DNA from: Candidatus Poribacteria bacterium
Lineage (GTDB): Bacteria > Poribacteria > WGA-4E > WGA-3G
Direction of reading: 5' to 3'
Length of the DNA: 64,000 bases
Assembly (NCBI GenBank): GCA_022821065.1
Contig: JAJEEK010000050.1
Span: forward strand, 62,001-126,000
Shown: positions 1 through 64,000 of the stretch, in pieces
How positions within the stretch are numbered: position 1 is the stretch's first letter
Layout: every line of letters starts with the position of its first letter
Made by a program: the position numbers and the translations under genes
Notes under the pieces: model-generated
The model's database searches: none
The model's input: the letters and a program-made list of their open reading frames with translations, nothing else
What the model was told of the DNA's origin: nothing

Positions 1-1715
1 TCCTCGTCTAAATCGAGCAACCACCCAGCGATTCCGATATTGAATCTGTTCCAAAACCGGTGACGTGTGCCGATTTCGGCACCAATCGCGCGCGGTAACG
101 TGTGAATACCAGACTGATCCGGGTCAAAATTCAACTGCATGAGTCGTTCATTAATTTGCGCGTCGCTTAAGCCTTGGTGTCCAAATGTTCGCGCTAAGTC
201 GGAAATAGTTCGTTCAATGACCACATCACGGGCATCATTAGAGTGGAAGCCGGTACCGAAATTCAAAAAAATATCGGTTGAATGAAGTGGACTATAGACG
301 AGATTGAATTTCGGGTTAAGCATCGCTTCTTGGGCATATCCTGAAGCGTGTGGCAAGGTTATTGATGGATCAGATAATGTGTCGAGGTGATCCTCAACGT
401 TATAGGTGAAGTAATCGCCGCGCAAACCGAGTTGCAATCGGAGTTGTGAATTAATGATTAGTTCTTCCTGCACCCAAAGAAACAGATTTCGCTCAATAAT
501 ACCCGAATTGACTTTTTCTGTTAAACGTCTGCGATTGGGACTGTGCCAGAGACTGACAGCAATATCGTCGGAACGAAATCCGCCACCGAACGTAGTTGTT
601 GATTGCATTGAATAGATCAATTGCTCGAATTCATACTCGGTGTTCAACCCAAGAATGGCGCGGTCATCTGTTTGTTCAATCATGTCCCCGTTTTCTGGAT
701 CGTCGAGGAAGAAAGTAAAGTTCGAGAATAGTTTAAAGTTATAGCGGGTAAAATAAGGCTGAATGAGAAATCGGCTATTATTTTCCCCTCTTGCCGTGTA
801 GATTACATTAATATTTTGCCTGCCAGTTTGGCCGCCTTCAAGGTCGTCAATTGCCCCGAATCGGGTAACCAGTCCATTGTCAACGGCGCGTTGGGGAATC
901 TGCCCGGAGGCATCCCACGCGGAACTAAAGGCACTCACCGAAAACGCAATTTTGTTTGTTTCATTCAGGTGTGTATGGAATTTACCAAAAAGGTTGGACC
1001 TCTGGAAATTCTGATCGCTTTCAACAGGACCATCTGTGTTATAAAACTGTGACCCAAAATAAATATTTTGCTGCTCACTGCCCCCTGGCACCTGAAACAA
1101 TCCAGTAACCTTTTGCGTATTAAACTCGCCACCTTCGATTTTCACCATGTTCGCGTCAAGATAATCTTTTGTATGAAACAGTACCGAACCTGCAGTCGAT
1201 AAATTACCGTGTCTGGCAAAATAGGGGCCTTTGAATAGGTCAATTGACTCCACTAATTCAGGTATAACATAGTGGAGGTCAGCATACCCTTGACCATGTC
1301 CGTGTGAAACCATATTTACGGGGATACCATCGGTTGAAATAGCGACATCCGTGCCGTGATCCGCATCGAATCCACGTAGAAAAATTTGTTCAGCTTTACC
1401 ACCACCAGCATGTTGTGTGACAATAAGTCCTGGTGCCAATTGTAGCATATCTTGCGCCGTTTTCATTGGACGAATATTCAAATCAAACTCTCGAATAGAC
1501 TTTGAAGATGCTGTTGAATAGGCACGGTCCCCTCTGACCAAAATTTTTTCGAGTTGAATTACATCAGTGGAAGACTCCAAGTTGTTTTCATCATCTATGT
1601 CTTCCGTTTGAGTTGTTTCTTCTATCGCCTCGGATGTTTGAAAAAGAGGAAGCAACCATACAACAGATACAAACACCGTCAATAAATAGAGAGACAATCG
1701 TGTGATTTTTTTCAT
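1..1715 (-). CDS. TonB-dependent receptor (partial, C-terminus outside window)
   Basis: Outer-membrane TonB-dependent receptor that would import a ligand such as a siderophore, vitamin or metal complex using TonB energy. The reading frame is open from an ATG at 1715 to the window edge, about 571 residues, so the end of the barrel is missing. The N-terminus is a signal peptide (basic start, then a Leu/Val-rich stretch to about residue 27), followed by an acidic linker and a plug domain with the pattern 'QDMLQLAPGL', 'QIFLRGFDADHGTD' and 'DGIPVN'. The later part has alternating barrel strands and the typical 'NLVYSPL..FLNFGTGFHSND' region. A ribosome site AAAGGA lies 6 bases before the ATG. The ligand cannot be told from sequence. 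No TonB/ExbB genes are nearby. Confidence 0.93.
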   Translation of the reverse strand, partial: MKKITRLSLYLLTVFVSVVWLLPLFQTSEAIEETTQTEDIDDENNLESSTDVIQLEKILVRGDRAYSTASSKSIREFDLNIRPMKTAQDMLQLAPGLIVTQHAGGGKAEQIFLRGFDADHGTDVAISTDGIPVNMVSHGHGQGYADLHYVIPELVESIDLFKGPYFARHGNLSTAGSVLFHTKDYLDANMVKIEGGEFNTQKVTGLFQVPGGSEQQNIYFGSQFYNTDGPVESDQNFQRSNLFGKFHTHLNETNKIAFSVSAFSSAWDASGQIPQRAVDNGLVTRFGAIDDLEGGQTGRQNINVIYTARGENNSRFLIQPYFTRYNFKLFSNFTFFLDDPENGDMIEQTDDRAILGLNTEYEFEQLIYSMQSTTTFGGGFRSDDIAVSLWHSPNRRRLTEKVNSGIIERNLFLWVQEELIINSQLRLQLGLRGDYFTYNVEDHLDTLSDPSITLPHASGYAQEAMLNPKFNLVYSPLHSTDIFLNFGTGFHSNDARDVVIERTISDLARTFGHQGLSDAQINERLMQLNFDPDQSGIHTLPRAIGAEIGTRHRFWNRFNIGIAGWLLDLDE

Positions 1716-1744
1716 AAATATTCCTTTGCTGGACCGAATTCTTC

Positions 1745-1915
1745 AGGGCTTACGCAATTTTGAGTGTAGACTGTTCTGTTAGATGAAAGTTATCTGAAAA
1801 CACAGCGTTCTGGTGTCACAAACTAACAGTTTTGCGGCGTACTTGAAGAAACCCCCAAGCAAAAACCCCAAATGCGAAGTGCATCGTGGTCCAAAGAGCG
1901 GCATGCGTAAGTCCT
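1745..1915. repeat. MITE-like element, copy 1 (GGACTTACGCA family)
   Basis: Non-coding element bounded by the inverted ends GGGCTTACGCA (1746-1756) and TGCGTAAGTCC (1904-1914). The left half matches the copies at 52215 and 59147 (shared blocks CTGTTCTGTTAGATGA, variants of CTGAAAACACAGCGTTCTGG and a CACAAACT half-palindrome). This copy is longer (171 bp against about 120 bp) because the right half holds extra sequence. No transposase is encoded, so it would depend on an enzyme elsewhere. Confidence 0.75.
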
Positions 1916-1952
1916 GTTTTTAATGAGGATTTATCTAAAATGTTGTGAGACT

Positions 1953-1989
1953 GCGAGACTTTAGAAAGTCTTTAAACACTCTGTCTCGC
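1953..1989. other. Inverted repeat / hairpin in intergenic region
   Basis: GCGAGAC (1953-1959) pairs perfectly with GTCTCGC (1983-1989), and the enclosed sequence has a further GACTTT/AAAGTC pairing. It lies between the divergent TonB receptor and the small heat shock genes. It has no T-tract, so it is not an obvious terminator. The rest of 1990-2337 is AT-rich with nothing recognisable. Confidence 0.4.
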
Positions 1990-2337
1990 GCTGATTAGAA
2001 AGAATGATAACATATTTGAAAGCAAACGTCAAAAAAAACTGAATATTTGAATAGAGTCAGCGCGATATAAGAATCACATTTATTGCATAAACGCGCGCCC
2101 AAAAACGAACCTTTACTGCTAAAGCCAAATTGACATATCCGAAGTGCCACAGTGGCAAGGGGTATGCCATTTTGACGATTTCTTTTTTTCTTATATCCCC
2201 GCGAATTCTGTGATACAAATATCGATTCAATTTGTTTCTATCCACGTCTTTGCGATCCATAGACTACACCTACCGGAACTCTCAGCATAACTCCCACACC
2301 CACTCCGATCTTAGTTCGCCAGCAGGCAACAGAATGT

Positions 2338-2354
2338 TTGGCACGCAATTTGCT
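2338..2354 (+). promoter_or_regulatory. Sigma-54 promoter match 1 upstream of hsp20
   Basis: TTGGCACGCAATTTGCT fits the RpoN consensus TGGCACG-N4-TTGCW exactly, with GG at -24 and GC at -12 in the right spacing. First of three tandem matches before the small heat shock gene at 2520. Confidence 0.65.
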
Positions 2355-2399
2355 TATATACAAACAGAAGCAAACGGGTTTCCGTCGCTTCTAAAAAGA

Positions 2400-2416
2400 T
2401 TGGCACAGAACTTGCA
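2400..2416 (+). promoter_or_regulatory. Sigma-54 promoter match 2 upstream of hsp20
   Basis: TTGGCACAGAACTTGCA matches the RpoN -24/-12 consensus except for A instead of G after TGGCAC. It sits 62 bp after match 1, about six helical turns. Confidence 0.7.
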
Positions 2417-2463
2417 TAGGTACAAAATCAAGAGGCAACATCTCGAAAACGCCTCAGAAAAGA

Positions 2464-2480
2464 TTGGCACAGAACTTGCA
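2464..2480 (+). promoter_or_regulatory. Sigma-54 promoter match 3 upstream of hsp20
   Basis: A 17-bp sequence identical to match 2 (TTGGCACAGAACTTGCA), 64 bp further on and 40 bp before the start codon. The predicted transcript would begin near 2491, giving a leader of about 30 bases that still contains the ribosome site AAAGGAG. Confidence 0.72.
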
Positions 2481-2519
2481 CATAACATTTACAGAAACAA
2501 AATTCAGAAAGGAGAAAAA

Positions 2520-2972
2520 ATGAATTATCTAACGACACGCAGACCGATGAGAAATCTGTTCGGACTCCACAACGAAATGGGACGTATCTTTGGCGACCTG
2601 TTGGGTTCGGACGAAAATGGAACGGATACAGAGAATGCCCCTTGGATGCCTATGGCGGATATTTGTGAAACGGAAAACGGGTTTGAAATTCGGGCAGAAC
2701 TCCCCGGCGTTTCAGAAAGTGATGTCAACATCTCCGTAACCGATAACCTGCTTACCATCAAAGGTGACAAGCACCAAGAGGAAGCGAGTGAAGGGAAAAA
2801 CTACCACCGTGTTGAAAGACGGTACGGCAGCTTCCAGCGGAGTTTCACACTTCCGAGACACGTTGAAACCGACGGTATCAAAGCGAAGTTCGCGGATGGC
2901 ATTCTGACACTCGAAATTCCGAAGGCGGAAGTCGCAAAACCGACGGAAATCCCGATCACAGCAAACTCGTAA
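2520..2972 (+). CDS. Small heat shock protein, Hsp20 family (copy 1)
   Basis: ATP-independent holdase chaperone of the alpha-crystallin family, 150 residues, cytoplasmic. The alpha-crystallin domain covers about residues 38-140, with the family pattern 'RAELPGV', 'DNLLTIKG', 'ERRYGSFQRSFTLP' and 'DGILTLEIPK'. The tail 'TEIPI' supplies the I-x-I motif used in oligomer assembly. The frame stays open upstream to 2232, but the real start is the ATG at 2520: it has AAAGGAG 7 bases before it, and the upstream part covers the promoter repeats. A related gene follows 96 bp downstream, so they probably form an operon ended by the terminator at 3524. Expression is likely sigma-54 dependent, judged from three tandem -24/-12 matches upstream. 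Confidence 0.96.
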   Translation: MNYLTTRRPMRNLFGLHNEMGRIFGDLLGSDENGTDTENAPWMPMADICETENGFEIRAELPGVSESDVNISVTDNLLTIKGDKHQEEASEGKNYHRVERRYGSFQRSFTLPRHVETDGIKAKFADGILTLEIPKAEVAKPTEIPITANS

Positions 2973-3068
2973 TCTAACGACTCGGATATGCCCCGTCCAC
3001 TGGATACAACGCCACGGGGCATACCATCAATAACACAACTGATAACGAAACACAAAAGGAGAACCAAA

Positions 3069-3500
3069 ATGACTTATTTGACGCTTCGCAAACCGACAAG
3101 GAACCCATTCAGATTTTATAGCCCGTTTTTCGCGCCGACGCGTGTGAGAACCGATACAGACACATACAACTGGACACCTTCAGTCGATATTTCCGAAACA
3201 GACAAGGGCTTTAAAGTTCGCGCTGAACTCCCTGGTGTCGCAAAGGATGATCTCTCTGTCTCTGTCAAAGATAACCTCTTGACACTCAGCGGCGAAAAAC
3301 GGCAGGAAAACAGTGAAGATACGCAAAATTTCCGTCGTGTTGAACGGCATTATGGGAGCTTCCAACGGAGATTTACACTCCCATCGGATGTGGCGGCAGA
3401 CGACATCAAGGCAGATTATACCGACGGTGTGTTGACGCTCTCCATTCCGAAACCGGAAGCAGCGAAACCGACTGAAGTCCCGATTACAACAGCGTCTTAA
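3069..3500 (+). CDS. Small heat shock protein, Hsp20 family (copy 2)
   Basis: Second Hsp20 holdase, 143 residues, clearly a tandem duplicate of the gene before it: the same 'MxYLTxRxPxRNxF' N-terminus, 'RAELPGV', 'RVERHYGSFQRRFTLPSDV', 'DGVLTLSIPK' and a C-terminal 'TEVPI' (V-x-I) tail. The start is the ATG at 3069, preceded by AAAGGAGAACCAAA. The longer open frame from 2988 has no ribosome site. The two copies differ mainly in the N-terminal arm, which in this family tunes substrate and oligomer preference, so mixed oligomers are possible. That last point is inference. Confidence 0.95.
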   Translation: MTYLTLRKPTRNPFRFYSPFFAPTRVRTDTDTYNWTPSVDISETDKGFKVRAELPGVAKDDLSVSVKDNLLTLSGEKRQENSEDTQNFRRVERHYGSFQRRFTLPSDVAADDIKADYTDGVLTLSIPKPEAAKPTEVPITTAS

Positions 3501-3523
3501 GACAGAACGTCTAAACCGAAACA

Positions 3524-3558
3524 AAAAGGCTGGCGCGTAAAGTGCCAGCCTTTTCTTT
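3524..3558 (+). terminator. Rho-independent terminator after the hsp20 pair
   Basis: GGCTGGC (3528-3534) and GCCAGCC (3544-3550) form a perfect 7-bp stem with a 9-base loop, preceded by five A and followed by TTTTCTTTT. The A and T runs make it plausibly bidirectional, so it may also end the convergent aquaporin gene. Confidence 0.9.
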
Positions 3559-3576
3559 TAATTTTTAATAGATGTC

Positions 3577-4224
3577 CTACGCTTCTTCTTTGTCTTTTAA
3601 CACACCGATATAGAGAAACGCAGCGAGGAGTGCCCCAATGAACGGTCCGAGAAAATAGAGCCAGATATCCGCATAATTCCCACTGACGATAGCAGGTCCC
3701 AAAGTCCGTGCCGGATTAAGCGAAGCCCGTGTCAATGGTCCACCCATCAGGATGCAGAGAATCAGTGCCAGTCCAATTGCGAGCCCCGCAAAATTGCCTG
3801 CTTTCCCGCTCACAGCGGTGTTGAAAATGGTATTAACAAGGAAAAAGGTGAGCACAATTTCGGTGACAAGTCCTTGCACTGGCGTAATACCTTCCGTCAA
3901 AATTGTCACACCCAGATCACCTGGATTCGGTAGCAAAGCGTTAAGCAGAACCGCCCCGAGAATTCCGCCAAGAAATTGCACAACCCAATATCCGATTGCT
4001 GCCACGAATTCGATCTCGCCTGCGATCAGTAAGCCGAGTGTCACAGCCGGATTGATATGCGTACCAGAAAGGTGCCCATAAGCATAAATAAACACTACAA
4101 TGACTAAACCGTGAGCGAGTGCAACGCCTACTAAATTCGCTGAACCGATCGCCAACGCGCCAGCACCAATAAAAATCAGCGCGAAGGTACCAATAAATTC
4201 AGCGATTAAACTCTTCGTATTCAT
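3577..4224 (-). CDS. MIP-family channel (aquaporin)
   Basis: Inner-membrane major intrinsic protein of 215 residues, the usual length for bacterial AqpZ-like channels, with six membrane helices and two half-helix loops. Both signature boxes are intact: 'SGTHINPAVTLG' (NPA at about 58-60) and 'ASLNPARTLGP' (NPA at about 170-172, then the selectivity Arg). It would pass water and perhaps small neutral solutes. Water against glycerol preference cannot be settled by eye, but the short length and lack of the extra glycerol-facilitator loops favour an aquaporin. A ribosome site AAGGTGGGA precedes the ATG. It is convergent with the hsp20 operon. Confidence 0.93.
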   Translation of the reverse strand: MNTKSLIAEFIGTFALIFIGAGALAIGSANLVGVALAHGLVIVVFIYAYGHLSGTHINPAVTLGLLIAGEIEFVAAIGYWVVQFLGGILGAVLLNALLPNPGDLGVTILTEGITPVQGLVTEIVLTFFLVNTIFNTAVSGKAGNFAGLAIGLALILCILMGGPLTRASLNPARTLGPAIVSGNYADIWLYFLGPFIGALLAAFLYIGVLKDKEEA

Positions 4225-4556
4225 AAAAATCCCACCTTAAGTTTAAAAGTAAATAATTAGATGAATTTCACTTGACCGAGGATGGTAATTGGCAAACCCT
4301 AACGAAAAGCAGTATAGTAAAATCTTAATTTTCCCTTAATGATACTGCAATTTGATGGCAGAGTCATCCAGTTTTCCTTTTGTTTTTCGATAAAACACTA
4401 TATCGGAAATCCTATGGATTTACAAATGGTAACTTGGGTTATAATAGGTCAATTTTTAATATTATTCAATTTAATAATAATTAAGCCTATATACAACTCT
4501 ACACGACACGATATTTTAAGCCAAAAAGCAAATTATATCCGAGTCTGATTTGCAGA
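4225..4556. other. Intergenic, AT-rich, no gene seen
   Basis: Divergent spacer between aquaporin and the cupin gene. One 69-codon frame (4339-4548) is open, but it lacks a ribosome site and is made of low-complexity AT-rich codons, so I do not call it. No RNA fold stood out. Confidence 0.5.
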
Positions 4557-4585
4557 TTGACAATTCTTGGGGCACATGCTACATT
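4557..4585 (+). promoter_or_regulatory. Sigma-70 promoter of the cupin gene
   Basis: TTGACA (4557-4562), a 17-base spacer and TACATT (4580-4585), about 60 bases before the cupin start. Confidence 0.6.
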
Positions 4586-4644
4586 AATTCCCAAATTGTT
4601 AGAGCAAATACTGTTTCGCAAGCAATATCAAAGGAGAAAATCTG

Positions 4645-4950
4645 ATGAAAAAAGAGATTAGAAACGATGTTAAAGGCATTAACCGCTTTATCTTTGAAAC
4701 AGGCGCAGATAGGGATCAACTCCACCTTCACATCTCAGAAGTCGGTCCGGGGCAACGCGCGCACCCGCCACATACACATGACGGACAGGAAATCTTCTAT
4801 GTATTTTCTGGAGACGGGGAAGTCTTGTTTGGTGAAGAGACGCACCGTGTCAGCGACAACGAAGCCGTTCACGTCGATTGTCAAGTGTTGCACGGGATAC
4901 GCAACATCGGCGAGACCCCGCTCCGCTATGCTGTAATTATATCGAAATGA
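4645..4950 (+). CDS. Small single-domain cupin protein
   Basis: A 101-residue cupin_2 beta-barrel, probably a small metal-binding enzyme or sensor in the cytoplasm. Metal ligands of cupin motif 1 are visible as H43, H45 and E49 ('HPPHTHDGQE'), with H83 from motif 2. The glycine pattern 'FYVFSGDGEVLF' is typical of the family. The start has AAAGGAGAAAATCTG before the ATG. It stands alone with its own promoter, and the neighbours give no hint of substrate. Such proteins include isomerases, dioxygenases and sugar-binding regulators, so no specific function is assigned. A short GAAACG/CGTTTC hairpin (4981-4999) follows the gene. Confidence 0.88.
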   Translation: MKKEIRNDVKGINRFIFETGADRDQLHLHISEVGPGQRAHPPHTHDGQEIFYVFSGDGEVLFGEETHRVSDNEAVHVDCQVLHGIRNIGETPLRYAVIISK

Positions 4951-4999
4951 TTGGTTATTTGACGTACAAATTTCATATAGGAAACGTTTAGCGCGTTTC

Positions 5000-5437
5000 T
5001 TATTCCAACCGGTCGTCCGATAACTGCCCGACACATAGGTGGTAAATGCCGTAAATCCCTGCTGCCATTAGGACGATCCCGATACCTGCCAATCCGCGTC
5101 GCACCCAAATTGGTTGTAAAAACACCGGCAGCCCGATTGTAAACCATCGCGGTTGGAGTAGGTTCGACATTGCAATACTAATATAGAGTACGCCGTAAGC
5201 GATGAGACCAATATCGCTCGCGAATTCCTGTTTCAGCGGTGTGACCGGCAACTTGAAGGGATTGAGAAGATAGTCCCCAGAAAAAATGAGGGTAATCCCT
5301 ACAGATAGGAAGCAGATCAGGATGACACTCGAATAGCCTGAATGTCGTAGCATTACCAATAAGATGATACTAATACATCCCAATAGGAGACTCATCACGC
5401 CTTGCATAATTTGATAACTTCTATTTTGTGAAATCAT
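5000..5437 (-). CDS. Small four-helix membrane protein, unknown function
   Basis: A 145-residue integral membrane protein I do not recognise. Four hydrophobic segments are visible, at about residues 10-30, 35-55, 75-92 and 112-132, with short polar links and no obvious catalytic or metal motif. It follows the DppB-like permease with only 11 bases between them and is the last gene of the operon that begins with the aldo/keto reductase at 10658. It could be an accessory subunit of that transporter, but this rests only on position. Confidence 0.7.
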   Translation of the reverse strand: MISQNRSYQIMQGVMSLLLGCISIILLVMLRHSGYSSVILICFLSVGITLIFSGDYLLNPFKLPVTPLKQEFASDIGLIAYGVLYISIAMSNLLQPRWFTIGLPVFLQPIWVRRGLAGIGIVLMAAGIYGIYHLCVGQLSDDRLE

Positions 5438-5448
5438 TCTTTTGCTTT

Positions 5449-6429
5449 TTATCCAAACCGGATGCGCGGATCGACGAGAGTATAACTAATATCAGTCAAC
5501 AACAAACCGACAATATACAAGACAGAGCCGAGATAGACCATGCTCCGCACAATGGCGAAATCTTGTGCCTGAATTGCTTCAATGGTAAAACTCCCCAACC
5601 CCGGAATAGCGAAAAACGCCTCCATCACCAAACTCCCAAGAAAAAGTAACGGGATTGCCAAAACGACATTCGTCAAGATCGGGATCATTGCGTTCTTGAG
5701 TGCGTGTTTAAAGAGTACCCCGGCTTCGCTCACGCCTTTCGCACGTGCCGTCCGTACATAGTCGCGATTTACCTCCTCAAGGAATATTGTTCGGTAGAAA
5801 CGGATACCACTACCGATGCCGCTGATGATACCGATAACCACAGGTAGAACGACGAACTTCAGCATGTTTACGCCGGAATCGTAGCCTGAGATCGGAAACA
5901 GACGCAACATCTTTCCAAATAGCCACTGCCCACCGATGATATAAAAGAGGGAGGAGACAGACATAACGGTCACCGCAACGATTGTGCTCCAGAAATCGAC
6001 GTAAGTTGCCCGATAATAAGCCACAATCATAGAAATCGTAATGTTTACCAGAAGTCCGAGTATAAACGTCGGCAAAGCAATCGCGAGGCTTGCCCACATC
6101 CGTTGTGAAATCTGCGCCGTTATGTCAATGTTGTTTGTATCAGATGTCCCGAAATCAAAAACGAAAAGTTTCGCTGCTTTTTGGAAGAAGATAGTCTCCG
6201 TAAAGTATCCCCCATCAGATGCCTCAGCATTGAAAAAGAGCGGTAAGTGGTATCCGTTCTGTTTTTTCCAATTGTCAACATCTTCTTGTGTAATGTTCTT
6301 TTCACCGAGAATCTTCCGTGCCATCTGGTCAGGGGAGTTAACGACAAAAAAGAGGAAAAAGACGATGAGGTTCACGCCTATCAGGATTGGGATCGCATAG
6401 AGAATTCGCCGTATAATATAGGTAATCAT
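5449..6429 (-). CDS. ABC transporter permease, DppB/OppB type
   Basis: Inner-membrane permease of a dipeptide/oligopeptide/nickel-type ABC importer, 326 residues. It begins with the family hallmark 'MITYIIRRILYAIPILIGVN', has a periplasmic loop at about 35-105, then the membrane core. The ATPase-coupling (EAA-like) loop is visible as 'YVRTARAKGVSEAGVLFKHALKNA'-type sequence near residue 225, and the end 'DISYTLVDPRIRFG' is characteristic of DppB. It starts 6 bases after the substrate-binding protein. The partner permease (DppC) and both ATPases (DppD/F) are absent here, so they must be elsewhere or the system is incomplete. Confidence 0.93.
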   Translation of the reverse strand: MITYIIRRILYAIPILIGVNLIVFFLFFVVNSPDQMARKILGEKNITQEDVDNWKKQNGYHLPLFFNAEASDGGYFTETIFFQKAAKLFVFDFGTSDTNNIDITAQISQRMWASLAIALPTFILGLLVNITISMIVAYYRATYVDFWSTIVAVTVMSVSSLFYIIGGQWLFGKMLRLFPISGYDSGVNMLKFVVLPVVIGIISGIGSGIRFYRTIFLEEVNRDYVRTARAKGVSEAGVLFKHALKNAMIPILTNVVLAIPLLFLGSLVMEAFFAIPGLGSFTIEAIQAQDFAIVRSMVYLGSVLYIVGLLLTDISYTLVDPRIRFG

Positions 6430-6435
6430 TTCTGT

Positions 6436-8559
6436 CTATTGTGTCCCTCTCTCTCGTTTCCAAATTGTAATTGCAGCCGGAATCGTCCCTAAAATTAGCA
6501 GTCCGAGACACAACCAAATGGGCCAGACGATAGGTTTATTCCATGCTTGACGACTTCCTGAACGCTGGTCAATATCAATGCGCAGATACTTGAAGTTCCC
6601 ACCCCCCAAAGAACTCGGTTTGTTGTTCTTCAGCCACTGGTGCGATAGACCGAAAGTAACAGGATGATAGACGAAAACCCAAGGCGCGTCACGTTGTAAC
6701 AGACGGTTCATCTCCCGGATACGTGCTAACCGATCCGGTGAGTTCTCCATATTTTTCATATCTTCAAAGAGGCGGTTGTATTCAGGGTTATCGTAGTTCG
6801 CAGCGTTTTCGCCATCGTGTAAGGTTTTACTATTCGGACCGTAGAGAAGGAACAAGAAATTTTCCGCGTCGGGGTAGTCGGCATGCCATCCCCAATAGAT
6901 AATCTGAAAATTCCCGTTTTTTACTTTGTCGCGAAACCGATTGTAATCCGTGGTTCGGCTCTCCATCGTGACACCGATTTGCTCTAATTTGTTTCGCATC
7001 CATGTTAATTGGGACGTGGCACCCGCGGATGTCCATGTATTATCAAAAGAGACGATGAGTGGATTCCCTTTACGATCCTGTCCGCCCGGGTAACCGGCTT
7101 CAGCGAGAAGTTGGCGTGCTTCTTCAATGGATTTTCGGATGGGACGATTCGTGCTTGCATCCCAGTTATAAAGATAAGGGTTAATGCCCGCTTCACCCTC
7201 TTCATAACCAAAGATACCGGGTGGCAACGGACTGTGTGATACAACACCGCGTCCGTTGCGGAAAATCTCAATATATTCTTCGTAATTCAAGGCAATCGAA
7301 ATCGCCTGACGGAGTTTCCGCTTTTCCGGTGTGTACCCGCCAACGGTATCATCTAACATATTGAAAGCGAGATAGATAGTCGTCGGTTCCACACTGGTGC
7401 GCAAGACAATATGTTTTGCTTTCAATTCCTCACTTGTACTCGGATCCCCCGTTTCGTTGAAAGCGATGGCACTATCAAACGTATCTGAGGAGATACCCGA
7501 ACTATCGTAATACCCTTGCAAAAACTTATTCCATCGCGGAATATATTCCTTCTCTAATTTGTAAACAACTTTCGGTATAAATGGAACGACCTCCCACGCG
7601 TCGTCCAGAAGCCCGGCTTCTCTATCCCCAGGTTCGCCACTTGACGGATAGCGTTCCACCCGAAAATTCTCGTTCTTGACGAGAACAATCTCCTTGTGTG
7701 CGAGGAGCGTCTCTATACGATATGCCCCCGTTCCTACAGGAAACCGATCAATCGTGATGTTCCGTTCCTTCATAGCCGGTTGATTGTAAAAATCAATTGC
7801 CTCTTTAGGCATCGGTGAAAAGAACGGCATCGCCAACCAATAGACGAACTGCGGATACTTTGCATTGAGAATAATCCTATAGGTATACCGGTCCACGACT
7901 TCTACACCCGGAAACGGCGCGTCGGCTTGTCCATTAGCGATGGCAGCTGAATATGTCTCCATACCGAGGATGTAATCCGCCAATGTACTGAAAATAGGAC
8001 AGGAGAGCCCCGGATCAGCCATCCGTTTAATCTGGTGGACATAATCATCCGCGATAAGTTCACGCGTCCCTGTCATCAGGAAATCCTTGATCTCGTCAAA
8101 TCCTGAAACATCTGCTCCTTCTAAATCATGGTATCGCAACGCTCCACTTTCAGTTTTAGCAAAGCAGGGGTGCGGTTGATACATAATACCGGGACGTATC
8201 CGGATTTCATAGACAGCCCGCGCTACAGACGCCGCAGGGGCCTCTGATGCCAGCTGCCTTCCGCGAGCATCATAATAACGCGGTTGCGGGACAGCCTCTG
8301 CAGTCAACGGAATCAATGTATAAGGTCGCTTCAGGTAGTGGTATCGCAAAGGCGGTTCATAAATCTGCTGAAGGAACCTATATTCATCCGAACTGTATGA
8401 GATCGCTGGGTCAAAGTGTTTCGGCTCTTCGACAAACGTGCTGTAGTAGATTTCCTCGTTGCGTTCAGACTTCGGATACGGATTATTCGGCACACCACAA
8501 CTGATCAAGAAAACCAGTGCCATGAATGCTATGCAACATCTGCTTGTATACGATGTCAT
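6436..8559 (-). CDS. ABC transporter substrate-binding lipoprotein, family 5 (peptide type)
   Basis: Extracytoplasmic binding protein of the DppA/OppA family, 707 residues, which is long for the family (about 500-600). The chosen ATG at 8559 has AAGGAAG in front of it. From there a lipoprotein signal runs to the lipobox 'FLISC' with C21 as the lipidated residue. Typical family-5 features include 'EPKHFDPAISYSSDE' near the mature start, 'PVGTGAYRIE', 'RQAISIALNYEEYI' and 'WGWHADYPDAENFLFLLYGPNS'. Oddly there is also a hydrophobic C-terminal segment (about 676-697) followed by 'KRERGTQ', so the protein may be anchored at both ends. The operon neighbours are the barrel protein upstream and the permease downstream. 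The ligand is probably an oligopeptide; nickel or other small ligands are possible. Confidence 0.92.
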   Translation of the reverse strand: MTSYTSRCCIAFMALVFLISCGVPNNPYPKSERNEEIYYSTFVEEPKHFDPAISYSSDEYRFLQQIYEPPLRYHYLKRPYTLIPLTAEAVPQPRYYDARGRQLASEAPAASVARAVYEIRIRPGIMYQPHPCFAKTESGALRYHDLEGADVSGFDEIKDFLMTGTRELIADDYVHQIKRMADPGLSCPIFSTLADYILGMETYSAAIANGQADAPFPGVEVVDRYTYRIILNAKYPQFVYWLAMPFFSPMPKEAIDFYNQPAMKERNITIDRFPVGTGAYRIETLLAHKEIVLVKNENFRVERYPSSGEPGDREAGLLDDAWEVVPFIPKVVYKLEKEYIPRWNKFLQGYYDSSGISSDTFDSAIAFNETGDPSTSEELKAKHIVLRTSVEPTTIYLAFNMLDDTVGGYTPEKRKLRQAISIALNYEEYIEIFRNGRGVVSHSPLPPGIFGYEEGEAGINPYLYNWDASTNRPIRKSIEEARQLLAEAGYPGGQDRKGNPLIVSFDNTWTSAGATSQLTWMRNKLEQIGVTMESRTTDYNRFRDKVKNGNFQIIYWGWHADYPDAENFLFLLYGPNSKTLHDGENAANYDNPEYNRLFEDMKNMENSPDRLARIREMNRLLQRDAPWVFVYHPVTFGLSHQWLKNNKPSSLGGGNFKYLRIDIDQRSGSRQAWNKPIVWPIWLCLGLLILGTIPAAITIWKRERGTQ

Positions 8560-8631
8560 AAGTATACTTCCTTGTGTTGTGGCGTGATTTGTTGAACGTC
8601 TCATCATTTTTTCACCAACGAAAACAGTATC

Positions 8632-9711
8632 CTAAAATCCGTAAAGAAGTGTTAATGATAGCAATGGACCGAATTCAAAGGCATCGCTCTCCTCGTATAC
8701 GCCATCCAATAAGGCATCGGTGTCGTCATAGAGTGTCTCTTGGTCTAAAGGGAGCATTACTGATAGAGACAAAGGGAGATCATAAGGCGTTACAAAGGAT
8801 GCTCCAAACGATGCCATACTGAACCGGAGGCCGGTATTGATGTCTTGTTCGCCTGCCCAATACGCGAAAGATTGATAAAAACCGAGGTATCCAGCTTGGA
8901 ACGTAAGCCAATCACTGACGCGATAACTTAAACCCCCTGTGTAAGTAAACTCTCTGGATCCGCGATAGGTCTTGCTATTCTCATAGAACGGCAATTTCCC
9001 ACGGACACTGGCACTCACATTGAGTCCTTTGTAGATAGGCAAACTATAATACAAATCGGCAATCGGATTGAACGTACCCGTACCAAACTGGATATGGAGA
9101 TGCTCAAGTCCGGCATCGCTGAGTTTCCAGGGGTCCTCTTCGGTTTTACCCAATGGAATCGTTGTTCCGACCCGCGCCATCAGAAAATCGTTTTCTCCAA
9201 GCAGTCCTTGCATTCGATAACCTAAAAGCAGATCCACATCGGCAAATCCGATGTAAGTCTCATTTCTATGATGATTGTCGCGATTCCGTATAATCGCTTC
9301 CCACTCCGCGGGCGTGACTGGATCAATCTCTGCAAGCGTCGCCTCCTGCGTTTTCGTCTCGTAGGGTATATTGGCTTCCAGCACCCATTGAGAAGCGAGC
9401 TGATACTTCAATCCGACATCAATCCGAAAGATGTTTAGATTAACGTAGTGTCGGTGCAGTGGGACCTCTATCACGTTCCCTTCTGGTGAAATCCCTTTGG
9501 TTTCCAAGTGTCCGCCTTGCGCGTCAAACCAGCGCATCATACTGAAGGTGCTCTGGAATTTCTTCATTTCTCCTGAAGCCAAACTGACTTCATCGATCCC
9601 GCCACGTGGAATCGCGGGATTGCTTCAGGCACCTCAGCTCATTTGGGCAAAACCGAGCGGGAGAAAAACAGACTGAAGACAGAACAATAGAGCAAGAATC
9701 CGAACCATCAT
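8632..9711 (-). CDS. Outer-membrane beta-barrel protein with two in-frame UGA codons (candidate selenoprotein, or broken gene)
   Basis: Barrel-type outer-membrane protein of 359 codons if the two TGA codons are read. The downstream part (from about residue 44) is a clean series of amphipathic strands ending in an aromatic residue ('LLYGF'), as in outer-membrane transporters. The start is taken at the ATG at 9711, which overlaps the stop of the preceding gene as ATGA. It encodes a good signal peptide (about residues 1-22, ending 'PLGFA'). Three residues later come TGA (9634-9636) and TGA (9625-9627), in the same frame as the barrel and 9 bases apart, giving U-G-A-U. A perfect 7-bp hairpin follows at once. 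Either both are selenocysteine in an exported U-x-x-U motif or the gene is a nonsense mutant. A start at the TTG at 9582 would lose the signal peptide, which makes no sense for this protein. Confidence 0.7.
9596..9620 (-). promoter_or_regulatory. SECIS-like hairpin downstream of in-frame UGA codons
   Basis: Read on the minus strand, ATCCCGC pairs with GCGGGAT (7 perfect base pairs) around an 11-base loop GATTCCACGTG whose first base is G. The loop begins 21 nucleotides after the first UGA and 12 after the second. Bacterial SECIS elements lie immediately downstream of the UGA with a small apical loop carrying an early G. The first UGA fits the usual distance; the second is nearer than usual. 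Confidence 0.45.
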
Positions 9712-10658
9712 AGGGGATTACCATCCGTTTCTAAGTTGAGCCACGCCACTTCAGCCTCAGAGAGCGCAAGTGTTCTCGCACCGAGCGAAGAATCCAGTTC
9801 ATCCAAAGTTACGGGTCCGATAACCGGGAAAACTGGAAATGGAATATGCAAACAGTATGCCAGAGAGACTTGAATCGCGGAATATCCATATTTCTCGCCT
9901 AACTTCTTTGCGCGTGTCAGTCTTTCAAAGTTTTCATCGTTGTAATAGACACGCACCATTTCTGTGTTTTCACGGTTTTCAGGTGTAAATGCCCCACTAA
10001 AAAAACCGCGTGCTTGAGATGACCACGGCATCAAAGGAAACTGGCTCTCTTTATGCCATGCGCGTGCGGCATCGTCCACGCAGACGCAGCCACCCCACAT
10101 CGGTTCCATCGGCACGGCAAGACTAATATTGTTACTGCAAGAGACAAATCCTGCAAGTCCGTTTTCCTCCGCATACGTATTCGCCTCAATAATGCGCTGT
10201 GGCTCCCAGTTAGAGGCAGCAATAGCTCTGATACGCCCGGCACCGATTTCCGTGTTCAGGTAATCAATAATAGTGCTGACCGGAATTACAGGGTCATCAC
10301 GATGGAGCATGTAGAGGTCAATATAGTCGGTACGGAGTCGTGCAATGCTTTCATCAAGATCGGCTTTTAGTTCTTCAGGGGCGAGACGCGGGCGTGGCAC
10401 GCGACCTTGCGGGTGTCCGCCTTTATCAATCAGGTACACCTCATCCCGATTCCCGCGTTGTCGCATCCAGAGACCGATTAACATCTCACTATCGCCGCCA
10501 CCATAGCCGTGTGCGGTATCAAGAGCATTTCCACCCACCTCAAAAAATGCATCGAGCATCTCCGTGCTATAATCGAATTTTACAGGTGAGAGCAACATAG
10601 TTCCCAAAATTAACTGCGATATGTCTTTGCTGACTCCTGGAATCTTTATATGCTTCAT
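9708..10658 (-). CDS. Aldo/keto reductase family oxidoreductase
   Basis: NADPH-dependent cytosolic (beta/alpha)8-barrel oxidoreductase of 316 residues. The catalytic set is visible: D47 and Y52 in 'LDTAHGYGGGDSE', K79 in 'LIDKGG' and the His of 'YMLHRDDP'. The cofactor region is 'PVFPVIGPVTLDELDSSL'. Substrate is unknown. It is the first gene of a minus-strand operon, and its TGA overlaps the ATG of the barrel gene (ATGA), so the two are probably translationally coupled. A TATAAT at 10741-10746 (minus strand) is a possible -10 box about 83 bases upstream. Confidence 0.93.
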   Translation of the reverse strand: MKHIKIPGVSKDISQLILGTMLLSPVKFDYSTEMLDAFFEVGGNALDTAHGYGGGDSEMLIGLWMRQRGNRDEVYLIDKGGHPQGRVPRPRLAPEELKADLDESIARLRTDYIDLYMLHRDDPVIPVSTIIDYLNTEIGAGRIRAIAASNWEPQRIIEANTYAEENGLAGFVSCSNNISLAVPMEPMWGGCVCVDDAARAWHKESQFPLMPWSSQARGFFSGAFTPENRENTEMVRVYYNDENFERLTRAKKLGEKYGYSAIQVSLAYCLHIPFPVFPVIGPVTLDELDSSLGARTLALSEAEVAWLNLETDGNPL

Positions 10659-10797
10659 TTACAAACAAATATCCTTTTCTTTAACGGGCATACGAGTCGT
10701 GCCCTTTGGAATATATAGATACACCATAGCATACAAAGAAATTATAGCAGATTCCAGACTTTAAAATCCACAGGAAAATGTTAACTGACAACTGAAA

Positions 10798-10814
10798 GGT
10801 TTTCGCAGAAAACC
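10798..10814. repeat. Short hairpin within GTTAACTGACAACTG repeat
   Basis: GGTTTTC/GAAAACC with a 3-base loop, next to TTAACTGACAACTG. Similar CAGTTAACAGTTGTCAGTT-like strings recur at 21978-21997 and 53112-53142, so this is a dispersed intergenic repeat type. The rest of 10659-10848 shows nothing else. Confidence 0.4.
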
Positions 10815-10848
10815 GTACTGCGTACTGAAAACTATTAACAGAAATGCA

Positions 10849-10877
10849 TTGCGAAGCGGTGAAAAATATGATAGAAT
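10849..10877 (+). promoter_or_regulatory. Sigma-70 promoter of the SIS-domain gene
   Basis: TTGCGA (10849-10854), a 17-base spacer and TAGAAT (10872-10877), about 90 bases before the chosen start. Confidence 0.5.
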
Positions 10878-10967
10878 AGGTATGGATATTTTGGCAAGAT
10901 GGACTTAATAAGTTCCACCTTTAAATTCAGTAATCAAGCGATTGGGGTTAGAACAAACAACAATATT

Positions 10968-11735
10968 ATGAGCATTTCCTATCTACGTTATCTGCGGACG
11001 GCACAAGACATTCTAAAACAGATTGAAGCGACGCAAACCGAGGCGATTGCACAAGCCTCCGATATATGCGCCGAGACAATAGCAGAAGAGGGTCTCGTTT
11101 ACCTATTTGGATCCGGGCATTCGCGAATGGCGGTTGAAGAGATGTTTCCGCGTTACGGAAGTTTCCCTGGGTTCTTTCCGATGGTGGAATTGGCGGTCAC
11201 ATATCACAATCAGGTCGTCGGTTGTAATGGACAGCGTCAAGCACTTTTTTTGGAAAACATCTCAGGGTACGCAGAAGTTATTTTGCGTAATTTCACCTTC
11301 GGGTCTCACGACTGTATGATCGTATTCTCGAATTCTGGAACCAACATCCTACCCGTAGAGATGGCGATGGGTGCGAAAGAACAGGGACTGCCTGTCATTG
11401 GCGTAAGTTCCATTGCACACAGTCGTTCATCTACCTCAAAACACGCGTCTGGCAAACGGCTTTTTGAGATCGCCGACTTAACCATTGACAACTGTAATCC
11501 GCCGGGGGACGCGGTCGTAGACATCCCGAATTTGGCATACCCTGTGGGACCTACGTCAAGTATCGGGACCCTATCGATTGTCAATGCGATTAAATGCCGT
11601 GTAGCCGAACTGCTGACAGCGCGTGGGAAACCGCCTGTCGTGTTGACCGGATCGCATTTCATCGGTTCCGAAGAATCGGCAAAGCAGATTGAACGAAGCT
11701 ATGACGACTACAAAGCACGCGTCCAAGGACGTTAA
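10968..11735 (+). CDS. SIS-domain (sugar isomerase fold) protein, UPF0309-like
   Basis: Cytosolic phosphosugar-binding protein of 255 residues with one SIS domain. The phosphate-binding loops are 'LVYLFGSGHSRMA' near residue 45 and 'MIVFSNSGTNILPVEMA' near residue 120, the two Ser/Thr-rich turns typical of SIS domains. It resembles the UPF0309 group, which is related to MurNAc-6-phosphate etherase and GlmS isomerase domains but shorter. The ATG at 10968 is preferred because family members begin with 'YL..I..IL..IE.TQ'. An ATG at 10899 would add 23 unrelated residues. Neither has a good ribosome site. Exact substrate unknown. Confidence 0.88.
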   Translation: MSISYLRYLRTAQDILKQIEATQTEAIAQASDICAETIAEEGLVYLFGSGHSRMAVEEMFPRYGSFPGFFPMVELAVTYHNQVVGCNGQRQALFLENISGYAEVILRNFTFGSHDCMIVFSNSGTNILPVEMAMGAKEQGLPVIGVSSIAHSRSSTSKHASGKRLFEIADLTIDNCNPPGDAVVDIPNLAYPVGPTSSIGTLSIVNAIKCRVAELLTARGKPPVVLTGSHFIGSEESAKQIERSYDDYKARVQGR

Positions 11736-11753
11736 CGCGCTCCGATTTTTCTA

Positions 11754-11782
11754 TTGACTTTTCTCGTGTAAATCCGTATACT
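11754..11782 (+). promoter_or_regulatory. Sigma-70 promoter of the nadD operon
   Basis: TTGACT (11754-11759), a 17-base spacer and TATACT (11777-11782), about 70 bases before nadD. Confidence 0.7.
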
Positions 11783-11851
11783 TTAAACTGCACGGGCGGA
11801 TACGAGGTATACACTATCGAGTTCGCATCCACTGGACACTCCGATATTCTA

Positions 11852-12451
11852 ATGCTGAAAACAACTCAAAGAATCGCTGTGATGGGCGGAACGTTCAACC
11901 CAATTCACTACGCACACCTGCTGAGTGCTGAACAGGTTCGCGTAGGATTAGGTTATGATAAAATATTGTTTATCCCTTCCGCAAGGCCTCCGCATAAAGT
12001 CGCAGATACCGATATTATCAAACCGGAACACCGGTATCAGATGGCACTCTTAGCGATTATCGGGAATCCATACTTTGAGGTTTCTCGGATAGAATTGGAG
12101 CGCGCTGGACCCTCTTATACTGTTGAGACGCTAAAAGTACTGCAGAAACTTTATGGGGAAACGACTGAGCTGGCGTGGATCATCGGGGCGGATTCACTCA
12201 TCGAGTATAAAGTCTGGCGGGACTTTGATGAGGTCTTAGCCCGGTGTATTATGATCGCGACGACACGGCCGAATTATGCGCTAAACCGAGTGCCGCTGGA
12301 AGTCCGAAAACGGGTCACGACCTTCCCCGTAACGGGTGTAGATATATCTGCGACAGCGATTCGTGAACGCGTTCGGAACGGGTTTTCCATTCGGTATCTC
12401 GTTCCAGAAACAGTCGAAAATTATATTCATCGGCATCAGTTGTATCGATAA
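11852..12451 (+). CDS. nadD: Nicotinate-nucleotide adenylyltransferase
   Basis: Converts nicotinate mononucleotide and ATP to deamido-NAD, the penultimate step of NAD synthesis, in the cytosol. At 199 residues it has the family length. The nucleotidyltransferase signature is 'GGTFNPIHYAHL' (residues 12-23; H19 and H22 form the (H/T)xxH motif). 'PHK' near residue 47 and 'ISATAIRERVRNG' near 166 match the second NadD motif. It leads a compact cluster with yacG-like, yqeK and rsfS genes, a gene order widely conserved for nadD-yqeK-rsfS, which supports the call. There is no strong ribosome site before the ATG. Confidence 0.97.
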   Translation: MLKTTQRIAVMGGTFNPIHYAHLLSAEQVRVGLGYDKILFIPSARPPHKVADTDIIKPEHRYQMALLAIIGNPYFEVSRIELERAGPSYTVETLKVLQKLYGETTELAWIIGADSLIEYKVWRDFDEVLARCIMIATTRPNYALNRVPLEVRKRVTTFPVTGVDISATAIRERVRNGFSIRYLVPETVENYIHRHQLYR

Positions 12452-12478
12452 TTGGAAAAAATTCGTATAAAAATTGAA

Positions 12479-12754
12479 ATGCCGAAATCAAAAAATAAGG
12501 GCGTGAAAATCGTGGAACATACATGCAGTATGTGCGGAACAGTTTATGATTTTGTATGGGAAGAAGGGACCCCGCTCCCGAAGAACTTCCCGTTCTGCAG
12601 TGCGCGGTGCAAAGCAACAGACCTTTCAAAATGGATTAATGAGGAATATGCTATTAGTGCGGTGTTACCAGACACGATTTTGTCTGAAACTGAGCGGGAA
12701 CTCCTTGCGGAATTGGCAAAATTAGGGGTTGACATTGACGATGAGAGAAACTAA
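12479..12754 (+). CDS. YacG-like zinc-binding protein
   Basis: Small zinc-ribbon protein of about 91 residues. A C-x2-C-x24-C-x3-C set ('CSMC' ... 'FCSARC') followed by 'KATDLSKWINEEYAI' matches the YacG family, whose E. coli member binds and inhibits DNA gyrase. The spacer between the Cys pairs is longer than in typical YacG and there is a 30-residue C-terminal extension. The frame is open from a TTG at 12452 directly after the nadD stop, giving 100 residues. The ATG at 12479 is chosen only because ATG is more usual. Gyrase inhibition here is inferred from the family, not shown. Confidence 0.75.
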   Translation: MPKSKNKGVKIVEHTCSMCGTVYDFVWEEGTPLPKNFPFCSARCKATDLSKWINEEYAISAVLPDTILSETERELLAELAKLGVDIDDERN

Positions 12755-12774
12755 CGAGAACAGACTAAAATCCG

Positions 12775-13377
12775 ATGGACACGACACTTGCAAAACTCCG
12801 GGCACACCCGAAGTCAATTGAAATTCAGCAATATCTTTCAGACAAACTGAGTGCGGAACGTCTTCAGCATGTGCTTGCTGTACAGGAGATGGCAGTTGAT
12901 TTGGCATGTGTTCACAAAGCAGACGTTTGGCAGGCAAGTCTCGCTGCGCTTCTACACGACAGCGCGAAATGGATGAACGCTAAAGAGTTATATAACGCAG
13001 TACGCTGTTATGAAATTCATTTGGACCCGATTGAAAAAGTGAATCCGTCGCTCCTACATCCACTTATCGGCGTTCAATTGGCGATCGAGAAGTTCGCAGT
13101 AACTGCGTTGGAAGTACTCGAAGCGATTCGGAACCATACAACTGGGACCCCATCAATGGGTGTTATTTCACAAATCTTATATGTGGCAGACTTTGCGGAA
13201 CCCGCGCGGGCACATAGAACAGTCGACTTGGTGCGAAAGTTAGCATACACAGATTTATCGAGTGCGGTTCATCATGTTGCGCGCGCGAAGATTGAGCATC
13301 TCCTCGAAAAAGATGTAATGATCCATCCAAACACACTTCATACCTACAACAGTACGCTCGCGTATGTTGAGAACTAA
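12775..13377 (+). CDS. yqeK: HD-domain hydrolase YqeK (symmetrical Ap4A hydrolase)
   Basis: Cytosolic HD-superfamily phosphohydrolase of 200 residues. YqeK enzymes cleave diadenosine tetraphosphate to two ADP. Metal ligands are visible: H32 in 'RLQHVLAVQ', the H61-D62 pair in 'LLHDSAKW', then 'LLHPLIGVQLA', 'IRNHTTG' and 'YVADFAEP', all in family order. Position between nadD and rsfS is the classic context. It lies 20 bp after the zinc-ribbon gene and 12 bp before rsfS, so the four genes are one transcription unit. Confidence 0.95.
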   Translation: MDTTLAKLRAHPKSIEIQQYLSDKLSAERLQHVLAVQEMAVDLACVHKADVWQASLAALLHDSAKWMNAKELYNAVRCYEIHLDPIEKVNPSLLHPLIGVQLAIEKFAVTALEVLEAIRNHTTGTPSMGVISQILYVADFAEPARAHRTVDLVRKLAYTDLSSAVHHVARAKIEHLLEKDVMIHPNTLHTYNSTLAYVEN

Positions 13378-13389
13378 AGGGGTTTCATA

Positions 13390-13845
13390 ATGGAAAATAA
13401 AAAGAACACATTAGATATAGTGAAAGCAGCAGCCTCGGCAGCGATGAGCCGCCGCGCCCAAGACGGCGTTATTCTCGATTTACGTGAACTCGATGGCTTC
13501 ACAGACTTTTTTGCTATCTTCAGTGGGACTTCTGATATTCAGGTAGAAGGTATTTCACAAGCCGTTCTCGAAGAACTCGAAAACAACTGGTCCCAGAAAC
13601 CGTGGCATCAGGAGGGTGAACGTAAGGCGGATTGGATACTGTTAGACTACGTCGATTTTGTCGTCCACATTTTTCTTTCCGAACGACGCGCGTATTATAA
13701 CCTTGAACGTCTATGGGCTGAAGCCGAACAGATCGAACTGCCAGAACTAACAATGCCGGCACATATAGAAGCGCTTGAAGAGGAATTAGACCCGGACAGT
13801 GCCTTGGTCTTTGGAGAACAGGCGGAAGGCAAGCCGGATCTGTAG
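13390..13845 (+). CDS. rsfS: Ribosome silencing factor RsfS
   Basis: Binds ribosomal protein uL14 on the 50S subunit and blocks joining with 30S during starvation. The core fits RsfS/Iojap: 'ILDLRELDGFTDFFAIFSGTSDIQVEGI', 'GERKADWILLDYVDFVVHIF' and 'RAYYNLERLWAEAEQI', over residues 1-120. The 151-residue length includes a 30-residue acidic tail ('ALEEELDPDSALVFGEQ') beyond the usual end. The start has AAAGGGG 7 bases upstream. It is the last gene of the nadD cluster and is convergent with the PP2C gene. Confidence 0.96.
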   Translation: MENKKNTLDIVKAAASAAMSRRAQDGVILDLRELDGFTDFFAIFSGTSDIQVEGISQAVLEELENNWSQKPWHQEGERKADWILLDYVDFVVHIFLSERRAYYNLERLWAEAEQIELPELTMPAHIEALEEELDPDSALVFGEQAEGKPDL

Positions 13846-13922
13846 TGTGTATTGGGGGATTATCGTTCTGATGAGGGTATTTAGAAGGCTAAAGACGAAA
13901 ACGGGAAATAGGGTTAGGTAAA

Positions 13923-14657
13923 TTAATCCACAGCAACAAGCAAGACAGTAACGTTATCGGTGCCGCCATAATCGAGTGCTTTGTTTACGAGATTCTCAGA
14001 CGCTTCTTCGAGGTCTGAAGCCGCCAATATAATGTCTGCGATCTCGGTATCGTCGATAATTAGGTCGTGCAAACCGTCGGTACAAGCGAGGACAATGTCT
14101 CCGGGAACAAGCGGGTATGCGTCCGCACTGACAGTGACTGTCGGTTTCAAGCCGATCGCTTGTGTGATAATGTTTCGTTTCTCGTGAACACGTCCCTCTT
14201 CAGGCGTTATTTCACCTTTCTCGACCATTTTTTGAACGAATGAGTCATCTGTTGTTATTTGTGTTAGTTTCTCATCACGTAGGACATAGAGCCTGCTATC
14301 CCCGACATGAACGTAAGCGAGGTAGCTAAAGGTAATAAAACCGGCAGTAAGAGTGGTGCCCATTCCACGCCCTTTGTTTTTGCTCTCAACGGAGGCATAG
14401 ATGCGTTGATTCGCTTCCATCGCAAGATCGCGTAGAACGTTAAGCCTTTTCATAGGTCCTAAATCGATCTGTGGGGTTGCTTCAGTTTCCACCCACTCCT
14501 GAATAACTTCAAGAGCAATGCGACTCGCGATATCACCGTGCTCGTGTCCGCTCATACCATCAGCGATTGCAAACAACTGGAGCTGCGTATCGAAATAGTA
14601 TAGGTCTTCGTTCCTATCGCGGATCTTACCTGTATCCGTTTTGACTGCAAATTGCAT
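13923..14657 (-). CDS. PP2C-family serine/threonine protein phosphatase
   Basis: Mg/Mn-dependent phosphatase of the PPM/Stp1 type, 244 residues, cytosolic, reversing Ser/Thr phosphorylation by Hanks-type kinases. All motifs are in order: 'GKIRDRNED', 'FAIADGMSGHEHG' (usual DGMGGH, here DGMSGH), 'GRGMGTTL', 'YVHVGDSRLYVLR', 'VLACTDGLHDLI' and 'GGTDNVTVLLV'. The ATG at 14657 places the catalytic domain directly at the N-terminus. The frame extends to 14741, adding 28 unconserved residues. No partner kinase is in the window. Confidence 0.94.
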   Translation of the reverse strand: MQFAVKTDTGKIRDRNEDLYYFDTQLQLFAIADGMSGHEHGDIASRIALEVIQEWVETEATPQIDLGPMKRLNVLRDLAMEANQRIYASVESKNKGRGMGTTLTAGFITFSYLAYVHVGDSRLYVLRDEKLTQITTDDSFVQKMVEKGEITPEEGRVHEKRNIITQAIGLKPTVTVSADAYPLVPGDIVLACTDGLHDLIIDDTEIADIILAASDLEEASENLVNKALDYGGTDNVTVLLVAVD

Positions 14658-14955
14658 TTTTTTGTATCGTCCGAGCTGCTTGTCGTTAAAAAAATAAGAA
14701 GGCTTGTTGCGCGCTATATTCTGGGAGGTACCAAATTTCATTCAGGAGAACCACTCACTTTCCTTGGAATATCAACTACAGGAACAAACGATATAAATCA
14801 AGTTTCGGTTTCAAAATTCGCTCAAAAAATACACCATAATAAGCCTCCAACTTCATATAAACGACACTCAACATTCTTGGGATAAATAATATACATGGAT
14901 ATACAAAAATTGTCAACACTTCCAAAGCATCATTTTTTTCGTTACTACGGCATTT
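14658..14955. other. Intergenic, nothing recognised
   Basis: AT-rich sequence between the PP2C gene and the propeller remnant. Open frames here lack ribosome sites and family resemblance. No repeat or RNA fold was found. Confidence 0.4.
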
Positions 14956-15213
14956 TCACCGAATCGGCAATGGCTGCTATGTGATACGTACCCACGAGGT
15001 CCCGAACGACTCGCACAACTGATGGTCTACAATATCTCTGAAAACAGGAAAATTGTCCTCGGAGAATTCCATCACGACGAACAGTTCACTGGAGACATCC
15101 GATGCGATTTACACCCACGTTGGGCACCGGATGGCAAGACGATTACCTTTGACTCGGTTCATGAAGGCTCCCGACAGATTTATTGTGTCGAGTTCCCATC
15201 ATCACCGAATTAA
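14956..15213 (+). pseudogene. C-terminal remnant of a TolB/oligogalacturonate-lyase-like beta-propeller
   Basis: About 85 codons encode the end of a propeller protein: 'SPNRQWLLCDTYP' then 'IRCDLHPRWAPDGKTITFDSVHEGSRQIY', which resembles the last blades of periplasmic TolB-like/oligogalacturonate lyase-like proteins. There is no matching start or upstream blades. Just before 14956 the sense continues better in another frame ('HHFFRYYGIF'), suggesting a frameshift plus a large deletion. The ATG at 15022 could open a 63-codon frame, but a blade fragment alone would not fold. I call it a decayed gene. Confidence 0.6.
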
Positions 15214-15227
15214 CCCAGAGGCTCCTG

Positions 15228-16259
15228 ATGTTGTTAAATAGCTGTTATGACAAAGAAATTGGACGCTTGCCGTGTATTGTAACGTGTGCGTTTACCGACA
15301 TCAACGGACCGCACGATGCAGTTATTTTGACGACAGAACCGGCATGGCGAGTGGTTAAAGACATCGGTATAAACCCACATCAACTTCTCTACGTTACAGG
15401 GAACACAGAGAGGTCTATGGCCGCACTTGCCGAAACGTGTAAAGGTGAAGTGGTTTACGGAATTGGGGGTGGGCTGGCAATTGACACTGCTAAGTACGTC
15501 GCATCCGCAAATGGGTTACCGCTCATCGCGTTGCCTACCATCTTGTCAACAGATGCTTTTCTCACGGATGCAACAGGTGTTAGAGAAAATGGATGTGTTC
15601 GCTACCTCCCGACGAAAGCCCCTGACACTGTTATCATAGATATGGATATGTTGGGTAACGCACCAATTGCGATGCGAGCGAGTGGCGCGGCGGATGTTCT
15701 CTCAATCGCAACAGCACTCTGGGATTGGCAAAAAGCAGAGGAGATGGGTGCAAACCCTCCTGGTCAACAGATGATGCCGCAGACGATCGCTATAGGGCGG
15801 ACCCTTCTCCAAACGCTTCTGGAAAACGCGACTGAAATTGGCAACGGTACACCGACAGGATTGAAAATTCTACTCGACTTGCTCTGTATGGAGGTACAGC
15901 TTTGTAATCTATGTGGGCATAGTCGTGTTGAAGAAGGAAGTGAACATCATTTTGTCTACGCGATCGAAAAACATTTAACATCGGCAAATATTGGAAAGGT
16001 TTTACACGGTGAACTTGTTGGGCTTGGGATTTTACTGATGGCTGCGTTGCAGTCACAACCGTGGGAGCAGTACCGTCATGCGCTGGAATGTTTGCATATT
16101 AACTATCGTCCGACGGTTATCGCCCGCGAGGCGATTGCTGAAACGCTTGTCAATTTATCTGACTACGTTGTGCAACATGAACTGCCGTACACTGTTGCAA
16201 CAACGCTGCGGATTACAAATGATATAGCTGAACAAACGATACAAACTGTAATGGATTAA
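15228..16259 (+). CDS. Iron/zinc-containing alcohol dehydrogenase, glycerol-1-phosphate dehydrogenase-like
   Basis: NAD(P)-dependent polyol dehydrogenase of 343 residues, group III metal-dependent family. 'VVYGIGGGLAIDTAKYVA' is the GGGxxxD cofactor loop, 'ALPTILSTDAFLTDATGVRENG' is the active-site segment shared with sn-glycerol-1-phosphate dehydrogenase (EgsA/AraM), and the metal site uses an early Asp with 'EEGSEHHFVYAIEK' and 'VLHGELVGLG' histidines. Family members make glycerol 1-phosphate from dihydroxyacetone phosphate. The ATG at 15228 is chosen for the AGAGG 6 bases before it; the ATG at 15183 overlaps the remnant. A dipeptidase follows 12 bp on, so they are likely co-transcribed. 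Glycerol dehydrogenase is the alternative. Confidence 0.85.
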   Translation: MLLNSCYDKEIGRLPCIVTCAFTDINGPHDAVILTTEPAWRVVKDIGINPHQLLYVTGNTERSMAALAETCKGEVVYGIGGGLAIDTAKYVASANGLPLIALPTILSTDAFLTDATGVRENGCVRYLPTKAPDTVIIDMDMLGNAPIAMRASGAADVLSIATALWDWQKAEEMGANPPGQQMMPQTIAIGRTLLQTLLENATEIGNGTPTGLKILLDLLCMEVQLCNLCGHSRVEEGSEHHFVYAIEKHLTSANIGKVLHGELVGLGILLMAALQSQPWEQYRHALECLHINYRPTVIAREAIAETLVNLSDYVVQHELPYTVATTLRITNDIAEQTIQTVMD

Positions 16260-16271
16260 AATTTGAGGGCT

Positions 16272-17345
16272 ATGGAACAGAAAAACAGAGAGAAACAAGC
16301 AAATAAGCGGGTCTTGGAACTGCATGAGCAGGCACTTGTGATTGATTCACACAACGATGCTATTGTGGCACATATTCGCCGCGGCAACGTGAGTCTTGCA
16401 GATGAAAATGTTCAAACCCCGATGGAGCCTGTTGGTACTATCGCCTATCTCCGCGGTCGCGTACCGCCTGAAGAGGAAGCTATTGGTATTCAACTCAACA
16501 TTCCAAAGATGCGACAAGGCGGAATTGACGCTGCGTTCTTTGCTGTCGATGTGACACGTGCGTGGAAGAACCACCTTGCTTATGCCTTGGACGCTTTTGG
16601 TTGGTTTAACGAAGAGGTTATAGCGAACGCTGACGACTTATGCATCGCTCGCAAGGCGAGTGATATCCTTGAAGCGAAAGCGTCTGGTAAAATCGCAGCA
16701 ATCCTTGTTATCGAAAATAGTGAAGCCGTTGAACGGAGCCTGAATATTTTACGCTCGCTCTATTTGCTCGGTGTCCGATCCATCGGCTTGACCCATAACC
16801 TGAACACATGGGCATCAACAGGGAACGATGAAGAGGATATGGGTGGCGGCTTGACTCGGTTCGGTATGGCATTAGTCAAAGAGATGAACCGTCTCGGAAT
16901 GTTAGTGGATGTTTCACATATCAGTGAGCGTGGGTTTTGGGATGTTCTGGAGATCTCGGACAGTCCAGTCATCGCGTCCCATAGCAATTGCAAGACCTTG
17001 TGTCGGCACTCACGGAACTTAAGTAATGAACAGCTGAAAGCCTTATCGGTTAACGGTGGTGTTGTCGGCATCACTTTCGTTCCAGGATTTCTCACCATAG
17101 ACGGTTGGCAGAAAATGCCGCCGTTGGCGCAGTTGCTTAATCACATTGCTTACGCCATTGACATCGCTGGCATCGACCATGTCGGTATCGGCTCAGATTT
17201 TGATGGCGGCGGAGATTTACTTAAAGATGCCAGTGGGTTCATCAAAATAGCGGAGGGGTTAAACGAACGCGGCTATTCCGATGACGATATCCGGAAGGTT
17301 CTCGGCGAGAACCATCTACGCGTCTTTGAGGCAGCATGCGGGTAA
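16272..17345 (+). CDS. Membrane dipeptidase family (peptidase M19)
   Basis: Zinc-dependent dipeptidase of the renal dipeptidase family, 357 residues, no signal peptide so probably cytosolic. Metal ligands: H27 and D29 in 'VIDSHNDAIV', the bridging Glu in 'VIENSEAV', His in 'VDVSHIS', His in 'PVIASHSNCKTLC', and 'GIGSDFDGGG' near the end. 'SIGLTHNLNTWAST' is also typical. The frame opens at a TTG (16263), but the ATG at 16272 has GAGGG 5 bases upstream. It likely hydrolyses dipeptides, possibly D-amino-acid or L,D types. It is operonic with the preceding dehydrogenase. Confidence 0.95.
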   Translation: MEQKNREKQANKRVLELHEQALVIDSHNDAIVAHIRRGNVSLADENVQTPMEPVGTIAYLRGRVPPEEEAIGIQLNIPKMRQGGIDAAFFAVDVTRAWKNHLAYALDAFGWFNEEVIANADDLCIARKASDILEAKASGKIAAILVIENSEAVERSLNILRSLYLLGVRSIGLTHNLNTWASTGNDEEDMGGGLTRFGMALVKEMNRLGMLVDVSHISERGFWDVLEISDSPVIASHSNCKTLCRHSRNLSNEQLKALSVNGGVVGITFVPGFLTIDGWQKMPPLAQLLNHIAYAIDIAGIDHVGIGSDFDGGGDLLKDASGFIKIAEGLNERGYSDDDIRKVLGENHLRVFEAACG

Positions 17346-17363
17346 AATAGCTATTGAATCTGA

Positions 17364-18185
17364 TTACCTACCGTGGATGGCTCGCAGGTCCAATCTCGCC
17401 TCAACATTTTCCGAAACGGCGTTTGTCCAATCCACATCGTCAATACTTTGCAGGCTCATCAGCGCGACATTTACCATCGGATTTGACAGCGAATAGTTCA
17501 GCAGAAAACTGTCTACATCAAGGTCTGCCATTTCATGCGGAAAGCAGTGCTTCATGAGATTCTGGAAAGCGTTACTGGTCGTAGAACGCATCAGCACGAT
17601 CCCCATTTCTTGCGCAACAGCGTCTGGGATGATACCGCGTCTGCCGAAACCGTCACAGGTGCTCTGATACATCAGGTTATAGTGGGTCTGTATCATATCA
17701 AACTCACCTGTGGCAATCAACTGTTCTGCACCGCCAGAGGGACCGTCCGCAGAAAATCCGATAAACCGAACCGTTCCATCTGCTTTTAGCTTTAGATACG
17801 TCTCTAACCCACCTTGATTCAGGATCTGATCTGTTTCTTCGGTATAGAACCATCCACCGTGGAATTGCAGGACATCGATGTAGTCTGTGTCAAGCCGTTG
17901 AAGGCTGCCCTCTACATCTGCCCGAATCCCTTCTGGATCGTACGCTTCCGTTTTCGTGGCGACGATGCACGATTCTCGGCGCCCGGCGATTGCTTTACCG
18001 ATGACGGTTTCGCTATAACCACCGCCGTAATTTGGAGCAGTGTCAAGAAAGTTCAGTCCACAATCCATTGCGTAGTGAAGCATTTTGACGAGCGATGCTG
18101 CGTCGTGTTCTGTGCGGACTCTACCGCCGCCGTATCCGATTTCCGATACGCTGAGTCCTGTTTTACCGAGTGTCCGGTACTGCAT
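17364..18185 (-). CDS. Aldo/keto reductase
   Basis: Cytosolic NADPH-dependent reductase of 273 residues. It opens with 'MQYRTLGKTGLSVSEIGYGGG', the canonical start of this group, and shows 'LDTAPNYGGGYSE' (catalytic Asp and Tyr), 'CIVATKTEAYD' (Lys) and 'DVLQFHGGWF' (His). The C-terminal cofactor region 'PMVNVALMSLQSIDDVD' is shortened compared with classical members. AAGGAGA lies about 12 bases before the ATG at 18185; the longer frame to 18254 overlaps dnaE. It is 61 bp downstream of dnaE on the same strand and convergent with the dipeptidase. Substrate unknown. Confidence 0.92.
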   Translation of the reverse strand: MQYRTLGKTGLSVSEIGYGGGRVRTEHDAASLVKMLHYAMDCGLNFLDTAPNYGGGYSETVIGKAIAGRRESCIVATKTEAYDPEGIRADVEGSLQRLDTDYIDVLQFHGGWFYTEETDQILNQGGLETYLKLKADGTVRFIGFSADGPSGGAEQLIATGEFDMIQTHYNLMYQSTCDGFGRRGIIPDAVAQEMGIVLMRSTTSNAFQNLMKHCFPHEMADLDVDSFLLNYSLSNPMVNVALMSLQSIDDVDWTNAVSENVEARLDLRAIHGR

Positions 18186-18246
18186 AGTCAGTGAGTCTCC
18201 TTCTTTGCAATATAGTGAGTTATTGCGGAAGCGTATCTGGCGAGCT

Positions 18247-21200
18247 TTACACAAAACCTATCTGTGAGGCGTTCCTCTTATTCGAGCGTATGGTGCGGTT
18301 GCTCGGTTTGACAGAATTCTCACCGAACAATTTCTCGACCTGTTCAATAACCTGTGGTTTGTGTGCGATACTGTATTTCTGAGCGCACTTCGCGATAACC
18401 TCGCCATAACGAGGGCTCATGAGGCGTAAAATCAGGTCCAGTTCACCTTTGTTCGCGCTCGCGATCTGCTGGAGTGCCTCTAATTTTTCAGTGTTTTCGA
18501 GATCGGATTCTGGGATTATCACCTCAAGCGAAGTCGTCTGATCCTTACTAACGGATGCTATATCCACGATCTGCTCCGCTTGGATTTGGCGTTCTTCTTT
18601 CTGCGGTTCGTCATCAGATCTTCGATGTCTGCCGTTCTGTTTAATATCAACTTTGCCGCGAATCCAGACGACTCTCCCTTCGACGAGTTCCCCCGCCTTT
18701 TTGTATGTGCTTGGGAAAACGACGATTTCTACTGTGCCTTCCAGATCCTCGAACCCAATAACTGCCATAGCGTCTCCTTTTTTCGTGGTAATATCTTTGA
18801 CCTCTGTTATCATACCTGCCACGAAAACCTCGGAATCAATACGATGTGTCGCTAAGGTTTGGGTGCTTGCAGTGGTGTAGTTTTCGATGATGTCACTGTA
18901 TTCTTCCAGCGGGTGTCCAGAAACATAGAAACCGAGTTGTTCCTTTTCTCGCATAAGTCGTTCTAATGGGTCGAATTCCTGGACTTCAGGGAGTGCTATC
19001 GTCATAGTCGGTGCTTCTTCCGCGTCCCCAAAGAGGTTCATCTGTCCGCGCTCCCGATCTGCTTGTGCGCTTTGTGCGACCTTCATGACATTCTCTAAAC
19101 TTTCGAGGTGCTGCGCGCGGTGTCCTTCAAGTAAATCAAAAGCGCCACTCATAATTAGACTTTCAATAGCACGCTTATTAACCTGTTTGATGTCCACGCG
19201 TTCACAGAAATCTTGTAAAGATGTGAATGAACCGCCTTGCTCCCGTGCTTCTATGATTGCGTCTATTGCACTGTCGCCGACACCTTTCACAGCAACAAGT
19301 CCGAAGCAGATATTATTGCTGTCTACTGTGAATTCTCGCCGACTGCTATTGACATCTGGTGGTAAAAGGTTAATCTCCACACCGAGAAAATCGGCAAGTT
19401 TCTTACATTCAGCGCGATAGCGGGTAATTTTTTCTGAAGTGCCAGCTTCACCGGTCATCATTGCTGCCATGAATTCGTGGGGATAATGCGTTTTCAGGTA
19501 TGCCATACGATATGCCAACATCGAATAGGCAACGGTGTGTGATTTGTTGAAAGCGTACCCCGCGAAAGGCTCCAACTGCGTAAACACGTCCTCTGCTTCC
19601 TGTTTAGCGATGCCTTTTTTCTCGGCTCCCTCAATGAATTTCTCACGCTGTGCTTTGAGCAATTCGGGGTTCTTCTTTCCCATAGCGGAGCGGAGGATAT
19701 CGGCTTCACCCAGGGTAAAACCTGCCATATCCCGCGCGATCTGCATCACCTGTTCTTGATAAATACAGACACCGTAGGTATTTTTCAGCGCGTCTTCGAG
19801 GGACGAATGGATATACGTCACCGGTTTCAACTTATTTTTTCGATCAATGAAGTCCTGCATCGTACCGCTTTCGATTGGACCTGGACGGTAGAGCGCAGGG
19901 ATTGCCGAAAACTCCTCAAAGTTATCTGGCTTGAGTTGCGTAACAACGCGATACATACCCCCCGAGGCTTCCAACTGGAATAATCCATCAATCAACCCAT
20001 GGCTCAGGAGTGCATAAGTCTCTTTATCGTCAAATGGTATTTCGTCTATCTTGATCTCTTCGCCCTGATTTGTCTTAATCATCTGAAGGCAATCGTAAAT
20101 CTCGGTGAGACTTCGTAAACCGAGCGAATCAAATTTAACGATACCGACATCTTCAACGGTTTTACCTTCAAATTGTGAGGCGACTTGATCGTGTTTATCC
20201 TTGAATAGCGGGACATAATCCGTCAATGGACCGTTTGAGACAACGATTGCAGAAGCGTGGCACGAGACGTGCCGTTTCATACCCTCAACGGCTTTACTGA
20301 GATCCATGAGTTCACGGTATTCAGGACTATCCGCGAGTTTTTGGAAATCAGGCACCTCTTCTAAGGCATCATCAATCGTTATTCCGGGTGTCGATGGAAT
20401 GAGTTCTGTTAACCGAACGACATCTTCGAGAGGCGTTTCAAGGGCGCGCCCGACATCTTTGATGGCAGCTTTTGCACCTAACGTTGCGAAGGTTGCGACT
20501 TTACCGACAGAAGGTTCGCCATATTTTTCGACAAGATAATCAATAACATGTTCACGTGCCCGATCAGCGAAGTCAATATCAATATCGGGTGGACTGATAC
20601 GTTCGAGGTTCAGGAACCTTTCAAAGAGGCAGTCGTAGTCCATCGGATTGAAGGCGATTACGTCAAGTGCATATAACACGAGACTGCTTGCGGCGGAGCC
20701 GCGTGCAGAGAGCGGGTAACCTTGTTGGTGTGCGTATTTCACGTAGTCCCACACGATAAGGAAGTAACCTGAATAACCGGTCTGGCTGATGATATCGAGT
20801 TCGTAGTCGAGACGTTTCCGAATTTCATCGGACAAATCGCCGTACTTTTCGCGTAAGCCTTCATAGCACAACTCTTTGAGGTAACTGTCGTTTGTGTGCC
20901 CTTCAGGCACCTCGTATTTCGGCATCAGGTTCTCGCCGTAGTCGAGTTCAAGGTTGCACCGATTGGCTATCTCAAGTGTGTTGCTGATGGCTTCCGGTGG
21001 AAAATCCTTCAGTGCTTCACGCATTTCGTCTACACTTTTAAAATAGAAATGGTTGTCAAACCGCATCCGCTGCTGATCGTTGACAGTCTTCTTCATCTGG
21101 ATACACAGCAGGATATCGTGCATTTCGTGGTCGGATTTTCGGAGGTAGTGGCAATCGTTGGTCCCGACGATCGGAAGGTTAAACTCTTTCGCCAGTTCGA

Positions 21201-21771
21201 CCATAATTGGATACGCCTCAAGTTCCTTATCAATATAATGGTTCTGGACTTCAACGTAGAGGTTGCGTTTTCCCATGATCTCCATGAGCGTTTTGAAATT
21301 CTGGACACCTTCATCTCGTTTACTTGAGCAGAGGAGTTGTGGCACCTGTCCTTGGATACATCCGGTGAGTGCGATAATGCCGTGATGGTGTTCGCGTAGG
21401 ATTTCCATGTCGATGCGCGGTTTACTGTAGAAACCTTCTGTGTATCCGAGTGATACCAGTTTCAGGAGGTTCTGGTAACCGGTTGCGTCCTCTGCAAGCA
21501 GTGTCAGGTGATAGGGGCCTCCCTGCCCCTTGCCGCGCGTTCGTCGGTCGCCGGGTGCAACATACACTTCACAACCGACAATAGGGTTGACCTCTGCCTT
21601 TTTCGCTTTATCGTAGAGTTCCCACGCACCGAACATATTGCCGTGGTCGGTGAGTGCAACAGCCGGCACACTGTTCTCAACAGCCCAATCGACCATATCC
21701 TGAATACGGCACGCGCCGTCGAGCATGCTGTATTCGCTGTGATTGTGTAGATGCACAAATCCGCTTTCCAT
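18247..21771 (-). CDS. dnaE: DNA polymerase III alpha subunit
   Basis: Replicative polymerase catalytic subunit, 1174 residues, matching DnaE1 length. Domains in order: PHP (from 'FVHLHNHSEYSMLDG' and 'ALTDHGNMFG'), palm/fingers with 'GYFLIVWDYV', 'ARGSAASSLVLY' and the catalytic 'PPDIDIDFAD', thumb and fingers ('GPIESGTMQDFIDRK', 'YGVCIYQEQVMQIARDMAG', 'NKSHTVAYSMLAY'), helix-hairpin-helix region near 800, and an OB fold ('EVFVAGMITEVKDITTKKG') near 980. The PHP metal residues look intact, so it may keep proofreading or pyrophosphatase activity; that is inference. GGAGG sits 5 bases before the ATG at 21771, better than the ATG at 21795. Confidence 0.98.
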   Translation of the reverse strand: MESGFVHLHNHSEYSMLDGACRIQDMVDWAVENSVPAVALTDHGNMFGAWELYDKAKKAEVNPIVGCEVYVAPGDRRTRGKGQGGPYHLTLLAEDATGYQNLLKLVSLGYTEGFYSKPRIDMEILREHHHGIIALTGCIQGQVPQLLCSSKRDEGVQNFKTLMEIMGKRNLYVEVQNHYIDKELEAYPIMVELAKEFNLPIVGTNDCHYLRKSDHEMHDILLCIQMKKTVNDQQRMRFDNHFYFKSVDEMREALKDFPPEAISNTLEIANRCNLELDYGENLMPKYEVPEGHTNDSYLKELCYEGLREKYGDLSDEIRKRLDYELDIISQTGYSGYFLIVWDYVKYAHQQGYPLSARGSAASSLVLYALDVIAFNPMDYDCLFERFLNLERISPPDIDIDFADRAREHVIDYLVEKYGEPSVGKVATFATLGAKAAIKDVGRALETPLEDVVRLTELIPSTPGITIDDALEEVPDFQKLADSPEYRELMDLSKAVEGMKRHVSCHASAIVVSNGPLTDYVPLFKDKHDQVASQFEGKTVEDVGIVKFDSLGLRSLTEIYDCLQMIKTNQGEEIKIDEIPFDDKETYALLSHGLIDGLFQLEASGGMYRVVTQLKPDNFEEFSAIPALYRPGPIESGTMQDFIDRKNKLKPVTYIHSSLEDALKNTYGVCIYQEQVMQIARDMAGFTLGEADILRSAMGKKNPELLKAQREKFIEGAEKKGIAKQEAEDVFTQLEPFAGYAFNKSHTVAYSMLAYRMAYLKTHYPHEFMAAMMTGEAGTSEKITRYRAECKKLADFLGVEINLLPPDVNSSRREFTVDSNNICFGLVAVKGVGDSAIDAIIEAREQGGSFTSLQDFCERVDIKQVNKRAIESLIMSGAFDLLEGHRAQHLESLENVMKVAQSAQADRERGQMNLFGDAEEAPTMTIALPEVQEFDPLERLMREKEQLGFYVSGHPLEEYSDIIENYTTASTQTLATHRIDSEVFVAGMITEVKDITTKKGDAMAVIGFEDLEGTVEIVVFPSTYKKAGELVEGRVVWIRGKVDIKQNGRHRRSDDEPQKEERQIQAEQIVDIASVSKDQTTSLEVIIPESDLENTEKLEALQQIASANKGELDLILRLMSPRYGEVIAKCAQKYSIAHKPQVIEQVEKLFGENSVKPSNRTIRSNKRNASQIGFV

Positions 21772-22014
21772 CTTTCCTCCAATATTTATTTTCAATTAAG
21801 AATGAATTAAGAACTATGAAACCATTTTTATAATACCAAAAATCTGCGAAAATTTCCATAATAAATTTCGCCACGCGGGGACCTTCAATTGTACCTTTCC
21901 ACGAAAAAAACGCTGTCATTATTTTCGGACAAGTTTCCTGATCAACGGTGCTTTTTATTTCCGCATACCTCACTAAAACTAACAACTGATAACTGAACAC
22001 GCTCGCGTTTTGGG

Positions 22015-22044
22015 TTGATATACTTCCCTAAAATCTGTTATAAT
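22015..22044 (+). promoter_or_regulatory. Sigma-70 promoter of the MFS gene
   Basis: TTGATA (22015-22020), an 18-base spacer and a perfect TATAAT (22039-22044). The transcript would start near 22051 and carry a leader of about 100 bases. The part 21772-22014 holds only a GTTAGTTTTAGTGAGG-type AT-rich spacer and a short CAACTGATAACTGA repeat. Confidence 0.75.
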
Positions 22045-22105
22045 AATCGGTATTGTATTCTTAGCATCGCTCCTTGTCTCACGAATAACGGACAATCCAC
22101 TCGGA

Positions 22106-22142
22106 GCGGAAAAGGTGTGGACTCATCACCGCGGGTTTCCGC
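22106..22142 (+). promoter_or_regulatory. Structured leader hairpin before the MFS gene
   Basis: GCGGAAA (22106-22112) pairs with TTTCCGC (22136-22142), and inside it GGTG (22114-22117) pairs with CACC (22127-22130). The hairpin ends 11 bases before the ATG and covers the place where a ribosome site would be expected. It may control translation. No known riboswitch is recognised. Confidence 0.45.
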
Positions 22143-22153
22143 GTTCATTTTAG

Positions 22154-23338
22154 ATGGATAAATCAAAACTTCTCCTGCTGTTCTTAACCCTATTCTTCGT
22201 GATGCTTGGGTTTGGCATCATCATTCCGAACCTCGCCTATTACGCCAAAGAAACTGGGGCAACCACCACTGAAATCGGGATATTGATGTCTATCTATTCC
22301 GGGATGCAGCTGCTGTTTGCACCGATCTGGGGTAGGTTATCAGACAAATACGGCAGAAAGCCAGCGATTCTGCTCGGATTGCTCGGTAACGCCGCCGCAT
22401 TAATCGGCTTTGGACTCGCAAAGGATTATCTGTGGCTTTTTACCGCGCGCAGCGCTGCGGGTATCGCTTCCGCTGCAGTTTTGCCGAGTGTCATGGCTTA
22501 TGTTGCCGATATAACAACATCAGAGGAACGCGGCAGAGGCATGGGATTAATGGGGGCAGCGATGGGACTCGGCTTCATCCTCGGTCCTGCAATCGGTGGG
22601 ATTATGGGCAGCCACGATATGCCGTTTTTTGTTGCTGGTGGTTTGTCACTACTTACCTTCCTCTTCGCACTTATTTTGCTGCCAGAATCGCTCCAGAAAG
22701 GTCTCAAAAACGAGGATCTCGAAGACCGGCATGAGTGGGTTTCACCACGCGAAATTTTTCGTCAGACGACTTTAAAATCACCGCTTACACCGCTTTTCCT
22801 CGTTGCATTCTTCTCAACTTTCAGCTTCTCAGGCTTGGAGATGATATTTCCACTGTTCATTGAAGATAGATGGGATTACGGAGAACGAGAAATGGGTTGG
22901 ATGTTCATGATTATGGGTGCGATTGTCGTACCCCTCCAAGGCGGGATACTTGGTATATTAATCAATAAGTTTGGGGAACGACGCATTGTTCTCACAGGAA
23001 TGCTGCTCAACGCGCTCGGCATGGGATTATTGCTCACAGCCTACTCCTTCGCATCGCTTACCTTATATCTCACTATTACCGGTGTTGGTAACCAATTGAT
23101 CCGCCCAACGAACACGTCATGGATTTCCAAGCAGACGCGGATCGGTCAAGGTGCTGCTATTGGTATTATGGACGCATTTTTAAGTTTAGGACGCATCTTG
23201 GGCCCGCCGCTCGGTGCCTGGCTCTACGCGAAGGAGGCTTATCCTTATATCGTTTTGTCTGGTATCTTGGTCATTGCGACGCTCTGTTTGTATATTCCGT
23301 TGCGTCGAATCCAAGATGAAACCGTGCCGACCTCATAA
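22154..23338 (+). CDS. MFS transporter, TetA-like drug/solute exporter
   Basis: Inner-membrane major facilitator of 394 residues with 12 predicted helices. Motif A is 'GRLSDKYGRKPAILLG' after helix 2, and motif C-like glycines in helix 5 ('GLGFILGPAIGGIMG') mark drug:proton antiporters of the TetA/MdtG group. The central loop carries 'HEWVSPREIFRQ'. Substrate cannot be predicted. There is no good ribosome site; a hairpin occupies the region just before the ATG. It is convergent with the TPR/FG-GAP gene, with only 17 bp between stops. Confidence 0.92.
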   Translation: MDKSKLLLLFLTLFFVMLGFGIIIPNLAYYAKETGATTTEIGILMSIYSGMQLLFAPIWGRLSDKYGRKPAILLGLLGNAAALIGFGLAKDYLWLFTARSAAGIASAAVLPSVMAYVADITTSEERGRGMGLMGAAMGLGFILGPAIGGIMGSHDMPFFVAGGLSLLTFLFALILLPESLQKGLKNEDLEDRHEWVSPREIFRQTTLKSPLTPLFLVAFFSTFSFSGLEMIFPLFIEDRWDYGEREMGWMFMIMGAIVVPLQGGILGILINKFGERRIVLTGMLLNALGMGLLLTAYSFASLTLYLTITGVGNQLIRPTNTSWISKQTRIGQGAAIGIMDAFLSLGRILGPPLGAWLYAKEAYPYIVLSGILVIATLCLYIPLRRIQDETVPTS

Positions 23339-23355
23339 AAACTTCACAAGACGCT

Positions 23356-26300
23356 CTACTTTATTGTATTACCAGGCAACGGCGGCAAACGGTGCTCCAC
23401 GCGTCGGGTATTATATTTGAGTTGATACCGGCGATGCGCTTCGCTATCTGGGTAATGCTCTGTATCTGGATACGGATAGGCAGACATGCCGTGAAACGGC
23501 AGCGGTTCAACCGTCTGCGAGGTGAGCGTATTGATGTCGCCGTCTTTGTCCCATCCGTCGCTATAGAGAATAAAATCGCGCACCCATCCGGGTTTTAGTA
23601 CGGGTAGGCGTGAGGCATCGAATTCCACCGTGATTTCATCTCCAGCATTAAGAATCACATACATATCGTCAACTTTTTGCAATAGCGGATTAACATCTCC
23701 GTAGCGGGTGTAATACCCCGCAAGGTCGCGCCACTGTGCATCCGTTGTTACTTTCTGATAGTCAAACAGGTGTGGGGCGTGCGGGTTTGGGCGATACATC
23801 TCGGAGAAGCCGCGATAGTGCAGATCCGCGCTATCTGGGTTCAACGTCATCATCTCTACTGGTACGTCTTGCGCGCCGACAGTGAAAAACGCCGCATCCC
23901 AATAAATCTGCATATCGGTTTCAATCCGAACCTGTCGGTCATCCGATAGGAATTTCCCCGTTAGATCAATAGTAATCGTCTTGTTTTTCCCTGCTGGCAG
24001 CCCAATCATATCAATCACAGTCTTCCATTGTCCTGTTTCATCTTTTACAGAAACGGAAGGAAAACTCGGATTAATACTGGGATTTTGGAACAAGGCAACG
24101 TTGATGCTCGTATCCGTCGGGAAGATCCACCCACTGAGAAACAGTGTCACAGGCACGTCATTCGGGGCATCACCAAGATCAAGAACTATGGCGTGGGGTT
24201 CAACAACGCCTTGATAGGGACCGGGTCCGTGTTCAACGGCGTAGTCGTAATCAAACGCTTTCAAAGCATCGGATACATCTTTACCCCGGTGATCGGTCGC
24301 AGATTTCGGGTGCCGTTTCTCTTTGACACCATAAACCTTGAATTCAGCAAACGGAGGTGGAACATACTGCTCATTTACGAAGATGTCAGTGCCTGCTGGG
24401 TGGTCTACAGCGATCAGTTTAACTTCGTCAAAATAGGCGGTCTCCCATAACTCTTCCGTAATCTGAACGGAATACCTTCCATCTTTCGGTTGTATCTGTG
24501 TTCCTGAAATTTTCACGAAGTCGCGCGTCTCATCAGGCGCGACAAACCCCATTGAAGTAACGAGTCCCAAAGGCGCGCGCCAAAGCAGATCGGTGACGAA
24601 TTCGTATTTCTCACCGTTGTAGACGTATAGGAATGGACAGGAGCCTTTGAGTATCTGTTTCTCCAGAATCCGTTGTTTCGCCTGCGGTTCGATGACGTTC
24701 TGCGGCACGCCGTTCGTCCAGACGACACGGACAACGTCCGCCTTGTCAAACGCGCCTAACCCGAAATGGGAGATCTGTTCGGACACATACTGTAGTTGAT
24801 AGAGATCACCGACTTTCACCTCCAGTTTCGAGCCGATACCGTCTCTATTAACCTTATTATTGCCGGTAGTGATACCTTCCAACCGCATCTGTATCCAGTT
24901 ATTTTGGTTTCCGCCGTTGTTTTGTAATGCCCGAAGTTCTCCTTCACCGTTGATAAAAAAGAGGTCGAGATCGCCGTCATTGTCATAATCACCGACTGCT
25001 CCAGCGGTGGCATTATGGAGGATCGCACCCTCTGTTGGTGTGACGGTTTCTATGAGTGGATACGGTTCATCAAATTGTCCGGTTCCGGCGTTTCGGAATA
25101 GGAACATCCCGTCTTCGCCACTCACCCAGAGGTCAATAAACCCATCGTTGTCGTAATCTATATTTTTCAATAGTGACGGAGACAGATCACGTACATTTGC
25201 CTCTAAGCGTGGATCGCTCATAAAACTTCCATCGCCTCTATTGAGATAGAGATAGATCTGATCTGCTGTTGATAGAAAAATATCAATGTCTCCATCATTG
25301 TCGTAATCGCCAACAGCAGCAGCGGTATAATGTATACCCTGCGAAATTCCGGTCTCGTCGGAAACCGCGCGGAGTTTCCCTTGACGGAGGTTATCGTAGA
25401 GGGTACATCCCATTTCGCGATGTATGGTAAAAATATCTATATCGCCATCATCATCAAAATCAGCAGAGAATGCCTCGGCAGGCGCGAATTGTGGCGCGGC
25501 TGTTTTTACAAAAGTCTGCTCGCTAACATCAGTAAACGTTTCATCCTCTTTATTTTCCTCATCCCCTTTATCTTCATCACCACTATTATTCCGATACATC
25601 GTGGCACCGGTTGTAAAGATATCCAGATCGCCGTCGTGGTCGTAATCGACAGGGTGGAGGATTCCTATCCGAGTTGCCGGTTTTTCATATTTAATGAGGT
25701 CAGATGCTCCCTTATTCCCTTCTGTATCTTTCCATATATACCCTATTCCATTGACCCCTTCAAACAGATAATCCTGTATGCCATCCTTATTTAAATCTGC
25801 AACAGCCACGTGGATGTCTTGGCCTGCTACGTATGTGCTAATAGGATCAAATTGTTTTCCTCTATTCTGATGTAACATAAAACCGTTCGCGACGATATGC
25901 AGATCCAGATTTCCATCATTATCGTGGTCCATAAGGATAACAGCAACGGGTGCCTTGAAATCTGAAGGCGGATTTACATTGGCAAGTCCAAGTTGGTCTG
26001 TGACATCCACGAACTCTACATCAATCGGTAGGGTCATTTTAGCCACCCTTCGCGCTCTAAATCCTGGGCTGAACGTCTCAATGGGATGCCCAAGGATGTC
26101 GGTTACCAGTTCACCGATGCCTTGCTGATAACGCGGACTCGCACGGTGCAAGTTCTCAAAGATACGGATATTGCGTGTCGCGAGCTTTAAATCTTTCTGT
26201 TCTATTGCCGCGATCCCTTGTGTGAGGTATTCGAGTTTTTCCGCATCCGTATCGCCTAAGAGGATCCTCAATTCCTGACAAAGTTCCGCCGCAGCTTCAA

Positions 26301-26895
26301 GTTCTTCCTGCGCAAGCAATCCTTGTGTCAGCTTCAATAAAACGACAACATTCACTGGCGATCGAGCATGGAGTTCCTGTAGATGTTGAACGGCTTCGCG
26401 TTGTGCTTCTGCGTCGTTTCGTTGACCGAGGTAGTGACGCACCAGTTTGTAGCGAAACTCCAATTCATCGGGATCCAACCGAACGGCTTCGTTCATCGCT
26501 TCTACTGCCAGTGCACTTTGTCCCTGCAACTGATAGACTTCGGACAAGATGAAATGTAACTGGCTATCCATCGGTGCGACAGCGATGCCGCGCTTCACCC
26601 ACAATTCAGCGGCATCCGCCTGTTGTAGACGTAAGTGCGCGACAGCGAGATTCCCATAACCGATGGCTTCGTCAGGGAGCAATTCAATAAGTGCGGTAAA
26701 CGCTTCAACTGCCTTAGAGGGCTGCGATTCCTCAAGGTATGCCAACCCTAAATTCTGGTGCCGGATCGCTTCTTCGATAATTCCGGTGTTGTCTGTCTTT
26801 TGTGTCCATCCTGATGAAACAGCGAAACACCACACCAACAACAGTGAACACTTCAAACATTTTTTTATAATGGGAGGCGCGAATCTCAATATCAT
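23356..26895 (-). CDS. Exported TPR + FG-GAP/VCBS repeat + ASPIC/UnbV domain protein
   Basis: Large exported protein of 1179 residues. A signal peptide (about 1-31) is followed by TPR repeats (about 40-270: 'HQNLGLAYLEESQPSKAVEAF', 'GYGNLAVAHLRLQQ'), then an FG-GAP/VCBS beta-propeller (about 295-640) with calcium-type loops 'DHDNDGNLD', 'DYDHDGDLD', 'DFDDDGDID' and 'DYDNDGDLDLFF', and an ASPIC/UnbV domain ('GIGSKLEVKVGDLYQLQYV') near 690. The last 400 residues are beta-rich with 'SCPFLYVYNGEKYEFVTDLLWRAPLG'. Such proteins are surface or periplasmic and probably bind ligands or partners. Its ATG overlaps the stop of the upstream small gene (ATGA), which implies coupling. Molecular function unknown. 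Confidence 0.92.
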   Translation of the reverse strand: MILRFAPPIIKKCLKCSLLLVWCFAVSSGWTQKTDNTGIIEEAIRHQNLGLAYLEESQPSKAVEAFTALIELLPDEAIGYGNLAVAHLRLQQADAAELWVKRGIAVAPMDSQLHFILSEVYQLQGQSALAVEAMNEAVRLDPDELEFRYKLVRHYLGQRNDAEAQREAVQHLQELHARSPVNVVVLLKLTQGLLAQEELEAAAELCQELRILLGDTDAEKLEYLTQGIAAIEQKDLKLATRNIRIFENLHRASPRYQQGIGELVTDILGHPIETFSPGFRARRVAKMTLPIDVEFVDVTDQLGLANVNPPSDFKAPVAVILMDHDNDGNLDLHIVANGFMLHQNRGKQFDPISTYVAGQDIHVAVADLNKDGIQDYLFEGVNGIGYIWKDTEGNKGASDLIKYEKPATRIGILHPVDYDHDGDLDIFTTGATMYRNNSGDEDKGDEENKEDETFTDVSEQTFVKTAAPQFAPAEAFSADFDDDGDIDIFTIHREMGCTLYDNLRQGKLRAVSDETGISQGIHYTAAAVGDYDNDGDIDIFLSTADQIYLYLNRGDGSFMSDPRLEANVRDLSPSLLKNIDYDNDGFIDLWVSGEDGMFLFRNAGTGQFDEPYPLIETVTPTEGAILHNATAGAVGDYDNDGDLDLFFINGEGELRALQNNGGNQNNWIQMRLEGITTGNNKVNRDGIGSKLEVKVGDLYQLQYVSEQISHFGLGAFDKADVVRVVWTNGVPQNVIEPQAKQRILEKQILKGSCPFLYVYNGEKYEFVTDLLWRAPLGLVTSMGFVAPDETRDFVKISGTQIQPKDGRYSVQITEELWETAYFDEVKLIAVDHPAGTDIFVNEQYVPPPFAEFKVYGVKEKRHPKSATDHRGKDVSDALKAFDYDYAVEHGPGPYQGVVEPHAIVLDLGDAPNDVPVTLFLSGWIFPTDTSINVALFQNPSINPSFPSVSVKDETGQWKTVIDMIGLPAGKNKTITIDLTGKFLSDDRQVRIETDMQIYWDAAFFTVGAQDVPVEMMTLNPDSADLHYRGFSEMYRPNPHAPHLFDYQKVTTDAQWRDLAGYYTRYGDVNPLLQKVDDMYVILNAGDEITVEFDASRLPVLKPGWVRDFILYSDGWDKDGDINTLTSQTVEPLPFHGMSAYPYPDTEHYPDSEAHRRYQLKYNTRRVEHRLPPLPGNTIK

Positions 26896-27155
26896 GCGTT
26901 TTCCTCTTTCTGAAAATCTTCTGCGGTATCCACGACTGCCTGTCGTATGGTTCTCTGTCTAAGTGCGAGTGAATCTTCGAGTTGTTTAAGATGAAGCAGC
27001 CACGACTCTTTAGAGTCGCCTTCTTCCGTGCCGAACCCGTCCGTTATAGAGAGCCGAATATATTTCAGACGTTCTGACTGTAAGACTTTTACCTGTGCAT
27101 CGTAGTCTTCAATACCGGATTCTAAGAGGGAAATCAGTTCGCGTATTTTTTCCAA
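26892..27155 (-). CDS. Small helical protein upstream of the FG-GAP gene, unknown function
   Basis: An 87-residue, highly charged, probably coiled-coil protein without signal peptide or membrane segment ('LEKIRELISLLESGIEDYDAQ', 'LKQLEDSLALRQRTIRQ'). The start is taken as TTG at 27155, which has AAAGGAGA 6 bases upstream; the open frame extends to 27200 but without a ribosome site. Its stop overlaps the start of the large FG-GAP protein by four bases. I do not recognise the family. Confidence 0.72.
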   Translation of the reverse strand: MEKIRELISLLESGIEDYDAQVKVLQSERLKYIRLSITDGFGTEEGDSKESWLLHLKQLEDSLALRQRTIRQAVVDTAEDFQKEENA

Positions 27156-27355
27156 TGTGTGTCTCCTTTTAGGGTTGTGCTTTCGTAATTGGTATATCAA
27201 GGTGAGGTGTAAAATAGTGTATCTTATTTTATGTTTGTAATCAAATGAAAATTCAACTAAGGGTGTGTGAAATATTTGTCAATTGTCTGAATTAGGGTTT
27301 TCAGGATTAGCAGATTGACAGGGTTTTTTCCGACAAATGGATGGCTCTGTTTCGC
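27156..27355. other. Intergenic spacer with a GGATTAGCAGATTGACAGG-type repeat
   Basis: Divergent spacer between the small helical gene and the Uma2 gene. The only notable string is AGGGTTTTCAGGATTAGC (27293-27310), similar in style to the GCGGATT repeats at 31393-31433. Nothing else seen. Confidence 0.35.
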
Positions 27356-27384
27356 TTGCATTCTTTTGGGACAAGTTGTATAAT
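27356..27384 (+). promoter_or_regulatory. Sigma-70 promoter of the Uma2 gene
   Basis: TTGCAT (27356-27361), a 17-base spacer and TATAAT (27379-27384), 44 bases before the start codon. Confidence 0.7.
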
Positions 27385-27427
27385 AGACCTTATATCAACA
27401 ACTCACAAACAGCAAAGGAGAACACCG

Positions 27428-28114
27428 ATGGAAACTTCCCCAAACGTGCGTCGTCCGCCTTATGCTCCCACAGAAATGGAAGAAGAACTCTACCCGGAAT
27501 CGGATGGTAAACCCATGGCTGACACAGACCTCCACCTTTATTGGATAAAGCGTGTGCAGGATATGCTCGAAACTTATCTTTCGCAGGACCCAGGGATCTA
27601 TATCTCTGGGAATATTATGATGTATGATATAGAGGGCCGGATGCGAACGGCTGTCTCGCCCGATATTCTTGTCGCTTTCGGGCTCGGACAGAAGTTCCGC
27701 CGCACCTATAAGGTATGGGAAGAAGGAAAACCCCCGGACTTCGTGATGGAGTTTTCCAGTAAGAGGACCTATCGAAATGATTTAGATGAGAAAATGGTAC
27801 TCTACGCGCGTATGAACATTCCAGAGTATTTCCTCTATGATCCAGATAGAAGATATCTACCATCGCCGCTACTCGGGTTTCGGCTTGTTGAGGGTCAGTA
27901 TGTCAAGATTGCTCCAGACGTTGATGCAGCGATCCATTCAGAGATATTGGCTCTGAATTTCCATTTAACGGAAGAGGGCCTCGCGCTTTACGATCCCCAA
28001 TCAGAACGGTGGCTACAAACCCTTGCAGAACAAGAAGCGGCAGCCCGACAGAAAGCTGAAGCAGAAGTCGCGCGACTCCAAGCAGAAATTGCACGCTTGA
28101 AAGAACGCAGGTAA
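27428..28114 (+). CDS. Uma2 family (DUF820) restriction-endonuclease-fold protein
   Basis: PD-(D/E)XK-fold protein of 228 residues belonging to Uma2/DUF820, abundant in cyanobacteria and related phyla and of unclear role. The nuclease core shows 'SPDILVAFG' (PD motif near residue 80), 'PDFVMEFSSKRT' (E-x-S-S-K, near 100-110) and 'DEKMVLYARMNIPEYFLYDP'. The C-terminus (about 195-228) is a coiled coil of Ala/Glu/Arg heptads ('EQEAAARQKAEAEVARLQ'), common in the family. The ATG at 27428 has AAAGGAG upstream. It opens the accessory plus-strand island. Confidence 0.92.
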   Translation: METSPNVRRPPYAPTEMEEELYPESDGKPMADTDLHLYWIKRVQDMLETYLSQDPGIYISGNIMMYDIEGRMRTAVSPDILVAFGLGQKFRRTYKVWEEGKPPDFVMEFSSKRTYRNDLDEKMVLYARMNIPEYFLYDPDRRYLPSPLLGFRLVEGQYVKIAPDVDAAIHSEILALNFHLTEEGLALYDPQSERWLQTLAEQEAAARQKAEAEVARLQAEIARLKERR

Positions 28115-28150
28115 GACTATTGCCTGTAGTGTAAACTGAGGTGAGAAAAA

Positions 28151-28564
28151 GTGAAACACACAACAAAAATAGAACTTGCAAATCGAAAAGATCAGTTTTT
28201 AGCCGAAGCTGGGGTTATCAAACCTGAAGATATTCGGCAAGTGACCGTCGAAGACGCGATCGTTGATACCGGTGCGACTGGATTATCCTTACCCAAACCC
28301 ATTATAGAGCGACTCGGCTTGACTCCCGTTAGAAGTAGAAGGGCACAGACCACAAACAGTATCGTTACGCGGACAGTTTATTCTGATGTCCGATATACTG
28401 TCTTAGAACGGGAGGGAACAATGGAAGTGGCGGACCTACCCGCCGAGCTGCCTATCCTTGTCGGACACATGGTACTGGAATACCTGGATCTCTGTCTTGA
28501 TATTAAAAAAGGGCTCATCTATAATCCCGCCCACGACGATGAATGGATTGAAGACCAGCTCTAA
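28151..28564 (+). CDS. Retropepsin-like aspartyl protease-family protein
   Basis: A 137-residue clan AA aspartic protease-like protein. The catalytic motif is 'DAIVDTGATGLSLPKPIIERLGL' in parts, with D-T-G-A near residue 39, and the second conserved part 'LPILVGHMVLEYLDLCLD' near 100. A retropepsin works as a homodimer, so one domain is enough. The start is GTG at 28151 with GAGGTGAG upstream. It lies 36 bp after the Uma2 gene. Its target is unknown; many such genes in this kind of genome sit in accessory regions. Confidence 0.8.
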   Translation: MKHTTKIELANRKDQFLAEAGVIKPEDIRQVTVEDAIVDTGATGLSLPKPIIERLGLTPVRSRRAQTTNSIVTRTVYSDVRYTVLEREGTMEVADLPAELPILVGHMVLEYLDLCLDIKKGLIYNPAHDDEWIEDQL

Positions 28565-28586
28565 ACTGTTCGTTTGGGTTTCCACG

Positions 28587-28657
28587 CTTCTGTAGCATAA
28601 CCTGTTAGGTTGTGCCTGTCTTCTGTTCTTCTGTAGCATAACCTGTTAGGTTGTGCC
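28587..28657. repeat. Two direct copies of a 30-bp hairpin repeat before mod
   Basis: An identical 30-bp unit occurs at 28587-28616 and 28628-28657. Its core folds as GCATAACCT-GTT-AGGTTGTGC, a 9-bp stem (one G-U pair) with a 3-base loop. A third, variant copy overlaps the mod stop codon at 31361. Two copies with an 11-bp gap and no cas genes do not make a CRISPR. Confidence 0.75.
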
Positions 28658-28685
28658 ACCGTACCACAATAGCAAAGGAGATTCT

Positions 28686-31364
28686 ATGCCGAAAAAACCG
28701 ATTAATCATTACGAACACCCCGATAAACTGCCCAATAACCCGACCCAAGAATTGAGTGGATTCGCTGAAGATGAGGAAAACGCACCCACCCGTTACCCGC
28801 GCGACGTAGCACTGGATCCGCAACTCGTCTGGAAAGGCAAAGATCAACAAAACGATAGCGATCTTGAAGTGCCAGCCGTCCCTATCTACACGCAAGAACA
28901 TATCCAACCCCAAGCGATTATTGAAAACCTTCGTACACAAAAGCGGCGAGAATCAGAGCAGATAGAGTTACTCTTTGAAGGCTTCGATGGTCTTGATTTT
29001 AACCAGAAAATTGAATTCTACGAACACGAACAGAACTGGCACAATCGCTTTATCCTTGGCGACTCGCTTGCAGTGATGAATTCTCTCGCTGAAAAGGAAC
29101 AACTCAAAAACAGCGTGCAGATGATCTATTTTGACCCCCCTTATGGGATTAAATTCAGTAGTAACTGGCAGGTCAGCACCCGAAAGCGAGAGGTTGGTAA
29201 TACCAAAGCAGAAGACGTTACGCCGCAACCAGAACAAGTTAAAGCATTTCGAGATACGTGGGAACTCGGCATCCATTCTTACCTTGCCTACCTCCGTGAC
29301 CGCCTTACCCTTGCGCGTGAATTGCTGACAGAGCGCGGCAGCATCTTCGTCCAGATTAGCGATGAGAATGTCCATCGTGTTCGGTGTTTGTTAGATGAAG
29401 TGTTTGGGGATACTAATTTTGTTTCTGAAATTACATGGACTCGTGGTGATATGACATCTTCAACATCTTTGTCCTCAGTGTTTGATTATCTGTTGTGGTA
29501 TGCAAAAGATAAAGAACAATTAAAGTATAAACCTCTTTATATTCAATGGGACGAGCGTTCTGCTGACCCTCTTCTCGCGTCCTATTTGCGAGTTGAATTG
29601 CCGGATTTAACCCGTCGTAGAATGACAAAAAAAGAAAAGGAAGATCCTACATTATTACCTGACGGAAGTCGGCGATTTGTAGATTATCAGGCAACTTCCC
29701 AGTCAGGCAATAAGGACAAATATGAATTTGAGGGTAAAATTTTCACACCACCGGGTGATAGAGGATGGGTTTCAAATCAAGAAGGATTAGATCGATTAGC
29801 AAAACAAGGAAGGCTTCTCACTTCAGGAAAATCACTTCGCTATATTCGTTATGCTGGAGACTTCCCTGGACGAGAAATTACTAACTTATGGACAGATACT
29901 TCGGGCGGACGTTCTGAAAAAACCTATGTTGTAGAAACAAATCCGAAAGTTGTACAACGGTGCCTATTGATGACAACTGATCCGGGAGACCTCGTGCTTG
30001 ATCCGACGTGTGGTAGTGGTACAACTGCTTATGTTGCAGAGCAGTGGGGGAGGCGTTGGATAACGATAGATACGTCCCGTGTTGCACTTGCACTTGCGCG
30101 TACACGTCTTATGTCTGCCAAATATCCGTACTATCGTCTTGAAAATACAAACAACATTAAAGAAGGGTTTTCTCATAAAACTGCCCCTCATATCGGTTTG
30201 AAACGTATGGCATATAATACAGAAATTGACGACATCCATGCCGAACATGCTGAGAAACTGGAACCGTTGCGTGCCGAGATGAACCGTCTCATGGAGCAGA
30301 ATTGGAAGGAGTGGGAGGTACCAACAGAAACTGATAGTGAATGGAGTCCCAAGTTCCAAGAACTACACCGTCAATGGCTCAAGCTCAAGCGCGAGCGACA
30401 ACTCGCCATGGATGCTTCGACTGCACGGCGTGCCAAAAAAGAGATACTCTACGATCAACCGCATGAGGACACAAAACGGGTTCGTGTTACAGGTCCATTC
30501 ACTGTAGAAAGTTTATCCCCACATTTTGCCCTTGACCCCGTTGATGCAGAGGCTGATACCCCGGCAACTGCTGCCCCAGATGTCTCACAAGATTACCATC
30601 AACATATCCTTGAACATCTGAAAACAGGCGGCGTGCAAAACCGCCTTCAGGAGCAGCGCATTACCTTTGATTGGTTAGAAGAACTGCCCGGTGAATGGTT
30701 ACATGCCGAAGGTGCGTATACCGATGCAGATGACAATATACTGAGTGTCGCTATTAGTATCGCGCCGCAATCCATTACTGTCGGTAGCCAATGGATAAAT
30801 GAGGCTGCGAAGGAAGCTGCGCGCCGAACCCCGCGATTTGATTTACTCATTATTGCCGGTTTTGCGTTTGAAGGCTATATCGCTGGCGAGGACACACGCA
30901 TGGGACGGCTTACGATCCTACCGGTTAAGATGAGTCCTGAGTTAATGGTGCGCGAACTTAAAAACACGGGTCAAGGCAATCTGTTCATGGTATTCGGGGA
31001 ACCGGATGTTGAGATTATAGATCATGAAGATGGGACGTTCTCTGTAAAACTGTTGGGTGTAGATGTATACGATCCGAAGCAGGGGTTAACCCGTTCCGAC
31101 ACGCCGGAAGACATCGCGTGCTGGTTCATTGATACTGCGTACAACGGTGAAGCGTTTTTCGTGCGCCATGCGTATTTCACGGGTGAAGATGAACCGTATA
31201 AGCAGCTGCAACGCGCACTGAACTCAGAGATTGACGCAGAGGCGTGGGAGGCACTTTATCGGACAGAGAGTCTACCGTTTGCGAAACCTGAGACTGGCAA
31301 AATCGCTGTGAAAGTCATCAACCACTACGGCGATGAGATGATGAAAGAGTATAAGATTTCGTAG
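28686..31364 (+). CDS. Type III-style DNA methyltransferase (Mod), beta-class N6-adenine type
   Basis: Site-specific DNA methyltransferase of 892 residues. The catalytic motif IV 'DPPYG' is at 150-154 and the SAM-binding motif I 'LDPTCGSGTTAYVAEQWGRRW' region is at about 438-458. That order is the beta class used by Type III Mod and many N6-adenine enzymes. The target-recognition part between them (about 250-400) is AT-richer than the flanks, which suggests exchange. The long C-terminal part (about 540-892) is the extra region seen in Mod proteins paired with helicase-type Res. The start at 28686 has AAAGGAG. The paired Res gene lies 3.4 kb downstream. The stop codon lies inside a hairpin repeat. 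Confidence 0.93.
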   Translation: MPKKPINHYEHPDKLPNNPTQELSGFAEDEENAPTRYPRDVALDPQLVWKGKDQQNDSDLEVPAVPIYTQEHIQPQAIIENLRTQKRRESEQIELLFEGFDGLDFNQKIEFYEHEQNWHNRFILGDSLAVMNSLAEKEQLKNSVQMIYFDPPYGIKFSSNWQVSTRKREVGNTKAEDVTPQPEQVKAFRDTWELGIHSYLAYLRDRLTLARELLTERGSIFVQISDENVHRVRCLLDEVFGDTNFVSEITWTRGDMTSSTSLSSVFDYLLWYAKDKEQLKYKPLYIQWDERSADPLLASYLRVELPDLTRRRMTKKEKEDPTLLPDGSRRFVDYQATSQSGNKDKYEFEGKIFTPPGDRGWVSNQEGLDRLAKQGRLLTSGKSLRYIRYAGDFPGREITNLWTDTSGGRSEKTYVVETNPKVVQRCLLMTTDPGDLVLDPTCGSGTTAYVAEQWGRRWITIDTSRVALALARTRLMSAKYPYYRLENTNNIKEGFSHKTAPHIGLKRMAYNTEIDDIHAEHAEKLEPLRAEMNRLMEQNWKEWEVPTETDSEWSPKFQELHRQWLKLKRERQLAMDASTARRAKKEILYDQPHEDTKRVRVTGPFTVESLSPHFALDPVDAEADTPATAAPDVSQDYHQHILEHLKTGGVQNRLQEQRITFDWLEELPGEWLHAEGAYTDADDNILSVAISIAPQSITVGSQWINEAAKEAARRTPRFDLLIIAGFAFEGYIAGEDTRMGRLTILPVKMSPELMVRELKNTGQGNLFMVFGEPDVEIIDHEDGTFSVKLLGVDVYDPKQGLTRSDTPEDIACWFIDTAYNGEAFFVRHAYFTGEDEPYKQLQRALNSEIDAEAWEALYRTESLPFAKPETGKIAVKVINHYGDEMMKEYKIS

Positions 31365-31384
31365 CACAACCTGTTAGGTTGGGC
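31361..31384. repeat. Hairpin repeat overlapping the mod stop codon
   Basis: Variant of the 28587/28628 unit: GCACAACCT-GTT-AGGTTGGGC. The TAG stop of mod (31362-31364) is contributed by the repeat itself. Confidence 0.7.
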
Positions 31385-31440
31385 AATGTCTGAATCGCGG
31401 ATTATCGCGGATTTCACAGATTACGCGGATTTTAAGAGCA
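31385..31440. repeat. Short ATCGCGGATT direct repeats
   Basis: Three near copies of ATCGCGGATT / ATTACGCGGATT follow one another between the hairpin repeat and the ATPase promoter. Non-coding, origin unknown. Confidence 0.5.
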
Positions 31441-31482
31441 CTTTTTGTCCATCCATATCTCTCTGCTGCAGTTTGGATTCCC

Positions 31483-31511
31483 TTGAATTTTCTCGTGAAA
31501 CTGCGTATAAT
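31483..31511 (+). promoter_or_regulatory. Sigma-70 promoter of the ATPase-PIN pair
   Basis: TTGAAT (31483-31488), a 17-base spacer and TATAAT (31506-31511), 24 bases before the ATG. It indicates that the pair is transcribed separately from mod. Confidence 0.7.
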
Positions 31512-31534
31512 AGGGGTTACACGGAGGGAAAAAA

Positions 31535-32821
31535 ATGATTACACATATACGAATGAAAAACTTTAAATCTTGGCGAGATAGTGACATAGTGAAACTCGCA
31601 CCACTGACTGGCTTCTTTGGAACAAACAGCTCCGGGAAAAGCAGTCTGTTGCAGATGTTGCTGCTCCTTAAACAGACTGTTGGTAAGGATAAAGTTCTTT
31701 TCTTCGGGGACGAAAATTCCCTTGTCAATCTCGGCAATTTCCGAGAAGTGATTCATGGGCATGAATTAGGTAATGAGTTGTACTTAGGTCTGAGTTGCAA
31801 ACTCAGCCATACTGTTTCTTATAATTTTGTTACCGCTCAATGGCAAATGCTCTATTTTTCTTTTCACACCGTTGTCCAAGAAGTTAAGGGAAATCAAGTT
31901 ATCAAAGATTTTCGATACAAAAGTTTAAATAGTTCTGCGACAGTGATTTGGGAAGATAATAATCTTTTCGTTAACGATCGAAACTCAATACCGATTCAGG
32001 TCCAAAACTGCTACGGTCTACCATCATCCGAAAATTCTGATATTCCAGAGGTGCTAACCGGATTTACATCTGTATTTGAAGAACTGTTTTCCCATGTTTA
32101 TTATCTTGGTCCAACCCGCGTCCATCCACAACGCTCTTATCACTGGGAAGGCACACACCCGAAGGAGATTGACTCATGGGGAAACAAAGCTATTGATGCG
32201 CTTTTATCTGCTCGCGTGCGGCAATTGAAAAGTTCAAACAAGGAAGATGGGGTGCCAATTGAGGATAGGATTTCCGAATGGCTTCAAAGGATGGAACTTG
32301 CTCACTCTTTTTTTCTTGGGGCAACTGGTTCCCTTACCGATAATAACTACGAAATTCGCATCCGAAAAAGCGAGACTAGTGCAGAGGTCACATTGACTGA
32401 TATGGGCTATGGAGTCTCCGATCTGTTTCCCCTACTGGTCCATTGCTACTATGTACCGGAAGGATCAACCTTGATTTTAAAACAACCTGGTATCCATCTC
32501 CACCCGAAGGCGCAAGCCGATCTCGCTGATCTTTTAATAGAAGTTATTAAGGAACGGAATCTCCAGATTTTGATAGAAAGCCACAGCGAACACCTGTTAA
32601 ATAGGTTACAGCGACGCGTCGCGGAGGAAAAGATTGCTGCCGACCAAACTGCCCTCTACTTTTGCCGGTATATTGACGGTGCTTCCAAAATTGACGAGTT
32701 AGACATGGATGAATTCGGCAACATAACGAACTGGCCAGAAAAATTTTTTGGTGACGAGATGGGAGATCTGTTTGCAATGACCAAAGCACAAAGAGAACGT
32801 CAAAAGAGAACGGAGGGTTAA
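31535..32821 (+). CDS. DUF3696/AAA15-type ATPase, altered Walker B
   Basis: ABC/SMC-like ATPase of 428 residues of the kind found with nucleases in defence modules. It starts 'MITHIRMKNFKSW', has Walker A 'GTNSSGKSS' (29-37) and Q-loop-like 'LKQ', and ends with the DUF3696-type tail 'YIDGASKIDELDMDEFGNITNWPEKFFGDE' in part. The signature-like 'TDMGYGVSDLFPL' and His-switch 'ESHSEHLLNRL' are intact. Walker B reads 'TLILKQPGIHLHP' (K316, G319), where relatives have Glu at both positions, so hydrolysis is probably impaired. GGAGGG precedes the ATG. Its TAA shares an A with the ATG of the PIN gene, indicating coupling. A defence or toxin-control role is inferred from architecture. Confidence 0.88.
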   Translation: MITHIRMKNFKSWRDSDIVKLAPLTGFFGTNSSGKSSLLQMLLLLKQTVGKDKVLFFGDENSLVNLGNFREVIHGHELGNELYLGLSCKLSHTVSYNFVTAQWQMLYFSFHTVVQEVKGNQVIKDFRYKSLNSSATVIWEDNNLFVNDRNSIPIQVQNCYGLPSSENSDIPEVLTGFTSVFEELFSHVYYLGPTRVHPQRSYHWEGTHPKEIDSWGNKAIDALLSARVRQLKSSNKEDGVPIEDRISEWLQRMELAHSFFLGATGSLTDNNYEIRIRKSETSAEVTLTDMGYGVSDLFPLLVHCYYVPEGSTLILKQPGIHLHPKAQADLADLLIEVIKERNLQILIESHSEHLLNRLQRRVAEEKIAADQTALYFCRYIDGASKIDELDMDEFGNITNWPEKFFGDEMGDLFAMTKAQRERQKRTEG

Positions 32822-33348
32822 TGGACGCTGTTATTGTAGATACTAACGTTATTGTGATCGCAAATGATACAGATAACAAACGTAAAGATTGTAGAGACCA
32901 TTGTCAAGAGCGAATTCAACAAATTATTGACCAACATGAAAAGGTGGTTATTGACGACAAATGGCGAATTTTGGGAGAGTACCAGAATAATACACACCCA
33001 AATACCCGAAAAGGCATCGGCGATCTTTTCGTGAAAAGGTTACTGCAAAATCTTGGAAACCCGGCAGTATGCACAATGGTCCTAATCACGCCATCAGCTG
33101 GAAATGGGACTGATTTTGAAGAGTTTCCTGCTGATAACGCCTTAATCAATTTTGACTCTGATGACAAAAAATTCATTGCCGTTGCTCTGGCACACAAACG
33201 CGATACTGGACAAACTCCGCCAATTCTCTTGGCGATAGATAGAGGATGGCTTCAATTTATGAACGAACTTGCAAACCATGGAGTCAGCGTTGACCTCATC
33301 TGTAAGAAGGATATGCAACGTCCACGCCAAGGAAGGAAAGGAAGATGA
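32821..33348 (+). CDS. PIN-domain-like nuclease, partner of the ATPase
   Basis: A 175-residue protein with a PIN-like RNase fold. The acidic residues are in the expected order: D7 ('VIVDTNV'), E53 ('ILGEYQNN'), D112/D115 ('FDSDDKKFIAVALAH') and D140 ('LLAIDRGWL'). All four metal-binding positions are filled, so it should be active as an RNase or DNase. It overlaps the ATPase stop by one base (TAATG) and is likely made in fixed ratio with it. The end is basic ('RPRQGRKGR'). Its own stop overlaps another ATG, which begins the remnant at 33345. The pair may be a toxin and regulator or an abortive-infection module; that is inference. Confidence 0.82.
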   Translation: MDAVIVDTNVIVIANDTDNKRKDCRDHCQERIQQIIDQHEKVVIDDKWRILGEYQNNTHPNTRKGIGDLFVKRLLQNLGNPAVCTMVLITPSAGNGTDFEEFPADNALINFDSDDKKFIAVALAHKRDTGQTPPILLAIDRGWLQFMNELANHGVSVDLICKKDMQRPRQGRKGR

Positions 33349-33383
33349 TTACACATATATGGGTGAAAAACTTCAAGTCTTAA
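33345..33383 (+). pseudogene. 13-codon remnant of a second DUF3696-type ATPase
   Basis: The ATG overlaps the PIN stop (ATGA) and encodes MITHIWVKNFKS then TAA. Ten of twelve residues match the start of the ATPase at 31535 (MITHIRMKNFKS). The rest of the gene is gone. This points to a former tandem duplicate of the ATPase directly after the PIN gene. Confidence 0.8.
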
Positions 33384-33432
33384 AAAAATATCTGGGATTA
33401 TCAGAGGTTCTGAGAGAATACTCCTTGATAAT

Positions 33433-33750
33433 AACGTGAGTTTGAAAATAAAAATTGAAGCTCCCGTAGGTTGGGTTGAACGGAGATCTACTAAAAAATA
33501 GCACACAGCACAGAGTTTTCAAACAAACAGAAAAACCTGAAATCACCTAAAACCGAGTGAAACCCAACGCATTATGACACCCACACGGTTTGGGGTGTTG
33601 GGTTTCGCTAAACCTATCTACCCGAACAATTCACTGGAGAACAGAAGGCTATGTATAGCAGAAATGTTCCTGTGGTTTACCGCTCAACCCAACCTACGTC
33701 GATATTCGTATTTCATTTTCCAACCCACGTTTAATTACGAAACTCACGTT
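33433..33750. mobile_element. 318-bp nested palindromic (MITE-like) element
   Basis: Three inverted repeats are nested around one centre: AACGTGAGTTT (33433-33443) with AAACTCACGTT (33740-33750); CGTAGGTTGGGTTGAAC (33465-33481) with GCTCAACCCAACCTACG (33682-33698, one mismatch); and GTGAAACCCAAC (33557-33568) with GTTGGGTTTCGC (33597-33608, one mismatch). No transposase. It fills the gap between the ATPase remnant and the WD40 gene. An open frame at 33574-33807 is only a by-product of the element. Confidence 0.75.
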
Positions 33751-33793
33751 GATAATAGGAAACGGATAATTCAAAAACCCACGGATAAGCTAA

Positions 33794-34747
33794 ATGAAAA
33801 TAAATGATAATAATTTAACCGAGTCTCCAAGGATATGTTTCGGTGAAAACCCAATACGGGACCTCCAGTTTTCTCCAGATAGTACTCATCTAGCGGTCGC
33901 TCGGGGAAACAGTGTTTTGATTTACGATGCAGAAACGGGGACAGAAATTTCCCTAATCACAGGACACACAGCATCTATTACCTCTATTTTTTTTAATTTG
34001 GATGGTAAAACGCTCATGAGCGCATGTGAGGAAGGGACAATCCGCATATCAAGAACATCCACAAGTAGATGCGCAGGCACTATACACGATTATGAAGGTG
34101 AGTTTGTCGCTTTCAGTCCAGATGGAAATTCATTTGCTGCTAAATCCTGGGGGCTTGCGGATTGGGAAGTTGATAAGATTCACGTGTTCGATATCGCTAC
34201 ATCTACACTGGTGCAAACCATTCGTGCAGATAATAGCAGTAGCTTTTTAGGTATCGTTTTCAGTCCAGATGGCAAGACACTAGCAATAAGTGAATGTGAA
34301 AGGCACGTTCTTGACGGTCCCTGTCCGATTAGTTTATGGGATATTAGCACTGGTTCTCGCCTTAAAACGCTTACAGTGGTAGTCGGTGGTGCCTTTTCTA
34401 TAGTGTTCAGTCCGGATGGTCGTACACTTGCAGACAGTGGTGGACTTTGGGATCATAGGATTGCATTATGGAATATTCAAAGTGGTAAACGGCACCGGGC
34501 ATTATTTAGAGAAGAGCGCGTGAACGCTTGGGCCCATTCTCTCGCTTTTAGTCCAGATAGTCGCGTACTTGCCAGCGGGCACAGTGATGGCAGAGTACTG
34601 ATATGGGATGTTGCTATAGGAGAACACTTGAAAACTTTTAGTGGACATACGGCGAAAGTTAGCAGCCTCTGTTTTTCTCCAGATGGATCCTCACTTGCAA
34701 CGGGTTGTGAAGATGGAACAGTACTGCTATGGGATATTCTCGATTAA
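33794..34747 (+). CDS. WD40-repeat beta-propeller protein
   Basis: Cytosolic WD40 protein of 317 residues, no signal peptide, forming one propeller of about seven blades. The blade signatures 'LQFSPDSTHLA', 'VAFSPDGNSFA', 'IVFSPDGKTLA', 'IVFSPDGRTLA', 'LAFSPDSRVLASGHSDGRVLIWD' (in part) and 'LCFSPDGSSLATGCEDG' recur about every 42 residues. Blade 3 has drifted. It lies between the nested palindrome and res, and ends 25 bp before res, so it is likely co-transcribed with res. WD40 proteins are scaffolds or sensors; in this place it might regulate or tether the restriction complex, which is inference. The ribosome site is weak (GGATAAGCTAA before ATG). Confidence 0.9.
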   Translation: MKINDNNLTESPRICFGENPIRDLQFSPDSTHLAVARGNSVLIYDAETGTEISLITGHTASITSIFFNLDGKTLMSACEEGTIRISRTSTSRCAGTIHDYEGEFVAFSPDGNSFAAKSWGLADWEVDKIHVFDIATSTLVQTIRADNSSSFLGIVFSPDGKTLAISECERHVLDGPCPISLWDISTGSRLKTLTVVVGGAFSIVFSPDGRTLADSGGLWDHRIALWNIQSGKRHRALFREERVNAWAHSLAFSPDSRVLASGHSDGRVLIWDVAIGEHLKTFSGHTAKVSSLCFSPDGSSLATGCEDGTVLLWDILD

Positions 34748-34772
34748 CCATAAGAAAAGAAGGTATCTAAAA

Positions 34773-37769
34773 ATGGCAAGAGTTAATATAGACAACCCAG
34801 TTATCAATAGTCCGTTTGAAGAACCGCAACGGCACTTCAAATTCAACGCCCGCGGTATCACCGAAGATATTGCTGAAGGTAGACGTAGAAGCGAATACTT
34901 TATGCCGTTTCCGAAACCGAAAAAGCAGTCAGGCGAAGCACAACTACAATTTGAGCTCCCCGATAGCGATCTCCGAGAAGCAAACACGTTTATCAACAGT
35001 GTTCGGACCCAAGTAGCAGCGTGGCGGAATAGCGGTTACCCCGGTGTAACCCCAACGACGCGGCGGCTCCTTGAACATTGGAACAATCCGGAGAACGAAC
35101 CGCGCCTCTATTTCTGTCAACGTGAAGCCGTAGAGACAGCCATCTATCTCAATGAATATGAAAACAAACAGCGAAACGATTCATTTCACAGCCAACTTGT
35201 AAAAGCAAACGAGGAGGCAAACCCGGATATCTTCCGTGTCGCTTTCAAGATGGCAACAGGGAGTGGTAAAACAGTTGTTATGGCGATGCTTATCGCGTAT
35301 CATACGCTGAATAAGATAGCAAGTCCGAACAGTACCCGTTTTGCCGATGCGTTTTTGATTGTGACCCCAGGTGTAACCATTCGGGACCGGCTTCAGGTGC
35401 TTTATCCAGAGAAACCGGAGAATGATTATAAGAAGATGAATCTGGTGCCGCGAGCAGATTATGATGCACTCGGTCAGGCAAAGATCGTTATCACGAACTA
35501 TCACGCCTTCCAACGCCGCACAAAAGAGGAATTGAGCAAAGTCGGTAAACAAGTACTCGGCACAGGTGCTGAAAATTTCAGGGAAACACCGGAAGAGATG
35601 GTGACCCGCGTTTGCCGGGGACTTGGTCGGAAAAAAAATATCATTGTCCTGAACGATGAAGCGCATCACTGTTACCGTCCAAAAAAGAATACGCAATCAG
35701 CGTCAGAAGAAGACGAGGCGCGTTTGTGGATAAACGGAATTGAGGCAGTAAAAGCAAAAATCGGTGTAAAACAGGTTTACGATTTATCTGCGACACCGTT
35801 CTTTCTGAGTGGTTCAGGATACTCAACAACCACATCGATCGGGAAAAAACTCAACGAAGGCGTGTTGTTTCCTTGGGTCGTTTCGGATTTTGCGTTAATT
35901 GATTCGATTGAATGTGGTATTGCGAAGGTGCCTCGCGTGCCTGTGGCGGACGATACGATGAAAGGAGACCCTATCTATCGTCGTCTCTGGGATATAGTGG
36001 GACCTAAACTTAGGGGGATTGCTACGGATGGCGAACCCCAGCTGCCCCAAGAATTGGAAGCTGCACTTCAAACGCTTTATAGTAACTACGAAAAATCGTA
36101 TGACTTATGGCAGAAGAATCCACACGGATTGACCCCGCCTGTGATGATTGTGGTTTGCAACAATACAAAAGTCTCTAAACTCGTTTACGACTGGATTGCA
36201 GGTTGGGAGAAAAAGGACACCGATGGAGAAAATGTTGTTGTCAAAGGTAACCTTCCGATATTCAATAATGAAAACAATGGCGTATGGAGTGAACACTTAA
36301 ACACACTTCTGATTGACAGCAATCAGTTGGAATCCGGCGAAGCACTGAAAGGTGCATTCAAAACAGCTGCTCGCACCCAGATTGAACAGTTCAAACGCGA
36401 GATGAATACGGATAAAGTTACGGACGCGGATTTGTTGCGGGAAGCGATGAATACGGTTGGCAAGAAAGGCAAACTTGGTGAGCAAATAAAATGTGTCGTC
36501 TCGGTTTCGATGCTGAGCGAAGGATGGGATGCAAAGCGGGTAACGCACATCCTTGGCGTGAGAGCATTTAGCACGCAGCTGCTGTGCGAACAGGTTGTCG
36601 GCAGAGGGCTGCGCCGTTCCAGTCATGATATAGAAAAGACAACTGTTGATGTTAATGGAACAGAGATTGAATTAGAAACGTTTCCACCGGAATATGCTGA
36701 AGTCTTTGGTGTTCCGTTCTCGTTTATCCCTGCAACAGGCAGTGGAAGAACAATCGATCCGCGACCTGTTACGGAAGTAAAAGCCTTACCTGAACGGAAG
36801 GCAGCGTGTGAAATTACATTCCCAATGGTTGCTGGATATCGTCGGCAGTTATCTCCCAATAAACTTGATGCAATTTTTACTGAAGATTCCCGTTATGTAC
36901 TTTCCACTGCAGAGATCCCGTCTCGTATAGAAATTGAGGCGATAACGGGTGGCACGCAAGAAGTAAATCTGCCATATATGAGGAGATTTCGTGAGCAAGA
37001 AACAATGTACTATCTCGCGAGAACAGTAATGAACAATTACCTTCTGGACGCTGATGACGAGGCAAAGTGGTGGTTGTTTCCACAAGTACTCCGTATTACC
37101 CGTCAATGGATGAAAGATTGTGTCACCTATAAAGACAATATGTATCCACAGTATTTTCACATTGGAGAGATTGGAAGAAAGGCAGCGTTGCGGATTTATC
37201 AAGGGATACTCAGAGGAGAGCAACACAATGAAAACAGTAATCCTACAGAAGATAATGCCCCGAAGGTATTTTTCCCATTTTTCCGAGATAAAGAACGTAC
37301 TGGGTCAACCGAAGATGTAGAGTTTGAAACGACGCAGCCGACATGGGAAACGCGCCCGGATAAATGCCATATTTCACACGTTGTTGCGGATACGGAATCG
37401 TGGGAACAGAAAACTGCACAGGCACTTGAGCAGATGGACGAAGTCATTGCCTACGTCAAGAACCACAACTTGGATTTCCAAATCCCGTATGTCAATCACA
37501 ACGGAACAAATCGGCAGTATGTTCCCGATTTCATTGCTCGTATCCAAAAACCCAGAGGCAGCTCTGGCGATCATATCGTGAATTTGATTCTTGAAACTTC
37601 CGGTATGGGTCGCGAAGATAAAGTTCAGAAGGTAAATACTGTCAAGAATATGTGGGTGCCAGCTGTGAACAACGCTGGCGAATTTGGCGAATGGACATTC
37701 CTTGAAATTACCGATCCGTGGGACATGCAAAACACTATCCGCGAGTTCATGAACGAATATGCGTCGTAA
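34773..37769 (+). CDS. Type III-style restriction enzyme subunit (Res), DEAH helicase-nuclease
   Basis: Superfamily 2 helicase with C-terminal nuclease, 998 residues. Motif I 'ATGSGKT' is at 161-167, the DEAH box 'LNDEAHHCY' at 293-301, motif III 'LSATPFF' near 337 and motif VI 'QVVGRGLRR' near 615. The nuclease region near 910-945 shows 'YVPDFIARI' and 'LILETSG', where the classical E-x-K Lys is Ser. Relatives often have E-V-T-G here, with Lys further on, so this need not be inactive. It ends 'NNAGEFGEWTFLEITDPWDM'. The ATG at 34773 is used; the frame upstream overlaps the WD40 gene. The 3' end overlaps potB by 11 bases. It partners the Mod at 28686. Confidence 0.93.
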   Translation: MARVNIDNPVINSPFEEPQRHFKFNARGITEDIAEGRRRSEYFMPFPKPKKQSGEAQLQFELPDSDLREANTFINSVRTQVAAWRNSGYPGVTPTTRRLLEHWNNPENEPRLYFCQREAVETAIYLNEYENKQRNDSFHSQLVKANEEANPDIFRVAFKMATGSGKTVVMAMLIAYHTLNKIASPNSTRFADAFLIVTPGVTIRDRLQVLYPEKPENDYKKMNLVPRADYDALGQAKIVITNYHAFQRRTKEELSKVGKQVLGTGAENFRETPEEMVTRVCRGLGRKKNIIVLNDEAHHCYRPKKNTQSASEEDEARLWINGIEAVKAKIGVKQVYDLSATPFFLSGSGYSTTTSIGKKLNEGVLFPWVVSDFALIDSIECGIAKVPRVPVADDTMKGDPIYRRLWDIVGPKLRGIATDGEPQLPQELEAALQTLYSNYEKSYDLWQKNPHGLTPPVMIVVCNNTKVSKLVYDWIAGWEKKDTDGENVVVKGNLPIFNNENNGVWSEHLNTLLIDSNQLESGEALKGAFKTAARTQIEQFKREMNTDKVTDADLLREAMNTVGKKGKLGEQIKCVVSVSMLSEGWDAKRVTHILGVRAFSTQLLCEQVVGRGLRRSSHDIEKTTVDVNGTEIELETFPPEYAEVFGVPFSFIPATGSGRTIDPRPVTEVKALPERKAACEITFPMVAGYRRQLSPNKLDAIFTEDSRYVLSTAEIPSRIEIEAITGGTQEVNLPYMRRFREQETMYYLARTVMNNYLLDADDEAKWWLFPQVLRITRQWMKDCVTYKDNMYPQYFHIGEIGRKAALRIYQGILRGEQHNENSNPTEDNAPKVFFPFFRDKERTGSTEDVEFETTQPTWETRPDKCHISHVVADTESWEQKTAQALEQMDEVIAYVKNHNLDFQIPYVNHNGTNRQYVPDFIARIQKPRGSSGDHIVNLILETSGMGREDKVQKVNTVKNMWVPAVNNAGEFGEWTFLEITDPWDMQNTIREFMNEYAS

Positions 37770-38610
37770 TTACCAACTTTATGTTCTCCTTTTTCCAATT
37801 GTCTTTTGGCTGGTCTGTTTCTTTCTGCTGCCGTTGATCTCGGTGTTCGTCTATAGTTTCTTAGCGCGCGGAACTTACGGCGGTGTGCGATGGATCTTTA
37901 CGCTGGAAAACTATGAGCGATTGTTTGATGGACTCTATCTCGGTATCCTCTGGCGTTCGGTGTCTACCGCTTTGATCTGTACAGCGGTCTGTCTGTTACT
38001 CGGTTACCCCTTCGCTTATTACCTCGCACGTTACAGACCGAAACACCGAAATATTTTGCTACTTCTCGTCGTCGTCCCGTTCTGGACGAACTTCCTCATC
38101 CGAACTTATGCATGGATACTAATCTTACGCACGGAAGGCTTATTGAACAACCTTTTAGGTGCCGTGTTTCCGAACTGGAGTCCGTTAGAATTGCTGAACA
38201 CGCCGCTTGCGGTGCAAATCGGTCTCGTTTACGGATATCTACCCTTTATGATACTCCCGCTCTATGCAGCATTGGAACAATTGGATATGTCGTTGCTGGA
38301 GGCAGCACAGGATTTAGGTGCGTCGCCACGGCGTGCATTCTGGCACGTGACGGTGCCGCTGAGTCTGCCGGGTATCCTTGCAGGATCCATGCTGGTTTTC
38401 ATCCCGACAGTCGGTGCGTTTCTGACACCCGACCTGCTCGGTGGCGGGAAGGTGAGTTATATCGGCAATGTGATTGAACGGCAATTTAAAACAGCACGGG
38501 ATTGGCCTTTCGGGTCTGCGCTCTCGTTTATGTTGATGGGTATAGTTTTAGTGGGGACCGTGCTGTATTTTCGCGCTTTGCAAGGGAATGAAGATTCACA
38601 GGCACTCTAA
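37759..38610 (+). CDS. potB: Spermidine/putrescine-type ABC transporter permease
   Basis: Inner-membrane permease of 283 residues with six helices, PotB family. The N-terminus 'LFPIVFWLVCFFLLPLISV' and 'SVFVYSF' are typical. The EAA loop that contacts the ATPase is 'EAAQDLGASPRRAFWHVTVP', followed by the usual 'PTVGAFLTPDLLGGGK'. The start codon at 37759 lies inside the end of res, and the stop shares its A with the potC ATG. potA (ATPase) and potD (binding protein) are missing from the window. Polyamine specificity is inferred from resemblance. Confidence 0.92.
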   Translation: MRRNYQLYVLLFPIVFWLVCFFLLPLISVFVYSFLARGTYGGVRWIFTLENYERLFDGLYLGILWRSVSTALICTAVCLLLGYPFAYYLARYRPKHRNILLLLVVVPFWTNFLIRTYAWILILRTEGLLNNLLGAVFPNWSPLELLNTPLAVQIGLVYGYLPFMILPLYAALEQLDMSLLEAAQDLGASPRRAFWHVTVPLSLPGILAGSMLVFIPTVGAFLTPDLLGGGKVSYIGNVIERQFKTARDWPFGSALSFMLMGIVLVGTVLYFRALQGNEDSQAL

Positions 38611-39395
38611 TGAAACGGATTCTTGAAGCCAACATAGGGTTGGTGTTTTTCTTTCTCTACGTCCCGATTTTAGCCGTTGTGGTGTTCTCATTCAACAGCG
38701 GAGAACAGATTTCTGTGTGGGAAGGCTTCACATTCGGTTGGTATGCCAAACTCTTTGAAGATGCGGCGTTGTGGCGTGCTTGCCGAAATAGTCTGATTGT
38801 AGCAGGTATCGCGACGGCTGTCTCTACGTTTATCGGAACGACGGCTGCATTAGCGATAGAGCGGTATCGGTTCCGTTTCCGAACCGCTCTCACCCGATGT
38901 CTCTATCTACCAGTTATCATTCCCGACATCGTGTTGGCGATAGCGTTGTTGACCTTCTATGTGCAAACGCCTATCCCGCTCGGCTTAGTCTCCGTGATTA
39001 TCGCACACTGCGTTTTCAATGTCGCGTATGTCACGATTGTCGTCCGTGCGCGTCTGCAAGGCTACGATAACACTTTAGAGGAAGCCGCTCGCGACCTCGG
39101 TGCCAACGAATGGCAGACCTTTTGGCGGATAACTTTTCCGTTGATCGCCCCCGGAATTATCGGCGGTGCTTTACTCGCCTTTACGCTCTCTATAGACGAT
39201 TTTGTGATCACCTTCTTCACTGCGGGTGTCGGCTATACGACGCTCTCTGTCCATATCTATTCACAATTGAAGTTCGGGATCACACCGAAACTCAATGCCA
39301 TCTCAACGATGTTGTTAGCGAATTCTATCGTGTTTATTCTGCTGTTCCTGTGGTTCCAAGGGGGTGCTACCACTTCACGACGTCAGGATGTATAA
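38610..39395 (+). CDS. potC: Spermidine/putrescine-type ABC transporter permease
   Basis: Partner permease of 261 residues, PotC family, six helices. Landmarks are 'LYVPILAVVVFSFNSG', the EAA loop 'EEAARDLGANEWQTFWRITFP' and the C-terminal 'SIDDFVITFFTAGVG', strongly characteristic of PotC. TAATG overlap with potB indicates coupling. It is the last gene of the unit, since a new promoter follows at 39415. Confidence 0.94.
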   Translation: MKRILEANIGLVFFFLYVPILAVVVFSFNSGEQISVWEGFTFGWYAKLFEDAALWRACRNSLIVAGIATAVSTFIGTTAALAIERYRFRFRTALTRCLYLPVIIPDIVLAIALLTFYVQTPIPLGLVSVIIAHCVFNVAYVTIVVRARLQGYDNTLEEAARDLGANEWQTFWRITFPLIAPGIIGGALLAFTLSIDDFVITFFTAGVGYTTLSVHIYSQLKFGITPKLNAISTMLLANSIVFILLFLWFQGGATTSRRQDV

Positions 39396-39414
39396 TTGTC
39401 GGCATCCGAAAAGT

Positions 39415-39444
39415 TTCGCAAATTTGGATGGGTTGTGCTATAAT
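39415..39444 (+). promoter_or_regulatory. Possible promoter of the small coiled-coil gene
   Basis: TTCGCA (39415-39420), an 18-base spacer and TATAAT (39439-39444). The -10 box is perfect, the -35 box weak. Confidence 0.5.
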
Positions 39445-39525
39445 TTTTTCATTGACAATACGAATAGCCTATGATTCAATTCTTAAAGTGCTAATCAAAA
39501 ACTCAAACACAAAAAGGTGATCGTC

Positions 39526-39750
39526 ATGACAATAGAAGCAATTTACGAATTAATGAAGCAAGGGTTTGAACAAATTAACACAAGGCTTGACCGGATTGAC
39601 ACTCGGCTTGACGACATTGACACTCGGCTTCGTGATGTTGAAACCGACGTTGCTGAAATCAAAGGCAGACGACTCGCCTTCAAAGAATGGATACCCATCG
39701 GTTGTGCAGTCATTGCCGTTATCGTCTCCATTATTGCTTTGGTGAACTAA
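39526..39750 (+). CDS. Small coiled-coil protein with C-terminal membrane anchor
   Basis: A 74-residue protein I cannot assign to a named family. Residues 16-45 are a coiled coil built from a 7-residue unit (TRLDRID, TRLDDID, TRLRDVE) that is also a 21-bp tandem repeat at the DNA level (39583-39645). Residues 55-73 form a single hydrophobic helix ('IGCAVIAVIVSIIALV'), so it is probably a tail-anchored oligomer. AAAAAGG lies 9 bases before the ATG at 39526; an in-frame GTG at 39517 is an alternative. Similar short coiled-coil membrane proteins are common as hypotheticals. Confidence 0.75.
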   Translation: MTIEAIYELMKQGFEQINTRLDRIDTRLDDIDTRLRDVETDVAEIKGRRLAFKEWIPIGCAVIAVIVSIIALVN

Positions 39751-39781
39751 AATATCAGAACAATTACAAGAAATCTCATGC

Positions 39782-40867
39782 GTGAATGACTACCGAACGC
39801 ACGTAAAAATTGATCTCGCCGCAATCCGACGGAACGCCGAGGCAATCAAAACGTCCACTGGAAAACGTTTGATCGCCGTCGTGAAAGCGGATGCCTACGG
39901 ACACGGCGTGGCACCTGTAACAAAAGCGTTGCGAGGTGTCGCGGATATGTTCGCCGTTGCAACAGTTGAAGAAGGCGTAGAACTCCGTCAGGCAGGTGTT
40001 CAGGCACCGATTCTCGTGCTTTTCAGTGCCTTATCTGAACAGGCATCGCAAATCGTTGAACACCGGTTAGTTCCGACGATAAGCGATTGGGAATTTGCGA
40101 ACCGTTTGAACACGGTCGCATCAGACCCAATAAAGGTTCATGTCAATATCAACACCGGCATGAATCGGAGCGGTATTCACTGGACGGAGGCAGCACAGTT
40201 TCTGAATAGACTCAAAACGTTGGACCGACTCGCAGTGGAGGCGGTATTCACACATTTTGCAACGGCGGACGAAGCGGATAAAAGTTACGTTTTCGTTCAA
40301 ATAGAACGGTTTTTGTCCGTGCTTGAAGAAATCCCTAACAGCGGTGAATTGGCTCACGCAGCGAACAGCGCAGCGACACTTGCAGTCCCTGAAGCATATT
40401 TTGATGCAGTGCGTCCGGGTTTAAGTCTTTATGGCGTCTATCCGGCAGCCGAAAGACCGATCGCATTAGAACCCGCACTCACATGGCAAACGCGCATCGG
40501 TTGGATCGGTTCCCTTTCAGAAGGTGAAGGTTTGAGTTACGGATTGACCTACAAAGCACCGCATCGGACCCGTGTAGCGATGGTGCGGGTCGGCTACGGC
40601 GACGGCTATTCGCGTGCTCTTTCTAATGTTGGTGAGGTGTTAGTTTGTGGGGCGCGTCGTCCGATTATTGGAAATGTGTGTATGGATGTGAGCATCGTCC
40701 GTTTAGAACCAACGGATAACGTGTCCATCGGCGATGAAGTTGTATTAATTGGCAAACAGAGGGACGCAGAGATCACGGTTGATGAACTGGCACACCGTGC
40801 TGGCACCATCTCTTATGAAATCCTCACGCAAATTGGCGCGCGTGTACCAAGGATTTTCAAACATTAG
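39782..40867 (+). CDS. alr: Alanine racemase
   Basis: PLP-dependent enzyme making D-alanine for peptidoglycan, 361 residues, cytosolic homodimer. The PLP lysine is in 'AVVKADAYGHG' (near residue 37). 'VRPGLSLYGVYP' and the second-domain catalytic Tyr region 'VRVGYGDGYSRALSN' match the family, as do 'GNVCMDVSIV' and 'AGTISYEILTQIGARVPRIF'. The start is GTG at 39782; the ATG three bases upstream is in another frame and stops after three codons. No clear ribosome site. Confidence 0.97.
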   Translation: MNDYRTHVKIDLAAIRRNAEAIKTSTGKRLIAVVKADAYGHGVAPVTKALRGVADMFAVATVEEGVELRQAGVQAPILVLFSALSEQASQIVEHRLVPTISDWEFANRLNTVASDPIKVHVNINTGMNRSGIHWTEAAQFLNRLKTLDRLAVEAVFTHFATADEADKSYVFVQIERFLSVLEEIPNSGELAHAANSAATLAVPEAYFDAVRPGLSLYGVYPAAERPIALEPALTWQTRIGWIGSLSEGEGLSYGLTYKAPHRTRVAMVRVGYGDGYSRALSNVGEVLVCGARRPIIGNVCMDVSIVRLEPTDNVSIGDEVVLIGKQRDAEITVDELAHRAGTISYEILTQIGARVPRIFKH

Positions 40868-40908
40868 CCTTCCCACGGCAAAATTCGATTGGGGTGTCAT
40901 AGTCAAAG

Positions 40909-41832
40909 ATGCTAATAGAACTTAAAAATGTATCACTCTTTTACGGTGCGAACGCTGCATTAGATAACCTTTCAATCGAAGTGCAAGGTGGCGCGATCGG
41001 TCTACTCGGACCGAACGGTGCCGGGAAAAGCACCTTACTCAAGACCCTCCTCGGTTTTGTTGAACCCAGTCAAGGTACAGCCTCTGTATTTGGATTAGAC
41101 GTGAAGACAGACCCGTTGGGCATCCGGAGGCAGATCGGGTACATGCCGGAAGACGAATGTTTAATACCCGGTATGAACGCTGTCCAACTCGTCTCGTATG
41201 CCGGGGAACTCTGTGGGATGCCGAGCCGGGACGCTATGCAACGCGCACACGAAGTGCTGTATTACGTCGGACTGGATGAAGAACGATATCGCCCGATAGA
41301 TGGATACTCAGTAGGCATGAAACAGCGGGTGAAGTTATCACAAGCCCTCATACACGATCCGAAATTGCTGCTCCTTGATGAACCGACGAACGGAATGGAT
41401 ACAAACGGTCGAGATGAGATGCTCGAACTCGTTAAAGACATCGCGGTGGACAAAGGCATCAACGTGATTTTGTCTTCACACCTGCTCCCCGATGTAGAGT
41501 ACGCATGCAGTGAGATTATCGCCTTATCACACGGCAGCGTCATCATCCAAGGGCAGATAGAGACACTAAAAAAGAACAGAGGTCAAGCGTTTGATTTGCG
41601 TGTTGTCGGGGACAACGCGGCGTACATCGCCGCTTTGGAACGTCAGAACTATCGGATTGAAGTCCGTCCTGACAAACACCTTCGGGTCACGTCCGGCAGT
41701 CAGGAAGGGACAGATACAAAGTTCTTTTTTCAACTCGCTTACGATACCGGCGTACAGCTCCGGCAGATGCGTGAAGTGAAACACTCGTTAGAGGACGTTT
41801 TCGCTGAGGTAATAAGTGTGGATTTGCAGTAG
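40909..41832 (+). CDS. ABC transporter ATP-binding protein (exporter type)
   Basis: ABC-2 type exporter ATPase of 307 residues, cytoplasmic face. Walker A is 'GPNGAGKST' (about 36-44), the signature is degenerate ('YSVGMKQRVKLSQAL', normally LSGGQ/YSxGMxQR), Walker B is 'LLLLDEPTNGMD' and the H-loop is in 'VILSSHLLPDVEYA'. 'YSxGMKQR' is the usual form in the CcmA/NatA-like group. No membrane permease follows, so it would have to work with one encoded elsewhere. The next gene starts 18 bp on. Confidence 0.92.
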   Translation: MLIELKNVSLFYGANAALDNLSIEVQGGAIGLLGPNGAGKSTLLKTLLGFVEPSQGTASVFGLDVKTDPLGIRRQIGYMPEDECLIPGMNAVQLVSYAGELCGMPSRDAMQRAHEVLYYVGLDEERYRPIDGYSVGMKQRVKLSQALIHDPKLLLLDEPTNGMDTNGRDEMLELVKDIAVDKGINVILSSHLLPDVEYACSEIIALSHGSVIIQGQIETLKKNRGQAFDLRVVGDNAAYIAALERQNYRIEVRPDKHLRVTSGSQEGTDTKFFFQLAYDTGVQLRQMREVKHSLEDVFAEVISVDLQ

Positions 41833-41850
41833 AGATATAGGGAGGAAATT

Positions 41851-43179
41851 ATGAGAACGAAAAATGATTTTATTCCGGTTGGCGTTGCGGAAGTCGATAT
41901 TACGCCGGATTACCCGATTCGGCTCAGCGGTTATGGCAGCCGTCGGACAGAATCTGACGGTATTATCCAGCGGATATGGGCAAAAGCACTCGCGATTGGT
42001 AGCGACGCAGATGGGCCCGTTGTCCTCGTAGCCGTTGAAAACTGTGGTTTGCCGGACGAGTTGACGGAAGAGGTCTCGCGCCGAATCAGAGAAAAAACAG
42101 GCGTTTCGCGTGCAAATTTCGTAGCGTGTTTCTCGCATACACACAGCGCACCTTGTCTCACAAACGCTGCACCGTTCCTGTTTAGTTCAGATATACCTCC
42201 CGACCAACAGGAAACGATAGACCGGTACACGCGTCAATTTAAGGACTGGATGGAAACCGTCGCGTTGGAGGCACTCACAAACCGCGAACCGTCAAGGTTA
42301 ACATGGAGCGTCGGTGAACTCGGTTTCGCGAAAAACCGGAGGACAGAAGGCGGTCCCGTAGATCATTCACTGCCGTGTCTGCAGGTCAGGGATTTAAACG
42401 GGCATTTGCGGGCTGTCTGGGCAAGTTATGCTTGCCATTGCACGACGTTGGCAGGTACGGATAACCATATCTGTGGTGACTGGGCAGGTTATGCACAAGA
42501 AGCGATCCAAAACACCCTCCCCGGTGTAACGGCTTTAATCACTATCGGCTGTGGTGCGGATGCCAATCCTGAATCTCGAATGATGCCGATGCCTGATGGG
42601 CAAGAGGAGGTATTCAACACCCGACTTGCGTATGCGAAAGCGCACGGTGAAGCACTTTCAGAGGAAGTCCAGCGTCTGCTGGTAAGCGATACAACACCAC
42701 TTTCAAATGTTCCCTCAGGGGCATTTGAACGGGTTAATCTACCGTTTGATACCCTACCGACGCGTGAGGAGTGGGAGGCACGTGTCGCTGAAGGCGGTTC
42801 TGCAGCCTATCATGCCGGAAAACACCTTGAAACCTTAAAGCGAGGAGAGACGATACAAACGGAACTCTCCTATCCGGTACAGGCGTGGACGTTTGGCGAT
42901 GAATTAGCAGTCGTTTTTCTTGCGAGTGAGGTCGTCGTGGATTATTCGCTACGCCTGAAGCGTGAATTAGATGTGGAACGGTTGTGGGTGGGTGCGTATG
43001 CAAACGCGTTTCCGGGCTATATTCCGTCGGAACGGGTGTTAGCGGAAGGCGGCTATGAAGGGGGTGGTGCGATGCTCTATTTTGGTCCACCGACCCGGTT
43101 CGCGCCTGGCGTTGAGCAGTTGGTGATTGACACCGTGCATCGATTGCTACCAGAAGAATTTTCAGCAGAATCGCAGTAA
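41851..43179 (+). CDS. Neutral/alkaline non-lysosomal ceramidase N-domain-like protein
   Basis: A 442-residue protein resembling the N-terminal catalytic domain of neutral ceramidase, a zinc amidase. 'GVAEVDITPDYPIRLSGYGSR' (in part) is the hallmark start, 'ACFSHTHSAP' is the zinc-binding H-x-H segment, and 'YACHCTTLAGTDNHICGDWAGYA' (in part) follows. There is no signal peptide and no C-terminal Ig-like domain of true ceramidases, so it is a shorter cytosolic relative, perhaps acting on other amides. GGGAGGAAATT precedes the ATG. Confidence 0.88.
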   Translation: MRTKNDFIPVGVAEVDITPDYPIRLSGYGSRRTESDGIIQRIWAKALAIGSDADGPVVLVAVENCGLPDELTEEVSRRIREKTGVSRANFVACFSHTHSAPCLTNAAPFLFSSDIPPDQQETIDRYTRQFKDWMETVALEALTNREPSRLTWSVGELGFAKNRRTEGGPVDHSLPCLQVRDLNGHLRAVWASYACHCTTLAGTDNHICGDWAGYAQEAIQNTLPGVTALITIGCGADANPESRMMPMPDGQEEVFNTRLAYAKAHGEALSEEVQRLLVSDTTPLSNVPSGAFERVNLPFDTLPTREEWEARVAEGGSAAYHAGKHLETLKRGETIQTELSYPVQAWTFGDELAVVFLASEVVVDYSLRLKRELDVERLWVGAYANAFPGYIPSERVLAEGGYEGGGAMLYFGPPTRFAPGVEQLVIDTVHRLLPEEFSAESQ

Positions 43180-43189
43180 GTGACATTTT

Positions 43190-43903
43190 TTATAGCAGTG
43201 TCAATTTTGGCACTGCTATATCCATGAATGCCCGTGCTCCCGTTCCTACAATCCAGCCTACACTTCCAACCATAACAGCAAGTACAATAAAAATGAGCGC
43301 ATGCATGAGGTTGCGGGGTTCGGCACCTTCTTCGCTGAGTCGGCTGTTGACGCGATCGTTTTCCATATATAGAATGGGGAAAAAAATAATTACGATCCCT
43401 ATTAAAGCCGTTATCAATTTGTATGCTGTTCTGCCCGCAATCCAGACTCCGAATACAGGAATAAGCATAATTCCAGTAACAATAAAGTGTTGAATGGAGC
43501 AAAAAAAACAGGAGCAGATGGGTTTGTCGTTGAGTTCACTGGTTACACGTTCATTTACTTTAGACAAGGCAGGTATGACAATAGCCGCTATGACTGCTAA
43601 AACTATTGTCAATCCGAATTGCCATTCCGCGAGGGTTCTACCCGCGCGAAACGCCAGATAATACGCGAAGAACCCGATAACAGTGAGCAAAGCACGCTCT
43701 AAACTCGGCAGGCTCCACGGTTTCTGAGTTTCGGTTACAACACCATCAGCAGTCCTGAGTGTATCTGCCTGATCAGCATTTATAGGATCCTGTGTGTGGT
43801 TCGTGGGATTATCAAGCATTTTGAACGCTTCCAAAACGACATTGGGTTGGACTGACAGTAATAGATCTGCGTCCGAAATAGTGGTGCAGAATTGTTCGTT
43901 CAA
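43190..43903 (-). CDS. Membrane protein of unknown function with Cys cluster
   Basis: A 237-residue protein with a soluble N-terminal part (about 1-65) and four or five membrane helices (about 68-90, 97-113, 135-155, 160-182, 205-225). A compact 'CSCFFCS' cluster sits between helices 2 and 3 and could bind metal or a cofactor. Not recognised. It is convergent with the ceramidase-like gene, and the perfect hairpin at 43192-43219 spans its stop codon. It is 9 bp from the dapA stop, on the same strand. Confidence 0.68.
   Translation of the reverse strand: MNEQFCTTISDADLLLSVQPNVVLEAFKMLDNPTNHTQDPINADQADTLRTADGVVTETQKPWSLPSLERALLTVIGFFAYYLAFRAGRTLAEWQFGLTIVLAVIAAIVIPALSKVNERVTSELNDKPICSCFFCSIQHFIVTGIMLIPVFGVWIAGRTAYKLITALIGIVIIFFPILYMENDRVNSRLSEEGAEPRNLMHALIFIVLAVMVGSVGWIVGTGARAFMDIAVPKLTLL
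43192..43219. other. Inverted repeat over convergent gene ends
   Basis: ATAGCAGTG (43192-43200) and CACTGCTAT (43211-43219) form a perfect 9-bp stem with a 10-base loop. The T-run (ATTTTTT) lies on the upstream side of the plus strand and reads as A on the minus strand, so it is not a standard intrinsic terminator, though it may still stop or protect transcripts. Confidence 0.55.
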
Positions 43904-43912
43904 ATTGATAAT

Positions 43913-44788
43913 TTAAATCATTCCCGATTCTGTAAGCGTATTGCGTAAGGATTCGAGATTCTTAGGGACCATTGGTGCGAGGGGTAACCGCAATTTGCCG
44001 TTGAGTTTACCCATGAGTTGGAGTGCGGTTTTCGCTGGAATCGGGTTCGTCTCAATAAAGAGATCGACCGCCAGTGGCAAGGTTTTGTAATGGAGTTTAC
44101 GGGCGAGTTCAAAATTTCCGGCGTGGAAAGCGTTGCACATCTCCGCGACATCGGTTGGTGAGACGTTCGCGACGACCGAGATAACGCCTTGACCGCCGAC
44201 TGCGAGGATCGGCAGCGTGTTGACATCGTCGCCGGAGAGGACAACGAAATCGTCGGGACAGAGGTTGACGACTTCACTGGCGCGTTTGAGTTCACCCGTC
44301 GCTTCTTTGAGTGCGACGATATTTGGGTGCTCTGCCAGCCGCGCGATCGTTGGCGAAAGGATGTCCGTACCGCAACGTCCCGGAACGTTATAGACGACAA
44401 TCGGGATGTCCACAGTGTCAGCGATTTTCATGTAGTGCGCGTAGAGTCCGTCTTGGGTCGGTTTGTTGTAGTAAGGCGTGACAATCAAGGCAGCGTCTGC
44501 GCCTGCGGCTTTGGCGTGTTGTGTTGCACGCAACGTCCGTGTCGTTGAGTTGGAACCGGTGCCCGCGATGACAGGTACCTTTCCATCTACGGTCTCAACC
44601 GTAATTTCTATAACTTTATCGTGTTCAGCCTCGGACAGTGCGGGGGATTCGCCGGTTGTGCCACACGGGACGATGCCGTGCGTGCCGCCGTCAAGCTGAA
44701 ATTGAATCAGTTCCTTGAGTTTCGCTTCATCAAGCGATTCATCGTCCTTAAATGGTGTGACAAGTGCTACGTAAGAACCTTGAAACAT
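43913..44788 (-). CDS. dapA: 4-hydroxy-tetrahydrodipicolinate synthase
   Basis: Condenses pyruvate with aspartate semialdehyde in lysine/diaminopimelate synthesis; 291 residues, cytosolic tetramer. 'GTTGESPALSEAEH' carries the two Thr of the active site, 'PYYNKPTQDGLYAHY' follows, 'VVYNVPGRCG' contains the catalytic Tyr, and 'IVALKEATGEL' contains the Schiff-base Lys. The ATG at 44788 has GGAGGG 5-6 bases upstream; the ATG at 44800 is itself part of that site. dapF is just upstream on the same strand, so the two steps are co-expressed. Confidence 0.97.
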   Translation of the reverse strand: MFQGSYVALVTPFKDDESLDEAKLKELIQFQLDGGTHGIVPCGTTGESPALSEAEHDKVIEITVETVDGKVPVIAGTGSNSTTRTLRATQHAKAAGADAALIVTPYYNKPTQDGLYAHYMKIADTVDIPIVVYNVPGRCGTDILSPTIARLAEHPNIVALKEATGELKRASEVVNLCPDDFVVLSGDDVNTLPILAVGGQGVISVVANVSPTDVAEMCNAFHAGNFELARKLHYKTLPLAVDLFIETNPIPAKTALQLMGKLNGKLRLPLAPMVPKNLESLRNTLTESGMI

Positions 44789-44842
44789 GTAACCCTCCAT
44801 GATAGCTGCGGAAACCCAACGGCGTGGGTTTTCCAGTCCGTT

Positions 44843-45667
44843 CTAATAATTCCAAGCGTCCGCTGTGAGTTCACCGACGTAAATAACACGGGCATCGCCT
44901 TCGAGATAGACGTTTTTTGCCTCGCCGTTTTCCACTTCAAAATGGATCTTCAACACGACTCCGCTCGCTGTTTTGACTGAGACGGGTGATTCCACTTTGC
45001 CCAATGACGCAGCGACGATCGCGGAAGCAATCGAACCGGTGCCGCATGCGAGCGTCTCACCTTCAACGCCTCGTTCGTACGTCCGAATATCGATGAGTCC
45101 TTGCGACTGGACACGAATAAAGTTGGCGTTGGTACCTGCGGGTTTGAAATCGTCGTGGTAACGCGTCTGCTGTCCGAGGTCAAAGACATCTGTGCTTTCT
45201 AAGTCGTCTACAAAGAAAACGACATGCGGTACACCACTATTTGCGAACCCGACGGTGTGCATCCCATCCTCTAACTGGAGCGCGACATTCAACCGAATAT
45301 CCGTCGGATCACTCATACGGACTTTAACGTTCTCACCGACGATTTCGGATTCATAAATTCCGGCGTTCGTTAGGAATCGCATCTGTTCGGACGCGATGCC
45401 GTTCAGATAGGCGAATTTGGAGATGCAGCGTGCACCGTTACCACAGGTTTCTACCTCTCCACCGTCGGCGTTGAAGTAGCGCATCCGAAAATCGACATCG
45501 TCTGCCTTTTCGACGAGGAGAACGCCGTCTGCACCAACGGACATCCGACGTTCGCAGAGTTTTTTCACAAAGTTTGTATCGGTACTGTCAACAATTTCCG
45601 CCAAGTTATTGATGATGACGAAATCGTTGCCTGCACCGCTGAATTTCATAAAAGGTATTTTGTCCAT
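44843..45667 (-). CDS. dapF: Diaminopimelate epimerase
   Basis: Interconverts LL- and meso-diaminopimelate without cofactor; 274 residues, cytosolic. The two catalytic cysteines are visible in 'VETCGNGARC' (near residue 75) and 'LACGTGSIASA' (near 217). 'MKFSGAGNDFVII' at the N-terminus is the standard start, and 'GVPHVVFFVDD' and 'GTNANFI' also fit. It is 54 bp upstream of dapA, with a clear promoter of its own. Confidence 0.97.
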   Translation of the reverse strand: MDKIPFMKFSGAGNDFVIINNLAEIVDSTDTNFVKKLCERRMSVGADGVLLVEKADDVDFRMRYFNADGGEVETCGNGARCISKFAYLNGIASEQMRFLTNAGIYESEIVGENVKVRMSDPTDIRLNVALQLEDGMHTVGFANSGVPHVVFFVDDLESTDVFDLGQQTRYHDDFKPAGTNANFIRVQSQGLIDIRTYERGVEGETLACGTGSIASAIVAASLGKVESPVSVKTASGVVLKIHFEVENGEAKNVYLEGDARVIYVGELTADAWNY

Positions 45668-45704
45668 TGTATGTCCTTTATTGCGGAGCTACGATCTTTT
45701 TAAT

Positions 45705-45733
45705 ATGATAGAATTGTTTGGCTTTCGAGTCAA
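45705..45733 (-). promoter_or_regulatory. Sigma-70 promoter of dapF-dapA
   Basis: Minus strand: TTGACT (45733-45728), a 17-base spacer and TATCAT (45710-45705), about 38 bases before dapF. Confidence 0.7.
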
Positions 45734-45740
45734 GCGTTTT

Positions 45741-46751
45741 TTAAGCGGCGTAGTTAGGTTCCGCAGCAACGCATGTCAGCGCATGTGTGCGGAGTTCATC
45801 TACGATCGCTAAGACACCGTCGTAACTATCGCACGTGACGAGACGGTAGCGGAACGGTTTGACGTGTGGAATCCCCTTGAAATAGTTGCTATAGTGCCGC
45901 CGCATTTCCAGAAGCCCGCGCCTTAAGCCTTTCCACTTGATAGAGAAATCGAGATGCTTTCTGAAGACAGCGATACGCTCGTCTATTGAGGGTAATGGCA
46001 GCGGTTCACCCGTAGCAAAATAGTGTTTGATCTCGTTGAAGATCCAAGGGTAGCCGATTGCGGCGCGCCCAATCATGATGCCGTCAACACCGTATTGCTG
46101 ACGCATCTGTAGCGCTTTCTGAGGACTATCAACATCACCGTTGCCGAAAACAGGGATCCTCATACGCGGGTTGTCTTTAATCTGACCGATGAGCGTCCAA
46201 TCCGCCTCGCCTTTATACATCTGACGCCGCGTTCTGCCGTGGATAGCGATGGCTTGGATACCGACATCCTGTAGCCGTTCTGCGACTTCAACGATGTACT
46301 TCGTCCTATCATCCCAACCGAGCCGTGTCTTAACGGTTACAGGTAGGTCTGTGGCTCTCACCATCTCGGCGGTCATCTTCACCATTTTGGGGATGTCTTG
46401 CAGGATACCGGCACCCGCGCCTTTACAGGTGACCTTCTTGACAGGACATCCGTAGTTAATATCAATGATGTCGGGTTGGACTTTCTCAGTGATTTCGACA
46501 GCGGCGCGCATGGAGTTGATATCGTGCCCGAAAATTTGGATACCGATAGGTCTTTCCATCTCAAAGATGTCTAACTTCGCGACGCTGGGTGCAGCATCGC
46601 GGATGAGTGCCTCGGAGGAGATGAATTCCGTATACATGAGATCTGCACCGTTCTCTTTACAAACGACACGGAACGGTGGATCGCTGACATCTTCCATCGG
46701 TGCAAGTAGTAGCGGAAAATCTGGGATGTTGAGATTACCTATTGTTAACAT
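45741..46751 (-). CDS. dusB: tRNA-dihydrouridine synthase (DusB-like)
   Basis: Flavoenzyme that reduces specific uridines in tRNA; 336 residues. TIM barrel with 'LLAPMEDVSDPPFR' (FMN phosphate region), 'IGIQIFGHD', the catalytic Cys in 'DINYGCPVKKV' (C about 100), 'VTVKTRLGWDD', 'IAIHGRTRRQMYKGEADW' and 'PVFGNGDV'. The C-terminal helical domain begins near 245. It carries its own ATG preceded by no strong ribosome site. Which uridine it modifies cannot be told, but the family features are closest to DusB. Confidence 0.95.
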   Translation of the reverse strand: MLTIGNLNIPDFPLLLAPMEDVSDPPFRVVCKENGADLMYTEFISSEALIRDAAPSVAKLDIFEMERPIGIQIFGHDINSMRAAVEITEKVQPDIIDINYGCPVKKVTCKGAGAGILQDIPKMVKMTAEMVRATDLPVTVKTRLGWDDRTKYIVEVAERLQDVGIQAIAIHGRTRRQMYKGEADWTLIGQIKDNPRMRIPVFGNGDVDSPQKALQMRQQYGVDGIMIGRAAIGYPWIFNEIKHYFATGEPLPLPSIDERIAVFRKHLDFSIKWKGLRRGLLEMRRHYSNYFKGIPHVKPFRYRLVTCDSYDGVLAIVDELRTHALTCVAAEPNYAA

Positions 46752-46821
46752 GATATGTTATTTGTGGTGTTATAGAAAGTTTTATTCATGAATCCGATAC
46801 AAAGTTCCGTTGCCAAATAGA

Positions 46822-47115
46822 TTAGGAACCAAATTGGATGCGCCGCATGTATTCGTCGTGTTTTCCGATCCAAAACCAGACGAAAGTTCCATCCTCTTCA
46901 AATGCCAAAGCACGATAACCCCTGTTAATTTTCACCGACCAATCCGTTTTCCCTACTTGTTTGAAATTTAAGGACGGGTGTTTTGGGTCTCGCTGCAGTA
47001 ATTGAAAACACTTGTCGGCTTGTCGTTGGATCTCTTGGGGTAGGTTTTGGTAGTAGTCCCAAAATTCTCTGCGCGTTTTATAGATCTTTGCACCTACCTT
47101 CCCGCAAGTCCTCAA
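46822..47115 (-). CDS. RelE/ParE-fold toxin of a toxin-antitoxin pair
   Basis: A 97-residue RelE/ParE superfamily toxin: 'KTRREFWDYYQNLPQEIQRQADKCFQLL' (in part), 'SLNFKQVG', 'WSVKINRGYRALA' and 'FVWFWIGKHDEYMRRI'. The last motif, W-I-G-x-H-D-x-Y, is typical of mRNA-cleaving RelE-like toxins. The start is TTG at 47115, with GAGGAAG upstream, which lies inside the antitoxin gene: the two overlap by 38 bases, the usual coupling in such pairs. A rare start codon would keep toxin output low. Confidence 0.88.
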   Translation of the reverse strand: MRTCGKVGAKIYKTRREFWDYYQNLPQEIQRQADKCFQLLQRDPKHPSLNFKQVGKTDWSVKINRGYRALAFEEDGTFVWFWIGKHDEYMRRIQFGS

Positions 47116-47380
47116 GAACTTCCTCGCGAAGTTTATCGAACCTTCCGGCTTTTATATCTTCCTCGATTTGCCTATCCCATTCTTCCCAGTCGGCTTCTAA
47201 AGTTTCATAAAGCGTTTTCTCGAGGGTTTTCAGTAATAGTGCTTGTGTACTTTCTTCACATTTCACTTTGGGGTGTTCCTGTATCCAACCTATCCATCCA
47301 TCGCCATTTTTTTCGATATGTGCTGTATAGGTTGTTTCGTATTCTTCATCATAGATTTTGACGGTCTGATTTTTTTCCAT
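47078..47380 (-). CDS. HicB-like antitoxin
   Basis: A 100-residue antitoxin-like protein. Residues 14-55 ('YTAHIEKNGDGWIGWIQEHP', 'CEESTQALLLKTLEKTLYE') have the partial RNase-H-like fold of the HicB family, followed by an acidic helical tail ('DWEEWDRQIEEDIKAGRFDKL') that would wrap the toxin. There is no obvious DNA-binding domain. GGAGG precedes the ATG by 7 bases and a perfect promoter stands at 47422-47450. Pairing of a HicB-like antitoxin with a RelE-like toxin rather than HicA is a mixed arrangement. Confidence 0.83.
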   Translation of the reverse strand: MEKNQTVKIYDEEYETTYTAHIEKNGDGWIGWIQEHPKVKCEESTQALLLKTLEKTLYETLEADWEEWDRQIEEDIKAGRFDKLREEVLEDLREGRCKDL

Positions 47381-47421
47381 CTGTGCCTCCGTGTATTAAA
47401 ATCCATCAGATTTTAAAAGTT

Positions 47422-47450
47422 ATTATACCTTGCAAACGTCCCATTGTCAA
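47422..47450 (-). promoter_or_regulatory. Consensus sigma-70 promoter of the toxin-antitoxin operon
   Basis: Minus strand: TTGACA (47450-47445), a 17-base spacer and TATAAT (47427-47422), both perfect. The TTTTAAAA palindrome (47411-47418) just after the -10 box is a possible operator. Confidence 0.85.
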
Positions 47451-47567
47451 GACTATGAAAAAACGGAAAATTGGAATAGGTATTTGACTTTTTTCCGATT
47501 TCATGATAGATATAAGGCACGCTGTGGTAAGTTGTCTATTCACCCATCCAATAGTGAGGTCTATTTT

Positions 47568-48284
47568 ATGAGATGTATCTTTGTCGGCATTGAGTATGCA
47601 GGAAAATCGACATTAGTCAATCTATTAACGAACTATTACCAGCATCGGAAATTGAGGGTTCACGTGGACGATCACTTTACGATCCCAGATTCCACGCTGA
47701 GTCCAGAATCGAGAGCGGCGTACGTGAACTTTCCGGACGACGTGAAGGAACGGATGCAACGGATGCAACTTCAGTACCACGTTGAGGTCATCAAAAACTA
47801 TCCGAATACGATGATCGCCGGTTGGCACATTGAGGAACTCGTTTATTCGTCCTTCTACGGCGATGATCCTGAGAGTCCGTATTACGCAAAGTATCATACC
47901 AATGCGCAGCGCGGCTATGAAACGCAGGTGATTGAAGCGCGTTTACCAGATGTGGTGATGATCCACGTGACCGCCAGTGACGCGGCAATTGAGGAACGGA
48001 TGGAAACAGACCCACACGAATACCAGATTATCAAAAAAGCCGATATTCCGACACTCAAACGTCTTTTTCAAGAGGAGATTGATAGGTCTCTGTTTACGCA
48101 CAAGGGATGTAAAATTGTGTTGGACACGACGGAAAAGACACCGACCGAATCGCTTGATGAGCTGCTACTGCTCTCGGAACCGCTCATCACATTCGGAGAA
48201 CTTGCAGTTCGTGCGATGGACGTGCCAGAAAACGATTATCAGGTACGTTATGAAAACGGTGTTCGGAAGATGCGCCCGACGTAG
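47568..48284 (+). CDS. P-loop nucleoside/nucleotide kinase-like protein
   Basis: A 238-residue cytosolic P-loop protein. Walker A 'GIEYAGKSTLVN' is at 7-18, right at the N-terminus, as in deoxynucleoside or thymidylate kinases. 'VHVDDHFTIPD' could be the Mg/Asp site, 'GWHIEELVYS' the substrate region, and 'VMIHVTASDAAIEERM' the usual lid segment with Arg. The ATG at 47568 has GAGG upstream; the open frame begins at 47430 but the extra 46 residues are unlike the family. Substrate unknown. Confidence 0.8.
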   Translation: MRCIFVGIEYAGKSTLVNLLTNYYQHRKLRVHVDDHFTIPDSTLSPESRAAYVNFPDDVKERMQRMQLQYHVEVIKNYPNTMIAGWHIEELVYSSFYGDDPESPYYAKYHTNAQRGYETQVIEARLPDVVMIHVTASDAAIEERMETDPHEYQIIKKADIPTLKRLFQEEIDRSLFTHKGCKIVLDTTEKTPTESLDELLLLSEPLITFGELAVRAMDVPENDYQVRYENGVRKMRPT

Positions 48285-48351
48285 GACGTGTGTTAACAGG
48301 CTGGCGGGGTTAGGCACCCCACCAGCGGAGGGTTTAAGGAATGTATTGAAT

Positions 48352-49425
48352 TTATCTGCTCAATGGGTGTTCGCGGTTCGCAATAGGGAAGGGGACGCGC
48401 TGTCCAGAGAGTTGGGATTCATAAGCACCGAGAATCATCTCAAGTGCGGCAACAGCGTCTTCAGCGGCGGAGATGGGTTTCCGATCGTTTTCGACAGCAT
48501 CAATCAGGTCGCGAATTGCAAGTTCATTGCCGCTGGAGAACGGCGTTTGGTCTAAGTCCATTGCCTCCCATTCTTGATCTGGATTTGAAGGCACCAGTAC
48601 CGGATAGTGGTAGACCATGAGCCGATTTGCGACATCGCCGCGAAGCGAGAAAATGCCGTCGCTGCCGACGATTTCCATGCCGTATCTGCCTGTGCCAGCC
48701 TGAGACCTTCGAGACTCAAAGAAGCCTGAAACCCCGCTTTTGAAAGCGAAGTAACTATTGATGCAATCACCCGCGACGGGTCCCACAGGTTCTGTCGGTT
48801 CATGGTCATCACCATAAGCGATCTCTTTACCGTTTGTGGTTACGTGGGCCTGCATCCACGCGACATCCCCCACAAAGAAGCGCATCATATTGAATAGGTG
48901 CGTTCCAAGCACAATCATATCCTCGCCGCCACCACGATGATCCTGCTTACCACTGGCATAGATGGCTTGAACGGTACCGATTTTTCCGTCATTGAGCATC
49001 CGTCTGATCGCATGCGTTGCCGGCAGATAGACTGCCTGATGTGCGACGGCGACCTTTAAACCGCGTGCCTTCGCAGTCTCAACGATCTTATCACCCGCTG
49101 CGAGTGATGCTGTCATCGGTTTTTCGGTGTAGACATGGCAGCCTGCCTCAAGACAGGCAGCTATCATAGCAAGGTGTTCGCGGGTCCAACGCGGGCAGAC
49201 ACTCACGATGTCGAGTTTCTCTTTTTCCAGCATATCTTGATAATAAGAGTAGGTGCGCTGGGCACCGGCTTCTGCGGCTGCCTTTTCTCTACCGGCTTCG
49301 TCCGGGTCAGAGACGGCGATGAATTCGACATTTGCTATGTTTTTGTATGGTGTATGCAGTCCGTGTCCGAAATTACCAGCCCCGGTATGTCCGATCGCCG
49401 CTGCACGATACGTTTTTTGACTCAT
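48352..49425 (-). CDS. Gfo/Idh/MocA family oxidoreductase
   Basis: NAD(P)-dependent sugar/inositol dehydrogenase-type protein of 357 residues. The Rossmann part has 'AAIGHTGAGNFGHGLH', 'EFIAVSDPDEAGREKAA' and the conserved 'GCHVYTEKPMTASLAAGDKIV' (in part), where E-K-P carries the catalytic Lys. The C-terminal half has the beta-sheet substrate domain ('SGKQDHRGGGEDMIVLGTHLFNMMRFF' in part). It lies 24 bp downstream of a hydroxyacid dehydrogenase on the same strand. The substrate is likely a sugar derivative. Confidence 0.92.
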   Translation of the reverse strand: MSQKTYRAAAIGHTGAGNFGHGLHTPYKNIANVEFIAVSDPDEAGREKAAAEAGAQRTYSYYQDMLEKEKLDIVSVCPRWTREHLAMIAACLEAGCHVYTEKPMTASLAAGDKIVETAKARGLKVAVAHQAVYLPATHAIRRMLNDGKIGTVQAIYASGKQDHRGGGEDMIVLGTHLFNMMRFFVGDVAWMQAHVTTNGKEIAYGDDHEPTEPVGPVAGDCINSYFAFKSGVSGFFESRRSQAGTGRYGMEIVGSDGIFSLRGDVANRLMVYHYPVLVPSNPDQEWEAMDLDQTPFSSGNELAIRDLIDAVENDRKPISAAEDAVAALEMILGAYESQLSGQRVPFPIANREHPLSR

Positions 49426-49449
49426 TTTTCCTCCACCTTACGTTGTGAT

Positions 49450-50397
49450 TTAATACCCTTTCTGTTTATCAACGAGATTTACTAACGGTTCACCCGCTAC
49501 ATAGCGATGTAGGTTATCAATGAAGAGTTGCATGGCACGTCTCCGGATGTGTTGGGAAGCTCCTGCACTATGTGAAGTTAAGATCACGTTTGGCTGTTCC
49601 CACAATGGACTCTCCGGTGGACACGGCTCTGTGTAAGTTACATCTAACCCCGCGCCTGCTAACTTCCCACTCCGAATCGCAGCAAGAAGCGCATCTTCAT
49701 CAATGACTTTACCGCGACTGATATTCACGACGTAACTCGCATCCGGCATCTGATTGAACTGTGCATGCGATAGGAGTTTATGCGTTTCGGGGGTGATCGG
49801 GCAGCACACAACGAGGATGTGTGCCTTCGCCAGAAAATCCATCAATGCATTTAAACTGAAGAGTTCTGACACTGTATCCGGTTTATCAATCGGCTCAACA
49901 TCAGCGGCGATAACTTCAAATTCAAAGGCGCGTGCGCGTGTCGCAATCGCCTTCCCGATGCCACCGAGTCCGAGGATCCCCATCGTCATCCCTGCGAGCT
50001 CTATACACGGGAGACGCTCCCAATGTTTCGTCTTCATAAACTCTAATTGTGTCGGAATCTGCCGAGTAAGGGACAAAAGCAGTGCGAAGGCGTGTTCTGC
50101 GATCTGTCTGCCGTATAAACCGCGACAATTCGTTAGCCTAACATCGCTATCTTTGAAGGCATCGTACATGAACCCTTCCACACCGGCGTGCGGTTGATGT
50201 GCCCATCGGAGTGCTGTCGCTGCTTGCATCGCCTCCTCGCCGATATGTCCGAATAGGATTTCAATATCAGCGATGTGCTCACGTAAAGGCTCGCCGTGCG
50301 GTAGAAAACGCACCTCAACACTGTCTGGGACTTCTGAGAGCATCGCTTCAATATCTGGGGCTTGTCGGCTGCCGATTAAGACTTTAAATTTATCCAT
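49450..50397 (-). CDS. D-2-hydroxyacid dehydrogenase
   Basis: NAD-dependent dehydrogenase of the D-isomer 2-hydroxyacid family, 315 residues. The coenzyme loop is 'MGILGLGGIGKAIATRA' (G-x-G-x2-G), the catalytic residues are R in 'VVNISRGKVIDEDAL', E in 'LDVTYTEPCPPESPLW' and H in 'VILTSHSAGAS'. The ATG at 50397 has GGAGAG 6 bases before it. It is upstream of the Gfo/Idh gene and downstream of the pterin dehydratase, probably one operon. Substrate unknown (glyoxylate/phosphoglycerate-like). Confidence 0.94.
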   Translation of the reverse strand: MDKFKVLIGSRQAPDIEAMLSEVPDSVEVRFLPHGEPLREHIADIEILFGHIGEEAMQAATALRWAHQPHAGVEGFMYDAFKDSDVRLTNCRGLYGRQIAEHAFALLLSLTRQIPTQLEFMKTKHWERLPCIELAGMTMGILGLGGIGKAIATRARAFEFEVIAADVEPIDKPDTVSELFSLNALMDFLAKAHILVVCCPITPETHKLLSHAQFNQMPDASYVVNISRGKVIDEDALLAAIRSGKLAGAGLDVTYTEPCPPESPLWEQPNVILTSHSAGASQHIRRRAMQLFIDNLHRYVAGEPLVNLVDKQKGY

Positions 50398-50429
50398 GTA
50401 TCTCTCCACTTCCACCGATTGAGATCAAT

Positions 50430-50717
50430 TTAACCGCTAATTGCATCCGCCTGTTTTGCCCATTGAAAATCCAGTTCGCTGATGCCACCGGCATCGTGGG
50501 TCGTGAGATCAATTGTCACTCGGTTATAGACGTTGAACCATTCAGGGTGATGGTTCAACGATTCAGCGACTAAAGCGAGTTGGGTCATGAAACCGAACGC
50601 CGAGACGAAGTTATCGAACTGGAATTCTTTGTGAAGTTTACCGTTTTCAATCGTCCAACCGTCAACTTGTGCGAGGTTTTCTTGGATTTGTGCATCTGTT
50701 AGTTTTTTCGCTGCCAT
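50430..50717 (-). CDS. 4a-hydroxytetrahydrobiopterin dehydratase
   Basis: Pterin-4a-carbinolamine dehydratase of 95 residues (PhhB/DCoH family). The catalytic 'LNHHPEWFNVYNRVTIDLTTHDAGG' region is complete (H-H-P-E-W in the middle). It recycles the oxidised pterin from aromatic amino acid hydroxylases; many bacteria carry it without a hydroxylase, where it may act in molybdopterin or folate-related metabolism. No hydroxylase is in the window. AGGAGAAATTTT stands before the ATG. Confidence 0.95.
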   Translation of the reverse strand: MAAKKLTDAQIQENLAQVDGWTIENGKLHKEFQFDNFVSAFGFMTQLALVAESLNHHPEWFNVYNRVTIDLTTHDAGGISELDFQWAKQADAISG

Positions 50718-50948
50718 TAAAATTTCTCCTCAGGTTGTATTGTGAGAATTGTGGGTGCTGTAGCCCTCAAAACGTCTTTAGGGTGCTTATATTCTACATT
50801 GGAAGCACTTGGAATGCGGTTCAGCGAAAATTGTAGTGGAAAATATAAATAAATGCAAGTTAAAATAGTAACAGTAAATCGACTTACAATACATTTGATT
50901 AACCATCACACATTTCAGTAAAATGGATTTTCAGATAGGAGAAATTAA

Positions 50949-52175
50949 ATGCCAAATGCGACGACGCTTTATTTTCCAGAAGTAGGCCCTCAATGGGAAG
51001 ATTGGGTTCAAGTCATTAATGTAGGAACTGAAGAAACGCGGGTAAATATAATAGCCCGACACGCCCGCAACGGGCAACCGACATGGTCGGATGAGAAAGA
51101 GATCAGTCCTTTTGAATGCTGGACACCTAACATTGAAGCGATTAAAGAGAACTCTTCGATGCAGTTTTCCGCGGATCAGCCGATTGTGGCGGAGCGTCAC
51201 ATGCATAAGGGCTCGAACATCCTTGATTTCGTTGGTGCTGCAGAGGAGTATGAGACCGTTGGGCTTCGGCTATTCTTTCCCGAGCTGGTTCCGGGTGCGC
51301 ATGATTGGTTTCGGTTTCTAAACGTCGGCGAAGCAAACGCGCTCGTTAACATAATTGTTCGGAACAGACGCGGTGATATTATAAGACAGCACCATCAACG
51401 GATTAGACCGATGTGTTGCTGGGATGTTAACGAAGGGATCATGGGAAACGTTAGAGGCACGCTCGAAGTCCAAAGCACACAGCCGATTGTCGGCGAACGG
51501 CACCTTCATTATCAAGGTGGCAAAACATGCGTCGGGCAATATGGTCAGGTGATTTCGGATGCCCCGCGCACGCTCTATTTTCCAGAGACAGGACCGGCAT
51601 GGCGAGACTGGGCAATCATCGTCAATGTTGGCAGAGAAAGGGGCGAGGTTACGTTAATCGCACATGAGGATGGAACCGGTAAACCCGTTAATACGATGCA
51701 GCGCGAATTAGACCCTTTCGAGTGCTGGATGCCGAAGATGGAAGACATTAAGATCAAATCCTCTGTCAAAATCACCTCTGAACAGCCGATCGTTGCGGAG
51801 CGGCACATGCACAGCGGCACTGCGATCGTCGATCTACCCGGTGCATCCGAGGAAGGTGGACATGTCGGGATCCGCCTCTTTTTCCCAGAAATCGCAAGCG
51901 GTGCAAGAGACTGGTTCCGGTTCTTGAATGTCGGTGAGGTAGATGCCCTTGTAAACATCGTCGTGCGTGATAAGAAGGGAGATGTCCGCCGGTCGCTGCA
52001 TCGACGGATTAAACCGAACTGTTGTGCCGATGTAGACGAAGCCGCGATGGGAAATGTGCGTGGCTCCGTTGAAGCACAAAGCACACAGCCAATTGTCGGG
52101 GAACGGCACCTCCATTATCAGAGTGGGCATAAAGGTGCTGTTGTTGGAGAATATGGCGTTGTAATCGGAGAATAG
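50949..52175 (+). CDS. Four-repeat beta-rich protein with 'QPIVAERHMH' motif
   Basis: A 408-residue protein made of four repeats of about 100 residues, arranged as two similar pairs (residues about 5-205 and 210-405). Each repeat begins 'LYFPE.GP.W.DW..I.NVG' or 'LFFPE...GA.DWFRFLNVGE' and ends 'QPIVAERHMH' or 'QPIVGERHLHYQ'. The pattern recalls the exported beta-sandwich repeats that end in 'PVIAERAMYW' in Chloroflexi-type proteins, but this protein has no signal peptide or anchor. It may bind ligands or surfaces. AGGAGAAATTAA precedes the ATG. A MITE-like element lies 40 bp after the stop. Family and function are unknown. Confidence 0.82.
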   Translation: MPNATTLYFPEVGPQWEDWVQVINVGTEETRVNIIARHARNGQPTWSDEKEISPFECWTPNIEAIKENSSMQFSADQPIVAERHMHKGSNILDFVGAAEEYETVGLRLFFPELVPGAHDWFRFLNVGEANALVNIIVRNRRGDIIRQHHQRIRPMCCWDVNEGIMGNVRGTLEVQSTQPIVGERHLHYQGGKTCVGQYGQVISDAPRTLYFPETGPAWRDWAIIVNVGRERGEVTLIAHEDGTGKPVNTMQRELDPFECWMPKMEDIKIKSSVKITSEQPIVAERHMHSGTAIVDLPGASEEGGHVGIRLFFPEIASGARDWFRFLNVGEVDALVNIVVRDKKGDVRRSLHRRIKPNCCADVDEAAMGNVRGSVEAQSTQPIVGERHLHYQSGHKGAVVGEYGVVIGE

Positions 52176-52214
52176 CGGATGCCTTCGGCGTTGAATTAGA
52201 CGATTTTTTGGAAC

Positions 52215-52335
52215 AGGACTTACGCGATTTTTGGCAGTAGGGGGCTGTATTAGCTGAGATTTCTGGGTAAACATAGCGTTCTGATAGCACAAACTATGAA
52301 GTTTGTGGTACAAAAGAGCATCCTGCGTAAGTCCT
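52215..52335. repeat. MITE-like element, copy 2 (GGACTTACGCA family)
   Basis: Inverted ends AGGACTTACGCG (52215-52226) and TGCGTAAGTCCT (52324-52335), 121 bp. The body shares GCGTTCTGATAGCACAAACT and the AGTTTGTGGTACAAAAG half-palindrome with copy 3. It ends 22 bases before the SDR start codon, between it and any upstream promoter. Confidence 0.8.
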
Positions 52336-52357
52336 ATGGAATTGAGGAGGGATTTTT

Positions 52358-53104
52358 GTGAACCTAACAGATAAAATTGCGATTGTTACAGGGGCAGGAC
52401 AAGGCATCGGTGAAGCGATTGCACTGAGACTTGCGAACGCGGGCGCAGATGTTGCCATCATGGATTTAAACATGGCAGCGGCTGAAGCAGTGGCACAAGA
52501 GATCAAGGACATCGGACGCAACGCGCTACCCCTTCAGGCAGATGTTTCGCAGTCCGTGTCAGTCAATGCTGCTGTTGAAAAAGTTATTTCGACCTTCAGT
52601 CGTGTTGATATCCTCGTCAACAACGCCGGAATTGCAGGACGTACACTTCCACTAACCGATCTCGAAGAGGCGGATTGGAATGCTGTGATTGGTGTGAACC
52701 TAACAGGTGTCTTCTTGTGTTGTAAAGCCGTGATTGCCCCGATGATTGCACAGGACTACGGCAGGATTGTGAATATCGCCTCAATCGCTGGAAAAGAAGG
52801 GAACCCGACGCTCATTCCGTATTCGGTATCTAAGGCAGGGGTTATCTGCCTGACGAAAGCACTCGCGAAAGAGGTGACCGGCTATAATATCCGTGTGAAC
52901 GCTGTGTCGCCTGCGGTAATCCAAACCCCTATCTTGGAGGGTATGGCACAATCAACGATTGACTATATGGTGGGCAAAATTCCGTTGGGACGCGTTGGTA
53001 AACCCGAAGAGGTTGCGGCTGTCGTGAATTTCTTGGCATCGGATGAGGCGAGTTTTGTAACGGGACAATGTTACGATGTCAGCGGCGGAAGAGCGACATA
53101 TTAG
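52358..53104 (+). CDS. SDR family oxidoreductase (FabG-like)
   Basis: Short-chain dehydrogenase of 248 residues, NAD(P)-dependent, cytosolic tetramer. 'VTGAGQGIGEAIA' is the cofactor loop, 'VDILVNNAGIAG' the N-N-A-G motif, and Ser, Tyr and Lys of the active site are in 'NIASIAGKEG' and 'PYSVSKAGV'. The C-terminus 'FVTGQCYDVSGGRA' is typical. It starts at GTG (52358) with GAGGAGGGA 7 bases upstream. The substrate may be a 3-oxoacyl or sugar derivative. Confidence 0.93.
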   Translation: MNLTDKIAIVTGAGQGIGEAIALRLANAGADVAIMDLNMAAAEAVAQEIKDIGRNALPLQADVSQSVSVNAAVEKVISTFSRVDILVNNAGIAGRTLPLTDLEEADWNAVIGVNLTGVFLCCKAVIAPMIAQDYGRIVNIASIAGKEGNPTLIPYSVSKAGVICLTKALAKEVTGYNIRVNAVSPAVIQTPILEGMAQSTIDYMVGKIPLGRVGKPEEVAAVVNFLASDEASFVTGQCYDVSGGRATY

Positions 53105-53136
53105 ATAGTTAGTTATCAGTTACCAGTTAACAGTTG

Positions 53137-53180
53137 TCAGTTAAGAGATAGGCTTCGTGAAACGCAAACCTCTTAACTGA
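53137..53180. repeat. Inverted repeat in a CAGTTAACAGTTG-type repeat region
   Basis: TCAGTTAAGAG (53137-53147) and CTCTTAACTGA (53170-53180) are perfect 11-bp inverted repeats. They are flanked by ATCAGTTACCAGTTAACAG and GTTAACTGTTAACG. It sits between the convergent SDR and PQQ-propeller genes and may serve as a terminator-like structure, though no T-run follows. Confidence 0.6.
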
Positions 53181-53208
53181 AGACCGTTAATTGTTAACTG
53201 TTAACGAT

Positions 53209-54561
53209 TTATTCTGCGATGCAGTAGAGATGCTGAGCACCGCGGAGGTATAACTCCGAACCTACGATCGCAGGCGATGCGTTAAAACTGTCGTCGATTT
53301 TGTTTTCCGCTAAGACCTTAAATTCGGGTCCATGCTGGATAACGTTAACAACGCCATTCCTACCAGCAATGTAGATGCGGTCGGAGGCACCGACGATCGA
53401 AGCATATACTCCGGACACACCCTGTAGCCGTTGCGGACCGTAATACGCCTCTCCTGTTTCGACATTGAAAGCCGTAAGGATACCTTGGTTGCTCTTCAAG
53501 AAATAGATGATCCCTTTATAGAGGAGCGGGGATGGTACATACGGTGTATCCCGATTGTATTGCCATACAACAGCATCGGAGTCACTAATATCGCCTGTTG
53601 CCCCTGCGAGGTGAATCGCCCGTAGGTCGCTACCACGGAACCCGCTCATAAGATAAACATACCCGTCAGCAGCAACGGGTGAAGGAATACTGTTAGCTGT
53701 CAAGCCGTCACCATCCCATACGAGCTCGCCTGTTGTCAGGTCGTAGCTACGGACGCGATTTGTGCCTGTGGTGATCACCTGAGGTTTCCCATTAGATTCA
53801 ACAACAATAGGGGAAGACCAAGTTGTTCTTTCATCTCGGTCTGTCTTCCAGAGGACATCACCTGTGCGTTTGTCAAGCGCGGTGATGAAGGAATCCCCCT
53901 CATGATCCTGCAGAATAACGAGCGTATCGCCGTAGAGTGCGGGGGAACTCCCTTCACCGAAGGTGTTCCTCTTATACATTGTGCCGATATCTTTTTCCCA
54001 CTTCACATTCCCCATCATATCGACGCAGTAGAGTCCGCGCGATCCGAAATAAGCATAGACGTGTTCGCCATCAGTTACAGGTGAGTTGGAGGCGAAACTG
54101 GCATCATTGTGTGTGCCTTCGTGCGGTGCGCTCTCTCGGAGTGTTTTCTGCCAGAGGATGTCTCCAGTGCTTCGGTTAATAGCGATGAGATCAAACTTGA
54201 ACCAGCCTTCTGAGCCGCTGCGCTCCTGTCTCCCCTGAAGGAAACCGCTGAAAGGGTTATCGTCGTCCGTTTTCTCTTCTTCCATCTCAGGTGCTTCACC
54301 TTTGATAGCGGTCTGTATAAAAATTTTATCTTCCCAAACAATTGGCGCGGCATGTCCCATACCGGGTATAGCGACTTTCCAGCGGACGTTTTCGGTTTCG
54401 CTCCATGTTGTAGGTGGATTTGCGTCGTCGGCAGCAGTTCCGGTTGCGTATGGTCCGCGCCAGGAGTGCCAATTTTCCTCAAAACCGTCCGGCTGTGATG
54501 CGATCACCGAGACTGCTGCCAAAGCAAAGATACAGAGTGCCAAAATTGTGGTTCTTTTCAT
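53209..54561 (-). CDS. Exported PQQ-binding-like beta-propeller protein
   Basis: A 450-residue exported protein. A signal peptide (about 1-21) is followed by an eight-bladed PQQ-type propeller with tryptophan-docking repeats such as 'ENVRWKVAIPGMGHAAPIVW', 'GDILWQKTLRESAP', 'GNVKWEKDIG', 'GDVLWKTDRDERT' and 'GELVWDGDG'. The catalytic Ca/Asp residues of true quinoprotein dehydrogenases are not obvious, so it may be structural (BamB-like) or a lectin-like protein. AAAGGA lies 8 bases before the ATG. A related propeller gene is at 57716, separated by the M16 protease. Confidence 0.92.
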   Translation of the reverse strand: MKRTTILALCIFALAAVSVIASQPDGFEENWHSWRGPYATGTAADDANPPTTWSETENVRWKVAIPGMGHAAPIVWEDKIFIQTAIKGEAPEMEEEKTDDDNPFSGFLQGRQERSGSEGWFKFDLIAINRSTGDILWQKTLRESAPHEGTHNDASFASNSPVTDGEHVYAYFGSRGLYCVDMMGNVKWEKDIGTMYKRNTFGEGSSPALYGDTLVILQDHEGDSFITALDKRTGDVLWKTDRDERTTWSSPIVVESNGKPQVITTGTNRVRSYDLTTGELVWDGDGLTANSIPSPVAADGYVYLMSGFRGSDLRAIHLAGATGDISDSDAVVWQYNRDTPYVPSPLLYKGIIYFLKSNQGILTAFNVETGEAYYGPQRLQGVSGVYASIVGASDRIYIAGRNGVVNVIQHGPEFKVLAENKIDDSFNASPAIVGSELYLRGAQHLYCIAE

Positions 54562-54697
54562 CTTTAAATCCTTTCACTTTTTATGAAATAGTTGTTAGTT
54601 ATAAGTTGTTAGTTCAAGAGGTGTAGGTGCAGCCACAGTCTGTTTTAGTGAATAACTTGCCTAACCGGCTGTAGAAAAGTGGACGCGCCTAACAAGG

Positions 54698-57600
54698 TTA
54701 CGTCAAAATGTCTTCAATGACGAGTGGTTGTGTTAACTCAAGGTTTGCTGCTTCGAGTTTCTCACGACTGGAAACGGCACAGACCGAGGCTTTATCTCGG
54801 TTTTCTTCTAAAAGCTGAAGGAGTGCGCGTTTGACTTCACTCGGGGTCGCGCGTCGGAGTTGCGCGTAGCGTTCCTCACGCATCTCACGTGTCTGCCCAG
54901 CAAGATGCTGACTGAGTGCGCTGCTTGCGGCGTGGCTCGGCCGTATCGGTCTCTCACCATCTTTTGCCGTAGCAATAATCGCGCGGTCTATGTCTGTCTG
55001 CGTCCATTCCACGGCTTTCACATAATCGACAGTCTGTTCAAAGACGTTGATCGTACGTGCAACGTGCGGATCGCGGAAGGAAGACTGGCACAACATAGCA
55101 TCAAACGGACTATAAGTGAACCTTGCACCGTAAGCGTTGCCTTTAAAGCGAATCTCACTCAGTATATAATCGAGACGAACAAGATGCGCACCGATCGTCA
55201 ACAGTGTTGAATCGGGATGTGAATAGTGTGGTGCAGGCATCACGTGCGCGCAGTGTGCAATCTGAATAGGTCCGGCTAACCCCTCTCTCAGTGGTATCTC
55301 AAATTGCGCAAATGCAATTGGATCCGAGGTTATCGGTTCATCTCGCATCGCGTCGAGCCATTGACCGAGCTGGTTCCGCGTCACTTCAAAGGTGGAGTCT
55401 GAACCGGTGAAACTGGCGGTCACACGTCCACGTGTCAATAAGAAATCACGTATCGCTTCTATATGACCCATAAGGTCGGCATTAAGTTCGTCATAACCGT
55501 TGAGAAGTGTTTCACTGGTGCGGAGTTGTGGCAGCCCATAAATGATCTCAGCGAGATGCGCGTTCGGCGCGAGTCCACGAGAAGCGTGGTGGACTGCCGT
55601 GCTTGAACCGTCGTGGATCATCTCTGTCTGATATTCGGCAACGGCTTGAATGAGGACATCACGCAAGCGTTCCGTATCGCGCGGGTTCACTGCGAAAAGC
55701 AGATCGTGCAATACATCCAGTGCAGCGTCCATTGTCATGTCAAGTGCTCTGAGATGGAAGGACATACTCTGCAGCGAACGGTCAGGATTAAGCGTGTGTG
55801 TCGAAAAACTTGGTGAACACCCGATCCCGCCAGTAACTGCCGATTTTCGCAGTGCCATCTCTTCATAGTTCATATCCGCAGCACCGAGTTTACCAATAGC
55901 ATCGGCGTATCTGGGGAGATAACTCCAGAGGTGTTGCGGGAAACCTTGAAGATCAAAATTCAGAACGAGATAGTTAACACCGTTAGCAAAGACATCGTTC
56001 CGTAGCAGATCCTGTCCACGGACATTTTCAACCGTTGTCGGAATATGTTTCGGTTTTTCGGGGAGATCGCTGACTTGGAGTTGCGGCAATCTCGCGAGTG
56101 CTTCCGGCGGATTTGGCACACCGTTGAGGCGTTCGAGTTCAGCTGCATCAGCGGCGATTTTCCGTACCTCTTCATCCGTCAACTGTGCCCGCGTCTCCTT
56201 CATCCGTTCAGCGAGTTCGGCATCCATTTTCGTCTGCATCTCCGGATCAGGAGATAAAACATTCGTCAAACGGTGCGGGTTTTCGATGAACTTCTCACGG
56301 ATCAGTTTGTTGAAGATTGAGGGATTTTCCAACCACTGCTGGCGGACATCTACGAGGCTCTGCCCCATTTTGAGGAAGGTATCAGGATCTTTCTCATATA
56401 TCCATCCCTCGATGACGCGGTAGAGCATCCGGAGCGGGAACATTGACGCGACTTCTTGGTAGTGATAAGTCGCTTGCTGGAACGCTGCTTCCACTTTTTC
56501 GCGATCAATCTCTGAATCCGCAACTTGTGTTAAGGTCTCAGTGACCAGCTGTGTAAACGCTTCGACGCGATCGGCTTCACTCCCTTTGAGGGCGATGTAA
56601 AAAGTGGCTGCAGGCCCGATAGAACTCGCGCCAGAGAAGACGATATCGGCACCGAGCTTGGAATCAATAATCGCCTTACGGAGCGGTGCTGCTTCATTAC
56701 CGAGCAGAATGAGACTCAAAATTCGACCTAAAACAACCTCTTCTGGATCGGTCGCGTCTCCGATGATCCAACTGAGCATGAGGTACGTCTTTTCTGTGAG
56801 CGGTTCATCTGCGCCGACAGGATAGGTATCCGTTACAACGCGTGGCGCGTCCCACTTCGGTTGGTGTGTGACCTCCGGTCGCAGTGGGCGCAAGGCAGGA
56901 CTTTTCGCATTCTTTGAGATTCTATCCAATCTATCAGCGAGGAAAACGAGATAATCGTTCGTAGGAATGTCGCCGTAAAGTACAAAATAGCCGTTGCTTG
57001 GATGATAATAGGTCTCATGGAACGCTTTGAGCTGCTGGTATGTCAAATCCGGTATGGCATCGGGGTCACCGCCGGATTCGCAGGCGTAAAGCGTATCCGG
57101 GAGTAGGCGGTTCAACATGGATCGATACAGCCGAGCCTCCGGATCCGAGAACGCGCCCTTCATCTCATTATAGACGATCCCTGTGATTTTCAGCTCACCT
57201 GTTGGATCATCAACGTCAGCCGGTGCAAGATGATGTCCTTCACGTCTAAAGGTGTTTTCCGTCAGGAGTGGGTGGAAAACCGCATCAAAATAGACTTCTG
57301 CTAAGTTGAAAAGGTCTTTTTTGACGTTGCTCGATACCGGATAACAGGTAAAATCGGAGCTGGTCATGGCATTGATGAACGTCGCCATGCTCATCTTAAT
57401 CATCTCAAAAAACGGTTCTCTGACTGGGAATTTTTCTGAACCTGCCAAAACAGCGTGTTCAAGGATATGCGGGACACCGGTATCGTCTGACGGTGGTGTC
57501 GGGAAATTGATAGAAAAGAGGTTCTCGGTATCCTCTGTGTAGAGGTGTATGAGTCTGGCACCGCTGTGTTGATGTGTCAGTTCGATCGTCACAGTGCGGA

Positions 57601-57706
57601 GTTCGTCGATAGGTGTGACGGCTTTGACTTCAAAACCGTGGCGTTGATCGCCGGGATTTAAATCTACCTCTGGCATCCGGATCGTTTCCAATATTTTTGC
57701 CTCCAT
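54698..57706 (-). CDS. M16C family metalloprotease (presequence-protease-like)
   Basis: Insulinase-superfamily zinc protease of 1002 residues, cytosolic (no signal peptide). The inverted zinc motif is 'HILEHAVLAGSEKFP' (HxxEH, about 80), with the downstream Glu in 'GIVYNEMKGAFSDPEARLYR' (in part). Two halves make a chamber; in the second, 'GGIGCSPSFSTH' and 'LLRNDVFANGVNYL' are typical of the M16C/PreP group. It degrades free peptides. It follows the PQQ-propeller gene at 57716 by only 9 bp and is likely co-transcribed. Confidence 0.95.
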   Translation of the reverse strand: MEAKILETIRMPEVDLNPGDQRHGFEVKAVTPIDELRTVTIELTHQHSGARLIHLYTEDTENLFSINFPTPPSDDTGVPHILEHAVLAGSEKFPVREPFFEMIKMSMATFINAMTSSDFTCYPVSSNVKKDLFNLAEVYFDAVFHPLLTENTFRREGHHLAPADVDDPTGELKITGIVYNEMKGAFSDPEARLYRSMLNRLLPDTLYACESGGDPDAIPDLTYQQLKAFHETYYHPSNGYFVLYGDIPTNDYLVFLADRLDRISKNAKSPALRPLRPEVTHQPKWDAPRVVTDTYPVGADEPLTEKTYLMLSWIIGDATDPEEVVLGRILSLILLGNEAAPLRKAIIDSKLGADIVFSGASSIGPAATFYIALKGSEADRVEAFTQLVTETLTQVADSEIDREKVEAAFQQATYHYQEVASMFPLRMLYRVIEGWIYEKDPDTFLKMGQSLVDVRQQWLENPSIFNKLIREKFIENPHRLTNVLSPDPEMQTKMDAELAERMKETRAQLTDEEVRKIAADAAELERLNGVPNPPEALARLPQLQVSDLPEKPKHIPTTVENVRGQDLLRNDVFANGVNYLVLNFDLQGFPQHLWSYLPRYADAIGKLGAADMNYEEMALRKSAVTGGIGCSPSFSTHTLNPDRSLQSMSFHLRALDMTMDAALDVLHDLLFAVNPRDTERLRDVLIQAVAEYQTEMIHDGSSTAVHHASRGLAPNAHLAEIIYGLPQLRTSETLLNGYDELNADLMGHIEAIRDFLLTRGRVTASFTGSDSTFEVTRNQLGQWLDAMRDEPITSDPIAFAQFEIPLREGLAGPIQIAHCAHVMPAPHYSHPDSTLLTIGAHLVRLDYILSEIRFKGNAYGARFTYSPFDAMLCQSSFRDPHVARTINVFEQTVDYVKAVEWTQTDIDRAIIATAKDGERPIRPSHAASSALSQHLAGQTREMREERYAQLRRATPSEVKRALLQLLEENRDKASVCAVSSREKLEAANLELTQPLVIEDILT

Positions 57707-57715
57707 AGTTGGGTT

Positions 57716-59023
57716 CTATTCTTCGCTTTTTGCTAAATTTGCGCATACAAGTTCTTTATCGTTTCTGGCAAAGACGTGTTTATAGGCGAATGCTGGGTGT
57801 GCCCATGTGACGCCGCCTCTACGGTTCAATTGGTCGCGCGTCGGTTCGATGAGTTTTGCACGACTGATAATATTCAGCCCCTCTGGCGAGAGTTCCGTGA
57901 TAAGCAGTTCGCCACGCTCGTTGAACATCCAGACCCTGTTTTCTGATGAGACGGGGTGTTTAATTAGATGCATGGTGCTCCAGCGCGCTGTCGGCACGGC
58001 TGACAGGTCTTCCCAAACCCGGTCGCCGTTTCGGGCATCAATACAGCGGAATTCGCCGTAGCTATCCACGCCGTATATGTAATTACCGAAGCGTACAGGT
58101 GTCGTCATCGTGGTTTGGATTGCCTCAGTCTGTTTTTCGTCCTTGCCGACACGGTGCCATCCGAGTTCGACTGTTGATGCGTCCGATGGTAACTTCAGGA
58201 GAAGTGAACCTTCGTAAAAATTCGTGAAGAACAACTCGTTCTCATGGAAAATTGGGGTCGCAATCCCGATCTCCCAACGGGTAGAAGGAAATGGGTGAAT
58301 CCAGTGTACCGTCCCTGTTTTCGGGTCAAGTGCGGCGATATTATTCCCTGTCCAACAGATTAGAATCCGTTGCCCCGCGTGCGTAATGACAATTGGCGCA
58401 GAATAGGAGGCACTATCGTCCACCGCTTTCCATTTTTCCTCACCGGTTTTCGGATCAAATGCGACCAGACAAGCGTCCGGTTTCCCCCCGACTTGGACGA
58501 TGAGGTGCCCCGCCTCAACAATAGGTGCGCTCGCGAACCCCCAGATTGGTATGCTAATATCATACTCGGTCGTTAGAACTTTTTCCCATAGGACAGCACC
58601 GGTAATCGCGTCAAAACAGTGCAGATGTCCCATCGCCCCTAAAACGTAGGCGAGTCCATCGTGGACAGTGACAGTCGCCCGCGGTCCGGCACTATAATCG
58701 ATCTTGTAAATAGAATCGTAGGTGTAAGACCAGATCTGTTCGCCTGTTTCCCAATCGAAGCAGTGGACGCGTTCGACCTGCTTCGGTTTTGTGAGTCGGT
58801 CGGTGACGTATACACGCCCGTCGGCGACAATGGGTCCGCTATAACCGCTGCTGATAGGCACACGCCAACGAATTGGGATCTGTTCTTCTTCAAATTTTTC
58901 GATGATACCGGACTCTTTCCAGGTGCCCTCTCGGTCTTCACCACGCCATTGTGACCATTCACCTGCATTCGCGAATCCTATAAAAGCAAAGAGTGTGATA
59001 AGCAGATATGTAAGTTGTTTCAT
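57716..59023 (-). CDS. Exported PQQ-binding-like beta-propeller protein
   Basis: Exported propeller of 435 residues. The signal peptide is 'MKQLTYLLITLFAFIGFANA' (1-20), followed by 'WSQWRGEDREGTW' and repeats 'RWRVPISSGYSGPIVADGRVY' (in part), 'GEQIWSYTYDS', 'GAVLWEKVLTTEYD', 'GEEKWKAVDDSASYSAPIV' and 'GDRVWEDLSAV'. The start is the ATG at 59023 with GGAAA before it; an ATG four codons upstream (59035) has no ribosome site. Same class as the protein at 53209. Functional role unknown. Confidence 0.92.
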   Translation of the reverse strand: MKQLTYLLITLFAFIGFANAGEWSQWRGEDREGTWKESGIIEKFEEEQIPIRWRVPISSGYSGPIVADGRVYVTDRLTKPKQVERVHCFDWETGEQIWSYTYDSIYKIDYSAGPRATVTVHDGLAYVLGAMGHLHCFDAITGAVLWEKVLTTEYDISIPIWGFASAPIVEAGHLIVQVGGKPDACLVAFDPKTGEEKWKAVDDSASYSAPIVITHAGQRILICWTGNNIAALDPKTGTVHWIHPFPSTRWEIGIATPIFHENELFFTNFYEGSLLLKLPSDASTVELGWHRVGKDEKQTEAIQTTMTTPVRFGNYIYGVDSYGEFRCIDARNGDRVWEDLSAVPTARWSTMHLIKHPVSSENRVWMFNERGELLITELSPEGLNIISRAKLIEPTRDQLNRRGGVTWAHPAFAYKHVFARNDKELVCANLAKSEE

Positions 59024-59146
59024 TTTTATTTCCATTTTTGATAGGGTGATGCTTGTATTTGTACCTCCGAAGTTAGACTACTCATAATATATCACAAATG
59101 TTTTTAAAGTTTCAAGAGATATTTAATCCTGAGCAGTAACATTCAC

Positions 59147-59265
59147 AGGACTTACGCAATTTTGACTGTAAACCGTTCTGTTAGATGAGATTTCTCCGAA
59201 AACACAGCGTTCTGGTAGCACAAACTGGAAGTTTGTGGTACAAAAGCGCATCATGCGTAAGCCCT
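59147..59265. repeat. MITE-like element, copy 3 (GGACTTACGCA family)
   Basis: Inverted ends AGGACTTACGCA (59147-59158) and TGCGTAAGCCCT (59254-59265), 119 bp. The inner hairpin ACAAACT/AGTTTGT lies near the right end. It is the closest in length to copy 2. The surrounding 59024-59342 has no gene. Confidence 0.8.
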
Positions 59266-59270
59266 AAAAG

Positions 59271-59319
59271 AAAAAACCGCTCTTATATCCTTACAACGAT
59301 GGTAAGCATACAAGAGCGG
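59271..59319 (-). terminator. Rho-independent terminator (minus strand)
   Basis: Minus strand: CCGCTCTT (59319-59312) pairs with AAGAGCGG (59284-59277), with an inner CTTAC/GTAAG pair, and is followed by TTTTTTCTTTT. It ends the exported paralog gene at 59343. Confidence 0.85.
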
Positions 59320-59342
59320 AAAATTTCGGTTTTGCGTTTCAA

Positions 59343-60167
59343 CTACTGCAAGGCTTTGAAGTCGCCCCATGTTACAGCCATTTTTCCTTTTGCTTCAACA
59401 GGCGTTCCCACGGGGAGGACATCTGCTTGTTGTGAGATGAAATCAATCATTTCGATAAGGACCTGTCCACGGGGAAGATCGCCGTTGTTAGGTTCTTGCA
59501 TGCAGATACCGACACGTCCGCTACTATCGTTCAATTTGATAATACCCGGATCAAAGAAGGTGGCACCATTATCACCGAAAATGGCTTCAACGCTCCACGG
59601 ATCGACGATCTGTTCGCTTTTGAAGGGTCTTTCAGAAGTGAATGCCTCAAGCGATGGCGTATATTTTGCGCCGTCATCTGTCGGTGTAATGGCTGTGCCG
59701 CCGCCCCACATATCAGCGTTGATGTTGATGATGGTTTTTAGGCCGTTTTCCCCATTAGCACCGCCCCCTTCAGTAACATAGAAGGCATAATCGGCACAAT
59801 TAAGGATGATATTCCCGCCGTAGAGGAATCGTTCGGCGATGGAGTCATCTACCTGTACGTTTCCGGGGGTATAGAGCGTCGTTGGGAACCAACCGAAGAT
59901 GATGAGGATATCTGCCTTGCCATCATCAATGCGTTCCTCTGCCCAGGGACCGATTTCTGCGTCGGTTGCGTAGACGACATCACCAACAGCAGAGACATCG
60001 TTTTTGAGGTTATCAAAAACGATTGCGCGTTGGATATCTGCGTTATCTTTAGAGATCCAACCAGTGCCTTCACTAAAAATAGCGACATCACCTAATTCTG
60101 CCCAGCTTGAAACGGTGCATGTCATCATCAATAAAACGACGAACAGTGCGAATACGTTGCGTACCAT
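59343..60167 (-). CDS. Exported protein of unknown function, paralog A
   Basis: A 274-residue exported protein with a signal peptide (about 1-23, ending 'SSWA'). About half of the residues are shared with the protein encoded upstream at 60256, including 'GDVAIFSEGTGWI', 'ILIIFGWFPTTLYTPGNV', 'GGNIILNCADYAFYV', 'GGGANGENGLK' and 'PSLEAFTSERPFKSEQIVDPW'. The alternation 'ILIIFGWFP' and 'NIILNCADY' suggests a Rossmann/flavodoxin-like sheet such as ThuA or class I amidotransferase-like folds, but no catalytic triad is obvious. Unknown family; function unassigned. Confidence 0.78.
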   Translation of the reverse strand: MVRNVFALFVVLLMMTCTVSSWAELGDVAIFSEGTGWISKDNADIQRAIVFDNLKNDVSAVGDVVYATDAEIGPWAEERIDDGKADILIIFGWFPTTLYTPGNVQVDDSIAERFLYGGNIILNCADYAFYVTEGGGANGENGLKTIININADMWGGGTAITPTDDGAKYTPSLEAFTSERPFKSEQIVDPWSVEAIFGDNGATFFDPGIIKLNDSSGRVGICMQEPNNGDLPRGQVLIEMIDFISQQADVLPVGTPVEAKGKMAVTWGDFKALQ

Positions 60168-60190
60168 TAATCTTTCCTCTCTTTTTTGCT

Positions 60191-60222
60191 TACCCTGATG
60201 ATATTAATCAATCATCAGGGTA
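60191..60222. repeat. Perfect 12-bp inverted repeat between the paralogs
   Basis: TACCCTGATGAT (60191-60202), an 8-base loop and ATCATCAGGGTA (60211-60222). It lies in the 88-bp gap between the two paralogs on the minus strand. No T-run follows in either direction, so it may shape the relative stability of the two messages rather than end transcription. Confidence 0.65.
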
Positions 60223-60255
60223 ATAGGTGTTGCTAAAAGTTTTGGACGACTTCAG

Positions 60256-61065
60256 TTAGAAACTTGACTTAAGATGTCCCCAGGTTGTGGAAATTTTCCC
60301 ACCTGGATCAACTGCGAGCATCTCAGCCAAGTAGTTATCGATCATTTCTGCCATGACTTCACCGCGTGGAAGCCCGCCGTTATTCGGTTCTTGAAAGGCG
60401 ATTCCGATGCGACCACCGGTCTCGGTATCGTAAACGAAGCAGGGATCCAAGAAGCCTGCACTATTATCGCCGAAGACGATTTCAACTTCCCAAGGATCCA
60501 CAATTTGTCCTTCCTTGAAAGTCCGTTCAGAAGTAAAAGCATCAAGGCTGGGTGTAAGTTTCTTACCGTCATCGGTCGGTTTAATAGCTGTGCCACCTGA
60601 CCACATATCGGCGTTGATATCCATCATATTCTTCAAGCCTTGTTCGCCGTTGGCACCGCCGCCTTGTGTGACGTAGAAAATATAATCCGCAGTGTTTAGG
60701 AAAACATTTCCGCCTTCAAGGAACTCTTCAGCGACAGAGCCGTCAGGATCAACGTTACCGGGTTTGTAGAGTGATGTCGGGAACCAACCGAACGTTACAA
60801 TAATATCAACACGCCCGTTGTCGGTGCGCTCTTCTGCCCATTTGCCAATCTCTTTATCCGTTAATGTCACAATATCTTTAGGTGACTTAAGAAGGTCTTT
60901 CAGTTCTTCGCCTTCTGCTGCCGCTGTGCCTTGTGCAATCCATCCTGAGAACTCAGTGAATATCGCCACTTCTCCCATAGATGCGGCAACACCGATGCTC
61001 GGCACTGCGACGATTGCGGCAAAATATGCCGTTATAGCAACGGCAAGAATTATCAATTTTCGCAT
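60256..61065 (-). CDS. Exported protein of unknown function, paralog B
   Basis: A 269-residue exported protein, signal peptide about 1-28. Same domain as the downstream gene: 'GEVAIFTEFSGWIAQGT', 'IIVTFGWFPTSLYKPGNVDPDGS' (in part), 'GGNVFLNTADYIFYVTQGGGANG' (in part), 'SLDAFTSERTFKEGQIVDPW', and a C-terminal 'GGKISTTWGHLKSSF' that mirrors 'KGKMAVTWGDFKALQ' of the paralog. The pair clearly arose by tandem duplication. One Cys each ('LDPCFVYD' here, 'LNCADYAF' and 'GICMQEP' there) are not conserved. A strong promoter lies at 61181-61209. Confidence 0.78.
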   Translation of the reverse strand: MRKLIILAVAITAYFAAIVAVPSIGVAASMGEVAIFTEFSGWIAQGTAAAEGEELKDLLKSPKDIVTLTDKEIGKWAEERTDNGRVDIIVTFGWFPTSLYKPGNVDPDGSVAEEFLEGGNVFLNTADYIFYVTQGGGANGEQGLKNMMDINADMWSGGTAIKPTDDGKKLTPSLDAFTSERTFKEGQIVDPWEVEIVFGDNSAGFLDPCFVYDTETGGRIGIAFQEPNNGGLPRGEVMAEMIDNYLAEMLAVDPGGKISTTWGHLKSSF

Positions 61066-61180
61066 ACAATTTCCTTTTGTTATTGACAGTTGAAGTGAAT
61101 GCCCAATTTCTACTTGTTGGAGCCTCTATAGCGGTACCCCTTCTGTAAAACGCAGAGAGGTTGACCTATCTAACGAGAGT

Positions 61181-61209
61181 ATTATATACAATTTTCATGT
61201 TTTTGTCAA
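61181..61209 (-). promoter_or_regulatory. Consensus sigma-70 promoter of the exported paralogs
   Basis: Minus strand: TTGACA (61209-61204), a 17-base spacer and TATAAT (61186-61181), both perfect, about 116 bases before the start at 61065. The rest of 61066-61299 shows nothing else. Confidence 0.85.
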
Positions 61210-61299
61210 ATTACTTTTTTAGTTTTTAATCGGAATAAATATTTCATCAGAAGGAAGTAAATCAGGTTTTGCCGTATCCCTACAAGCGAAAAGGTATTT

Positions 61300-62556
61300 C
61301 TATGGCAGATCGGGTTTGGTTAGCAGATGGGCGGGAGGCGACTCACCTGTCAATGTCTCTAAAAATTCGACCAAATCAGTTTTCTCTTGTTCACTGAGTC
61401 CGAGCGGTTCGAGTGTCCGCTCCCTTTGCCCGACGAAATTGCCGCCCGTGCCGCCGACGTTATTAAACTCAATCACGGATTCGAGTGTCGGAAATTCGCC
61501 GGTGTGAAAATAGGGTGCTGTTAGTGTCACATTGCGGAGCGTCGGCGTTTTGAACTCGCCTTGATGTCGCGGTATCGGTTCCAAGAAATTTAGAATCCGT
61601 GTCGCAACGGCGGTATCGTCACTATAGACACCCCCGCCGTTAAAAGGGTCTGATAGGAGCAACGAGATCCCGGTATAACGTCCAGCGTCTTCCGGTAACG
61701 CGCCTTGCGGAACGCCTAAGTTATGGAACTCATTGTCTGTAAAAGTTGGTGTATCGTGGCAGAGGATACAGACCCCTTTACCGATAAACGTCTTTAATCC
61801 GCGTTTTGCTTCAGGCGATATCGCCTCCGTATCGCCTGCGACGAACCGGTCAAACGGGGCATTCCGGCTAATCAAGAGCCGTTCATACGCCTCAATCGCC
61901 TTACCAATATTGGCGAAGACGGTATTAACGGCGTGCTGGTCAGCCTCAGACATACTGTCAAACGCCCAATCTCCCGGTTTACCGTCAGTCGGGAAACGTG
62001 TTGTATCTTCAAGGTCAGGGAGTCGCCCGAATACGGTTTCGTAATCGGCTGCATAGTGTCGATGGACGAGATGTGCATATTGGAGTCGCGTCCCCGCCTG
62101 TTCAACCTCACCTTCGAGTGCGACCAACGCTTGCGACCACAATGTATCTGTCCGACCGTCCCAAAACTGCCATTCGTTATAGGCGGCATTGAGCAGTGTC
62201 GGTGCGTTTCTTGTGCCTCTACCTGCGCCTAATGAGGTCGCCTCAACATCTGCGAACCCGTGAAACGGTGAGTGGCACGTTGCACAAGCAACCGTGCCAT
62301 CTTTTGAGAAACGTGTGTCAAAGAAAAATTTATGTCCTAACTGTGCAGCTTCTGTATTATCGGCGACACGGTTGGTCGGATTCGGTGGCGGGGTCTCAGG
62401 CAGTGGCGATAGCCGTTGAATTACGCTCCACTCGCGTTCTGTGAATATACTCTCCACTTGCGCCGGTGCCGCTGCCATTTCTGTTGCTTTATCTTCGCCG
62501 CACCCGTAGAGAAATAACGTGAAACTGGATATTATACAAAGGATTAGAAGACGCAC
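61300..62556 (-). CDS. Di-haem cytochrome c peroxidase / MauG-family lipoprotein
   Basis: Periplasmic di-haem enzyme of 418 residues. Lipoprotein signal with lipobox 'LYGC' near residue 20. Haem sites are 'CATCH' (about 125) and 'CILCH' (about 290), the CXXCH pair of the bacterial cytochrome c peroxidase/MauG family, with 'LGHKFFFDTRFSKDGTVAC' before the first. 'TPTLRNVTLTAPYFHTG' near the end is diagnostic. The start is GTG at 62556: GGAG lies 7 bases before it and the SUMF1-like gene stops just upstream at 62561. The frame extends to 62793 only because it overlaps that gene in another frame. It likely reduces peroxide or oxidises a partner protein. Confidence 0.93.
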   Translation of the reverse strand: MRLLILCIISSFTLFLYGCGEDKATEMAAAPAQVESIFTEREWSVIQRLSPLPETPPPNPTNRVADNTEAAQLGHKFFFDTRFSKDGTVACATCHSPFHGFADVEATSLGAGRGTRNAPTLLNAAYNEWQFWDGRTDTLWSQALVALEGEVEQAGTRLQYAHLVHRHYAADYETVFGRLPDLEDTTRFPTDGKPGDWAFDSMSEADQHAVNTVFANIGKAIEAYERLLISRNAPFDRFVAGDTEAISPEAKRGLKTFIGKGVCILCHDTPTFTDNEFHNLGVPQGALPEDAGRYTGISLLLSDPFNGGGVYSDDTAVATRILNFLEPIPRHQGEFKTPTLRNVTLTAPYFHTGEFPTLESVIEFNNVGGTGGNFVGQRERTLEPLGLSEQEKTDLVEFLETLTGESPPAHLLTKPDLP

Positions 62557-62560
62557 GGCT

Positions 62561-63463
62561 TTACTCCATTTCCGGTGCATCCATCGCGCATCGGAATCCG
62601 AGTATTTGTCCACTCGCCACGATGTCGTCGTACTCCCGAAACGCGCACCGCATCTGTTCTGAACCGGCGAACCAACTTGCGCCGCGCCACGATTTCTTCC
62701 CCATCCCGCTCGTCGGCGGTCCTTTCGGGTTCTCCGCAGGACTGATGGCGTAGTACTCGGCTTCAAACCAATCAGCGACCCACTCTGCGACATTCCCTAC
62801 CATGTTAAGCGCGCCGTAAGGACTCGCGCCTTGCTCGAAACTCTTCACAGGTGCCGCCATAGCGAAACCGTCAAGGTGTCCATCAAACTTTCCTTCATCA
62901 TCAAAGTTACACTTCGTCGGATCGAATTCATTTCCCCACGGCCAGATACGTCCATCGGTGCCGCGCGCCGCTTTTTCCCACTCCGCTTCAGTAGGCAGAC
63001 GTTTTCCGCCCCATTCAGCATAAGCAGTGGCATCACCCCACGTCACACCTACGACCGGCTGATCGGGATGATTAAACTTAGGGTTATCCCAAAAGATTGA
63101 GTTCCGGTGTCCCGTGGCTTCAACAAATTTGGTGTAATCAGCGTTGGAGACTTCGTGTTTATCAATAAAATAGGCATCCAAAAACACCTTATGCTGCGGG
63201 AGTTCATCCAGCGCATCCGTCATCGGATCGACATCTGGATCGCTGCCCATGATAAACTCGCCAGCGGGGACGTATACCATGCCTTCGGGGACTTGCACCG
63301 CTGCCGGTATCGGTTCAGGTGCTACTTCCTCCACCACCGGCACCTCGTCGATTTGAATATTTTCTTCTTCTTCGACCATCATCTGTTCGTCGCTACCACA
63401 ACCGAGCAGACTCACCGTTAGCAGTATCACGTAACAGACAGTGTGTTTCAGTATGTTTGACAT
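62561..63463 (-). CDS. SUMF1/formylglycine-generating-enzyme-like lipoprotein, catalytic Cys missing
   Basis: A 300-residue lipoprotein of the FGE-sulfatase (SUMF1) family. Lipoprotein signal from the ATG at 63463 with 'LLGC' near residue 21, an acidic spacer, then the domain: 'VYVPAGEFIMGSDPD', 'FIDKHEVSNADYTKFVEATG' (in part), 'PVVGVTWGDATAYAEWGGKRLPTEAEWEKAARG' (in part), 'NMVGNVAEWVADWF' and 'WRGASWFAGSEQMRCAFRE'. True FGE has two Cys in the last motif (W+2 and W+7); here the first is Ala and only an offset Cys remains. It is therefore probably a binding or scaffold domain rather than a formylglycine maker. It ends just before the di-haem peroxidase gene and follows a second SUMF1-like gene by 7 bases. 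Confidence 0.92.
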   Translation of the reverse strand: MSNILKHTVCYVILLTVSLLGCGSDEQMMVEEEENIQIDEVPVVEEVAPEPIPAAVQVPEGMVYVPAGEFIMGSDPDVDPMTDALDELPQHKVFLDAYFIDKHEVSNADYTKFVEATGHRNSIFWDNPKFNHPDQPVVGVTWGDATAYAEWGGKRLPTEAEWEKAARGTDGRIWPWGNEFDPTKCNFDDEGKFDGHLDGFAMAAPVKSFEQGASPYGALNMVGNVAEWVADWFEAEYYAISPAENPKGPPTSGMGKKSWRGASWFAGSEQMRCAFREYDDIVASGQILGFRCAMDAPEME

Positions 63464-63470
63464 AGTTGCG

Positions 63471-64000
63471 TTAAGGGTTCCTCGCGCAGCGGAATCCAAC
63501 CGAGCTGCTGTGATCGCTGCATTGTGCTGGGTAGATATAGGCGATTGTTGTGCGTGTATCTCCTGCCCCGTTCGTCCATGACCCGCCTCGGATTGCATAA
63601 ATTTTCTCGTCTGTTGTTTCGGCATGTTCTGCTACCCATTCCCAAACATTTCCTGCCATATCGTGTAGTCTGTAAGGACTCAGACCGTTTAAAAAATGTC
63701 CGACGGGTGCAGGTGTCATTGCGTAGCCGTCGGTGCTGCCGTCCATGCTGCCGCCGTCGTCGAAATTGCCGCGCCTTGCATCGTAATCATTCCCCCACGG
63801 ATAGAGTCTACCGTCCGTACCGCGTGCTGCCTTCTCCCATTCGCTTGCGGTAGGTAGCCGTTTGCCAGCCCATGTTGCGTAGGTCTCCGCGTCTTCCCAA
63901 TTGACACCGACAACCGGTTGCTCTGGCGCGTTGAACCTCGGATCGTCCCAGAATTTCGGTTTTCGATGCCCGGTTTCCAAGATAAATTTTGCGTACTGCC
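63471..64000 (-). CDS. SUMF1/FGE-like protein, partial (N-terminus outside window)
   Basis: The last 175 or so residues of another SUMF1-like protein; its start lies beyond position 64000. Visible motifs are 'QYAKFILETGHRKPKFWDD', 'VVGVNWEDAETYATWAGKRLP' (in part), 'WEKAARGTDGRLYPWGND', 'DMAGNVWEWVAEH' and 'AIRGGSWTNG', ending 'SVGFRCARNP'. No Cys occurs in the 'GGSW' segment, so, like its neighbour, it lacks the FGE active-site pair. The two genes are clearly duplicates and, with the peroxidase, form a three-gene periplasmic operon. Confidence 0.9.
   Translation of the reverse strand, partial: QYAKFILETGHRKPKFWDDPRFNAPEQPVVGVNWEDAETYATWAGKRLPTASEWEKAARGTDGRLYPWGNDYDARRGNFDDGGSMDGSTDGYAMTPAPVGHFLNGLSPYRLHDMAGNVWEWVAEHAETTDEKIYAIRGGSWTNGAGDTRTTIAYIYPAQCSDHSSSVGFRCARNP

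Follow-up and report, generated by a model that had tools for sequence, protein, structure and literature searches.

A candidate family of exported β-barrel selenoproteins with a U-x-x-U motif in Candidatus Poribacteria

Several described proteins resemble the one reported here. The GSU2204/MtrB-PioB barrel selenoprotein (NF041027) is listed in Table 1 of PMC13188914, and the TonB-dependent receptor of the FCYXU type (NF049945; deep-Sep, PMC12013277) is an outer-membrane selenoprotein with a C-x-x-U motif. U-x-x-U or related Sec motifs are also found in the UxxU metal-binding (seleno)protein NF041115 and the MerT/CopZ proteins of NF045683, which are involved in mercury or copper handling. In the canonical bSECIS model, the apical loop is located 16 to 37 nt from the UGA codon, the stem is at least 4 bp, and the energy is -7.5 kcal/mol or lower (PMC13188914). 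According to a review, some bacterial SECIS elements lie beyond this canonical model (model as in PMC13188914).

The gene examined here is located in a 64,000-nucleotide stretch of a Candidatus Poribacteria contig, which we refer to as the window. A preliminary description, made from the letters of the window, had reported two in-frame TGA codons downstream of a signal peptide, in a gene that starts with the ATG at 9711 and overlaps its upstream neighbor by ATGA. All of these features were confirmed when we examined the sequence and its translation. The gene and its surroundings were as follows.

9708-10658, minus strand: aldo/keto reductase gene (Pfam PF00248), upstream neighbor, with the ATGA overlap
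8632-9711, minus strand: whole gene with two putative Sec codons, 359 amino acids plus stop; the read-through homologs are full-length
9646-9711, minus strand: signal peptide, residues 1-22, with a predicted cut after GFA; read from the sequence, with a hydrophobic N-terminus in frame in homologs
9634-9636, minus strand: first TGA, putative Sec codon for residue 26; CPAU, CSAU, and CPAC homologs have Cys here
9625-9627, minus strand: second TGA, putative Sec codon for residue 29; CPAC homologs have Cys here
9596-9620, minus strand: hairpin H1, the one in the preliminary description, with arms 9620-9614 and 9602-9596
9574-9592, minus strand: hairpin H2, the proposed SECIS core, UGAAGUCA-GUU-UGGCUUCA, with loop 9584-9582
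8635-9558, minus strand: β-barrel domain, residues 52-359, from the AlphaFold model, Foldseek matches, and invariant residues and His motifs (HRH, HHR, and HLHIQFG)
6436-8607, minus strand: peptide-type ABC solute-binding protein gene (Pfam PF00496), downstream neighbor

As read from the sequence, the start codon at 9711 and the stop codon TGA of the upstream aldo/keto reductase gene overlapped as ATGA. The translated product began with MMVRILALLFCLQSVFLPLGFAQMS-U-GA-U-SNPAIPRGG and ended after 359 residues, at the stop at 8632. The reading frame was interrupted only by the TGA codons at 9636-9634 and 9627-9625, which were 9 bases apart and were positioned between the signal peptide and the barrel.

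The organism is sponge associated, and its close relatives are Candidatus Poribacteria that are mostly represented by metagenome-assembled genomes. Read-through homologs were found in 67 of 118 related genomes, and nearly all of them had both TGAs at the same codons. The 67 carrier genomes spanned four families. Because the TGAs were found again in dozens of independent assemblies, single-contig chromosomes among them, they were not assembly errors, a source that the preliminary description had considered.

Among 99 distinct sequences, the motif was UGAU in 69, CPAU in 27, and CSAU, UPAU, and CPAC in one each. Genomes related to those of the Gemmatimonadota and Saprospiraceae carriers contributed a second UPAU sequence and four further CPAC sequences. 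The CPAU sequences were a paralog clade with Cys at site 1, CSAU was a single Poribacteria copy, UPAU occurred in the Gemmatimonadota copies, and the five Bacteroidota copies were CPAC and had no in-frame stop. Thus, both sites exchanged with Cys; the homologs had Cys at one (CPAU and CSAU) or both (CPAC) sites. In a quick tree with long branches, whose deep part was unsure, the CPAU copies formed one clade and CSAU was nested in a UGAU clade, which indicated that more than one Sec/Cys exchange had occurred at site 1. Across three phyla, the invariant residues were a Q, then [UC]-x-A-[UC]-S-N-P, plus a set of His motifs.

Downstream of the UGAs, dN was 0.06 to 0.14 and dS was 0.31 to 1.13, and dN/dS in the barrel was about 0.1 to 0.2. 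The barrel is under strong purifying selection. These data bear on whether the gene is a pseudogene, with the TGAs as nonsense mutations and the barrel either nonfunctional or made from a start codon inside the gene. An open reading frame does begin with the TTG at 9582, and some relatives have fragmented copies, but a pseudogene would not be expected to retain both TGAs at unchanged codons across almost all 67 genomes of four families and in the Gemmatimonadota UPAU copies. In addition, the selection was strong, the two sites held Cys and never random residues, and the conserved signal peptide would be lost if translation began internally. The conservation pattern refuted this explanation, which we consider very improbable.

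Fragmented copies of the barrel gene were located at G069:C20:9138-10076, G045:C1:1198170-1198771, and G038:C2:632522-633145. These copies suggested that the barrel gene has been lost repeatedly.

The preliminary description had noted that no sel genes were in the window. The genome to which the window belongs contained all four: a tRNA-Sec gene (76 bits; UCA anticodon) that adjoined selB, as well as SelB (362 bits), SelA (523 bits), and SelD (362 bits), whose coding sequence had a UGA in frame at the canonical site. SelB was also found in the Gemmatimonadota genome with UPAU. A full form of SelB was absent from six Poribacteria genomes that carry the barrel gene, each of which was at most 83% complete, and a SelB search of the Saprospiraceae genome with CPAC yielded nothing above the cut-off. 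The selD gene (L046:1501-2424, which is C4:27473-28396 in the genome of the window) is a selenoprotein gene itself, with the motif KCAGUASK and a hairpin about 15 nt past the UGA.

Stop codon usage and release factors were examined in relation to a reassigned UGA (for example, to Trp). TGA stops were rare in the window (positions 1 to 64000), where TGA ended 1 of 40 ORFs of at least 200 amino acids, namely that of the upstream reductase, and 25 ended with TAA and 14 with TAG. Also, one relative (L029) had a TGA at a conserved Trp. On the other side, TGA ended 92 of 456 long ORFs in the Poribacteria loci and 5 of 19 elsewhere in the genome of the window, RF2 was found in this genome, the residue aligned with the UGAs was Cys and not Trp, and the other conserved genes searched had no internal TGA, selD excepted. 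Thus, the claim that other genes here stop with TGA held for the genome and the Poribacteria loci but barely for the window, and the conclusion drawn from it, that a changed code is unlikely, was sound. Stop usage and RF2 refuted reassignment, which was the least probable of the explanations considered. The scarcity of TGA stops in the window (1/40 versus 92/456) was possibly due to chance. In L029 (G030:C5:4400-5479), the TGA at the conserved Trp was a third in-frame TGA (MMRW to MMR-TGA) and was either a nonsense change or a sequence error.

In summary, several features of a bacterial selenoprotein were found: an in-frame UGA across species, Cys homologs, and SelA, SelB, tRNA-Sec, and SelD. 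The selenoprotein reading of the preliminary description was supported by the Sec machinery in the genome, by Cys at the UGA positions of homologs, and by retention of the TGAs. From these sequence comparisons, the gene almost certainly encodes a selenoprotein in which both UGAs are read through as Sec. The whole CPAU paralog clade and CSAU kept just the second Sec, which raised the idea that Sec is inserted at the second UGA only, with the first read inefficiently, or that the sites use different signals. This idea seemed highly unlikely, because 69 distinct UGAU sequences and the UPAU form retained the first UGA, which would stop translation if it were undecoded.

Synonymous change was suppressed near the UGAs. 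Specifically, codon identity beyond expectation was 0.38 in codons 31 to 45 versus 0.08 to 0.21 elsewhere. The hairpin in the preliminary description, H1, was present as claimed, with 7 bp, an 11-base loop with G first, and a start 4 bases past the second TGA; AUCCCGC (9620-9614) was paired with GCGGGAU (9602-9596). A weaker 5' arm at 9612-9606, with a loop at 9605-9603, provided an alternative register (register B). When H1 was folded alone as a single sequence, the result was not significant (z = -1.34, with 17 of 200 shuffles as stable). Because this fold was unremarkable alone, its significance rested on comparison, in which both TGAs were at the same codons in relatives. In register A, 91.9% of the pair cells were paired and none of 500 shuffles was as high. 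In register B, 84.2% of the cells were paired and the sixth pair was broken in 23 of 37 sequences. Register B was rejected as the main SECIS on account of this broken pair and because many CPAU loops did not follow the G rule.

In the case of H2, 97.3% of the cells were paired, the covariation exceeded that of all 500 shuffles, and the mean stem was 7.78 bp versus 3.87 bp with synonymous codons resampled. In Gemmatimonadota, H2 was GGAGGCCG-GUU-CGGCCUCU, with compensatory changes on both sides of the stem and the loop kept. A divergent Poribacteria clade had an equivalent of H2 with the loop AGUUC, and H2 was missing from the all-Cys Bacteroidota (CPAC) copies. The apical loops were GUU, GUC, or GGU, which is the G[G/U] loop type of bacterial selenoproteins. 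The earlier reading of H1 as a SECIS-like hairpin needs correction: H1 was conserved (91.9%), but H2, located 3' of H1, was far tighter and had the G-U-U loop signature. By sequence comparison, H2 and not H1 is the best-conserved RNA element, with a known bacterial loop signature.

The loop of H2 was 40 nt past the second UGA and 49 nt past the first, and a strict bSECIS scan passed 17 of 98 Sec-form genes and failed the window gene. A scheme with one hairpin per UGA was rejected because the CPAU and CSAU copies, which have a single UGA, keep both hairpins. We tentatively propose a two-hairpin SECIS, in which SelB would read the G-U-U loop of H2 from 40 and 49 nt away, and H1 would fold in between, shorten the path, and switch registers. 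The H1 registers were 8 nt apart and the UGAs were 9 nt apart. H1 folded out in either register might therefore leave H2 about 23 to 24 nt from each UGA in turn. Covariation supported the two-hairpin layout; the register switch was a matter of arithmetic, with an imperfect second register, and the proposal as a whole is less likely than not.

The AlphaFold model was a barrel with a mean pLDDT of 74 and a low-confidence N-terminal tail that bears both Sec residues. In a Foldseek search, the matches were FapF (E of 1.9e-11) and COG4313 (E of 1.6e-9), with TM scores by target of 0.62 to 0.73, which assigned the model to COG4313/FapF-like folds; a thioredoxin fold was not found in the barrel protein. 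The best Pfam match was Phenol_MetA_deg (PF13557) at 17.7 bits, which is below the gathering cut-off of 22. No family model was matched in an NCBIfam search with the window protein (P0001) and ten family members, nothing was found in a PDB sequence search with the family alignment, and the barrel had no match in a catalogue from 2026 that lists 119 families of selenoproteins. In a literature search, two papers paired Poribacteria with selenocysteine, and none paired Poribacteria with a selenoprotein or dealt with this family.

Among 52 UGAU loci examined, an aldo/keto reductase gene was upstream in 38 and an ABC solute-binding protein gene was downstream in 28. The window copy had no adjoining metal genes, and the same was true of most UGAU copies. 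Other members of the family had different neighbors. The operons of two Bacteroidota copies also encoded an ArsR-type regulator, MerTP, MerA, and an HMA/thioredoxin protein, and the MerTP and MerA calls were above curated cut-offs. Two other Bacteroidota copies were near a copper P-type ATPase; also in Bacteroidota, a multicopper oxidase was near two copies and a CsoR-type repressor was at one. CusB, two OEP genes, and a YHS protein were found in 18 of 26 CPAU loci. In the genome of the window, YHS-like and OEP-like ORFs came after the paralog (C19:30855-31868) and filled the rest of the contig. In all 26 CPAU loci, the paralog was preceded by a small ORF for a Cys-rich membrane or exported protein, which had no Pfam match (e.g., L176:10197-10634 and L132:5386-5802). 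The Bacteroidota mer-type operons (L195:1924-6984 and L196:4565-9644) contained an HMA/thioredoxin fusion and a CPAC barrel, which are apparently an undescribed mer accessory pair.

Because homologs were located in mer operons or by genes for a copper ATPase, multicopper oxidase, or CusB, the U-x-x-U motif probably binds a soft metal. As the window copy had no adjoining metal genes, its function is less certain than that of the family. A redox role was also considered, in which U-x-x-U would be a thiol/disulfide-type catalyst at the outer membrane that is reduced by a thioredoxin-like neighbor. Consistent with this role, an HMA/thioredoxin-type gene adjoined all five Bacteroidota (CPAC) and both Gemmatimonadota (UPAU) copies, redox function is common among U-x-x-C/U motifs (PMC13188914), and the gene upstream in the window encodes an oxidoreductase. 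However, those same neighbors have HMA metal domains, the operons are of the mer or Cus type, the barrel is rich in invariant His, and the barrel protein yielded no thioredoxin fold. We view the redox role as less likely and slightly favor a soft-metal role for the family. The selenoprotein and the soft-metal role taken together, with most of the weight on the selenoprotein, form a probable explanation.

In our working model, the gene product would be an exported outer-membrane β-barrel selenoprotein. tRNA-Sec and SelB would decode both UGAs under the direction of the conserved two-hairpin element just 3' of them. Cleavage of the signal peptide would leave a short N-terminal tail (Q-x-S-U-G-A-U-S-N-P) in which Sec is near positions 4 and 7, and this tail would lead into a channel of the FapF/COG4313 type. 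At the mouth of this channel, the U-x-x-U pair would probably serve as a ligand or exchange site for a soft metal, either Hg(II) or Cu(I), with the invariant histidines as further metal ligands.

These results add a predicted family of selenoproteins that escapes annotation, since the gene is truncated at codon 26 and the export signal is lost. The putative Sec pair is located in the N-terminal tail of a channel in the outer membrane, and genes for mercury resistance and copper efflux accompany relatives of this channel. This association suggests a use of Sec in the handling of soft metals at the outer membrane. The RNA element is kept between phyla, yet it lies beyond the standard spacing. 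The UGAU, UPAU, CPAU, and CPAC forms provide a clean natural series in which to examine SelB recognition of distant hairpins and the decoding of two UGAs spaced 9 nt apart.

As for the described systems, GSU2204/MtrB-PioB is likewise an outer-membrane barrel with Sec, but it has one Sec rather than U-x-x-U, and its model (NF041027) was unmatched. The FCYXU receptor shares the outer-membrane location, but NF049945 was also unmatched and the fold here is nearest to FapF/COG4313 and not to a TonB receptor. The NF041115 and NF045683 proteins share the type of motif and are HMA type or MerT type, whereas the protein here is a barrel; these models matched the neighboring MerT/HMA proteins weakly, below the cut-off, and did not match the barrel. 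The FapF and COG4313 channels (5o67 and 4rl8) are the closest solved folds, but FapF, COG4313, and PF13557 differ in that identity is 10 to 13% and the sources compared document no Sec or Cys pair there. Thus, this appears to be a new bacterial selenoprotein family with good computational support. Outer-membrane selenoproteins are known and U-x-x-U is known; relative to the sources compared, the combination is new.
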